Below are positions 1-64,000 of a DNA stretch of 64,000 nucleotides, piece after piece. The notes beneath the pieces were generated by a model. That model was given only the letters and a program-made list of their open reading frames with translations, ran no database searches and had not been told where the DNA came from. The DNA comes from Hyperoplus lanceolatus (taxonomy: Eukaryota > Chordata > Actinopteri > Uranoscopiformes > Ammodytidae): positions 6,871,001-6,935,000 of the forward strand of contig CM049408.1 in the NCBI GenBank assembly GCA_026929865.2, given 5' to 3'. The position numbers and the translations under genes were made by a program. Position 1 is the first letter of the stretch. The number at the start of each line of letters is the position of its first letter.

Positions 1-440
1 GCCTTCATCATGGCGGCCGGCATTCACGGTCAGTTATGGGCTGTTTACGGCCACTAACCCGTTCCCACTTCATGCCGTGGTATAGTCCTGGCTGTGGAGG
101 ACTCTATACAGAAGTATGCTCATAACTCAGTTGCTTGGGTGCCTTGGAGGCCGTCATCTGTTACCACTTCATCCATCTCCTCTATGGATCCCTGCAGGTG
201 ACCCACTGATAAATCGCATGTAGGGGGCCTTGCCAATGTCTCCAGGGACAAAATTAGATCGGTATGTACCTGTCAGCCTCATGAAATATTGAATGGGCCC
301 CTTCTTGCTTGCGCTGAACCTAAGCCAGGGGCTTACCTTACCCTAACACTTCAAGGACAACAGTGCTAAACAGCAAGCAGTCAATAAAATAATTATCCTT
401 CTGGCTTGCTGTGTTTTCCAGACGACACACCATACATACA
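1..440. other. Unrecognised sequence, no gene seen
   Basis: No open frame of note, no terminal repeats and no family I recognise. It ends at the TA target site of the Tc1-like foldback element. Confidence 0.4.
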
Positions 441-699
441 TACAGGTGAAACTCGAAACATTAGAATATCGTGCAAAAGTTCATTTATTTCAGTAATTCA
501 ACTTTAAAGGTGAAAATATTTAAAGAAAATTATACAGACTCATTACATGCAAAGTGAGATATGTGAAGCCTGTATTTGTTATAATTGTGATTATTATGGC
601 TTACAGTTTACAAAAACCCCAAATTCAAAATCTCAGAAAATTAGAATTTTACATAATATCAATAAAAAAAAGGTTTTTAAATACAGAAATGTCGGCCCT

Positions 700-1181
700 C
701 TAGAAAGTATAATCATGCATATGTGCTAAGTACTTGGTTTGGACCCCTTTTGCATGAATTATTGCCTCAATTCGACGTGGCATGGATGCTATCGGTCTGT
801 GGCACTGCTGAGGTGTTATGGAAGCCCAGGTTGCTTTGATAGAGGCCTTCAGCTCGTCTGTATTGTTGGGTCTGGTGTGTCTCATCTTCCTCTTGACAAT
901 ACTCCATAGTTTCTCTATGGAGTTCAGGTCAGGATAGTTGTCTGGCCATTCATGCACAGTAATACCATGGTCAGTCAACCAGTTACCAGTGGTTTATGGT
1001 ACTGTGGGCAGGTGCCAAGTCTAGCTGGAAATGGAAATTGTTATCACCATAAAGCTTATCAACAGACAGTAGCATGAAGTGCTCTAAAATCTTCTGGTAG
1101 ATGGCTGTGGTGACTTTGGACTTGATAACACAGTGGACTAACAGCAGCAGATGACATGATACCTCAAATCATCACTGATCC
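700..1181 (-). pseudogene. Tc1-like transposase C-terminal fragment, left arm
   Basis: Read on the minus strand this encodes the end of a Tc1-type DDE transposase. The frame 978-700 has the sequence around the third catalytic residue (WPDNYPDLNSIEKLW, canonical form WPxxSPDLNPIExLW), followed by the usual basic C-terminal tail with TWASITPQQCHR. The part upstream, out to 1181, is degraded. The catalytic core before it is missing because the element switches to its inverted partner at about 1181. It cannot encode an active enzyme. Confidence 0.8.
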
Positions 1182-1788
1182 AAATTAAATGTTGCGTTTC
1201 ATTTTGAGATCAAGGTCCTACAGTGTAGAGGAAGAGTGGAGGGGCACAACATCCAAGGGGCTTGAAGACCGCTGTCAAGTTTCAACAGTCAGTGATGATT
1301 TGAGGCACCATGTCATCTGATGGTGTTGGTCCACTGTGCTATCAAGTACAAAGTCACCACAGCCATCCATCAGGAGATTTAGAGCACTTCATGCTCCTGT
1401 CTGTTGACAAGCTTTATGGAGATGCTGAATTACTTTTTCCAGCAAGACTTGACACCTGTCCACAGTGCCAAAACCACAAGTAACTGGTTGACTGACCATG
1501 TTATTACTGTGTTGATTGGCCAGACAACTCTCCTGACCTGAACCCAATAGAGAAACTATGGAGTATTGTCAAGAGGCAGATGAGACACACCAGACCCAAC
1601 AATACAGACGAGATGAAGGCCACTATCAAAGCAACCTGGGCTTCCATAACACCTCAGCAGTGCCACAGACTGATAGCATCCATGCCACGCCGCATTTAGG
1701 CAATAATTCATGCAAAAGGGGCCCAAACCAAGTACTTAGTACATATGCATTATTGTACTTTCTAGAGGGCCGACATTTCTGTATTTAA
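1182..1788 (+). pseudogene. Tc1-like transposase C-terminal fragment, right arm
   Basis: This plus-strand partner of the left-arm fragment reaches further upstream. Around 1438-1495 it encodes FQQDLTPVHSAKTTSNWLT, which holds the second catalytic Asp. After a frame change, SPDLNPIEKLWSIVKRQM at 1531-1584 holds the Glu. The Asp-Glu spacing matches a DD34E enzyme if the frame is corrected. An in-frame stop interrupts the tail (SMPRRI then TAG near 1698). Together with the left arm it forms the inverted repeat. Decayed and inactive. Confidence 0.78.
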
Positions 1789-2017
1789 AATCCTTTTTTT
1801 ATTGAATTTATGTAATATTCAAATTTTCTGAGATTTTGAATTTGGGGTTTTCATAAGCTGTAAGCCATAATAATCACAATTATAACAAATAAAGGCTTGA
1901 AATATCTCACTTTGCATGCTATGAGTCTATATAATATATTAGTTTAACCTTTTAGGTTGGATTACTGAAATAAATTAACTTTTGCACAATATTCAAATTT
2001 TTCGAGTTTCACCTGTA

Positions 2018-3050
2018 CATTCTGCAGTCAGGCAAAGCGCAACTTGTCATTAACGAACATACAATAGCAGCAGCTCAACAACAAATGCTAATTCCTGCAT
2101 GCACATTCACTCACCAGGAGTAGACAAGGGAAGGCATTTAAATATAGCAATGGGGAAACTGTGACCATAGAGCAGAGCTGCTTTTGCACATCCCAGGTGT
2201 ACATAGCCGCCGGCAGTCTCTGCAAAAGTCGAGTGGTGTTTGTTTACTTTATAAGCGCCCCATACTGAGGCCTCCACACTGATTCACTGCAGTATGATGT
2301 GGCGTGCCAGTGTGCATACCGTGATCAGCAAACAGTGTGGTGGGTTGCACCCCTTTTGATGCCTGTCTTCTCACTTGTCTCCCTCTCTGTGTCTCTCTGC
2401 TGAGAACCGCAGAGCTAGTAAGAGGAGGAGGCAGGCCTTCATGGTTGAAACCAATACATTTGTGCGTGCATCCACATGTCATCCATGTCAGGGAAAGACA
2501 TTACTATTGCAAACGTTTGAAGCAGCTAAGCTTTGGGGAAGACTACCCACTAGCTATCTCCCATCCTTTCAGAGGAGAATCATTTGGGATAAAGCTGAGG
2601 TCTGTGAACCTTTAGAAGCACCAGCTCAGTCAGAAGGGAGTAGGGCTAGCTCTGGTCCTGAAGACAGGGATTTAATTAGTTGGTTTACCGTGCCCACGCA
2701 TAACGGCCATAAGCACTAACCACAGATACTGTTGCATAAACACAGGGTCAGAGAGTCCATCCTCTGATGAAGAAAAGTGGAGAATCCCTTGGTGCACCTG
2801 TGAACCTAGACTCAATTGAACAGAACACACAATTGCAAATCACATGGACTTAATACTGTAGGGAGCTTTACTAGAAAGGCTCAACACTTCAAGCAACAAT
2901 GAATACATAATATTTTTTTAAATCATGTCTAATTAAATCAATATAATTGTGTTTTTAGACAGCTGATGATATACTGTATACATATATATATATTATTATT
3001 AGAAATGTACAAGATCAATGGCCCAAAGAAAAGCTAATAAAAAAAAATAT
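2018..3050. other. Unrecognised sequence with short open frames
   Basis: A plus-strand frame at 2375-2719 (114 codons) is open, but its translation shows no domain, signal peptide or repeat family I recognise, and overlapping frames on both strands are equally open. I see no promoter or splice sites that would support a gene. Confidence 0.35.
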
Positions 3051-3058
3051 ATATATAT

Positions 3059-3787
3059 TAGGGCTTTCAAATTAACGCGTTAATTTCGATTAATTAATCA
3101 CAGAAAAATTAACGCAATTAAAAAAATTAACGCAGATTAATCGCACTTCTATATTGCCCTTTGACCCGGTGCAAAAGAGGTGAGACAATAGTGGAGCTGC
3201 ACCTGTATCTTGCGGACACGACCTGCACATGATTAAAGAGTAAAGAAAGAAGCAGGGGAAAGGGGGGCCGAGGGCTCTATGGATGTGTTATGGGCTGCTC
3301 CGGGCAAATAAGCATGAATGTAGGAATACGTCTTATGTTATTCTCCGCAGTGTCTGTGCATTATTGATTTAGTGGGTGCCTAATTAACAATGTAGGTTCA
3401 AAACAGTAGGCCTATCTCCCAATCTTCCTCCGTGTCTCACTTTTGTTTGCTAGTTGCGATTGTCTAAACGGACACCCGCCCCCTCTCACTCTTCCCAGCA
3501 TATGCCTGTCTTTTTTCCTCCTTTGTGTGTGTGTGTGTGTGTCATTTAGCCTGCTTGTTTTTTGTGGTTTTTTTCGGCGCTAGTAGTTCCTAAATGTATT
3601 AAATGTAGAAGCCTGGCTGAGGGGAGGAGAGAGAGAGAGAGAGAGAGAAACGAACGGTAGCCTATAGGCCTACAGTTGTTTATAAACAGGCATAAAAGTG
3701 TCATATAAGTATGCGATTAATTTAGATTAATTAATCACAGAGCCTGTAATTAATTACATTCATTTTTTTAATCGCTTGACAGCCCTA
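3059..3787. mobile_element. hAT-type MITE with 8-bp target duplication
   Basis: The ends are inverted: TAGGGCTTTCAAATTAACGC on the left, and on the right a sequence whose complement starts TAGGGCTGTCAAGCGATT. Both ends are rich in the GATTAATTAATC motif. The element is flanked on each side by ATATATAT (3051-3058 and 3788-3795), the 8-bp duplication of the hAT superfamily, although the flanks are simple AT repeat and so weak evidence on their own. It is 729 bp long with no transposase frame. The interior holds short GT (about 3523-3541) and GA (about 3631-3648) tracts. Confidence 0.78.
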
Positions 3788-3795
3788 ATATATAT

Positions 3796-6700
3796 ATATA
3801 AACAGAGAGAAAGAAGTATGCAGGCTGGTCAACTTAAGCCCTGAGTAGGCAGTGTGTTGTAAGTGAATCTTGATTGGCACATAATGCAATTCTAATTAAG
3901 CCCTTCACAACCCCCTGTAGCCCCCGCCCCATCACCTTGCCCCATGATACACTTAAATAGCTACTGATTACTTGAGTTGTTTAAGATAATAACAATAAAA
4001 CAATTCAGCGATTTAATTAAAATGAACAACCTAGAAAACATAACTTGTATTTCTTCACTACAAAAAGTAAACACACTATAAATTCTATAGAACTTCTTTT
4101 TCGTCTTCCAACATGTGCATTTCCACAGGACACCCACTTTAAAAATGCATATGGCCATTAAGTTTGTCCATTCTGTGCTACTGTAGAATCATAACAGTGC
4201 AAAATGGCGGCCTCCTTGGTGGCAAGCCCCAGTATTATGTCGGTATAAAAGGCTCATTCTAGGTTTAAAGAAGTATGCAGCCTTTCTGCTGCATCTCCAT
4301 CCTCAGCAAGGCAGCTGTCCAAATGGGCAAGTTCTGACTGTTGTGACAAGGGGCCGGACGTAAATTGCCAAGACTTTAGTTTTGCCACCTGCTGAAGAAG
4401 TGAAGGTTATAAAAAAGCACTGTGGGGTAAGTGTAAGTCAAAAGTGGTAAATATCATGAACAATACAGTAGAACACTAATAAATGCTGTATCACCACACA
4501 TCTTATGAGAAATACTAAAGTGTTTAACTCATTCCAAAATGAACTCAGGTTACTGAAACCAAATAATAAAGCATGCAAAATGGCTACCTTGCAAACAAGC
4601 ACAATACAATACAAAAAATAAACATTATGACACATATCTCACAAAATATATGCAGTATAAAAAATAATGAATCTACCTTGCTGGACTGAAACATAGCATC
4701 CCACCACTAAGACACATCCAAGTCACTGGATTATATAATATAAAGGACCCTACTAATGACATGCTAGAGCGACTAAAACCAAACCAAAGCCTCCAATATA
4801 CCTATTTAGAAGTCCTTTTTGGAGGGTCAAACAACTTCAGAAACCCTGTGGTCGGAATTAGCACAACACACAAAGTAAAGCCCATAGGCCAATTGGAAAC
4901 CCAAATAACAATTTTTAACCTGAAAATTAGCATGATATGTGACTTTTAACATAGGATTTTGACCTGATAATAGGGGGGGGGGGAGGACATGTTGGTAGTA
5001 AATTCAATAGCAATCCATCAAACAGTTGTCCATCAAACAGTTGTCCGTACTTTTACCACAAATGTGATCCTCAATGATATAGGATAATTCAGGGAATCTT
5101 CAAAGTCAGCAGGATTCTGATCTAAGAACCATCACCCAACATTTGTAAAGGTTTTTGGCAATCCATCTGGCAATTGTTGATATATTTAAGTCTGGACCAT
5201 TAGGTATTTATATGCCAGTTGTGTAAAGATTATATATTATAGATAATATTAATTATTTATTTGGTCTTTTTCATGTCTCTTCTGAATGTAAGCACAATAG
5301 GGTCAGAATGGCAAAACTTGCTTGATTCTGACAAACAATGAGGGATGTTAGTGTTGGTGACTGCCAGACACCAGGGAGACGGGGGTTAGTCTGAAGAAAA
5401 GTCCCCTTGCCTAGACAGCGCTGCTTGCTCCGTGACCAGACTGTTGCGGTGTAGTTGAGGCAATCTTTGTTCTTGCCATTCTCACCAGTAGACCCCCTGA
5501 TCCAGCAGAGCAACTGCAGGGTACAGTAGCTATTTGGGACAACATCACAGTATTCTGGGTATTCTTCCTTGCAGTTGGTGGAGGTGAATCAGACCATAGC
5601 AGTGGTGCAACCGCAGGAAGAGGCAAAATGAGTCTGTTGCTGCAGGGGATCCATTTGTCCTGTCAGAGTCCTGTGGCTTGTCTAGGCCTGACCACTAGCT
5701 ATGTCCGTCCTGCTGCTGCTCCGCAGAAGCCTGGGCAAGCACACATGTGTAGTCATCTTTAAAGTGCTGCAGGACAAAGCAGTTAAGAGAAAAGGGCCTG
5801 CTTTTCATTTTTGATCTTTCAAAGAAGCAACTTCTTTCAAAACCTCCCATAGGTCTCAAAACAATAAAAAAAAATTTACATTGGTGAAACTAACTTTTTC
5901 ATTTACATTAGGTGCAGCAGTATATAATTTGGGTGCTCCGAATAATACATTGTAATACATACAAAATAACAGAATTGTACAAGGTATGGAATTAATGACT
6001 CTTTTTTAAAACAAAATAATGAAGCTCAAACTCAACTTTCTCCTAAACCATTTGAAAATGTTTTTGTTATATAGTTGCACCACACTTGACACCCCTCAAA
6101 GAGTCAGGGGAAAAAATGCTTTTCCTAGAAATCTTTCTGATTCCCTGAAATGTGTCCCCAACCAGGAGTGAAGTGACAAACTGATGTTCTCAAAAACAAG
6201 ACATTAATGGAGCTATACTTACTCTTGAGACATTGACAGTCACACAGGAGAGCATTTTCTTGGAAGATGTTTTAACAGATGGATATGGTGAGGGTCCGTA
6301 CACACTCAGAAACCAACATGTGTGGGAAATAAGCACTGAGAAGTAACTGTATGAAGGAATTGTTTAAAAAGGATTGGAACCTGTGAAAGAAAGGTGCCTC
6401 TGTGACAGCAACTGCAAGTATATGTGAAGGATCTCACTGGTAAAAGCTTATGCATTGATTTTGTTTTCCAGATGCACTGAAATAAATCTGAACATGTGTG
6501 TGAAAACCAATGCTGTACCTGTGGTTTTCTTCCCATGAGTTCGTAAATAAGTTAGCGAAGAAGGTTTCTTGGAACTGTGCTATCTGAAAGACTCACATCA
6601 CAGACTATTTCCACCGTGTGTTGTGTCATCAGTGCAGGAAGTGTGATGATGCGATGGAGGGGAAATCTGTGAAAAGCCGGGTGGGCTAGCGTGCACCAAC

Positions 6701-8742
6701 CGCTCACTGAACAAGCCGTGACCCTACACTATGTCTTAAATGCATACACCCCGGCTCTCGTTGACTACTAAGCTAGTTTTAGAGCCATTAAGGGAGATTT
6801 GACCTCCGGAAAGAAAAGGGACAACACTGGGGAACGTTAAGTGCTCCAGGCGACTGCAGAGGTCACCACGGGCAATATGTCAGAATGAAATTATGTGTTA
6901 AGTTCCAAAGCACTTAGCTGTGTGTCGCGGGACTCACGAGGAGAGATGCAGTTTGTGTCATCTGCTATTGGGACTCAAATATTTTCTACAAGCCGGGTAT
7001 GATGGATCACTAGCTTGGTTCTCAATCACTGCAGGCAATCCTGACATGTTGAGCAGTTCATACCACATAAACTCCGCCTACCGAGAATGGTTAATGTTGG
7101 CAGTGGAAACGCAAGACAGATCTAGGGTTACGGTGCCCTATTGAACCATGCTGAACAGAACTGTGCTGCTCAGTGGAAACGAGGCTCCAAGTGGTTACAA
7201 GTGTGTATGAGATCAACAGAGCTACACAGGTTTTACAACCGTTGAAAGAGTTGTCACACCGTATGCTTACCATTGTCTGTTTTAATGACAGGTGTGTTGA
7301 TGCAGAAAATGCAAAATAAAATAGTTGATGTGGCGAACAAGAATATGGTCTCTAAGGAGTTTCATATTTTTATTTTTATACTACAACTCTTAATTGGCAT
7401 ATTTACTGACCGTTGTGTAAACCTAAACAACATCTTCTAATCTCAACTGAACTGTCCAACAGAATATTGGCTGGATTGCTACTTCAGCAAATAACTGATT
7501 AGGGAAAAAAAAATAGGTTGGTGAGACTGCAAAATGGACACTGAGGGTCCCATGGCGGATCTCCCGAATCCTCTCGCCTGCACTTCACGGGTAGGAGGAA
7601 GAACATGGGGGGGGGGGGGGAGAGGGTGGGACATCCATATCCTAAGCATCTTGTTACAGATTTTGACACACAGATGTTTAAACACGCTATAAGTTGAATT
7701 ATGTACCATTATCTCCTGAGATTCATGATATACCTGAAGTGTCCTGTCTAGAAACTGCCGAACAGCGTTGTTTAACACACACGGTTAATGAATATTAATT
7801 TTGGTAAGTAGACTCAAGCAGTGAATATTGGCACAAGAGGCAACCTTTGAAGTCATTCCAGAGACAGAGACACAGCAGGGAGCTGGTAAACACATGGCTC
7901 CTCAAACAAAGAGAAGAGTAGGGACTATCATATTGTTTTCCGCTTTGTAAACCCCATCACACGTGTAGTTATTTCTTTATTCTAGTTGGATGAACTTGAA
8001 ACAAATCTTAAGTAAACAGGAATTCAATCGTTTTAAGTCCTCTGGGAGACCAGTGGAAGAGCTGGATGGGGCACATTAACATTGCAAATATCCCGCTTAT
8101 GATCTGTATGCAAGTCTCGCCCTACATTCAAAATGCAGGTCTTCAATAAATATACAAACATACAAACGTGCATGGGGGCTTAAAGCTGCCTGCAAGATAG
8201 TCATGAATATTTGATTCAATCATATTTTAAAATGCAGATAGCCGTGACCCTTCGACCCCGAACTGTGTTGTGGAGCAAAGGGAGGCAATGATTTTATTTT
8301 AGCCTTGTGCGCCGCTGACTTATGGTGCTGTGGTTTACTGTTTTGATCTTCAGGGGGGTGGCCAAAGGTACAGAGTGCTTACATAGCAAGGTCTCACACA
8401 GATGTGTTATAAGCTGAGCCCCGGAAAGACAGGTCAGAGAGCAGAGAGTACCGATGTCACTGAGGATGCTCATCACACAATTTCTTCAAATGACATGGGA
8501 AAAGCATAAGAAGCAAGCTTGATGTTCTTCTGGGTTATGCTGTCCCGACCCCCTGCTAAGCGCCCTTGGTGCTTTCTGTTGAAAGCCTCTCCACCAACCT
8601 TCACTACATCAATTCCTTTGATATTCATCTAAGGCATTCAAAAATATGAACAGAAGTGTGGTTCACCGGTCAAGCACATATGTAGAAGAACCATCCCCAG
8701 CATATGCGCTACAAAGAACTTAAAGTGTAGTACTTTTAAAGT
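3796..8742. other. Long stretch without a recognisable gene
   Basis: Mostly AT-rich sequence with scattered short frames. Apart from the Cys-rich frame at 5271-5598, described separately, I find no transposon ends, RNA gene or coding pattern. Homopolymer G runs occur near 4972-4983 and 7609-7620. Confidence 0.35.
5271..5598 (-). other. Cys-rich open frame, possible exon of unknown gene
   Basis: The minus-strand frame opens after a TGA near 5598 and runs to a stop at 5271. Its first half reads like a secreted or extracellular domain: about six cysteines, the stretch NCKEEYPEYCDVVPNSYC, and a potential N-glycosylation site in CLNYTATVW. The second half, after about 5395, looks like ordinary non-coding sequence, as if an exon ended near there. 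A weak acceptor-like AG (plus-strand 5580-5590) precedes the good part, and no convincing donor was fixed. I do not recognise the family and cannot exclude a chance frame or an old repeat. Confidence 0.2.
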
Positions 8743-9068
8743 GTAGTACTTTTACGATGCCAGCTGTCGTAAAGCTGTTTTCTAGCGCATGCAGGCCGGT
8801 GCCAGTGTCAAATGATAAGGACGCAATATAGTGCACGTCCATGTTGAAAGTGTGAGGGCACGGAATCGTTTCAGCTCTGTGAGAGTGGTTAGTGACACTG
8901 CATCAACTCATGCCAGTCAGTCCCACACACACCTGATTGCAATGAGTTGATGCAGTGTCACTACCCACTCTCACAGAGCTGAAAGATTCCGTGCCCTCAC
9001 AGAAAGCAAATGAACGAGAGACGGCAGTATGGATCACGATGAGGTAATGTGTTAAATGTTGTTGTAAA
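8743..9068 (+). repeat. Unclassified repeat with long hairpin and conserved ATG/splice-donor end, copy 1
   Basis: This segment recurs at 59934-60262. It starts near TTTTACGATGCCAGCTGTCG, contains a hairpin (arms 8852-8911 and 8942-9000, about 59-60 bp each, one mismatch and one missing base; 30-nt loop), and ends in a block shared with the other copy: ATGGATCACGATGAG followed at once by GTAATGTGTT. The last part looks like a start codon and five codons (MDHDE) running into a splice donor at 9044. Similarity between copies stops soon afterwards. The family is not one I can name; it could be the 5' end of a DNA transposon or a captured first exon. Confidence 0.65.
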
Positions 9069-10500
9069 TAAGGAGATATTCACTGATTTTAAATCCAACG
9101 TTATTTTGACAACAAGCTTCTCCAGAATCACAGACTCCAACTTTAATCAGACCACTAACAAACAAAAATATTCTTGCAGAAATGAAAAATTACCGATCTT
9201 TGTGACCTCCCAGCCACCTATCTCTATGCAGATGGTTAGAGGGGAAGACCATATAAGTGTCCCATTATCTTCTATCGTGTTTGCTATTATTTTTATTACT
9301 TATGCACAAAATCTGAATAAAAGGAATATTTCGGGCCAGTGTCAGTTTTTCTTTGACAGTAGTTAGTGCTATTTTGGAACATGCTGAGTCGGCAGCAAAT
9401 CAACATGGAATAATTGTTTACCTCTAAATGATGTGGGCTTGGCTATGCATTATTCAAATCGAATTGATAGTTATTATTCCCCTGTACTTTCACAACGGTA
9501 AATGAAGCAGGAGAGGTGGGGGGGCCAGAAAGAGAGCCGCTTGTGTTTCCTTTTGATGGAGCTCAGGTTTCCTTATTTGTTGTTACCCTTTAGCTGTCCC
9601 CTACAGACACGGCCGGATTCAATGTCTAATTCCTTTACCCGAGACCATGTGGATGGCAAATGGAAGACCTGACGTATGTTACTTTGTGAGAAATATGCAG
9701 GAAAACAGGAAACAAAACAAAGAAGGATGTAAATAAACAAGGTAATGAACATAGGGAGAGCTTAGAAGTTACACACTGTAGCTTTAACCCTTTAATTTGG
9801 CTTGTACTACCTCTTGGTTCAGTTTGTAGTCATCCTATCTTCGGAGGACAACTCTGAAAAGGGTAAAAATAGGTTGCCACGACAAAATTGATGATTTTAT
9901 CACAGGTCTGACCCACACTTTGTTTTTAAAAATAGAAGTCGTTGGTAAAATGAATTGAAGCATAACGGCCCCCACACACATCCTACCTCTACTGCGCATC
10001 TACCTCGCGTCTGCGTCTGACTTTTTGTCACTGACCATGTAATCAACCTAGAGCGGGCACACATCCAACCTCAGACGCACTGCTGATGCACGTCGGAGGC
10101 ACGTCTGCAGCGACGCTCCCCTTTACCTCAGGAGGCTCGCTTATTTTTTTCTGAGAGCCGCATGTCTCTCTCGGGTCTCTGTGCTTTAACTGATAGAGAA
10201 ATACTCTGTTGACAGTCATACCAGCAGCATTCACTCTAGTTACACGATTTCCCGGTGTGTTTCTTTCAAAATCAGTCGTATACGCAAATAATCCCTTTAT
10301 TTCACGATTTAATTGTGCAATCGGCTGTTGGCGCAAACTGGTCTATCTATTTCCTCTTGAGTGCTTTTATTATGAAGGGGCAGAACGTAAGTGTCAGCCG
10401 TGTAAATGTGTCTGACTAAAAGTTCGATGTTGTGAGCGCTAGAATAAAGTGCAGTTCAGTGAATGGAGTTTCCGTATCTTTATTCTACAAAGACAAAGTA
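9069..10500. other. No recognisable feature
   Basis: Contains a plus-strand frame at 9049-9366 without recognisable content, and a somewhat GC-richer region from about 9965 with no clear gene model. Confidence 0.35.
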
Positions 10501-10501
10501 G

Positions 10502-10587
10502 GACACACTATACACCCTCGGTTACAATGTGAACGAGAATAATCAAAGGGAGACAACAGAAAAAGACAGTGATTTTGAAGCAGCGCT

Positions 10588-10622
<35 letters not shown>

Positions 10623-10672
10623 TGAGACGTTCCATGTGTGTCCGAGAAAAGTCCGAGAGACGCAGCAGTAAG
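10502..10672 (+). other. PolyQ exon-like frame ending at a strong splice donor
   Basis: The plus-strand frame is open from just after a TAG at 10499-10501. It contains an 11-residue glutamine run (GCA/CAG repeat 10588-10620) and then a basic segment with SMCVREKSERRSSK. It meets AAG|GTAAGG at 10670-10676, a near-perfect splice donor in phase 0. No in-frame ATG starts it (the visible start would be GTG at 10529), so if real it would be an internal exon or begin upstream by splicing. The CAG run alone can create such a frame by chance. No family recognised. Confidence 0.2.
10588..10620 (+). repeat. (GCA)11 trinucleotide repeat
   Basis: Eleven perfect GCA units, followed by GTTGAGACG. On the plus strand it can be read as polyglutamine, on the minus strand as polyalanine. 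Confidence 0.95.
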
Positions 10673-13600
10673 GTAAGGCGATGCGCTCCAGAGGTAGACG
10701 CAGGATGTGTATGGAGGCCGTAAGAGCGAATCTTGAAAAAATTAAGGTGTTAGATTTTTGACAGCAGGGCAGGTCTCTGAGCAGCTCATGGTGCTGTTTA
10801 TGGCTCAATGGCTGCATCTATTACCTCCATCCTTCCTCTGTGCTTTTCAACAATGCATGGGTAACATGATAAATCGTCAGTAGGCAAGTTGCTACATATA
10901 ACATGGTACGAGGAGCGCACTTTACTTGTGTTGTGTGCGACAGGCATTGAAATTCTACTTGTTCTAGCTGACTGGGAATACAGAGGGAAAAGAAGGGTTA
11001 GCGGCATGACTTTACATTTGTCTCTGTCTGTTTCCATCCTCAGATGTCATAACTGCATACGTACAGTAGATATCAGTCATAGTGACATCATTTGTCCTGC
11101 CGGCGACTTGTTCAAGTCCCTCAAGATGTTTTTTATCGCTGAAAAAAAAGTAGTTGACATTTTAAATTGCCCTCTTTAGAAGCGCACACAAATTGATACA
11201 TTCCCATAAACCAGTCGCAATGCTTTCACCAGCAGCTGAGCCTCTCTAGAACTGTCCTTATTTTTTTTATTTTGGAAAAACATCCTGTAATTCCAATATG
11301 TTATTTGTTTTTTAACTCAAATGACAAAATGTTGTTTATCCAGAACGTCAATAAATATTCCTTAAGGAATGCTTAAAACCACACATTTCACAGGTTTTCC
11401 TATTAAATCCACTCTAGAAGTGAGAGCATTAAGAAATATTTCAGTCTAAAAGCACCTCATGTATCCAGAAATGTATTCAATCAATTCATTTACCATTGGA
11501 TTTATTCATCAACACACAGTAACCCATTTCCAATAGAAACCATTGCAATGTCTACTAAACAAGAATTTATTAAAGCTGTCAGCGATTCTGAGGAACGCTT
11601 GTTGTCAGAATCATTTGTTGTCAATAAGTGATTTTGAAAATAAGCATTCTCTAGAATCACTGACTTCACCTTTAATCATCTGTAGGGCTGTGTCCCCATT
11701 ATAGGTATATCAAATCTGTTCACTTTTTTCCCCAAATATCCCAAGATTACATTTCAGTCATTTGAAGCGGATAAGTTTATCAACATTATCAAGCAGCTAT
11801 TCACAGTCTGCTGCACTGCATAACATCCAAACCACATTGTGCTCCAGGTAACTAAAGAGGCTTCCGCTCCGTCATTAATCCTTGGATCAATCCTCCTAGA
11901 GTGGGAGAGAAACAGAGAGGGGGGTGAAGCCACAGAAATAGAACCCAAAAGTTTTAGGAAAAATGTTCATAGGAATAACATGCATTACAGTATTCAACTC
12001 TGCAGAATGCTATACGTACCAACGCAACATTCTCGCCACAAAACAGTGTTGCCCCAAGGTTGTAAATAGAGAGGTCTATGTTCAATATTCTTCCCAAATA
12101 GTTAAGGATTAGTCCCCGGCAATGATACTGGAGCCTCTTTGCAATTACCTTCTCATTACACACAGCTCCTAGGACCTTGCTGATGAACCGGATTAATCAG
12201 CTTCACTCAGGTCAGTCGACCTTCCTGAGCCCAGGAAAACAATGCCATTTCCAATATAGATACTGGCCTCACTTAGTAAACTGCATTGCTACTTTGAATT
12301 TCCATTATACCTCTTTAAAATGATTTAATCATTGTTTAAGCCTTAGATGCAAAAAATATATAGCATGCCCTTCGAAGAATACAAGTATATTACGTCCTGG
12401 AACAATCTGTCAAGTCAAAACTTTCTAACGGAAGCTGTTCATGTTTGATTTGCAAAGATGAGAGCACATGTGGATGTTGACAGTGATGATACTTTCGGAT
12501 TGACAACATGTACGACATTTTGTTGGCTGTGTTTATCTTTCCCTTTATAGGCGAGTCCACATGTACTCACATGGTCTGCATTATCTAGAACAGAAAGGAC
12601 ACCAAAAACATTTGTAAAAACGAGACACAATGCGATTCATCGCTGATACTGTATGATTGAAATCGGCTCAGATTTAATAACATTTTATATTTGATAAATA
12701 TTTAAATTATTATGATTTAAAATGTATCGGTTATGAATAACATAATTTTAAAAAAGGGACATATTTCCTTAGATTTTTCATCAAGTATGAATCAGGAATG
12801 TTCAAGAAACACAAATACAATGTCTTTATCAACCAGGAGATGCCTAGTGGCATTAGCTGCTAAAGTTAGTTTTGATTACTGGCTAAAGGTTTCAGATGTC
12901 ATGGGTGAATTTGAGGTAGTTTTGAACATAGCTTTAGCCAATTAAGTGATACCTTCCAATGTACAGTAGCCTGAAAACTAGATCCACAGGTTGACAGATC
13001 CAGATGGTAACTTTTCAGTCAGCACTCACGCTACTTTATTAAAGTAAATCTGACGTTTGAGGTGCCACATGCATAATATGTGAACCCTTGATAGCGTTAG
13101 CTACTTTATCTTATGGCCCTAGGTTAACTGAACCTTGGTAAATTTACCGTCAACACCCATGGGACTTTCTTACATTAATATTTAGGTATTTTGTTGCTTC
13201 TGGCACTATTTATGATACCTTAATCTAATGTTCAAGCACACATCTGTAGACTACAAATATCCCTCAAGGGACAATACAGGTCTGAACTGTCGAACGGCTC
13301 TCACTCAATAAGTCTTGATTTATTCATAAACTGGTTTGTAGTCTGTGTATTGCAATGTAGCTACACACTTCAGGCAGCATGGGCTTTTATTTCAGCAGGG
13401 GGGCACACATACACCAGAATACACAAACAGGCATTAATGATTGGAGGAGCCCAGAGATAAGGAGCTTTTTAGTACAAAAACAGTACAGGCAATTTAACTT
13501 CATAGCCAAATGGTCACGTATGTATTTCCTTGGAAAATAACATAATGTGTTAAAATATGGAGCGCAACATAACATGGTAAATATAAGTCCCCCAAAACAC

Positions 13601-14009
13601 AAAGGAGCGTTTAGTGATGTTGTAAAATTCTTTTGAGCTGCTCCCCTTGTCTACCAGTGTCTGAGCTACGCTAACCTGGATGAGAGACCATATGCCCATT
13701 TCTAAATCAGGAGTGCATGGACAGTTAAAGTTTCTGTCCCCTTTTCTTGAGCCTGAAAGTGAGGGGGAAAAGCTAAAGATTACAAATGTTGAACTATTCC
13801 TTTAAACATATCACTTCAGTGTCACTTTATTTTCAACTTCTCTGAGCTTGTGCCTTTCAAAAGTCCCCTGCTGAGGATCCCTCATGCCAATCAACCCGCG
13901 AGACAGACAACTTGAAACATGGTCAGTACGTTTACTGGGAGAAAAGGCCAATGACCTTCACGCCTGGTGCAGAAAGCCAAGCTGGTTAAGATCATCAAAG
14001 CAGAAAAAG

Positions 14010-14010
<1 letters not shown>
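10673..14010. other. No recognisable feature
   Basis: AT-rich sequence with only short, unsupported frames. No transposon ends or RNA gene found. Confidence 0.35.

Positions 14011-14051
<41 letters not shown>
14011..14051 (+). repeat. (TG)n microsatellite
   Basis: About 20 uninterrupted TG units, then GCGTGCATGC. The flanking cysteine/valine frames are produced by this tract. Confidence 0.95.
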
Positions 14052-14055
<4 letters not shown>

Positions 14056-15005
14056 CATGCTTGTGTGTGCAGGGTTTCTAATGAATTATCGGCTAAAATG
14101 GTCCATGATTGTATTTCTCTAGTATCGTATTGTCAAAGAAATCAAATCTGCCCTGTCACTCAACAGAAGACCCATTTTCTTTCGCTAGAGCATAATATCA
14201 ACATTTGCCTTGCATTAATTGTGGAAGACATGCAATTTTAATGATGGAATACAAACATCAATCCACACACTGGCAACAAAAAAAAATGTGAAAGATCTGC
14301 TTTGAGCTTTTTTTTCTTCAGCTATTATAAGTGAAAATAGATATTTGAGTATACCTGCAGCTACATTCTTACTGAACACAAGCTCACTGGTTTTATTTTG
14401 GAAAGCTCACACAAAGAGCATCTTTGCAGCTCATTATTTCACTGTTGAGAGCCATTCACTGAATTCATAAATCACCACCTTCGTCTTGCAAAGTGCCCTT
14501 TTGCATTTCCTTTTTAAAGGGTTGACAATTCATTTCCAAAGGTTGATTGTCGTTTAAAGTCAAAATGCATAAATGAATAATAACAGATCCTTAATTAATT
14601 CGAGCTGTTTGACAGTGAACAAGATCTCACCTTATCAGTGTGAGTGTAGGCTGATCAGGCATTCTTCATTCACCATAGGGACTAATTTAATTTAACAACA
14701 AAAGACTCATTTGAACCAGGCTTCGCATATGGAATCCACAAATTAATCAGTGTTATAGATAGAGGTTTGACGCATGAACTTTAAAGACAGATAAACAAAT
14801 TTGTCGAAGGTTTCAAACACGGCTGATAACAAAGGCCACTGTTGGTTCCAATTTAGCTCAAGTGGATTTAAGTATATAACTTAAATCACAAGTGAGATGT
14901 GTAGCCCATGTGATGTCAGTGACAATAACATCCCCCTCCTTTAATTTAGGAGCTTTTGTCTGTTGGTGATTAAGAGCATATCAACAATCAGTCTAATTAT
15001 ATATA
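14052..15005. other. No recognisable feature
   Basis: AT-rich sequence up to the TA-flanked element at 15008. Nothing supportable seen. Confidence 0.35.
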
Positions 15006-16991
15006 TAGGGGAGAACAGGGTAATCTGAGCCACTTTTTACATTTGCTCCCCTCTAAGTGAGCTAAAATGATTTATCACTCAAATTTACACATTTCCCATT
15101 AATTCAGGATGTTTCCTAGAAATGGGCATTAGCAGAATTTTTTCAAGACAAAGGGCAGCGAAAATATGATTGTTTAAAAAAAAGTTGTCAAGTGGCTCAC
15201 TTTACCCCAGCTGTGGGGTATCAAATCAAATCAAATCAATTTTATTTGTATAGCCCAAAATCACAAACACATTTGTCTCAGTGGGCTTTACATTTCATAC
15301 AATATGATATGTGATACAATATGATACAATATGACACCCTGCCCTTACACCCTTAGCTCGGCTGAGAAAAAACTCCCAGTAAAAACCCTTTACCGGGAAT
15401 AAAAAAAAAATTAAGAAATCTCAGAGTAAGAGTAAGGGATCCCTCTCCCAGGACGGACATGCTGCAATAGATGTCATAAGTAGAGAAAATCACGAAGGAA
15501 TTTGATCATTGACCAGGTGATTACATGGTAATATTAAGTAAAGTGCGAATAGTGTGGATGCAGGAAGACTTCAGATGCTGCCAGAGGATCCACATCGTCT
15601 CGTCTCCACCAGGGAAAACTAAGGTTTCCATCGCCGGGATTGCATCCCACGTCTCCAGGTGGTATCTTTAACCACTGCAACATCTTTCGCGTTGATGGTC
15701 CATTCTCAGATGTTACCGGAGGGGGGACCAGATCCACACTGTCTCGTCGCGACCAGGGAAAACAGAAAGAGGACAGAAAGGCAACCAATGAGCAAAGCAA
15801 AAATGAATTTAAAGATTGAACAAGCAAGCGAGTAGAAAGAGTACTATCCTGATGGACGGTGAATCAGTGCTGATGTGAGGCAATAGCAGGCGGGGAGCAT
15901 CCGTTCCTAGGACAGCTGATTCAGCACAGAACTCGGAGTCAGTCGAGTAGCATGGAGAGTGCTTGGTAGACAGAGGGAAAGAACCCCCGGGGAAACGCTC
16001 AGCCAATCATGGAAGATAGACAGAGGAGAACAAATGTCAGAGAAATGGTATCAGTTATGCAATTAGCATCGGCAGGACAATTTTTCAGTGGGAGGACAAC
16101 CGGTACTCAGGCCCAGACAAACCGAGACCGACGCAGCTCCTCAGGCTGTTAATAATAACACTATAACAATGGTAAACAATATGAACACAATTAACATTAA
16201 ATTACATTGATTTACACTCTACCGTTCCGCCCCGACACACAATCGGCGCTAGGCCCCCAGACCCAGAGCCTGCCCCCCAGCACCCCGCTCCCAGAGAGCA
16301 CGCCCCAGTGTGGCACTAGTCCCGAGGAGGACCGAGGCCATAGATAGAGAATAGAGTATAGAATAGGGAAATAGCCAAATGCACCGCTGCCACGAGGAGC
16401 AACCACAGCCGAAACCCCCGGAGGGGCGGCCCGTACCGCCCACTCGGGCCCGCTGGACCGGCCATTCCCAGCCCACGAGGCAAGGCCAGAGGTGCCAAGC
16501 ACAAAGGGCGCGACGCATCCGCCGCCGCCATCGGCACACCGAGAGCTAGGACCGGCCGGAGGAGCACCGACGCCGTGCAGCAAAACACAGACGCCAACAG
16601 TGACGCCACAGAGCGGACCGCCAGGCAGGGATAAATGATGAAAACAGTTTAAAAACAGTTTAAAAGCAGTTAAAAACAGTTAAGACACAAATTGCATAGA
16701 TTGCTTCTATCCGCCCCACGACAATCTAGTATCTCCCGAGGCGGTCAAAGCTACCCGCGTCCAACAATTACACAATCTGCACCCGATGCCCCATTTCCAC
16801 CCCACCCAACGGTCCCGTCAGGCAATAGCACGGCGCCACTGCAGACGCCTGAGCACGCACCCCGACACCACCACCCCCCAGGCCACCTCCAGCCCAGAGC
16901 ATACCAATGACAGCGGCATGACCACCCAGCCAAGCCCCGGAGGCCGCCGTGACCGCCCGTCCGGAGGCATAGCATGGTCCGGAGGCATAGC

Positions 16992-17021
16992 ATTGGTGTC
17001 TGACCGTGGTCAGACACCAAT
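16992..17021. repeat. Perfect short palindrome in GC-rich repeat
   Basis: Two 14-bp arms (ATTGGTGTCTGACC and its complement) are separated by only GT. It follows a doubled TCCGGAGGCATAGCAT phrase at about 16959-16993. Confidence 0.85.
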
Positions 17022-17480
17022 TTGCCCCAGCCCGAGCGGCCAGGGCAGCCCACCGGAACAGCCCAAGACCGGCACCTACCCCAGAGCAAACTCCCCGTTT
17101 TTGAGATTTTGACTATTTGAGTCAGTTCTTCATACAGAACAGGCTCAAAGTTGTTAAGTAAACCGATATTACGCTTACACGCAGGTATCGTGCAATTCGT
17201 TGTACCAAAGGAACTGATTTGGTTTCTAATATTGGTAATTTTACTAAACTGATCCACTTACTTTTTCCACTCTGAAACTACCATAACAACACATATTGTA
17301 ACAGTAAGAATCCTGAAAGCTAGCCACACATTCCAGAACTAATGTCGGACTAGTAAAATAATGATGGGGTTTGTTCAATTAAGCAAAGCAAATTTTCTAA
17401 ACACTTGAAAGTAACTCTGAACAAAATCAAATACAACATATTATAATTCAAAAGGTTTTAATACGATTCAAATGAAAGAT

Positions 17481-17635
17481 AGAACCAGTTAGATTAGAAC
17501 ACAGTCTGGGGGTCAGAACACAGGACCCTTAGAGCCAGCTAGTGTCTGGGGGTCAAAGCATAGGAAAATCAGAACCAGCGAGAACAGCCTGGGACTCAGA
17601 ACACAGGAGAAGACCCAACTGGATTATAACATCAG
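17481..17635 (+). repeat. Short degenerate tandem repeat, about three units
   Basis: The phrases AGAACCAG or AGAGCCAG followed by CTGGGGGTCAGAACACAGG or a close variant recur at roughly 40-50 bp spacing, with units starting near 17481, 17531 and 17571. Confidence 0.55.
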
Positions 17636-18288
17636 CCTGTCATACTCTACAACTAGGCCTACTCTACATTCCAGCCCTGAAGGTTACAGGGAAAGATGAG
17701 AAGGTGCTCTTTCCGTGTGGTTGCCCCAGGTCGTCTTCCTGGTGTATTTCCTTGGCATGATGGCTTTTCTACAATGTGTATGACATTAAAATAAAACATA
17801 TGTTATGTAATATTACATTATAATATGTTTAAGACTAAACTTAACTTGTGCCTCATGGTGGGGGAAAGTGAGATAGTGGCTCACTTTACCCCACAGCATT
17901 TGGCTCACTTCCCCCCACCACCACAATTTGAGAAAAAACTACCTCTCTTAGCATTTCAGGCTAATCTTCAGTTATCAGCATCACATGGTTTCATATGTTG
18001 GTAGTTCATCAACACGTATGATATAAGTTGTTCTACATGAATACATTTGCTTTGGCACAACAGTTGATTAAGTTGACAGCAAGAAAATTTGCTTTTACAT
18101 GCAAAATACCTATTTTGGTGAAAAAAACATGCTTACCACAGCACCATGAGGTCCTCTCTTTCAGGGCCATGGGGAAATGAGAGGGGCTTGAAAACATATA
18201 TCTCACATGACCACAAATGTTTTCCGTTGCCTAGATACAGGGGGTGGCTCACATTACCGGATGCCTCAGATTCCCCCATTCTCCCCTA

Positions 18289-19244
18289 CATTCTTTTTCC
18301 AGAGGATGTTCAATACTGCCATAATAAGTGGTAGATTGTATTATTAATACAATTACTGTAACCCAAAACATTAGCTTTCTCCAACCAGTGCTGCTGTCAG
18401 GGACAAAATGAGTTGTTTGCTATTGCCTTCCAGACAACCCATATACATGGCTGCATTTATGAAGCACTTCTTCACTGTTTCTGCTGCTCATTCACCCTTT
18501 CACGCACACACTCTCACGCCCACAGCAGCAAGTTACCACACATGTAGACAGGAGGAGTTGGGGATCGATCAGTGGCCAACACCTCCTGAGCCCCAGACAC
18601 AACACAGCAAGTAGAAAACATTTCCTTATAGAACAACCACTATAAGTTTTAGCACATTCGATAGCATGTGGAACATTTTGCATGGGATCTCAATGAAACT
18701 GCTAGGCTAGGGGCTGGCTAGCTTCAGGCTTTTGGGCTTTCTATTATTTTCTTGTTCATTAAAAACACAAAAAAATTAATAAAAATTGGTTCCCATCTGT
18801 CAGCAGTCTACATTTTAAGGTTGTGTGGGCCAAGGTGTTCATGGCACAAGGGCAAAAGAAAGATGGTTATTTAGAAGGGCATGAGCCCATGTTAGTTAAT
18901 TTTCTTATGTTATTCATAGGACCCAGAGTCAGAAGACAATGGTGTAGATCACCAGTGAAAACAGTCTGTCTTATAGAGGATGGCATGAGTTTGGATCAAA
19001 AACAGTGAAAATAATTGTCTTAGAAGGACTATTATAGCATCTAACTTCATGTTTAATCATTCCTTCTGATTGTATTGTCTTTTGTTTTCAAGAGTGTGGC
19101 CTTGCCTTGATGAACACATCTTTCCCAGATCCCTTTAATAGAACTGTTGACACTGTGTCAATATGTGTTAAACTTGTGTCTGTTAAGCTCTGCAATACTA
19201 AATTCAATTTAGTGTGAACCAAAGTTTAACTATTAATTATAGTA
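18289..19244. other. No recognisable feature
   Basis: Short unsupported frames only, such as 18408-18614 on the plus strand. Nothing supportable seen. Confidence 0.35.
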
Positions 19245-19330
19245 ACGGAGCAGAACAGGAAGCCTTATTTAACAATTTGGGTTGTCAGTTACGCCACAAA
19301 TATCTAATAGTTGTGTGTCACAATTAGTTT
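19245..19330 (+). repeat. Dispersed repeat, copy 1 (other copy at 25721)
   Basis: This segment of about 85 bp starts ACGGAGCAGAACAGGA and runs through TTATTTAACAATTTGG to TTGTGTGTCACAATT. It recurs in the same orientation at 25721-25803. No terminal repeats were seen, so the family is unknown. Confidence 0.7.
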
Positions 19331-20649
19331 CATCAAAAATAATTACATAAAATGATTGAGTTCACATTTCATCTGGTGTAACTTGTGTTGAAAATGGACA
19401 GTCTCTTTTCGGTATAATAGGCCCTGTTTTTGTCCTGTGAAAATTATGCATACCCTGTGACATTTGAACCACAACACAAAGGCACATTGTGTGTTTACGC
19501 TGCCTACCAGGTCTTGCAACCTCAGGTTTGCAGATCAGTAGGCTGACTGACAAGCGCTGCACAATGAGGCAAGGCTTTACATTATAATGTCCCAGCGTCC
19601 AATCCAAATGACTTATCCAACCACACAGGGGTTTGTGTCCTTGTGATACTCAAAGCAAAGATGAACGGCTATCAGTCATGTCTCAGTGTTGTGATGACTC
19701 TGCCATTGATGCCGCTGTTTGGGGCTTTAGTTTGTCAGAGCTGACGCAAATATGGTGCAATTATTTTCCAACACATCGTAACAGAAGATTAGTTACTGTG
19801 TATTAATTTTCATGGGGTTTTATGAATGATAATTACTTGGCGTATCAGGCGCAGAAAGGCATGCAAATGAGCAGAGTTCATTAGAGGCATTAGGAACACG
19901 TTACCTAATTATTGCATTCTGCTTGGCTATGCCAATGACACGGACGCACAATTTTGGAAGCACCACCCTGTTACCTATTTTCAAATTGGTTAGGATTAGG
20001 TCCCAAATTACCCCTGTAAAACGCAGGAAAAACAATAGCAACCTTCGCTCAAAAAATAACTCTTTAGACGTAGCTAATACCTTTCAAATCAGTGGGGGAA
20101 AAGAAAAGAGCCAATTTTACTGCAGCAGAGTAAACAGTGATAGATTACCAGTGGCATTTCTAGGTGTAAAAAACAGGTGGGGCTCACACCAAAGAGGGAG
20201 GTCTGGAGGCCCCCCCCCCCCGGGAAAAAATTTGAGCTTCAAAGACACTGTTTCTCACATTCTGGAGATTTTATAAACACAAAATTAGTTGTTCACATCT
20301 TGGCAAGACGTGGATAGTTGGCATAGCCTGACAGCCAATGAAATTACAGCACTATCCCCTGCTGACTTACAGCCAAATCACTCAAAGTTTCCAGGTTCAA
20401 ATCCCAGTTCAGACAAAAGATGAAGTTTAGAACTTCAGAATAAATAACTTAAATTCATTGTGTGGACATAAAACACTAAACCAAAACTACACTGGACATT
20501 TAAATGCAGAATTACATCAAGGCTATTAAACAATAATATTAAAAACCTTTGATAATATGTTTAACATGTTTAAAATGAAGCTACTTTTTAACTACTTATA
20601 ATCAGTAAACATTATTTACTTGACACAGACATAAATGGATCAAACAAGT

Positions 20650-20655
20650 TGTTTA
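20650..20655 (-). promoter_or_regulatory. Candidate polyadenylation signal AATAAA
   Basis: The plus-strand TTTATT near 20650 gives AATAAA on the minus strand, about 650 bp downstream of the last candidate exon of the minus-strand unit. Position fits, but such hexamers are common in AT-rich DNA. Confidence 0.2.
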
Positions 20656-21301
20656 TTAAAAAATCTTCACAAGCTAGATTTCAACAAACAAATAGTCACA
20701 CAATAAAAATACTTTTAATTAACTGCATCGAATCCTTCGACACATTATATGAAATACTCGCTGATACATTATTAAGGGGCTATAAAATAAAGAATCCACA
20801 TAAGGTTGAAATAAAGTAGCTGCACAGGAGTAATGATTCATTACATTAAAAAAGACAATTTCCAAATATAAGATCTTCTGTGTAAAGATTTAGCTTGTCC
20901 CAATACATGATGTCCTACTACATCCTGTAGTAAGTTTCAGTGTGCAAACCAGCAGCTTTATGGAGGTTCTTCTGACCTACATCCTCTACACAGCGGAAGT
21001 CTCATCACATGGACTGAGCCTCCCAGTGAAAACCAACAGCAATTTGAGGGATATACAAGCAACAGAGTCAAGTCCAAGACATGATGTTATAATGACATAT
21101 AGAAGTATAAGCACTTCCCAATTGTAGCATACTGCATGCACACAATGTACTATTTATGGTCAGCTGCAGTATGTACAATAGAAAAAATAAATAAAATGCA
21201 TGGGATTTGGAAAGCAGGACATCTTCCTGAGGTTGCACACAGGGATGGAGCCATCCAGACAGCAAGGTATTCTCTACTGTTGTGAGCAGCACGGTCTGAC
21301 A

Positions 21302-23584
21302 TCACAGCCACAGGAAGGAAGTGGATGAGGGGGACAGCCGGGACAGAAGGCGGCAGACCTAGTCGGACAGGAATCAAGACACAGCAAATGTTTAAGATTT
21401 TGTATGTGACTTCATATCATGTCTTTGGCAACCAAATCAGAAACATGTAAATACTTACTTTGAGCTCTCTTTGCTTATGGTGACAGCGGAGGTTCAGTAG
21501 TTGCTGCAGACGGCTCAGTAGAACAGACGTTCTGTATAGAATATTAAACATTTCATTATTTTTAACTGGAACATAGAGAGAAAATATTAATTGACACTTT
21601 ACACAGTTTATTCTCAAGCTAACATGCCTACAAGGAAGTTTCTTCTATGTGCTCTGACTCTGTGAAGTGCTCTTTGTTTAGAATCTACATCACACTGTTA
21701 TACTGCTCAGTTGTGGTCTAACTGTGAAAAAAGAGTATGCAGAGGCTCAAGGTAGCATAATATGTTTTACGTGTCCCCTCTGAAAAGCTGCTATAAGGTT
21801 TAGACGGCATTGGTGCAATAGCCTGTTTATCCTAAAGGTCAATATGCAATTTTTATGTATTTCCTTACTGTATGATGTGTTATATGGACCTGTGTCTGCA
21901 ATAAAGCTTTATCATTATAAAGACAGTACATCAATATTTTTTAAATGTGAATACAGGTTAAATATCACACACCTGGAGCTGTGATGACCGTCTGTGTGGA
22001 CAGGAGAGCTTCTATTTCCAGCAATAGAAACATCAGCTCGTGAGGAAGAGAGACAGGGGTCTTCACAGCTGGCAGAGAGTGTGCAGAGGGAGGGAAGAAC
22101 AATTAGACATCAGTGAATGGGTTAGATTTAATCTGAATATGCTTTATCTTATCAGTCATTTATATAATGGCAATACTGAAAACATGTTTTTGCTATTTTC
22201 CTGTAATGAAGAAAACGATTCAGCTTTTTAATATGTTACAGGCATTATTATGTTATTAAAAATAAATGAGGAAGGTTTAAATCTCCGCCCAGGCACTTTT
22301 ACTGTCTGCATATAATCACTATATCTGCCTAGATCTTAATTACATGCCTGCCTTTCCTTCTCCCCCATGACTTAAGTAATACCTACTGTAGGCCTATGTG
22401 TACATTGTCTTAACCTTTTGGGCATCTCAGATATCAGTAATGCTATTGTAGTTTTTTTTTTTAACTTGTGTTGAGATTGTCATCTTAAATTTGGAGTTAA
22501 TTTACAGCAAAATATCTTCATTTATTTTACCTCTCAACATTGCCTATACATATTATAAAAATGTAAATGGTGTAGTAAAATAAAGCATGCATGACAGGTA
22601 GGCCTGCATTGTAGGCTACATAACATGAAACAGTATGATTACCCCGGACAGAGTTGTTTGCTATTTAGGCTAAAAATGAATGATTTAGCCATTCAAAATG
22701 GGGAGCAAGTGAAGACCTGCGTTCTAAGCTTTGCTCACCGTCTGATAACGTTATAAAACGTCGACTGGAAGCAGTTGACACAAACTAAAATGTAAACAGG
22801 ACGACAGTACACGGTACAAATTAAGTATTTTCATTCATTCACCGTCTAGTCTCTGCTATCTTCCGTTATTTTTGACAGTTTGTGTAAAGAAACACCCAGC
22901 GTATCTAACTTTTACCAGCACATTTAAACATTTATTAACCCCAGTAAATGTCACAAAGGTTAGTCAGAGTGTTAAGAGAAACTTTCTGTGGCTAAAAGTC
23001 GCGGTTTTGTTTACTATTAGCCCTACATCTCCACCGAGCAACTATTATCTCGTTCACGTAAACGGGACAAAGTCTGACATCGCCGACAGAAAGTATCACT
23101 GCACATTCGTACATCGTCCATTGTTTAATTCACCAAAGAATTACTTTAAAATGTAGATAACTCACCTTTTATCAGTAAAGTCTCTCCACACAGCAAAATC
23201 CACACGGTAGCCCTGAGCGACGTTCACTCGTCCAGCATAGACCCAACATCATCCACCAGCTGACTATTGCCGCTCTCATCTCATCCTTTCAGAAAGGTTT
23301 TTAAAATCCTTGTATCCCTTCCTCGACAAAATACCTTCTCCACCGTCCACCGAACAGCAAACAAGGGAAGCAGAAGAGTGCCTTGTTATGATCGATAGCC
23401 GTTAGCCTTCTTTAGCATAGCTACCACTCCACATTATAGGTTATTGTCCGGTGGATAGTGGGCACCAAGTGGTTTTACTAGCCTACCAATTTCTCTTCTA
23501 GACTAAGGGTCACAAACCTGTGCTCCAAAAATGATCTACTTCATTCATGTTGTCGACTCGTTTTCGTTTGTGTGCCTCTGACAT
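21302..23584 (-). CDS. Candidate spliced minus-strand transcription unit, product unknown
   Basis: Exon-like segments lie on the minus strand. Exon A, 23584-23518, starts with ATG in a good context and encodes MSEAHKRKRVDNMNEVDHFW, ending at CAG|GTTTGT. Exon B ends at 23166 with AAAAG|GTGAGT; its start is not fixed. Exon C is 22068-21973 (acceptor TCTGCCAG, donor CAG|GTGTGT). Exon D is 21565-21459 (pyrimidine-rich acceptor ending TTCCAG, donor AAA|GTAAGT). Exon E is 21358-21302 and ends in TGA. C, D and E join in one open frame (through NILYRTSVLLSRLQQLLNLR), but A and B do not join it cleanly with the most obvious donor, and a second frame is also open in B and C. A basic KRKR...DHFW start recalls N-termini of hAT transposases, but I recognise no family. 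It could be a non-coding transcript or a decayed transposase gene. Confidence 0.3.
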
Positions 23585-24000
23585 CTTTGTGTAGTGTTGT
23601 GTTAGCAACGTTATCCTTCTCCGTTGTTCTCTTCTTCGGGCTACTGGACTTTTCGCGGCACTACAGCGTCACAGTAGTGGAGCGAACCATGACCATGTCC
23701 ATATATGTCCTTTCCAGTGCCGGAGGGGCAGCGACCGTTAGAGTAAAATAATCTTCACTATAACAAAGAACTAGTAAGAACACTCGCATTCGCAGTTGTT
23801 CACGTGCAATACACATTGCATTGCGTTTAGGGACAAAAGGCGAACGAGCCCTTAGCCCTTCGGCCCAAATCTGACTGGCTGCCGTAGTCTTACTGCAGAG
23901 ACCATGGCACATGACATGGCAGAGACACAAATCAGACAAATGCAATCTGAAGAAGCAAGCTAGGGTCGGCTAAAAATTAACTTAAAGCGCCAAACTTTTT

Positions 24001-24010
24001 TTTTTAAATG

Positions 24011-24047
<37 letters not shown>

Positions 24048-24090
24048 AAAATATATATAAAAATATATTTTTTTTTTTTTTTTTTTCCTT
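24001..24090. repeat. AT and poly-T low-complexity tract
   Basis: A TA dinucleotide run (about 24015-24042) is followed by A and T homopolymers and then a G run. It creates the short Lys/Ile/Tyr frame on the minus strand. Confidence 0.9.
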
Positions 24091-24143
24091 TTGGGGGAGG
24101 GGGGGGGTTCGCCCCACGTGCCCCTAATGACCAGTCGCCACTG

Positions 24144-25454
24144 CCATCTCTGCAAGGTTTTTATGAGAAAGGATATATTACCCCTGTACACATGGCATGT
24201 TTAAATAGCATCAACTGTATTTATAATGTGCACCTGCAACAGGAAGTAATTTTCCTGAGAAGGCATTACATAAGATACAAAACGTATTGGTGGATTTGCT
24301 GTCACAGCGGGAAAAGCACAAGTGTAAATAACCAAATTAACGATGGCTGAGTTCCATTTGGCTGCTTCAGTTTAAGCGGTTGTGGCATTGTGCACGCTGG
24401 CTCACTCTCACACTGGCTTCAACTGATGGGATACATGATTAATGATGTTGGTAACACCTGTGCTTTTCCTGCCATGAAGGCACAAGTCCAATTTTTTTGT
24501 GAAAAAAGCTTAAATAGACGAAAGATTAGGCCTAATGCAAGAACCATCCATGAAAACAATCTTGTCATTTAGCCTAGATGTAGTGCAGTGCCCGTAGGAA
24601 GCAGTAGCTTATTCCTGCTTAAATGTAACCCGTCTATCAAAGTGGGACACATAAACAGATGTAACCGCAGTGTCACACAGTCATTGAAATGGCTGTCACA
24701 TTGCTCATCAATGTGACTTATGTTCTTTTTTTAATAATTGTTGCGCCATATAATCCTCTATTCTTTATGGGCAAAGCAGGTGAAAAATGTTTTTCATTGG
24801 TAATTGCAGCTTGAAGGCAGCAGCATCTTTGCAAACAAAATGAAGGGCATTGTTGCATCTTACATAGTACATAGTACTTTAGCTCGTTTAGGTGTTAGTT
24901 TCTAACAACATTCTGTGTATCATGTTTACATGCACTGGTAGCAGAGATATCCGAGACCGTGCTAGTTTAAATGGAAACCGCTTTTGACATGCTAACTGAA
25001 ATTAGCGGCACTGCCGCAGCAGTGTTTAACTATACATTAACTCTATAACTATATAAGTGAAAATAGCGTAACATGCGATCTTTAACACTAAAGCGGACAT
25101 GTTTGAGGAGTTGGTGATGGCTGTGGAAAGGTTTAAGAACGTTTAGTTTGGAAAGTTGGGTGCATTGAATGAGGAAGTAACACCAGGCTATGTCGGTCTG
25201 CTGTGTGTGTCCCGTTCGTAAAGTCATGCTTTGGTTGCAGTGGCCAATCAAATCAGAGGGAGGCGGGTTTTAGCTGGAGACTACTTCATGCTCCGTGCTC
25301 ACTTGGTTCACTGTGGCCTTCAGTCTGCGCTCGTACTTCTAAAATCTCCACAATGAATGATGCACACCTTACAGCAATATCAAGAAGCTCATGCCGATCT
25401 TACTAAAACTCAGAGAGATATGTGAGGCACAGACAGACAGACGTTTCTTGCTTT
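24144..25454. other. No recognisable feature
   Basis: Ordinary AT-rich sequence with a few short frames. Nothing supportable seen. Confidence 0.35.

Positions 25455-25493
<39 letters not shown>
25455..25493 (+). repeat. (TAGA)n tetranucleotide microsatellite
   Basis: About nine to ten uninterrupted TAGA units. Confidence 0.95.
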
Positions 25494-25720
25494 CTTATGA
25501 GCGAGCACATAATGATAACTTTTTTATTTGTATTCATAGGTACACGTAAAATTCATGACTGGTGCCGCCTGGTCATCCAAGTGAATTTGGAGTTTGAAAA
25601 TGTCATCTAAATGAATGAAAATAATAACATTAGCAGTACTCTTTTAGCATATAACTTAATTTTTTGTTTTGGTTGTGACATTACTCTGATGAACAAAACT
25701 TTACCTATTCATTTCTACCA

Positions 25721-25803
25721 ACGGAGCGGAACAGGATGCCCTATTTAACAATTTGGGGGCATCAGTTACGCCAACAATTTCTAAAAATTGTGTGTCACAA
25801 TTC
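25721..25803 (+). repeat. Dispersed repeat, copy 2 (other copy at 19245)
   Basis: Begins ACGGAGCGGAACAGGATG and includes TATTTAACAATTTGGGGG and TTGTGTGTCACAATT, matching 19245-19330 in the same orientation with small differences. Confidence 0.7.
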
Positions 25804-27495
25804 ATGTTAATAATAACTTAATAATAATAACATTGAATGATTGATTTTGGTCTGTTAATTCAATTCTGTGCTGTAATTATAGGTCTTACTCACAGCTCTG
25901 CTATATTGGATTTTGCATCTGATTACGTGTCACCACATTATATCTAAGCAAAACAAGGTTTACACAATCACGGTTTGACATATTAAACAAACCCTAATTG
26001 CTTGTGAAATGTTTACTATATCATGTTGTGAAGTTCACCCCAAGCGATTACTGCAAAGACAAAGGCTCATTATAAAAGCAATCTAGAGAATACAGGGGGA
26101 AAAAAAGGTCTACCAATCTGAGTAAGTGGCATGTTTTACTGGAACCATTTCATGTAAACTGTGATCTTAAGTAAGGCGTGAAGACACATAGGGCTCTTTA
26201 GGAGGCGTGCAGATTGTGATGTAACCTTTGCATATCATTTAAATGTACTTCAGTTCTGGTGACTTGTTGTTGTAATGGAGTTACCTAACACCGTGGTAAA
26301 GATTATCATGAGACTGAGCACAATGCTGATGGTAATCGGCGCTTAATAGCTAATCTGCTTTCAAAATGTAGAACTCATCTGTATGAGTATGCCATGAAAT
26401 TCCTTTTCTTCACTGTAAAAAAAGAATTTGGAGCACTGCCAGAGTAACAAAAAAAATCAATGCTTTGTGGCAGAGAAATTATGCGTGAGCCATAAGAACA
26501 GGTAATCAACAGCTCGAGGCAGGAAGTACTGTACAATGAACAGTGAAGCACAAACAGAGAGAATTAGATGAATGTGGTGGCTGCTGTCTGAAATTCCTAG
26601 TTCAACAGGAACATGATGATACCATGGCTACACAGAGTTCTAGTATTATTTGTACAACACTTTTTTACCTTCAAAATAAATTATAGGAGTTATTAAATTA
26701 CGGATTTGTCCTTTAAAGACACAGGTATTTTACTGAACATTTTCAGATTTAGTATAACATTTGCCATCGCAAAATATCTAGGAGGCACAGAGGGCGCATC
26801 ATCCGGGGAATTGGCTAAATGAGACCTGCCAACAAACAAACACAGATAATTTGTTTGCAAAATATGAGGCGAAACAAAGCAGTTTGCCTCATGCCGACTC
26901 GGCACATCGGCTTCTCTGAGTTTGAAATTATATAGTTTAAGTCAATAGCTTTTAAATAATTCAACAGGGATTTCCGCCCAGAGCTGTCTAGAAGGCTCCC
27001 TTTTTAGATGTAATCGGAGGAAAGAAGGCCGGCTGTAATTGCCTGAGACCAAAAGCTGGCAGGGTACAGTGAGTCTTTGTCTAAACAACAACAGCAACAA
27101 CAACCTTAGTTTCTTTTATCCAGGATATAGTGACACAGACAGACATGCTTTCTTTTACACAAAACACATTAGCACTTGGAAGCTGTCTGGTATAAACACA
27201 GTCTGATCTGTTAGCTATCAAGCACTGCAGTGGTTGTGAGTTTAGGGCCTTGCTCAAGGGCACCTCACCCCGTCTCATTGAAGGGCAAGCACTGATCTTT
27301 CACTTTCCTTTATTTATCCTGCATGTTCTGGGATTGAAGCGATGACCTTCCAGATACACACCATCTTCTGTGACGTAGAATTGAACTTGTGAGTTGTTTT
27401 GGTATCCTTTCCAAATAAATCCTGCCCGGATCATTGATTTTAACCCTAAAGTAGATATGGCTTTGCACAAATTGTCATACCCCATAACTTAGCAC
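25804..27495. other. No recognisable feature
   Basis: Short frames only. A CAACAACAG-type run near 27087-27102 gives a Val-rich minus-strand frame. Confidence 0.35.
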
Positions 27496-28399
27496 TAACG
27501 TATTTTCCGCACTATAAGGCGCACTGGACTTTAAGCCACAGGTGTTATAATGTTTAATTACCATGTGTAAGAGTTCGTGCACAGAGGGGATTGTCGGGAA
27601 AGAGATGGCTGCTTGAGGAAGCTCCCATTTATTAACATTTCAACAAACAAGTTGCATATTTGCATAACGTACGTAAGTGTTACCATTTAGAGCAATAGTA
27701 GCTGCTAGGGATGAGTGTTTTCGCTACTCGTGTGATCGCTTGCTGTGTCCTCATTAAAGTTTTTTCTATTTTTAGAACGCAACGCATCTGTCTACAGAAC
27801 AACGGTTGACCGCAATAAAGCGCTCTTATGTCAAACAGTCACAGTTGCCATATGATATTAAAGATTGTTTTCCACAAGTTTAAAACACATTTTCCTCACT
27901 GAAAGTAATTAAATAGACGGGCCACAATTTAACCTTCCTCTTGTGTTAGGGTCGCCACCGACCCGTTTTGGTTTTCAAATGCATAAAAGAACCACTTACA
28001 TTTTGTTTATTGCTTCAAAATTTCTTGACTTTGTCAGGAACCTCTATTTCAACAAAATAAAAAAAATAAAAAATGTTTCACTTAATTATAAAATGGTCTG
28101 GTGGAAATGATAACACTGGTGGTGTTAGGGTCGTTTTCGACCCGGTTACAGAATAAAATGTAAAAAACAATAACTAGAGCCAAAACTGAAATCATAAGTG
28201 CACTGTCAGCCAACACAATGACAGTTAGCTCCTCTCCCAATAATGTGAGCTCTGGGGGGGGTTCTCATTTTGACCTTTGTTCCCCTTATACCTGCATAAA
28301 AGCGAAACAAACAGAAGGGCATATCCAGACATGTGAAGTCAATTCAGTACAGAGTTAGTGACTTGCAGAGTGCACATCTCCTATTTGCAGTATTTAAAA

Positions 28400-28560
28400 A
28401 TGAGGAGATATACAGTGAGCCAAGTTCTGGATCATGTTTTTGGTGAAAATGGCCACCTGATTCTATAAATAAGAGGTGTCAGGTCTGCCGAAGCACTAAG
28501 GACAGAAAGATAAACGGATTGTGCTTTACCTGCAAGAAATATCTCTGCAAAGAACACTAA
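28400..28560 (+). pseudogene. piggyBac transposase remnant: start plus C-terminal Cys-rich domain
   Basis: At 28400 an ATG opens MRRYTVSQVLDHVFGE, resembling the beginning of a fish piggyBac transposase, and reaches a stop (TAA at 28466-28468) after about 22 codons. Immediately after it, in another frame, 28471-28560 encodes the family's C-terminal cysteine-rich domain: KRCQVC then CFTCKKYLCKEH and a stop, a CxxC...CxxCxxxxCxxH pattern that binds zinc and contacts the transposon ends in active relatives. The roughly 500 residues between, including the catalytic Asp residues, are absent. The deletion joins the first and last pieces of the gene within a few bases. Confidence 0.75.
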
Positions 28561-29049
28561 AAGTGTTGCTTTTTGTCACACATCTGTACACACACACATA
28601 CACATGCACACTTTTACTCTGTTTCTTTTTAATAGTTTTGGAGCTAGTAATTGATTTCGATTGGTTTGATTTGTTGATTGGTTGTTGTTTATTTGACCTT
28701 ACAAATCTATATTTTGTGTTGTGACTTGTTCTGGTTTTCATTGTGTGTTTGTATAATGCTGAAATAAAAGTTTGTTGCTCTTTTCTGAAATAGATATTTA
28801 TGGCTCGTAATTGACCAGTAACACCATAGATGTTAAAAAGGTCAATAATATTAATATGAAAAGATAAATAACCCTCAGTAATAATCAGGTAACACAACAA
28901 CCAAATATTTATATATATGATTTTCTTAAGGTTAATTTGACCATTTTTTAAACTGAAATTGAGGCGCATACTGACAAAAAAAGGTCCAGCCGCCTTCACC
29001 AAAAATATTTAAAAAAATATTTTCATGGATAAGGAAGCCTAACAATGAA

Positions 29050-29296
29050 TTTGGTGGAGCGGGTCGGCCGATGATTAAAGGGTTGGAGGTTCGATCCCCG
29101 CCCTGTCACCTATGTCATAGTTGTTGTGTCCGTGGGCAAGACACTTCACCCACCTTGCCTCATGTGAATGTCGATAGTTAGCCTGCTATCGGTGTATGAA
29201 TGTGCGTGGGAATGGTAACGTGGGAAAGGAAAACAGGTCTCCCTTGCAAAAGAGTCTTCGGTCTCAATGAGATTTACCTGTATAAATAAAGGTTAG
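29050..29296 (+). mobile_element. tRNA-derived SINE, 5'-truncated, inside the piggyBac copy
   Basis: Matches the full SINE at 43113-43397 in reverse orientation. It begins within the tRNA-like head (GGTGGAGCGGGTCGGCCGAT), keeps the B box in GGAGGTTCGATCCCCGCC, then the body with GGGCAAGACACTTCACCCAC, and ends TATAAATAAAGGTT. The first part of the head, with most of the A box, is missing. Confidence 0.8.
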
Positions 29297-29730
29297 AGAA
29301 CAATGTAACCAAGAGATGAGAAACAAAAAGGATGATAGATAATTGTTTTTATTGTTTTTACAGCTGATTTCGAAACCGACCCGCTAACACCATGGATGGT
29401 AGCAGAAAGTTAACACAGGAGGAAGGTTAAACCGATCGAGTAGGTCTGATATGGGGAGAGAAAAAGAGAAAAAAAGCATGGGCTGTAGTTGTAACACATT
29501 TTTTTTTGCCTAAGTCACCATTTAAAATAAGAAGGGCAGCAGATAATATACCATGATTGTCCTACAATTTAAATAACTCACCAAAGCAGATAGTTGTAGG
29601 CCTATATCCAACCGCGTAATGCTCACTTTGTGTCCGTGAATAATTACCGCGACTAATTCCTCATTAACGGAACGTTACACCGGTCGGTTTTTGAATCTTA
29701 TCCCCATATTCCCTATTAAAGGCTTCTTAA

Positions 29731-30334
29731 AGAGGACCTATTATGCTACTTTTCTGGTCTTAATTTCTTGTTTTACACTGCTATAGAGCAACCTGACACG
29801 AATCACATCACAAAAAACTATGTAGATTTTCGGGAAGCTCTTTCTCTTATTTTGGCGATCCAGCACATCCTGTCAACACTTGAGTGTGTGTGCTTCGGCT
29901 CCCTCCGCCTGTGCTTCGGCCATCTCCGCTCCCCTCCCCCCCCCTCCTGCAAACCCCACTCCGTTGTGATTGGTTACCTTCCTTCCGGAACACTTTCAGT
30001 GGCGGGAAGCGCGAGCATGGACCTATAAGGACGCGAGGCAGACGCGAACAGGGAAGTGACAGCATTACCATACATGGAAACATCCGCGTGGAGACGTCAC
30101 AAAGTTTTATGCGACGTCACAAATTATGAAAGGGTAGACCGCTTTGAAGACGTGACTTCTCGACTGGCTAGAATAGTGTTTAGTGCTCTGCACAGACACC
30201 CCAGACGGTCAGCAGGGAATATGTCGAAATGCATGTAAGTCATTATTTGATAATTTAGTATGGTTAAGCATGACTATGAATCATCATAACAACGTTTATA
30301 GGTCATAAAAGTCAAAAAGCATCATAGGTCCTCT
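29731..30334. mobile_element. TTAA-flanked MITE, Kolobok-like, inside the hAT element
   Basis: Flanked by TTAA (29727-29730 and 30335-30338). Left end AGAGGACCTATTATGCTACT; complement of the right end AGAGGACCTATGATGCTTTT. 604 bp, no transposase. The ends differ from piggyBac (no CCY start) and resemble the common fish elements I associate with Kolobok. The superfamily call is less certain than the element itself. Confidence 0.7.
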
Positions 30335-30948
30335 TTAACTGTTGTTGGCTTGGAGCGAATGTGCCTGAAGTAATCCTTGCTTCTTCTTTTCTTTCCAAGC
30401 GGAGCGCACCTTGCATGCTCACCTGGAGTCTACTCATTACTAACTGAGAGTAACAAGTGTCATCTCCCCTTTTTATAAACGTACCTTTATCATCTGCTTT
30501 GAAATAATTGGACAGTTATATTCCTGAAAATGTTCTGGAGAAGAAAGGAGAGACCGTGTTCAGCTCCGTGGTGCCGTGGAGCACACAGGCTGCGCTGCGG
30601 TGGCACGGAGGTGGCAGTTATTTGCAGTTGCTGTTTGACACAACGCTCAGTTTATTGCACTTGCATCAAAATATTTGATTTTGTTAAACTTTATTTTCTC
30701 CGTTTTGTGCCGTTTTGTACACGTATATAACATTTTAGAATAAGGGCGGCCGCGGCCCGCCGGCCTGAAGGCTACAGACACTAAAAAGAAAACGATTTTC
30801 CTCATCCACCAATCGAGTTAATTCGAAACGAGGAGTACTCGATTACTAACGCCCATCCCTAATAGCTACAGAACATATACTGCGCTGTGTAATAACAGGG
30901 TCGAAAAATGGGGAAAAAGTCGCGCCTTATAGTCCGAAAATTACGGTA

Positions 30949-33900
30949 CATCCTCCTGTGATAGGCACATCCCCAGATAGTTGTGAATCTACCTGCCAAT
31001 CAGAGCAGACTGGGTTTCTTGGAAGGCATGGCTCAAAGACACAGGCTCTTAAACATTTTGTTTCAAACAGAGGCTAAAACGAAGAGAGTTAGCACTCGTA
31101 CTGCATGAAATACAAAGAGATAATTACAAACCAAGCCTCCCTTCAAACCTAAAGGACTGGACATTTGACACTTATACAAAAGCTCTGCCACTGAAAATGA
31201 TATACCAACGTGGCCAAAAGCTAGAAGCCTCGAGTCAGGGGTTTCTGTCAAGATGCTTGTCATGACAGCTAACAACTCTCTGGTATCGATTCCCACATGA
31301 AGGCTGACTCAACTTCCTATATCCTACAAATGAATTATCCACTCACGTCTCTGTGACACAATCGTCTCATCCAACCAGAGATATAGCCCTCATTAGACAG
31401 GCCATTCACGACCCCCTGTTTATCTGCCCGACATGCTGTCTGCAGGTTAATGAATAATAGTAAATAATAATGTACTAATGATTAGGCCTGGGGGCTAAAC
31501 ATGACAGCCACTCGGTCAAGGAGGAACACAGCATCCAAGGGCGGCAGAGACGGGGAAAACTGGAAAAGGCATTATCGTCCTTTATCTTCACGATCATTAA
31601 GGGTCCTTGAGCCAATTGAATTATTCTGGAGGCACAACACAATTGATCGGTACACTTTTTTACAGAGTACATCCTAGTGGATGTTTGTCTGTTACAAGAC
31701 CTTTATCCAATTGCCGGGCGAGCGAGCGAGTATTGTTTTTGAGGATCATCATAGACGCACCGGAGTACACTCTCTCCACGTCAAGGCTCCACTGATGGGT
31801 TCAAGAACGTTGTGTTTGATTCAGCATTGCAAAGCCGAGCATGCTCCGTTTTGAACAACTTTTCTGTAATTCCTTTGAATAAAATATACAGAAGCCAATA
31901 TATGGCAAAGGTACAAATAACTGACAATGTCAAGAAGATGATTGGGTCTTCGATGTAATGGACAAATGCATCAAATTATGAGATCAACTCTTGACGATAC
32001 CAGAATATTTCCCATTGCGTGCCCACAGAGGGAATGTGTGTTTATTGAACGTGTAGCCAATGAAATGAAAGGCAATTCAATGCATTTGCTGGCATGCCAA
32101 GATATCACTGATTATACGTATACTAAACAAAGATGCTTCCATACTATACACATACAAGGCTGTAATCATTGTCAGTGACTGTTCAATTTATTGATGCAAC
32201 AGCATCTGGCCCTCGGCCCATATTTAGGCCGGGGCCTGTCTCTGCTGCTGCTACTTTCCCACAAATTGTTATACCTTACTGTAGCAGAAGAACATTCTGA
32301 CAACTGTAGAGTAAAAGTGGATTCTCCAAGCAGGTTTACCGGTTTTGAAAAACCCCATGATTAGTTGTATCTAATCCAAACAAAGTGTGAGGCAATCGGT
32401 AAATAAAACTATATTGACGTCTCATTTTCTTCCAAGTAAACATTACAACATTTTGTATGTGAAAGACAAAAGGAAGCTATGATGGAAAACCCCATACCCA
32501 CGCCATACTTTGCTGTGTAATTTATTTTGGCAGTGTTGTTTGGAGAGGACTTCAGTACATTATACAGCTGTCTGGGTGTTGACACCAGTGTCTGCTGTCT
32601 TCAGGAGAGTGCCAAGCACCCACATGACAGGAAAAGCCATTGTATTTTTGGCTGTGGGAACAAAATCCGAGTTCCTTCCCATCACTGTGCTCAGCTTTAT
32701 TTTAGACTTTATTTTTGTATTGAAAAAAACATTCTCCGCTTCTATGAATGGGTCAAATCATAGATTGAGAGTGTTGCATAAATCTCCTAATTATTTGAGT
32801 TTTTAATGTAATTAACAATTTATATACATATTATTATTCAAAAATTGGTATGCATTTGAGCTGAATGGAGTTCCAACAACCCAGGTCAATTGTAGTCTAA
32901 AAAACTGTCTTTTCCCTAAAGGTTAAGGACATTTCCTCAAGGAAATTTAAAATGGACAGTTCAAGGGTGTCATTCATTTCTACATGTAATCCAAAAATAA
33001 ATGAAGCAGCTGTTTATTCCGGTTCAAATATGCTGTGAAATCCTGTTGACTTTCTCTGATGTTATCTACTTCAGTGATTGCCTGATCCCACATCTGGCAC
33101 TGTGATGGTGTTTGACAGAGGTCAGCAAAAGGTGAATGGTCGACTGGATCTTCCAGTGGCCACAGCCATAGTACAGTGCCATAAAAAGATTATATCCGTC
33201 TATCCATGTCCAGATTGACTTATTCTGTCATCTCAGTTGAGGATTATCCTGATCTACTTAGTGGGGGGAAATAGGATTTCAGTAACTTTAAGTCGCTGGA
33301 ACATACAAAATGGCATTTTCTCTACGGTGCCATAATCAATTTCATGGCACTGAAACGTTGCATGCAGACTAATGGATTTTTGTTGTAGGGGAATGAAAAG
33401 AATGTGCTTCTCTGATTTTGAAGTGGTATGTTCATTTCTCATGACCATATAGAATGCTTAATATTTTTCTGCAAGTACACCAATTGTGTTTGTCAAATCT
33501 TTCCTACATGACTAAGAGAAGCTATAAACATTTAAGTATGATGGTTTGACATTTGGTGCTTCAAGCCTCGACCTGTCGCACAGAGGGAAATAAATGCAGG
33601 AAAAAAAGAGAATTAGCCAAGAGACGGCATCTGTACTATTTTCCCTCTTACCACTAGGATCTGCAATCCAACCCCCAACATCTGCTTTATCCCGCTCCCT
33701 AAAGCTTGATCCATGTTTCCAACTAATCACAACATCTTGAGGAACTAAAACCAATGATGAGAAAAACAGGTGTGTAGTGCTGAAGGGCCCTTCCTTACCA
33801 GGATAACAGACAAAAGTCAAGCTAATTAATTCACCATCTAATGGGACGACAAAGTACACAGAGAACGTTTGAGTATTTAATGAGAGCCTACATAGATTTC

Positions 33901-35324
33901 CTTTATGGGTATATAGCACGCCTCAGGACTGAAATGCTTGATTTAAGGTGAGCTAACTATCTACTTTGTTATGATTTTTTCTAATTTTTAAGACTAAACT
34001 TTCATAAACAAAAGCAAGTATTCAAAAACAGCCAAAATAGCCCCAGACCTCAGAGGGTTAAAAAATGTTGATGATGTTCCTAGTGTCTTTATATGTTTTT
34101 ACAAGTTGAAAAAGACACAGCTTTTTATCGCCATTTCGCCAGTCCTGACTGGTCCACCTTTGAAAATGAAAGATGACGTTGACAGCAGTGTTCAGGATGT
34201 GTGTATTTACTTGTCTTGATCCAAGTGCATAATAAGTTCCTCACTTTTCCAATGAAGTAAGGGTCTCTGTGGGGCTCTGTTCTTCTTCACAAACATTGAC
34301 ATTCTTTGATGACCTTTCTCACTCTCCTTAAATACAATACCAAAGAGGTCTCAACTCTACCATGGACATAAAGAAGGGTGTTGGTGACTCCTAGATGCAG
34401 GTATTACAAAATAAGTGTTGACCATAAGCCTAAACTGTCGTTTAGGTTGTGGGTATTGTGGTTGGATGGATAGCACCTAACAAAGCTTAGAGCCCCGGGG
34501 GAACAACTGACCAGTTTAAATGTCTTCCTGGCTGGAGGGAACTGAAAAAAACAAATGGTCACTCTGTGCGCTGCTGCAGGTAAGCCTCAGGCTAGGTGGA
34601 CCTACATCTAGCTGAAAATGTGCAGCATCGATACCAAAGGTAGAAATTACTTTTTTCATGTAGTTGGAAATTCAGTGTATATCTGGCATTCAAGTAGGTT
34701 TAGTTTGGGATTTAACTGTGGGGGTCACATTATGCTTATTTTCCGGTCCAAAAGTGTTTGTGATTAATTTGTGTGAATATTTGGTGGTAAGTCAACCTCT
34801 AACACGTCAAGAACTCATTCCCCTTCAGAATTGTGGTCGTATTATCATATTTATAAGTTCAATAGTGATTGATCTATTATTACATTTTATAGTGATAATT
34901 CACTAGGTTTTATTAATATTGATTTATCTAACTGATCACTAGACTAATCAACATTACAAATAAACCATAGATAAAACGAGACAAACTTGCTATTATTTTG
35001 TAAATGTAAATCTTAACGTTTAATTATGCATTTATCAATTGGCATACAGCTGAGGATAGTATACAGTCAGTATAATATATTATATATTATTATATGTTCA
35101 TAGAAGTTTTCTCTGTAGGGTATTAACCAGCAGAGGTCTCATTTACATTGTTTGTTAATGTAACATTAATCGGAGAGGGAACGTAACAAAAAACTGCATT
35201 GTATAATATGTGGTGTTGACATATCATGGTTGTGACACAGGCCTTTCAGGGCTTGGAATGTAAAATATTCTAAAACTACAACACTTATCAGAGCCTGTCT
35301 GACTCTAATGTACTCTGCAGAGGT
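30949..35324. other. Long stretch without a recognisable gene
   Basis: A 135-codon minus-strand frame (33919-33512) and overlapping plus-strand frames near 32510-32806 are open but show no domain, splice context or family. No repeat ends seen. Confidence 0.35.
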
Positions 35325-35338
35325 AGAATTTGACAAGA

Positions 35339-35515
35339 TAGGGGGGCGCCCTTAGCTCAGTTGGTAGGGCGTCCCCCCCATGGGCCTCGGCCAGCAGCGG
35401 ACCCGGGTTCGATTCCAGCCAGCGGTCGTTCTCTGCATGTCACTCCCCTCTCTGCCCCATTTCAACTCTGTCTCTACACTATCAATAAAGCATGAAAATG
35501 CCAAAAAGAAAAAAA
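35339..35515 (+). mobile_element. tRNA-derived SINE with 14-bp target duplication
   Basis: Starts GGGGGGCGCCCTTAGCTCAG, with a pol III A-box-like TTAGCTCAGTTGG and a B-box-like GGTTCGATTCC at tRNA-like spacing. A short unrelated body follows with CAATAAAGCATGAAAATGCC and an A-rich tail. The direct repeat AGAATTTGACAAGA lies on both sides (35325-35338 and 35516-35529). Differs from the SINE at 29.0/43.1 kb. The 3' half does not fold as a tRNA, so it is not a tRNA gene. Confidence 0.88.
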
Positions 35516-35529
35516 AGAATTTGACAAGA

Positions 35530-38500
35530 GGTCCTTCAAAGTGACAGCTGCCCCTTATTTCACCTGATTTTATTACATTTTACACAATGAAATGTCTGAC
35601 GGTGTTGACTTACAGAAAAGTGGTCCCACCATTTAGAATCCTTATAAAACATGAATGTGTTGTAGAAAAACTGTTTCTATTGATATGAGAGATGATTTAG
35701 TGTTGCGTTTGATGACAAAAGCTATTTTTAATCATTAAAGTAAATTTTTTATAGGTTTAATTGCATATAAAAGATTGAAACCTTCTCTGAGGACACACTG
35801 TTTTGGACGTTGTGAGAAGATAACAGGTGTCATATATTTGACATAATAATGATAAAATTTAATTTAAGGGGATAATTGTTCTCCAGACAATCTTTTCTTA
35901 ATCCCTAATATCTACAATTTTTTATATTTTTAGTTTTAAACATAACAGCAGTTACATATGGAAGACGGTCTTTTGTCCCGGTTCTCGAGAATCACTGATA
36001 TATTTTAACATTTACAACACATTTTCTTCCTAGAATTGCCAGCAAATTGAACATTATCAAACATTTGACTTATTTCAAGGCAAAAGGCTTGAAAAGCTCT
36101 TTTGATAATATAATACATTTGGTCTCAAGACACATAATCATGTTACTCTTTCTTATAATTTGTTTAATCAATAGGTGGTTGGTTTCAGGCTTTATGATGA
36201 AAACTAGTGACCTCTGCTTTCCTTTCAACACACGGGTGTGTTTCATTTGCAGCAGGTGTTTTGTGTTTTGTTTTACTCACCTTGTCTGCACTCAGCACTG
36301 CCTTCATTTTGAACTATGCTGATGTGGTTGATTTTACTGCTGACTAGGACCTTGTATCAACCCCACCCCTTCCATGAACTCTGCCCTCAGCCGCTCTACC
36401 AGTCTTCCTGAGGCTATTTCCTGCGGGTGTACTGATCGCGTCTAGGTGGAGGAAATTGTAGAACACAGTCCCTGGCCAATCACCTGTACAGCCCTTGACA
36501 GTGTATTACTAAAGCCATCTTTTATAGGACGTGCACGCTCAGTACTTGATCGTATTACAGTATACGTTACCAACTCAAGCTCTGCCTTCGGCCAAATTGC
36601 TGATACCCGTGCGTGTGTGCACAGAGCTCAGACTGCACACATATAGAGCATATTTGTGTAGAATAGCTCTGTGGCTCTTTAGAGGGGGGCAGGTCACTAA
36701 GACTTCTTGTTCATGTGCACATCCTGGTTGTTTCTGGTGCAGGACAAAAATGAGTATTGTATTCAAAGAAAGAAGGTCCACATAACAGCTTAATGTTCTG
36801 AAAAACACTTTAATATTGCAAAGGCCCGAATAACATTTCGGCAGAGAATAAGGCCTTCCTCAAGTGTTAGTCTTCTTGTTTGTGAGGCGGTGGCAGTTTG
36901 AAAGATGTAAATAAATGATTAGTGGTTAAAGTTTCTTCCCTTCGGCAGCAATTGTTCTGTCAGTCTCTCTACCCCGGGATGACCTCGGCTCAGAGTCTCA
37001 TCCCTTTCCTGGAAGCGGGGGTTTGCTTTAGCGTGTACTTAGTTTGGTACTTAATTTGATTCCATATTTATCGTGTTTTTTCTCTTGTACTGAATAAATC
37101 TGCACCACGTCTTAGTGGGGGAACAGCTGCTCATCGACAGTCATGTTGGCAACAGGCTTGTAGCAAGCAATGCTGTTTCTGAACAGATGTATTCAAAGTA
37201 GCAGATACCACATACCAAACTTGTCATCATGTTGATTCACATTTTACTTTCAACTGAAGGAATCTCATGAACTCTTCAAAGCAATTTCTGCCCATTGTTT
37301 TTATGGCCAACTGTCAAACCTTCTATTTGACGTGTCTGGTTTTAAAGGTGCAAAAGAGAATTGGCACTTGGTAGACTTGGTAGAAATGGAATATACTATT
37401 CATAAGTATGTTTTAAATAGTGTATTACAAATCCATTAGAAAATTACTAATTTAATGTTTATAAATAAAGTAAAAACTTTACATTGATTGAAGGTCTATC
37501 ATCATTCTCGCCACCTGAATTCTCATCAGTGGTGTTAAGTTGAATGGAGATGTCAGTCTCTTCTGAGCTACTGTAGACAATCATTTGCAAACTATTGCCT
37601 ATTTCGTCTGTACATCAGGGGCACTCTGGAGGGCACTACATCATGTATTATCATAGGTGCACCCAAGAGGTAACATTTGCTGCATTTATCTTTATAAGTT
37701 GCACTGTACTTTTAATTTGACCAAGTATTACTTATTCCAAACATGTCAACTTCCTAATTAATTACAATTACATTTTCTACAGTTAACTGGGTGTCTCCAG
37801 GCCATTTTACCATCATGCAAATGGGGCTTCAGTTTTTCCCCAAACCACAGAGTAGGACAGACACTCTACTACTGTTATCTCCCCGAGAAGGGATGAACCA
37901 GGGCCAAATGTGTAATGCTTATGGGCGAGGGACACTGTGAGGAGGTCAGGTCAGCCATTTGGGGGCAACAGTAATGGCCGCTTTGTGCCCGGCCCTGGCA
38001 ATGACAGTGATGATTACAAGTATACGCTCTCCAGCTACACATGAATTGCAGCGAGAAGTAGCAGGTGACACCAACACTTGGCACAGGGTCTTAGAGTGGT
38101 TAAGAGCTGACAAACACCAAACTGAATAAATGACCCACTCACCTTCTCGCTGGAGGTGTAAGAAATATACACTCAAACCATAATAGTTCTCCAATACCTA
38201 TTTTCTCTGCTTGGCGGTTCCCAATGAAAAAAAGGAAAGAAAAGTGAACGTAAAACAAGCCCGTGAAAGCCCATTGCCTCCAGGTAAAGATGAAAATAAA
38301 CTACATTATTATGTCTGATAATAGGGCAAAATGATACACTTAAAGTTATAACCCTCAAGCTTTTCATTCCAATAAACCCCATTTTGATTATTTCGATGGA
38401 AGCAATGTGTTCAGTTATTATATATCTATTTTGTTATTGTCTGTCTATTATTAATATTGCCACTAGTACAGTGTACCATTCTCACTCAGTATTTAAATTG

Positions 38501-38793
38501 CATATCCACTCACAAGAGACTCACAGGAAACAACGCACACATGATGTGATGCAGAAGACAAAAGCTGGTGCACATGCACATTTCATGTAATGAAAAAATC
38601 CAGTGGGCCCAAATAAGAACTAACACAAACTTAGCTAGAATTTATTTCAACAGGATCCTCACAGACTGTTACTAAACTAATGTCACATTGTGAACATGTA
38701 TATGTCTTCATTCATAATACCGGCCGTCTTCAAAATCTTTGTTATGTTAATGTGGGGAAGCTGCAAACTTAAAAGAGAGCAAACAGCCTTAAT
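35530..38793. other. No recognisable feature
   Basis: AT-rich sequence with short frames only (for example 36047-36322 plus). Nothing supportable seen. Confidence 0.35.
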
Positions 38794-38799
38794 CCAAAT

Positions 38800-39345
38800 A
38801 TTTTCATTTTCCTTTATTTATTCTCGAAAGATCAATTGAGGTTACCCTCTTTTACAATGACGTCGAGACAGATACACAATATACAATGAGAATACACAAC
38901 AAGCTTACAAAGAGACAACAATTAAAACATTCAGATCAATTGAATAAAATAGAACAATAGCCTAATTAAAACAGTTACAAGTGGAGTGGGGCTGATTCAA
39001 AATAATAACTTTAAATTGGTTAACAGTTATGAGTGTATTTATTTTAATTTGATGTTGTAGGCTGTTCCAGGAGTCAGGGGCACTGTGGCTAAAAGCAGTC
39101 TTACCAAGGTCAGACCGGGCGTATGGAACATTTAACATGAGCATGTCAGTTGAGCGGGTTTGATAAAGCCCATCAGAGATATGCAGCATTGTTGTCAAAT
39201 AGAGTGGCAGCTTTCCGGTCAGGGCTTTATATATAAAAATATGCCAATGTGCATCACGTCTCTCTTTAAGAGAGGACCAACCAACCTTTTCATATAAAAG
39301 ACAATGGTGAGTGTCATAAGCATCTGTCATAAGCATAAGCATCAA
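38800..39345 (-). mobile_element. 5'-truncated LINE, copy 1
   Basis: The minus-strand frame ending at 38962 encodes the C-terminal end of a LINE reverse-transcriptase protein (YDTHHCLLYEKVGWSSLKER and onward to STCNCFN), nearly the same as copy 2 at 43.4-44.6 kb. It is followed by a 3' UTR with the shared phrase CTCGACGTCATTGTAAAAGA or variant, and an A/T-rich end (GAATAAATAAAGGAAAATG). The 5' end breaks near 39325-39345 amid a short GCATAAGC repeat. No catalytic motif remains. Confidence 0.82.
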
Positions 39346-42300
39346 ATAATTTTTTCAAGTGCAATGTCAAATCTAAAAATGCCTAATGAAAGTTACTGCT
39401 CGGGAACTCTGAAACTATTACAGAAACATTTAAAAAACAGTGTTGTAAGGAATGAGTTGGGTGGATTATGAATCCTTTTATGGATACGGCCTCCTGTTTG
39501 TGTCTGGCAGGATCGCCTCATCAACATCACATGCAATGTAATCCTTTGAGGAGCAGCAGCGAAAATATTGCCTGGTGCTTGTGACCGGTGACTGGGCATG
39601 GTCACCGAAGTTAGAGGTTGTGATGCTTTGGGCATGGCAACCACTTTGAGTGTTTAAACATTAAGCAAACACTGTATACTATTCTTTTTTATTTCTAGGC
39701 TGCCATGCATTTCATGCCAAAATAACGTCCGTGAAAATTAAATGCATTCCATTGTTTACTTTAAACCAAGGGACACAGATATCATTCAATTGATGTTGGC
39801 AAACAGGACAAACAAGAGAGGAGTGGTTTACATCCCTGCAAACACTAGACTAGTGTATGAATCCAATCATAAGTTGTGGTTATGTGAGTCCAGCCTTGCA
39901 CTTGATTGGTATTGCACAGCAATGTTTTAGAGCAGACTCGTTCCCCCTTGCAACATTGTTGTCCTTGATGGCATGATGCGAGGTATTGTGTGGAAAATTG
40001 CTTGCAGTGCGACTGAGTGTGTGTATGTGTGTATTGTCATGACGCATGCTTCTACAAAAGGTTTGAAAATGGGATTCAGGGTTGTTGACAACGTACGGCG
40101 CGGTTTATTCAGTGATATGTACTGCGTGTGAGAGAGAAACTTATTTGACGGATATCTGGATTCCTGCTGCTGAAAAAATGTCTTGCATGAAATTTTCATC
40201 ATCCAAGTGACGGACTTCAACAGGATTCCCGTGAAGCGAATCTGCAGCTCACACCTTTACTGGCAAACACACAGTCAGATCCACAAAGCTTTGTCTCCTT
40301 CTTTTGACACATTGTTATGACTTCACATACTTTGGATGTGTCACGTTGCATAATGCTTCGGTTCAGACCTCCCAAATCATAGTTATTCATGAGAGTGGTA
40401 ACACCATAAATCCCATTGCTATACTGCGTCTCACTTATATTATTCTCAATGAGTTTCCTTTTGATAGACTTCCCCAAAGCTTATCAATCACTTAGTTTTC
40501 AATCGCTTTGGTGCCCCCTCTAGTACGGAGCCCCGATGCGCCGCATATAGTGCATACTTTGCGACACTGCCTATTGAAGATTAATTCTGGGAGTTTTCCC
40601 CTATCCGATCTAAGGTTCTAGGGATGAATGCTGTGCAGAGGGTTTAGTGCCTTGATAAATACAATTAACTTAACTTTGATAGTCAGTGACCAGGTATGGC
40701 TGTGGAGCGAGTGTGGTAGAATGTCCATGTAGTACCGATAGTACATTACATTATAGCAGTAGGGTAATAACAAGAGACAAATGGAAAAATACATTCTCAA
40801 AATTGGCAAGGGAGGAAGAGTAGCATTCATTTTACTCTCTAGCATGGTTTAAGGTACATATACACTGGATCATTCATTTCCCATAATGCAACTCAATAGA
40901 TTCTTACGTTTGGCCATTGGTAAATGCCTCCCTCCCTGAAACATCACACTAATGGTTGAAAGGCAGACTTTCTGTTAAAATGTTTAGTCTCCAAGCTCAA
41001 GCCAATCAACCCAGTTGACATAATCACAGTCCGTCAGCAGGGTTATTCTCTCAGTCAAACCTCCTCCAGAGACAGTATTCAACTGTTTTCACAGGCTGGT
41101 AGTAGTAGTTGAGTTATACCCTTTAAGTCATCAGTCATATGTTGTGTACTGGATTGACACCTGCAAAAAGAGACTTTTCACAACTCAGCCTCCAAAAATG
41201 TGCCCAAAGTGAGGATTTTCAATTGATCTACATAGTAAATGATATCGATTAAGCATCCAGTCCAATGACAAATCAACATAAATTATAACTTATAAAGGCT
41301 GCTTCATTAGAAAGTGATACTTTGTAATATTCAATACACTATAGAACCCTGGGTTTGGTGCCCTTTCGGCTTTGAAGACCTACTTTGTGATCTTGACTGA
41401 TATGACGTGAATGTTTTTACATAAAGTCTGGTTTTATTTGGACAGTGGGAATAGACAGACAGTGAGGGAGGAGAGTAGAGGTCAAGGTCTTAAGAAGCCT
41501 GCAGCAAAGCCAGTACAGACATTTAAAGCTGTATAGCCAACACCCATCTCTTTCAATTCCAAATTACCTAAATAATTATAAATATTTTAACCTAAACACC
41601 CGTTCATGAAGACAATTCAACATGCTGTCTGCATATTGGCCTATTCATAAATTAATTTCATGAGTATGAGCCTAAATGTTACCCTACTGTATAAACAAAG
41701 ATATTGTGTTTTCCACCATATTCAGTTTCTCTTCATTGCTCAAAAGGCAAATACACAAAGGAAAAAGTAACAAGGAGATCTCAGGTTAACTTTATACCCC
41801 TGACACAGTTTTAGACAAAGGCCTTTTATGCTGTGATTAATGCATTGTTCTCTCTCTATACAAGATGTCTGCTGTATGCAATGATTTGTTTGCACGTTCG
41901 TGAGGCTGGCCTTGGTATGCTGTCTCCCGCTTGCCATAGACAAAGTCTGATGATGTATTGTTTGGTTCCTCTTATCGATTAAGCATCCAGTCTTAATCAA
42001 ATGAGACATATGAGTGATACCAACAAGCAAATTGGCTTGTTGATTAAACAGCAACAAACAGATCATAGAGAAAGATTTTCAAGCGACTCCGTGAAGCCTT
42101 TTGACTAATGATTAATTCTGTGTTCTCCACGAGAATAGCAAACGAATGTTCTTTGTCTGATTGAAATACGCTTTTACTTTAGTTTAAAATGCACTCAAAT
42201 GCTGTTTTGCTAGCAGTAAAGAAAAACGTTTTATTAAACTGCTGGAAAGGAAAGACCGCTAATGGAAACAAATTTGTACTGTTGACTCACTCTGCATACA

Positions 42301-43109
42301 TTGATTTCCATGCACCCTCAGGTCTCTTTCGTTCCTATTTGGATTTTTTTTTCATTAAACTGGTCAGCAGCAGAGGCTTCTCCTGGCTGGCTCGCCAGTG
42401 GTTTTTCATGGCCTGAGGCATTGATTTAGCCACACAGGCTCAACAGACACGTGGACAGACCGCAGACCAAGGCCATCCAAAGTGTATGGCGGTGAAAGGT
42501 AGAAGGAGGAGTTGGGGGGGAACAGGATACCACCGTGTGCAGGATATATCTAGAAAGGTGTAGTAGTGTTTCCCCCTCAAGCCGGAATATCTCTTCCCAG
42601 CGGGGGACTTCTGATAGCTTGTCCAACATCAGTGACCTCCTCCCCACCTCAAAGTAATGAAACAGGCACAATGTTGGATCAGCTCAAGGGGAGAAAAATA
42701 GGCTGTATGACTGGGTTAAAAAGGGGATGAGGGGGTCTTTTTTTAAGAAGAGGTAATTCTAACTAAATACATTTAATCAAGTAGTGTACTTAAATACAAT
42801 TTTGGGGCAATTGTAGTTGACTTGTATATTTTCTTTTCTTCATACTCCATTTTATATATCTGATCATTTAAATAACTAATTAACACAGAACATAATAGTT
42901 CATACAATATTGTATATACCCAACACTGTCAGAAATTATTTGGCTATTGACTTTTTTTACGATGTTTAAAGCAAATGTGCCAAAAATGTCATGACTTTTA
43001 ATATCCTCAGTTCATATTCCTGATTATGCTAACATACTTAGGTATCATACTGTAGATGCAGGACCTTTACTTGATCCAGAGTATATTTTACAGTTTAGAT
43101 GCATTCTTC

Positions 43110-43112
<3 letters not shown>
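39346..43112. other. Long stretch without a recognisable gene
   Basis: Short frames only (for example minus 42066-41740, 108 codons, with no recognisable content). A 20-bp direct repeat, TATCGATTAAGCATCCAGTC, occurs at 41243-41262 and 41973-41992. Confidence 0.35.
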
Positions 43113-43148
<36 letters not shown>

Positions 43149-43397
43149 TTTATTTATACAGGTATATCCCATTGAGTCCGAAGACTCTTTTTCAAGGGAG
43201 ACCTGTTCCCATTCCCACGTTACCATTCACACACCGATAGCAGGCTAACTATCGACATTCACACGAGGCAAGGTGGGTGAAGTGTCTTGCCCAAGGACAC
43301 AACAACTATGACACAGGTGGCAGGGCGGGGATCGAACCTCCAACCCTTTTTGATCATCGGCCAACCCGCTCTACCAACTGAGCCACAGTCGCCCCTT
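43113..43397 (-). mobile_element. tRNA-derived SINE, full head, minus orientation
   Basis: Read on the minus strand it begins AAGGGGCGACTGTGGCTCAG, with an A box (TGGCTCAGTTGG) and a B box (GGTTCGATCCC) in a tRNA-like head. The body contains GGGCAAGACACTTCACCCAC and AGTTAGCCTGCTATCGGTGT, then AAATAAAGGTT and a poly-A tail of about 32 (the T run 43113-43144). Same family as the truncated copy at 29050. Clear target duplications were not found. Confidence 0.85.
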
Positions 43398-43431
43398 ACT
43401 TAAGTAAGGATCTGAATACTCCCCCCACGAC

Positions 43432-44567
43432 TATTTTCATTTTCATTTCATTTAACTTTTATTTATCCTCGAGAGACCAGTTGAGGGGTGACCCTCATTT
43501 TCAATGACGTCGAGTCAAAACAAATTCAAAAACAACAATACATACAAAACAAACAAAACAATTGAAATATTTACAAAGTGGTGAAGAGTGGCAGCAATTA
43601 AAAGGAATAAAGTACAATATTGCCTAATTAAAACAGTTACAAGTAGAGTTTGGCAGATCCAAGATAGTCTGTTTAAATTGGCCAAAGGATATGAATGTAT
43701 TTAGTTTAATTTGTTGCTGTAAGTTATTCCAGGAGTCAGGGGCACTGAAGCTAAAAGCTTTCTTTCCCAGCTCAGACCGGGCTTGTGGGACATAAAGCAT
43801 AAGCATGTCAGTGGAGCGGGTTTGATAAAGCCCATCTGAAATGTGCAGCATTTCAGTTAAATAACGAGGAAGCTTCCCGGTCAAGGCTTTGTAAATAAAA
43901 ATGTGCCAATGTGCGTCACGTCTCTCTTTAAGGGAGGACCACCCAACCTTTTCATATAAGAGACAATGGTGTGTATCATAAGCATCTCCTGTGATGAATC
44001 TTAAAGCAGAGTGAAAAACAGAGTCTAGGAGTTTAAGACATGAATGTGATGCATGCCGGTAGACCACATCACCGTAATCAAGGACAGACATGAAAACTGC
44101 CTCAATAATCCTTTTCCTACTAAATAAAGGGAAGGTGGTTTTATTCCTATAAAAATAGCCAATTTTTTGTCGTAGTCGACAAACAAGATTGTTTATATGA
44201 AAATGAAAAGTGAGTTTATCATCTAACCAGATGCCGAGATATTTATACTCTGTGACTCTTTCAATTAAAAATCCATTCTTTGTAAACATATTAAAATCAT
44301 TAAAATGTGTAGTTTTTGCTCTGGAGAAACACATATATTTGGTTTTGTCTGTATTAAGAACAAGCCTGAGGTCCACTAGACAGTCCTGCAGGGTGTTAAA
44401 AGAGCTTTGTAGGTTCTCAATAGATTGGTGCACCGAATCGGAAATGCAATACAGTACTGTGTCGTCAGCGTATAGATGGGCGTGACAGTTTTTTAGCGAT
44501 GAAACAATGTTATTTATATAAATTGTGAAAAGAACTGGACCTAGAATTGAGCCCTGTGGGACTATTT
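43432..44567 (-). mobile_element. 5'-truncated LINE, copy 2, with reverse-transcriptase fragment
   Basis: Minus-strand non-LTR retrotransposon fragment. It starts inside the reverse transcriptase at the conserved PQGSILGPVLF motif (near 44560), continues through the catalytic YADD box (HLYADDTVLY, near 44470) and the thumb region, and keeps the whole C-terminus to a stop at 43624. The 3' UTR holds CTCGACGTCATTGAAAATGA and ends in AAATAAAAG and repeated AAATG units, as in LINEs with short tandem tails. The motifs place it in the jockey/L2/Rex-type group; the exact clade is not determined. It lacks the endonuclease and the first part of the RT, so it cannot move itself. Confidence 0.87.
43624..44567 (-). 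pseudogene. LINE reverse transcriptase, C-terminal part
   Basis: About 314 codons are open in one frame, although the first methionine lies only at 44433. Order: RT motif with PQGSILGP, YADD active site (two of the metal-binding Asp residues), the NTDKTKYMCFSR segment, YKYLGIWLDDKLTF, and the region LLYEKVGWSSLKERRDAHW to the C-terminus. Copies DNA from its own RNA in intact relatives. No internal stop is seen, so the truncated insertion looks fairly recent. Upstream sequence is not LINE, so truncation happened at integration or soon after. Confidence 0.8.
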
Positions 44568-45949
44568 AATATTAGATGTGTTTTTACTTTTTTACTCAAG
44601 TGGTATTATTATACAGTAGGTGACTTGTAACTTGTAATGAGTAATTATTCTAGTATGGTTTTCAGGTACTCTTTGCACCACAGTTTTGAAGTGAGGTAAA
44701 CATCCTCCATCTGAGTCCTCTGGTGAAGGTCCACGGTGACTCTTCTTTGCTGTTGTCCCTCGAAGGAGAATAATTTCCACAGTGTCAGTGGGGGGAAAAG
44801 ATGGCTAATGAAAGCAGTATAAAGAGAGATAAAAGTGTACCTACCTCGGTGGCTCCCTAGGTGATCAGTAATTGTTGCAGCTTTGTAATGAAAGCTGAAG
44901 CACACATGCCTCTGGTCAAGGACCCACATGACACCATTAGAGGTTTGTGTGTGTGTGGGGGGTGTGGGTGTGTGTCTCCTCTGGGTCTACTTGTGTCATA
45001 TTAGACCCACGTCAGCGGCTTGTTTGGGGCTTCTCCTACAAAGTAGTCCCCAGCAGGGTGACTACTTTGGTGATTGGAGCATGTCCTCCATGGACAATTA
45101 GGAGAAACTGGATGTCCCTTTAGGACGATCTCCCATACATGTCCGTAGGTATGCTCCATTTAGACTGATCTATGACTGTAACAATAGATGCAAGGTCCAT
45201 GTTGGATTCCTAACATATTTTATGAGATAAGACCCTACATCAAAGCAGTGCCTAAAGGTTAAGTTTTAACTATCACTTTAAGGGCCTTATACATTCATTT
45301 ATGTTGACATGTATTCATAAAGGCATTTTTACTTCATCAAACTACCACAAACCAATTGTGTCACAATCAACCTCTGGCCTTTGGGACCCCTAAAGTCTGT
45401 GGCTGATCCAGTGGTCATCCAGACTAACAATGGAAGAACAATGGGGCTCATTTATCTCGGCTGCAATAAGAATCCTTCATTTACAGATGACATAGTGACA
45501 CTTCTTTATTTTTTTGTTTTACGCTAATGAGTAAAATTGTTGTATTCTGTCAAGCTATCCACTCCGTTGTCTTCTCTTACTAACTAGGATGGATATTGTA
45601 GCAGTGTGGTGTGCATAGAATTATACTTGTATGTGGTTTTACTGTTCCGCTGAAGTTTTATAGTTTAATTAGGACTTTACTGCAAATCCCATTTGCAGCT
45701 CCACCTACCTCACCAGAGACAGTAAAGCTTGAATCGATATAGTTACAATTATGCCTTTAATGTATGTCCAAGACAATCCATGTGCAGCTCCGAGTGTATT
45801 TGTGAATTTTAAATACCAGAATCAGAGTTATAAGATGTGAATCTGGCAAACAAGGGTCCTCTGCCTCCTAAATAATGTATTATGATCCAGATTTAAGCAT
45901 GTTAAAGAGATATGTTACCAGTGGAAATATGAGGGCTTAGTGCAAATAT
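44568..45949. other. No recognisable feature
   Basis: Short frames and a small GT-rich patch near 44946-44975. Nothing supportable seen. Confidence 0.35.
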
Positions 45950-46575
45950 CTCACACAGGTACACTTGAGGGTGCTCTACAAAAAAGCCTCTGGGACCATA
46001 TAAGTCAGCATGAAAGTATTTTTCACTCATTAGCATAAACTGAAAAACAGTTTTTTTTACCACAACTTTCTCAGATTTTACGCAATCAACACCAAATTGA
46101 TCACGAAGCACCAGGGGAATATAAATATCCTTAAAAGATTAGTAGGATAGCTTGAAACACATGGCCGCCATTGACCAAAACAATTACGGAGGGGAGGGGC
46201 TGAGAAACTAATTGGCCATAACTCATTGGCCATAGGTCCTATCATCATAAAACTTACTGGATACGTGCAAAACACGTGTGGTAGCATTTTACATAAGGCT
46301 TTTCATAGGGGGCGCCACAAATGCGAAAACCATAGCTCAAAACTGCAAAGTTTGAGAGGCCACGCCCCTCGCCCCCTGACTCTGATGGACTTGTCATTTC
46401 TTACTCATTTACAGCTCTAGATGCACTACAATAAAGCCTCTTGGCCCATAGGGGTCAGCCATGGTTTTTTCCCCAACTAATTTGCATAAACTGAAATACA
46501 GTCATGTATTGACATTTACTTTATGGATTTCCAACCCATCATCACCAAATGTTGAGAAACCGCAGGTAGAGTTGA
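45950..46575 (+). repeat. Diverged direct duplication, about 450-bp spacing
   Basis: 45972 to about 46110 and 46424 to about 46562 share a run of phrases in the same order: CTACAAAAAAGCCTC or CTACAATAAAGCCTC, a GTCAGC phrase, GCATAAACTGAAA, and ATCAACACCAAATTG or ATCATCACCAAATGT. It looks like two units of an old repeat. The second unit is cut off by the repeat that starts at 46579. Confidence 0.5.
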
Positions 46576-46578
46576 CAT

Positions 46579-47249
46579 AGGAAGGGATCCCTCTCCCAGG
46601 ACGGACATTGTGCAATAGATGTCATATGTACAGAAAATAATAGAAGAATGAATACAATCATTGACTCGATGTTTACATGGTTATACTAAAGTAAAATATG
46701 AATAGTGAAGTGTGGATGAAGCAGGACTTCAGTTGCTGCCAGAGAAGGTACCTGATCTACACCGTCTCGTCTCCACCAGGGAAAACCTGAAGAGGATAGA
46801 CAGACAACCAATGAGCGGAGCAAAGTGAACATAAAGAATAAACATGCATGAGAGTAGAAGAGTACTATCCTGCTGGGCGATGTATCAATGCTGATGTGAG
46901 GCACTAGAAGCAAGGGGCAGTCCCTTCCTTGGAGGGCTGATCCCGCACAGAACCCAGAGTCAGTAGAGCCGCAAGACAGAGAGATAGAGAACCCCCGAAG
47001 CATCGCTCTGCCGATCGTGAAAGACAGACAGAGAAACACAATGTTAGGGAAATGCAAGAATAAATATTCAATAATCAGTTATCAGTTATAGTGTTTGCTT
47101 CGGCAGGACATTTATGCACTGGAGAGACAACAGTAATCAGGCGTGGACACAGAGACCAAGGTCGTCTCTCAGGCTATTACTATTAACACTAAGCTCTAAT
47201 GGAAGGTTAGGTCAAAGAGATAATTCTTAAGTTTAGATTTAAACACCTC
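46579..47249 (-). repeat. Second copy of the 15.4-16.2 kb interspersed repeat
   Basis: Shares GGGATCCCTCTCCCAGGACG, the CAATAGATGTCATA phrase, CGTCTCGTCTCCACCAGGG, AACCAATGAGC and AGAGTACTATCCTG with 15439 to about 16170, in the same order and orientation. It is interrupted on the right by the terminus of a hAT element at 47250. Confidence 0.75.
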
Positions 47250-48823
47250 CAGTGTTTCCCCCAGCACTATATGGTTAAGGTGGCCGCCTTAGCAACACTA
47301 GGGCCCCGCCTTGACTACCAATGTATTAAAAAAATAAAAATTTGGCATCGGTAATACTGTTTACAACATTAGTCGTGCCAATAAAGCTTTTTGAATTTAA
47401 TTGAGGCGGCGGCCTCTGGTGGTTGAATATATTGTTGCATAGTCTATCATAGTCACCTGCCAATCTACTGCTGCTCTGTGGTTAATTTGAACGGAATCAG
47501 ACATCGCGAACTGTCATCTTCCGAGGCAGCTTGATTTTTCTTAAAAACGGGCTTAAAGCAACAAGGTAAGATCATTATTAACCGTAACTCCATAAAATAC
47601 AAGAATATACTTAACCTTACGTTCAAATTTTTTAAACGATGAAAACATAGGCTACACTTATTGAAACCCTTACCTTTGTACATGGCTTTACTTGCAATAG
47701 GCCAATATAGCCTAGCTAAATGGATGGCAAAAGACAGTCCAAAATTTCAGGCTTCTTTATGCAAAGAAGCAGACCAACTTCGCTGTCATCGGCACCACCT
47801 CCTCCGCCTTTTTTCTGCAGAATATGTAGATCTAACCGTCAATCAGCAACACGCGGCACTTCACAAAGGCCATTCATAGAAATCCCATGCACAAACTATA
47901 GACGTGATGACGTCCAAGAACCACTCTGCATGTGTGGCCTCACAGCCCAATCCAGCAAAAGTAAGTGTTTGTAAAATAAAGTAACAAACTAAGAATATTT
48001 AATTTATTTATTATATAATCATAATTATAATTATTATACAACTTATTGAATATTTCTTAATTAGATCCGTCAATCAGTGAGGCATTTCAACCGATTATGA
48101 ACAAGGAGCATGAGGCCATAATTGGTGGTTTTAAATGCCTTTACTGGCTTGTCAAGCTCGAGAAAGCACACCACACCAACTACCCTGCATTGCGTGACCT
48201 GGCAGACCTTCTAGGTTGTGACTATTTTGCCAAATTGAGGGTAAGATTTTTCATTATGAATGTATTATGACTGATGACTGAGTATGAATGTCACTCGTTA
48301 TGACTTACTTTTGGTAAAATTAACTGTTAAGGCACATTTTTCTTCTTCTAGATTGATCAAAGAACCAACTACAGGTCCTACAACATTGTGGACGACATGT
48401 TGCAGATTTTGGCCGAAGTGGTGGACGAGCCCAATTCAGCAGCAATAAAAACCTCAAAGGCTATAGGCCTGGAAATCGATGAGTCCGCGGACATTTCAGT
48501 TTTAAAACAACTGAACATTAATGTCAGGTAGAGTAGTTGTCACCTCTTAAGCACCTTGTGATGTCCTCTTTGTGTAATAAAAACAGGATCACATGTAATG
48601 ATTTTATACACATTTCAGGTGTACTGACAAAGAAGGGCAGCTCTTCTGCCAGTTCCTGGATCTGGTATCCATAACAGATGGCAAGGCAAAAACCATTGCC
48701 GAGGCAGTGAAGGAGGTCATTATACGTAGAAAAGGGAATACCTCAGGATCTGATTTATGGCCTTGGCACAGACGGAGCATCAGTCATGACCGGTAGAGTG
48801 AATGAATGAATGAAGGAAATGTA

Positions 48824-50407
48824 CACTCAACACAAATATAAACCCAACACTTTTGTTTTTGCTCCCATTTTTCATGAGATGGACTTAAAGATCTAAAATT
48901 CATTCCAGATACACAATATTACCCTTTCTCTCAACCATTGTTCACAAATCTGTCTAAATGTGTGATAGTGAGCACTTCTGCTTTGCTGAGATAATCCATC
49001 CCACCTCACAGGTGTGCCACATCAAGATGCTGATCTGACATCATGATTAGTGCACAGGTGTGCCTTAGACTGTCCACAATAAAAGGCCACCCTGAAATGT
49101 GCAGTTTTGTCTCACAGCAAAATGCCACAGATGCCACAAGCATTGAGGGAGCGTGCAATTGGCATGCTGACAGCAGGAATGTCAACCAGATCTGTTGCTC
49201 GTGCATTGAATGTTCATTTCTCCACCATAAGCCGTCTCCAAAGGCGTTTCAGAGAATATGGCAGTACATCCAACCGGCCTCACAACCGCAGACCACGTGT
49301 AACCACACCAGCCCAGGACCTCCACATCCAGCAGGATCACCTCCAAGATCGTCTGAGACCAGCCACTGAGACAGCTGCTGAAACAATTGGTTTGCATAAC
49401 CAAACAATTTCTGCACAAACTGTCAGAAACCGTCTCAGGGAAGCTCAACTGCATGCTCGTCGTCCTCATCGGGGTCTTGACCTGACTCCAGCTCGTCGCC
49501 GTAACAGACTTGAGTGGGCAAATGCTCACATTCGATGGCGTCTGGCACGTTGGAGAGGTGTTCTCTTCACGGATGAATCTCGGTTTACATTGTTCAGGGC
49601 AGATGGCAGACAGCGTGTGTGGCGTCGTGTGGGTGAGCGCTTTGCTGATGTCAATGTTGTGGATTGAGTGGCCCATGGTGGTGGTGGGGTTATGGTATGG
49701 GCAGGCATCTGTTATGGATGAAGAACACAGGTGCATTTTATTGATGGCATTTCGAATGCACAGAGATACCGTGATGAGATCCTGAGGCCCATTGTTGTGC
49801 CATACATCCATGAACATCACCTCACGTTTCAGCAAGATAATGCACGGCCCCATGTTGCAAGGATCTGTACACAATTCTTGGAAGCTGAAAATGTCCCAGT
49901 TCTTGTATGGCCAGCATACTCACCGGACATGTCACCCATTGAGCATGTTTGGGATGTGCTTGACCGGCGTATACGACAGCGTGCACCACTTCCCACTAAT
50001 ATCCAGCAACTTCGCACAGCCATTGAAGAGGAGTGGACCAACATTCCACAGGCCACAATTGACAATCTGGTGGTCACACAATATACTGACTGGTTCTGAG
50101 TCCCCAGACCCCCAATAAAGCAAAAAAATGCACATTTCAGAGTGGCCTTTTATTGTGGACAGTCTAAGGCACACCTGTGCACTAATCATGATGTCAGATC
50201 AGCATCTTGATGTGGCACACCTGTGAGGTGGGATGGATTATCTCAGCAAAGCAGAAGTGCTCACTATCACACATTTAGACAGATTTGTGAACAATGTTTG
50301 AGAGAAATGGTAATATTGTGTATCTGGAATGAATTTTAGATCTTCAAGTCCATCTCATGAAAAATGGGAGCAAAAACAAAAGTGTTGCGTTTATATTTTG
50401 TTGAGTG
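48824..50407 (+). mobile_element. Tc1-like transposon, nearly complete, with 286-bp inverted repeats
   Basis: Flanked by TA (48822-48823 and 50408-50409). Ends begin CACTCAACACAAATATAAAC (left) and, complemented, CACTCAACAAAATATAAACG (right). The inverted repeats run 48824-49109 and 50122-50407 and look almost identical by eye. A single transposase frame fills the space between. It inserted in an intron of the hAT transposase pseudogene. The long matching repeats and only two stops in the gene point to a fairly recent insertion. Confidence 0.93.
49122..50099 (+). pseudogene. Tc1-like DD34E transposase with two in-frame stops
   Basis: The frame runs from ATG 49122 to TGA 50097-50099, 325 codons. 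The start is chosen because MPQMPQALRERAIGML begins the helix-turn-helix region; AATG context is ordinary. N-terminal half: paired-like DNA-binding helices (SVARALNVHFSTISRLQRRF) and an arginine-rich linker. Catalytic core: LFTDESRF (first Asp), QQDNARPH (second Asp) and SPIEHVW (Glu), with 34 residues between the second Asp and the Glu. Two TGA codons interrupt it at 49665-49667 (after DVNVV, next to VAHGGGGVMVWAG) and 49719-49721 (before RTQVHFIDG). The first is likely a CGA-to-TGA transition. Otherwise no frameshift was seen. In intact relatives it cuts and pastes the element at TA sites. Confidence 0.88.
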
Positions 50408-51501
50408 TACTTTGAATTTAATGTTGACTATAATGAACAAATTTGCCTTAATCTATAACTTTTAATGTTTTTATTTTAGGAAAACATAATGGCACAGCCA
50501 AATTAATGGCAGATACCTGGCCAGGATTAGTAACAGTGTATTGTGCTGCTCATCACCTTGCCCTCTCTTGCAAGGATGCTGCAGATGGAGTGCCCTGCAT
50601 GAAGACCTTCAGAAAGCATCTGCAATACCTTCATCTTTATTTTAGGAATAGTGCAAACCGCAGCTGCCCTCAAAGCAGCTGCCAGTGTTCTCAAAGTGAC
50701 AGTAAGAGAAACAACTTAACATCGAGTTCCTTATAGCAATATGCATTTAAATGATTCTCCCATTAATCCCCTCACATTGCCATCCCCAGGAGGTTAAGGA
50801 CACTAGGTGGCTGTCACAAGAAAAGGCAATTTCAAATCTGCAACGGAATCTGCCTGCAGTGCTTGCAACACTTGCGGAGGAGGCAGATCTAAAGAAGGAC
50901 CCGGTGGCAAGAGGGTTATACACATACTGTGCAATGTACAGATTTGTTGCCGCTGTACACCTCCAGGCTGACATCCTGCCCCACCTGGCCCGGCTCTCCA
51001 AATTATTCCAAAAAGAAATTGTAAACTTCTGAGCAATTAAGAACCATGTAAGTTGTCATGTTTTTTCAACTGATGTTTATTTCAATTTCTTAATAATTGC
51101 ATGTCAGTTATAGTTATTATAAATAAAATGATGTTTGATTTGCATGTGTATTTAGGTTCCTGTCACAATTGAGACACTGAGGCAAATAAAGGCAGCAGGT
51201 GACAAGCAACCTAAGGGCTCCTTTTTGGCTCTGGTCATTGAAACAACCTTAACGTTCACGCAGAGGAAGAGATGGTGAGACGTGACAGAGGTCAGCCCAC
51301 ATCCACCGGGAGGTTTTGGACAAAGTTTCAGAACGAGGTAAACTCAACGATGAATATATAAGAAATAAACAGTTGTTTATTTCATTAATGCGTACTGGCA
51401 TCTTTGAGCAAAATACCCCCCAAAACAAATTGGCGCAGCAATTCGCGCCGCTCCGACAGCTGGCTACCACCTTGACTAACACATTTCCTGGGGAAACACT
51501 G

Positions 51502-53695
<2,194 letters not shown>

Positions 53696-54245
53696 AGCTA
53701 AACATTTCACATTTCTTTTACATGTTTTGGTTTCAGGATGGCATCTGCTGTCTGTGCACCACTGAGAATATATATATATTTTCTTTTTTGGGGGGGGGCT
53801 ATTTGGGGGCAGCGAAACAACAACATTGACAAATTACTGCTTCGGAAAGTAAGCATTATGTTTAACAGACAGTTGCCTATTTAAACATGTAGCACATAGT
53901 AACATTCTTTTGACATTACGTTTTTGTCTACCTCATGAGTTAGGTTGAGGTAGTGTCTACATGCTTGTGGTAACTTCTGCCCAATACAGGCGGGCGGCCG
54001 GGTTGTAAATGAAGAATACTGGAGGCGTAGTGACCGTTAATGACTTTATATCGTATGGCACATATCACGGCATACATCTACTGGTCATAGCAGGAAGTCA
54101 AAACTCGAGCTACGGAAGCCCCGAGGAGCTTATTTCATCATATTCATACAAACAGGAATGCACTTATCTGGCGATGCCAGTTAACGTTACTACAATGCTA
54201 AAAATGTAACACCCCTGGTTGTGTAATGTGGTTCCCCCTTAATAG

Positions 54246-54844
54246 TAGCCTGGTCCAACCAGACCATCGTACTTCATTTCATTTGTACAGAAGGTCTGGA
54301 AGTGCTGTAATTGGCAAACGTTAACTCACTTGGAGGCGGGTGTCTGTCGAAGTTTAAAACTATTGGATCTGCCCAGTGCCACTCTGGATTAGCCAACCAA
54401 TCGCATCACGTTTGGTCATCACGTGTGTCATGACCCGGCTTTTGATGGTGCCTTCCAGTTGGACAGGGAACTCGGAAATTTCCGACTTCACTACATATTG
54501 TAGTCTATGAATCTACCGGTACCTGGCAACAGTAACTTGTTAGAGCCTAACGTTTAGTTATTTGGACGAGAAAGGTTTTAGGCGTCCATACTTTCGCGAG
54601 CAGATGCACTGGAACACAGACAGGTCGGAACTCGGAACTACCAAGTCGGAAATCCCCTTCTTCCGAGTATAAAGGAACGCAGCATTCAACTGAAACTGGA
54701 GCGTTCTCAGCCACTCGCTTTGTTCGCTGATTGGACGATCGTAGATTCTCCGGAGAATCTGGGAAATGCGCTGTACACCCAGACTGACTACTGAAGGGAA
54801 AATGAAATTTGACCGGAAGCAGGCGGGCGGGCGGAGCCAGGCTA
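54246..54844. mobile_element. MITE with 9-bp target duplication, Mutator-like
   Basis: The ends are TAGCCTGG on the left and CCAGGCTA on the right. The direct repeat CCTTAATAG flanks it on both sides (54237-54245 and 54845-54853), nine exact bases. Nine-base duplications point to Mutator-like (MuDR) transposons, though other groups can approach this. 599 bp, no transposase. The inside has repeated TCGGAA phrases and AGATTCTCCGGAGAATCT, a short palindrome at about 54743-54760. Confidence 0.72.
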
Positions 54845-54853
54845 CCTTAATAG

Positions 54854-57080
54854 TCCATTTCTGAAATAATATGTCACATTGCCTTTAACATAGATAATAT
54901 TCCTTTTGGTTCACTAGATACTAGTTGGTATGCAGGCAGCTCACTGGCTATGTTTACATGAAGACAGTTCCGTTTGTAACGTGGTCACTGGAGTGAAGTT
55001 AGTTTTCATCATCAATTCTTGACTTCTGTATTTTATGTAAAATCTGACTCAGTATCTTAGTTTACTATCACAATAAAAAGATTAGTGGTGCGTGATAAAT
55101 ATCTCTTTTAATCTGTTGTCAGGCCTATAATATTAATTGACTAATTTATGAAAAAATAAGCATCAGGGACACCCAGGTATTAAATGTTCATGTCAACACA
55201 GTAATCCAGATTTAAGCGGATTAGACAAAACTATAGCTTCCAATGGCCAATAGGCAGGTAATAAATGAGTCTCGCCGTTTCCTTAGAAATGGGAGCCAAA
55301 TATAATTCATCAGTATGTTAGAAAATGTTATTTTTTCTCTTTTTTAATTAATGCATATTTCGGTTGCATGCTTCAAACATATCAGATTCAATACATGATC
55401 ATTAAAGGAACAGAACAAGACTCACCTTGGGTGTATCTCTGGTTGTCAGATATGGCTCTGTTCTTCTATTTCGGGACATGCTATTACCATTTATAAATTT
55501 CCCTCCTGCCTCGAAATGATATGTCACACACCTCATTAGCATGAAGACGGATTTGCTTTGATACTATTGTGACTCTCTTCAAAGGCAAAACCATTTCATG
55601 TTCTGTCACAAAGTGGGCCTACACACCGTGCTGTCATTCACAATTCTTGACTTGGATCCAGCCTTCAATTACTGCAGATGACGTTCCATGATACCCCCAT
55701 GGTGGATAAGCATTTGCTTGAACCTCACATTGAGGTATGAAGGGGACCTCAGTGAGGTATGCATTAAGATAAGGAACTGCCTGCAGGTGATAAATGAAGT
55801 ATTCAGAGCGCCTTTTCTTTGCTCTTCATTTCCCTTGTCCCATCTGACGGAATCAAGGAAAACCTTCTTCAAAATGTCCCTCCAGTCAATTGTTTGAAAA
55901 GGTAAGTGTTGCTGGACCTATCCAGGGGGCTGTCATGCTGTTTGTTTTCGTTTGTCTTTTCAGGAGACATATCAAAACAGCGTGGCATTTCCAAATGCAA
56001 CAGATTTGACTGGTGCTGTCTCAACCACCTGAACACATGCAGTGGCTCCACTGACGAACAAAGGACACTGCTGTCTGTTTATTTTTATCTGGTTATTCAT
56101 AGGCTACATGGGTTGCTGTTGTGGTGCAGACGGCGCTTTAAAGATTGAAAAGAAAAAAATTGCATTTAATGGGACGAGAGAGTGAAAACGCATACATACC
56201 TGCTGAAGTAAACCAAAACTCTGTTATTTCATTCTGTGCTGTGACTTTTCAAATAGTAATTGAGCTTTTTGTAGAACAATTTTCAAAGCTGAGAGGAAAA
56301 TGCCAGCCAACCACCAAAAAAAAACAGTTAAAAGCCTATGGCGAGGCAGATCCAAAGACTGTGGGAGTTTGTCTGCTCCTGAAAACATGAGCCTCGGCAG
56401 AATATGAAATATGATATGATGTTTTACATTAATATGTACAAATCAATCTTTCATGTTAAATAAGCTAAATCTTGGAAGGGGGACGAAGAAGCATTTCACT
56501 CATGTTTCATAGATGAGTTTGTCACATTTTCTTCAACAACAAAGAGTTTCATAAAGCCAGCAGCAGTGAGGGACTGCAGTAGATTTGCTCAGTAATCCTC
56601 TGGTAACAACAATAATATGTATTATGTGATGCTGGTACACATTCTGAAGCTCTGTATGCTACTGTAGCTCCACAACAACATTTCCCCATGACACAGCTTT
56701 TGGAAGTGAATACTGCCAGTGTGTCAGTGTTGCCCAAAGCACTGGTTTGGAAGTCCAAGAATTCCAAATGCTTTTTGTCCTTTCCGAGATCAGTCCTTCT
56801 TGGATCACAAGTTGGTGCTGGACAATTCAATTCAACTCAAAGACCCCATTATTCTGTATTACATATAAGCAATAAGAATCAAAACCATATTATATGTTAT
56901 TCTGTTGCAAGCTGTTTGCATGCACTAGTCTTGACGACTCGGCAGCTTTAAAACACATCACTTTACCATCTACTATAAAGTGAGACACTGCAGGTAAAAA
57001 CATATAGCACTGGTCAATTTTATGATTTGTCTATTTTTCTTTCATTAACATGTTTTCTTAGATACCAGTACAAATAAAGG
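54854..57080. other. No recognisable feature
   Basis: Many short frames (for example plus 55906-56148, minus 56830-56549) but no domain, splice pattern or repeat family identified. Confidence 0.35.
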
Positions 57081-57108
57081 AAACACCTAAATCTGCATTT
57101 AGGTGTTT
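57081..57108. repeat. Short perfect hairpin
   Basis: Two 12-bp arms (AAACACCTAAAT and its complement) around CTGC, with a T-rich tract on the right. Could form a stem-loop; no function assigned. Confidence 0.8.
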
Positions 57109-57399
57109 ATTTTACTCAACCTTGTCCGTTTGCATCTGTATATTTATCCTAACCATCGTTAACCGCCATTATCTCAACATTAGTTTTCTTTATAATTTTC
57201 TTTTTAAATGAAATAAGGATTTTATCTCTGTCTTCATCCAACATCTAGATTTTGGGTTTGAAATAGATGCACATTTACAGATAGTTAGATATTGCTAAAT
57301 TTGCATATTTATACAAACATTTCTGAAATAAATACCCTATTCACCTGCAATACCTCACCTAGAATTGATTTTGTATTCATTGTAGTCTCTTTCCTTTTT

Positions 57400-57515
57400 T
57401 ATATACCTCCTTTTTTAATTTTTTTACTTTTTATATTTCTCTCTCTTTTTATCTGTTACTTTGTCCTCCAAACAAAATGTCTCCACTGGTGCTCAATAAA
57501 GGTTTATCTTATCTC
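57400..57515 (+). repeat. Possible non-LTR retroposon 3' tail
   Basis: A T-rich stretch ends in CTCAATAAAGGTTTATCTTATCTC, split here as AATAAAGGTTT plus ATCTT-type units, which resembles tails of fish non-LTR elements. No coding part is recognisable upstream, so this is a weak call. Confidence 0.3.
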
Positions 57516-59391
57516 ATGTTATACAGTGTACCTTTCTACAGAACGCTCAACTAAGTCACATGGTCTTTATCAGCTATTATGGTTGCGCATGATTTACTAC
57601 TAAGATGGATCCGGTGATTCCATTAAAACGACTTGAGCATTATAGAGTGACAGCTAATGGCCCCATTTAAACACAATTCTGAGTGTCCTGTATGATAGAA
57701 AGTTGGCAGCGAGCGCTCCCTTTCCAGTGACATCATGCAGCGTTGTGAAAGACTGCAAATGATCTGAACGTGGAACAAAGTGTAGTCATGTCTGTCGGAG
57801 ATGACACGGCAAACATGTATAACTATATAATAGCCTAATCTGACACAACGACCATTGTAAGAGAGAAAAATATTGTGTAGTCCGACCCCAGCATTAACCA
57901 CACATCTCTAGCCTTTTGCATAATATTTGTTCCTGTCTTCAGTCTGTGCTTACTTCACCTGTGCCATGTTCTAGATCCCCACTCCCCAGACTAAACATCC
58001 TCAAGCTGTCCACCAGATGCCCATTGACTTTTCCATACGACCTCATCCACCTTCTCACCTGTGCTCACTCGACTCATTAGCCCTGCACTCATCTTTCCTT
58101 TAGTTCACCTGCTCACGTGTTTGAACTCCCCTCATCTGCCACAAAGGAAAAATACCAGCCCAAACCTTTCGGCAATGTCTACCTGTACACGGGTAGTTGT
58201 ATCTTTGTCTGTCATGACCAGATAATTTTGAAATCTCATGCCAAAGTGGAGATTTTAGAACACACTCTATTTCTGTATTCATATGGACAGGGAAGCTGGA
58301 GGTTGGGAGAAAACCACTGGCATCGTTATCTCAATTTGTGAGAGGCAATAGATCTGTATGTCCACTCAAAATGCTCCACCCTGGCTCAAGAAGATGCTCA
58401 ATGAGAATGCTCAAAATGTTCTTCTATGGTATTTGGCGTGACACATTATCGCCACCCATTGGCCTGGCATTATAAGTCAGTGGTATCAAAGTATGTTTGC
58501 GTTGTCGTGTGTACGGAGAGATATTCTAAAACACCACTGTGTGCACAGGATATTTTCTCCAAGTGTATTAGTTTTTTTAAATGTCTGTATGTGTGGACAT
58601 GGCCTTATAGTGCCTTGTTCATTGCTATGTTCCTTGATGTGTTGTGTCTGTTTCGTTTTAAGTTGCTATAGTTTGCTTCGGTTACTAGTTTCAAGTTCCT
58701 GGTCTTCCTGTTAATTCCTTTGAGCCTCATTAAAACTGCCTGCCTGTACGAATTTCTCTGCATTGAAGTCTTGAACTTCACCTGCCTCCTGTGTCTGTGC
58801 ATGGGCCCTTCTTCAGCTGCCAGAACTTCAAACACTAACAATATGGATACGATGAACACTGCCCTTGGGAGTTGACTTACTGGCAATATCAGAATAAATA
58901 AAGTGCAGATATTGACTGGTATACTCCAATTTACAAATAATAAAATTGTGCTTGAAATATTTGACAATATTAGTTTTTTTGTCATAAGTCAAAAGCAACC
59001 TCAATAAAGATATAGAAAATTAGATAGAAGCAGAGATAAGATTAATTATTAAAAGCATCAGAATAAGAGCTATGTAGTGGGGCGTGCTGATCGTTTTAGT
59101 AGGACGCCACATTTCTGGGCCCTCAGGGCAAGCCTTGGGTAATTCAGAGTTAAGGTTTTAGCAGCAGGATTTCTAAACGCTGTATGTACTGTAGATGGAC
59201 CCCACGCTGCGATAACCCATAGGCATACACAAACAGAGAAGTTCTATTGTTTTGTGCTTACTTGATTCTGTGACCAAGAACGTCTATTCTGTCATGTCAA
59301 TTGGGCCATACCCCGTAATGTCAGCTGTCTGCTGGAGGTAATGCACATCTTTAGGGATTTTGCATACCCGCTTCTGCCCAATCTTCTGAGG
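57516..59391. other. No recognisable feature
   Basis: Short frames on both strands (for example plus 58426-58671, minus 58985-58605) without recognisable content. Confidence 0.35.
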
Positions 59392-59789
59392 TCATGTCTG
59401 TTTCTTGATCTGTTTAAAATCAACTTTTTGTGCAGCAGCAACCACAGCCTCCCAGACACTGTTCCGAGAGGTGTACTGATTTCCTTCACTGTAAATATCC
59501 CGTTTAAGCAGGGCCCACAGGTTCTCAATATGGTGTAAGTCAGGTGAGGAAGGGGGTGATGTCATTATTTTTTCATCCTTAAGGCCTTTACTGGCTAGCC
59601 ATGCAATTGAGTACTTCAACGCATGTGATGGAGCATTGTCCTGCATAAAAATCATGGTCTTCTTGAAAGAAGCAGACTTTTTCCTGTACCACAGCTTGAA
59701 GAAAGTATCTTCTAGAAACTGGCAGTAGGTTTGGGAGTTGATTTTGAGGCCATCTTCAACCCGAAAAGGTCCAACTAGCTCATCTTTAA
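59392..59789 (-). pseudogene. Tc1-like DD37E transposase fragment
   Basis: Minus-strand frame of about 130 codons from the palindrome at 59789 to a stop at 59392. It starts KDELVGPFRVEDGLKINSQT, has FMQDNAPSHA (second catalytic Asp) and SPDLHHIENLW (Glu), with 37 residues between them, and ends shortly after WEAVVAAAQKVDFKQIKKQ. The usual SPDLNPIENLW has become SPDLHHIENLW. The N-terminal DNA-binding domain, the first Asp and the terminal repeats are missing. The C-terminal end is cut short by a stop. Inactive remnant of a Tc1/mariner element of a different group from the two above. Confidence 0.78.
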
Positions 59790-59818
59790 AAAGGCAATTA
59801 AAGATGAGCTAGTTGGAC
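59769..59818. repeat. Perfect 21-bp inverted repeat at the break of the transposase
   Basis: Arms 59769-59789 and 59798-59818 are exact complements (left arm begins GTCCAACTAGCTCATCTTTA), with an 8-nt loop. The left arm encodes the transposase segment KDELVGP; the right arm is the same sequence inverted, and no further transposase follows. Confidence 0.9.
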
Positions 59819-59933
59819 ACTTTATTTTAGTACATGGTTGACGATGGATGTGCAGTATATATCAGTTGCAATGCAAACGTTAAAGCTACTACGAGTAAGT
59901 CGGCACGTTGGCGACACCTTTGAACAAAAGCGG

Positions 59934-60262
59934 TAGTATTTTTACGACGCCAGCTGTCGTGAAGCTGTTTTCTTGCTCGTGCTGGGTGTGCAAGATTCAA
60001 ATAATCAGGAAGCAATATAGTGCGTGTCCGTGTGTTGAAAGCGGTTGAAAGTGTGAGGGCACCGGACTCTTTTCGGCTTCGAGAGAGTGGTTAGTGGCAC
60101 AGCATCAACTAATGCCAGTAAGTGCTAAACACACCTGATTGCAATGAGTTGATGCATTGTCACCTCTCACGTAGCTGAACGAGTCCGTGTCCGTGAGATG
60201 GCAGTTAGTTAGTAGCCTATGGATCACGATGAGGTAATGTGTTTATGTTGTTGTAAATAATG
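59934..60262 (+). repeat. Unclassified repeat with hairpin and conserved ATG/splice-donor end, copy 2
   Basis: Matches 8743-9068: TTTTTACGACGCCAGCTGTC, GCAATATAGTGCGTGTCC, the hairpin region (about 60053-60199, more diverged arms) and the final block ATGGATCACGATGAG|GTAATGTGTT at 60219-60243. After TTGTTGTAAATAATG the two copies diverge. In this copy the spacing before the ATG block differs (GTTAGTTAGTAGCCT inserted). Confidence 0.65.
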
Positions 60263-60995
60263 ACTATTTCAGATGAATAATGGTCATCTGATGATGCTGG
60301 TGAGGCAAAGTAAACTTTGTTTTAGTAGGCTACCGCTCATTCATTTAGGAGTAAACACTGCAGTCTAGGTTCGCTCTGTGAAATTACGTTGCTTGGCAAC
60401 GCTCTCCCGCCCACCTATCACTCTCCCTTTTAGCTTTTCTTCATTGCATTTTCTTTTTTTTCTTTGATGGTTCAGCCCCGTTATCAGTCATTATGACGAC
60501 AAACAACTGTCTCAAACAAGGCTCCCGCTCCCCTTCCCTCACCTGGAGTGATAGGCTTCTCAAATCGCGTTCCTGCGCCACACTGAAATCTGCGACCAAT
60601 ACGGATATGTGACCATAGAGCCTGCACGAGCGAACCGAAAATCGGACTGGGTGTACGACCAGATCAAATGCAGTAATAAAAACTATATAAAAACGTCTTT
60701 CTTTGCACTGATAGTCTGGTTTGCTGTTAAAGGTAATTTATGATTATGAGAGGAAACATGAGGCTGTTTAAAAGATATTTAAATGTTACTCGTTGCCGCT
60801 TTAACTCCTATTCCCCGACCATTTGTGATTATTGATTGTAATGATTTGGTTTAACCTTGAGGGTTTGTGAGAATTGCTAGAAATGACAACTAAGACACAT
60901 TACTGGGACTTAAGTGTCTGTTCCTTGTAAAACAAATCAATACAGAGGGGTTGCACCAGTGGAGAATGCACAAATGTTGGATAGATAAAATTGTC
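60263..60995. other. No recognisable feature
   Basis: Mixed-composition sequence. No gene or repeat identified. Confidence 0.35.
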
Positions 60996-61040
60996 CAGTA
61001 GCGGCTGGTGGTGATATTGGGTGGGAGGGGCTAAAAAAAC
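60996..61040 (+). mobile_element. Possible solitary hAT-like terminus
   Basis: CAGTAGCGGCTGGTGGTGAT followed by GTGGGAGGGGC resembles the CAGTGGC-type end at 24143. The partner end was not found. Confidence 0.2.
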
Positions 61041-61222
61041 GCATTAAGCGTAGGGCCTATAAACATCCATAGTTCCCTCTGCAGCAACAACAAAATCACA
61101 TCCGAGGTACAGTCCAGAGATACATCACCAAGTTACAGCAAGTAATAATGCTCTACAACAAATTAGAGAAGTGGGCTACACACATGTTCTGATGCCAAAA
61201 GTTTCTCCCTCACTCGTATGGG

Positions 61223-64000
<2,778 letters not shown>

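Follow-up and report, generated by a model that had tools for sequence, protein, structure and literature searches.

The nest of transposable elements at positions 27,496 to 30,948 of the window (the whole stretch of Hyperoplus lanceolatus DNA that was analysed, 64,000 nucleotides) has as its two outermost layers a TA-flanked MITE and a hAT-like segment that are one composite, amplified as a unit in this genome. The history favoured here, with a probability of about 0.85, is that the composite inserted at the window locus as one unit and later received a piggyBac-type derivative, a SINE within that derivative and, most recently, a TTAA-flanked MITE, and that the composite family has a history of hAT excision.

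Structure of the nest

Five recognisable transposons make up the nest, in four nested levels with each end readable. The boundaries of all five were checked base by base, and the ends given by the sequence-only reading, which had described a four-level nest with every boundary readable, are all present letter by letter in the window sequence. The outer element (27498–30946) lies between the two copies of its TA target duplication (27496..27497 and 30947..30948), read from the sequence and matched by TA flanks in relatives, and its 27-nt arms, TA included, are 85% complementary. The left part of this MITE (27498..27705, plus strand) ends with the left hAT duplication (27698–27705, GTAGCTGC), and the right part, up to the terminal repeat (30862..30946, plus strand), starts with the right hAT duplication (30862–30869, ATAGCTAC). 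Six of the eight positions in these two flanks are equal, as had been noted from the sequence. Between them is the hAT-like non-autonomous segment (27706..30861, plus strand), with the ends TAGGGATG...CATCCCTA and a length of about 1.05 kb without its inserts.

Two elements interrupt the hAT-like segment. The non-autonomous piggyBac-type derivative (27929..29430, plus strand) has TTAA at 27929–27932 and 29427–29430, and contains a 5'-truncated tRNA-type SINE (29048..29298, plus strand) between exact AACAATG target duplications (29041..29047 and 29299..29305). The separate TTAA-flanked MITE (29727..30338, plus strand) has Kolobok-like ends, TTAA followed by AGAGGACCTATTATGC. The TTAA claimed at both elements is exact. 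The 807 Mb genome, in 527 contigs, was searched for repeat copies, and each layer of the nest recurs elsewhere with the same ends, indicating that the layers are more than chance; other copies ending at the proposed termini, on which the sequence-only reading had staked its case, were therefore found for every layer. There is no tRNA gene or Rfam match within the nest.

Three TTAA-ended inverted repeats (at least 17/20, less than 5 kb) are found in the whole window, two of which are the piggyBac derivative and the TTAA MITE. The third is an element at 677–1788 with arms of about 50 nt containing TTTTAAATACAGAAATGTCGGCC. Elsewhere in the window, an open frame at 43624–44565 (minus strand) matches reverse transcriptase (RVT_1, E = 3.7e-16), and another, shorter one at 38962–39354 (minus strand) has, by eye, a C-terminal part in common with it. 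Pieces of Tc1-type transposase are present in separate frames, one matching HTH_Tnp_Tc3_2 (49083–49667, plus strand) and two matching DDE_3 (49722–50099, plus strand, and 59392–59808, minus strand).

The outer MITE and the hAT segment as one composite

The outer MITE shows a TA duplication and terminal inverted repeats. When its short form, with all inserts removed, was used as the query, all 40 scored places (of 834 first-look candidates) matched across the hAT join at 89–94% identity. Of the 20 of these that were fetched, 19 have TA on the left, 18 on the right and 17 on both sides. The MITE therefore also exists without the hAT segment, both in these 40 places and in seven exact empty sites described below.

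The hAT segment alone as the query likewise matched throughout, all 40 scored places (of 550 candidates) having 85–90% identity and crossing both of the inner joins. MITE sequence is present at the junctions of 36 of these (28 at both, 8 at one). The other four had no flank in that count; the right flank was read in two of them and both carry MITE sequence, giving 38 of 40 with the remaining two places unread. The ends were read at six of the 40 places, on five contigs, and all six have GTAGCTACAGAACA, which is MITE sequence, directly after the hAT. Genome-wide there are 213 exact hAT 3' ends, and 183 continue directly into the MITE sequence NTAGCTACAG; the other 30 lack the exact MITE flank at places that were unread, which mutation could explain.

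A composite query, from which the piggyBac and TTAA inserts had been removed, spans both hAT junctions at 29 of 40 scored places (of 719 candidates) and one junction at the other 11. The composite is an element of 1.3–1.4 kb on 17 contigs, with 20 near-complete matches of 1314–1388 bp at 87–91% identity among the 40 scored. The junctions of passenger and host are thus identical at many unlinked loci. The flanks shared by the hAT copies make it most likely that the nest of hAT in MITE was made once and copied, and the MITE flank at 38 of 40 hAT copies and 183 of 213 ends means that its junctions were not made at the window locus. The proposal that the hAT inserted into the MITE at this locus does not survive these counts.

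The sequence-only reading had named permanent linkage of the segments elsewhere as the observation that would count against it. Such linkage was found for the outer pair only. A single composite of all five parts is ruled out: in 38 of the 40 composite matches the sites of the piggyBac derivative and the TTAA MITE are crossed unbroken, and none of the 23 other aligned piggyBac copies contains the SINE. The empty sites that were sought for these two TTAA insertions are accordingly seen in the same 38 composite matches.

In the six hAT copies read, the duplication is GTAGCTAC; the right 8 nt agree in all six, and the left agrees in all six over 6–8 nt. It is exact in the sole copy read fully on both sides (L111/L112). 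As the six relatives carry GTAGCTAC as far as read, the 6 of 8 match in the window represents two private changes. The six relatives also have a left hAT inverted repeat 6–7 bp longer than that of the window copy.

The hAT site in short copies of the MITE

Three versions of the hAT site occur in the MITE family: one empty, one filled and one apparently vacated by the hAT. A genome-wide pattern search with a free gap at the site, which demands exact flanks and so samples part of the family, gave 53 matches, with gaps of 6 (10 copies), 9 (3), 10 (4), 11 (25), 13 (9) and 15 (2). An empty site gives a gap of 6, and a perfect double duplication would give one of 14. Seven of the ten copies with a gap of 6 are exact empty sites with exactly one GTAGCTAC, where filled copies carry two; the empty-site search proposed for the hAT level therefore succeeded. 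The 43 matches with larger gaps all have sites longer than the empty site; set against the double duplication, these are shorter by 1, 3, 4 or 5 or longer by 1. None of the 53 has a gap of 7, 8, 12 or 14. None of the ten copies with a gap of 6 is among the 40 best matches to the MITE of the window.

The 20 fetched short copies give a similar picture; copies were chosen by likeness to the window, with 40 of several hundred candidates scored per search. None of the 20 has a simple pre-insertion site (one misfitted the first site expression and was read with a looser one), and in most of them the site resembles two GTAGCTAC duplications minus a few bases. Compared with two perfect duplications, five sites require a single deletion, two require one substitution in addition, and 13 require two steps or do not fit. 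The commonest site sequence, in 9 of the 20, is two steps from the double duplication and is probably the gap 11 class (25 of 53). Insertions and deletions outside the hAT site are each found in one of the 20 copies only, and the site itself varies in most. The tree of the 20 copies is star-like and so gives no count of separate excisions.

With 43 of 53 and 20 of 20 short copies lacking the empty site, many of them scar-like, much of the amplification of the short MITE probably took place after the arrival of the hAT. The proposed sequence of outer MITE first and hAT second is therefore too simple. The probable history suggested by these site sequences is a single insertion of the hAT, its amplification as a passenger and then its excision. 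The hAT would have entered an ancestral MITE at the target GTAGCTAC, and a transposase acting on the outer ends would have amplified MITE and hAT together. Excision by a hAT transposase would later have turned composites into short MITEs in which the 8-bp duplication persists as two imperfect copies, and these scarred short MITEs would have been amplified again. Site sequences such as GTAGCTAGTAGCTAC and GTAGCTACTAGCTAC would be the excision scars.

The linkage and the length classes reported above would follow from excision by a transposase of the hAT out of copies multiplied by that of the outer ends. A stronger version of this, somewhat better supported than an even chance, is a cycle of two transposases in which the trapped hAT is copied by the MITE machinery and repeatedly excised by its own. 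Most short MITEs may then descend, scarred, from composites and not be left over from the family as it was before the insertion, and the footprint at the site may be a heritable barcode of each excision.

The piggyBac-type derivative and its SINE

The piggyBac derivative is found at 39 other scored places, and TTAA is present at both ends in 22 of the 27 fetched. For divergence, 23 other copies were aligned; L080, L084, L087 and L088 were omitted because they are interrupted or incomplete. Near 28402–28561 the derivative contains a putative degraded remnant of a cysteine-rich transposase. The best PDB match of the remnant is the piggyBac cysteine-rich domain 5lme (E = 0.032); against Pfam it has only matches below the cut-off, none of them to piggyBac, and against NCBIfam it has none. 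One of the omitted copies, L084 (G000:C1:893900-897100), is a piggyBac derivative containing a TTAA MITE of the same family as that in the nest, with 98.9% identity, and is an independent second nest.

In all 23 other aligned piggyBac copies, the SINE site is unduplicated and without the SINE, with a letter or two varying. The SINE therefore inserted into the piggyBac copy of the window. This unoccupied site is the empty site sought for this level and, together with the ends and the exact 7-bp AACAATG duplication, it bears out the placement of the SINE within the piggyBac copy within the hAT. The other host copies examined thus lack each of the later inserts.

The SINE family has 39 other scored places (of 886 candidates) at 93–96% identity. 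The first 18 nt or so, GGGGCGACTGTGGCTCAG, are missing from the window SINE and present in several longer relatives, so that the window copy is truncated at its 5' end; for the same reason the A box is seen only in the longer relatives. The window copy has the motif GGTTCGATCCC, which we take to be the Pol III B box, and the tail ACCTGTATAAATAAAGGTT, presumably the LINE-like 3' tail of the SINE. The A and B boxes, LINE-like tail and target duplication place the family in the tRNA-derived class. A second SINE copy of this family is present in the window at 43144–43377 (minus strand), with 88% identity, and adjoins a 32-nt T run.

The TTAA-flanked MITE

The TTAA MITE is found at 39 other scored places (of 565 candidates), all at 100% identity to the nearest percent. 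Of the 40 scored matches, 39 have the opposite orientation to the window copy, which is probably an artefact of selection among tied candidates. All 30 loci examined, among them that of the window, have TTAA at both ends with otherwise different flanks, and in all 30 the TTAA is followed by AG at the ends. This agrees with the Kolobok target and its terminus of two purines. The terminal AGGRR motif of T2-MITEs was not found, the ends reading AGAGG. A composite copy at G000:C4:37441949-37443942 is interrupted by about 608 bp at query positions 135–138, which are a TTAA; the insert is unread, and its size fits the TTAA MITE of the nest.

Divergence and the order of insertion

Nesting alone cannot order the SINE and the TTAA MITE, as neither contains the other. 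Differences from the family majority were found at 1 of 612 positions in the TTAA MITE (29 other copies), 9 of 245 in the SINE (3.7%, 29 other copies), 31 of 1244 in the piggyBac copy (2.5%, 23 other copies) and 11 of 285 in the outer MITE part (3.9%, 20 other copies). The outer divergence was measured against short MITEs and that of the SINE against its closest copies, so that differences between subfamilies may contribute to either figure. The window SINE is farther from the majority than any of the 29 others (0.8–2.45%).

By far the closest to its own family among the parts of the nest is the TTAA MITE, which differs from the SINE (Fisher p = 9e-5), the piggyBac copy (p = 7e-5) and the outer part (p = 2.5e-5). 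The SINE, which had been placed last, is therefore probably not the last insertion. The differences between SINE and piggyBac (p = 0.28) and between outer part and piggyBac (p = 0.23) are not significant. With those two pairs indistinguishable and values of 3.9%, 2.5% and 3.7% from the outer part through the piggyBac copy to the SINE, the steady outward rise in divergence that was offered as support for the original order is not seen. The TTAA MITE is later than the composite by its position and last by its divergence, giving the order composite, piggyBac derivative, SINE, TTAA MITE. At the window locus, the composite would have inserted as one unit and then been hit by the piggyBac-type derivative; the SINE would have inserted within that derivative, and the Kolobok-like TTAA MITE would be the most recent arrival.

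Alternative histories

Assembly of the nest step by step at the window locus, from a short MITE entered by the hAT, then by the piggyBac derivative and the TTAA MITE, with the SINE last, is in keeping with the nesting, the duplications and the occurrence of short MITEs without the hAT, all of which are real. It can barely be reconciled with the MITE flank at 38 of the 40 best hAT copies (two unread) and 183 of 213 exact ends, or with a divergence of the TTAA MITE below that of the SINE. Gene conversion rather than recent insertion might account for the near identity of the TTAA MITE copies, the 39 other matches being at 100% to the nearest percent; however, these copies are on many contigs, have unrelated flanks and are each at a TTAA, and the 98.9% copy inside another piggyBac element indicates that not all copies have been homogenised, making this explanation highly improbable. 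It is also very unlikely that the element of 1.3–1.4 kb is the original TA element, the short MITE its internal deletion and the inner segment not a hAT. Many MITEs are internal deletion derivatives, and the hAT part has no open frame of at least 110 aa, yet the inner segment has the matching ends TAGGGATGGGC and GCCCATCCCTA, has an exact 8-bp duplication in L111/L112, and corresponds in position to empty sites that carry a single duplication.

The length variation of the site in short MITEs could instead have arisen by slippage in a small repeat (GTAGCTA...TAGCTAC) older than the hAT, which then entered an unduplicated copy. The motif is short and self-similar, and in 13 of the 20 copies the site cannot be derived from two duplications by a single deletion, with or without one substitution. 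Against slippage are the seven exact empty sites with one GTAGCTAC, compared with two in filled copies, and the lengths of the variants, which are 1, 3, 4 or 5 short of the double duplication or 1 beyond it, gaps of 7, 8, 12 and 14 being absent. The indels outside the site are each private to one of the 20 copies while the site varies in most, and small indels are what hAT excision leaves (PMC3499496). Slippage is therefore a conceivable but doubtful explanation, and excision of the hAT from composites is preferred.

Relation to known systems

Composite MITEs are already known. The mammalian MER6/MER6A elements (PMC6887750) are one case, in which a V-SINE was captured by a TA-flanked mariner-type MITE and the two then spread together. 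The element described here is similarly a TA-flanked MITE amplified as one unit with a foreign element inside; unlike the V-SINE of MER6, its passenger is a cut-and-paste DNA transposon, and empty, filled and apparently vacated copies of one site are present in one genome. Such a passenger with all three states in one family seems less usual. Among the titles listed in searches of the open-licence literature, to which this statement is confined, none other than that on MER6 deals with such a composite, and the three papers listed there for the end sequences of the outer and TTAA MITEs all have unrelated titles.

Donor sites left by excision of the TcBuster hAT carry small insertions and deletions, and its insertions have 8-bp duplications (PMC3499496). 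Both features are shared by the sites described here. The TcBuster events were in cultured cells, whereas here excision is deduced from fossil copies that sit within a different mobile element, and no transposase was seen. For the TTAA MITE, PMC6004289 gives Kolobok of Xenopus a TTAA target with two purines at the terminus, and T2-MITEs the AGGRR motif. The TTAA target and the AG terminus are shared, and one end given for subfamily A5 matches, by eye, at 12 of 16 terminal bases; unlike the T2-MITEs, this element ends in AGAGG.

The use of nesting to order transposon activity is established in REANNOTATE (PMC2672092) and TRANScendence (PMC5657132), and the same principle was applied to this locus. 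As first described, the nest is ordinary for a repeat-rich genome. Compared with those approaches, the locus exposes a pitfall, in that a nest copied by transposition is no independent record of order. The junction between the two outer elements was most likely made once elsewhere and then copied, and a readable nest of this kind can mislead the dating of transposons. Within one genome, the MITE family documents how a cut-and-paste element got into another mobile element, was carried along by it and probably left it again; the scars at one fixed site could serve to count and order its excisions.
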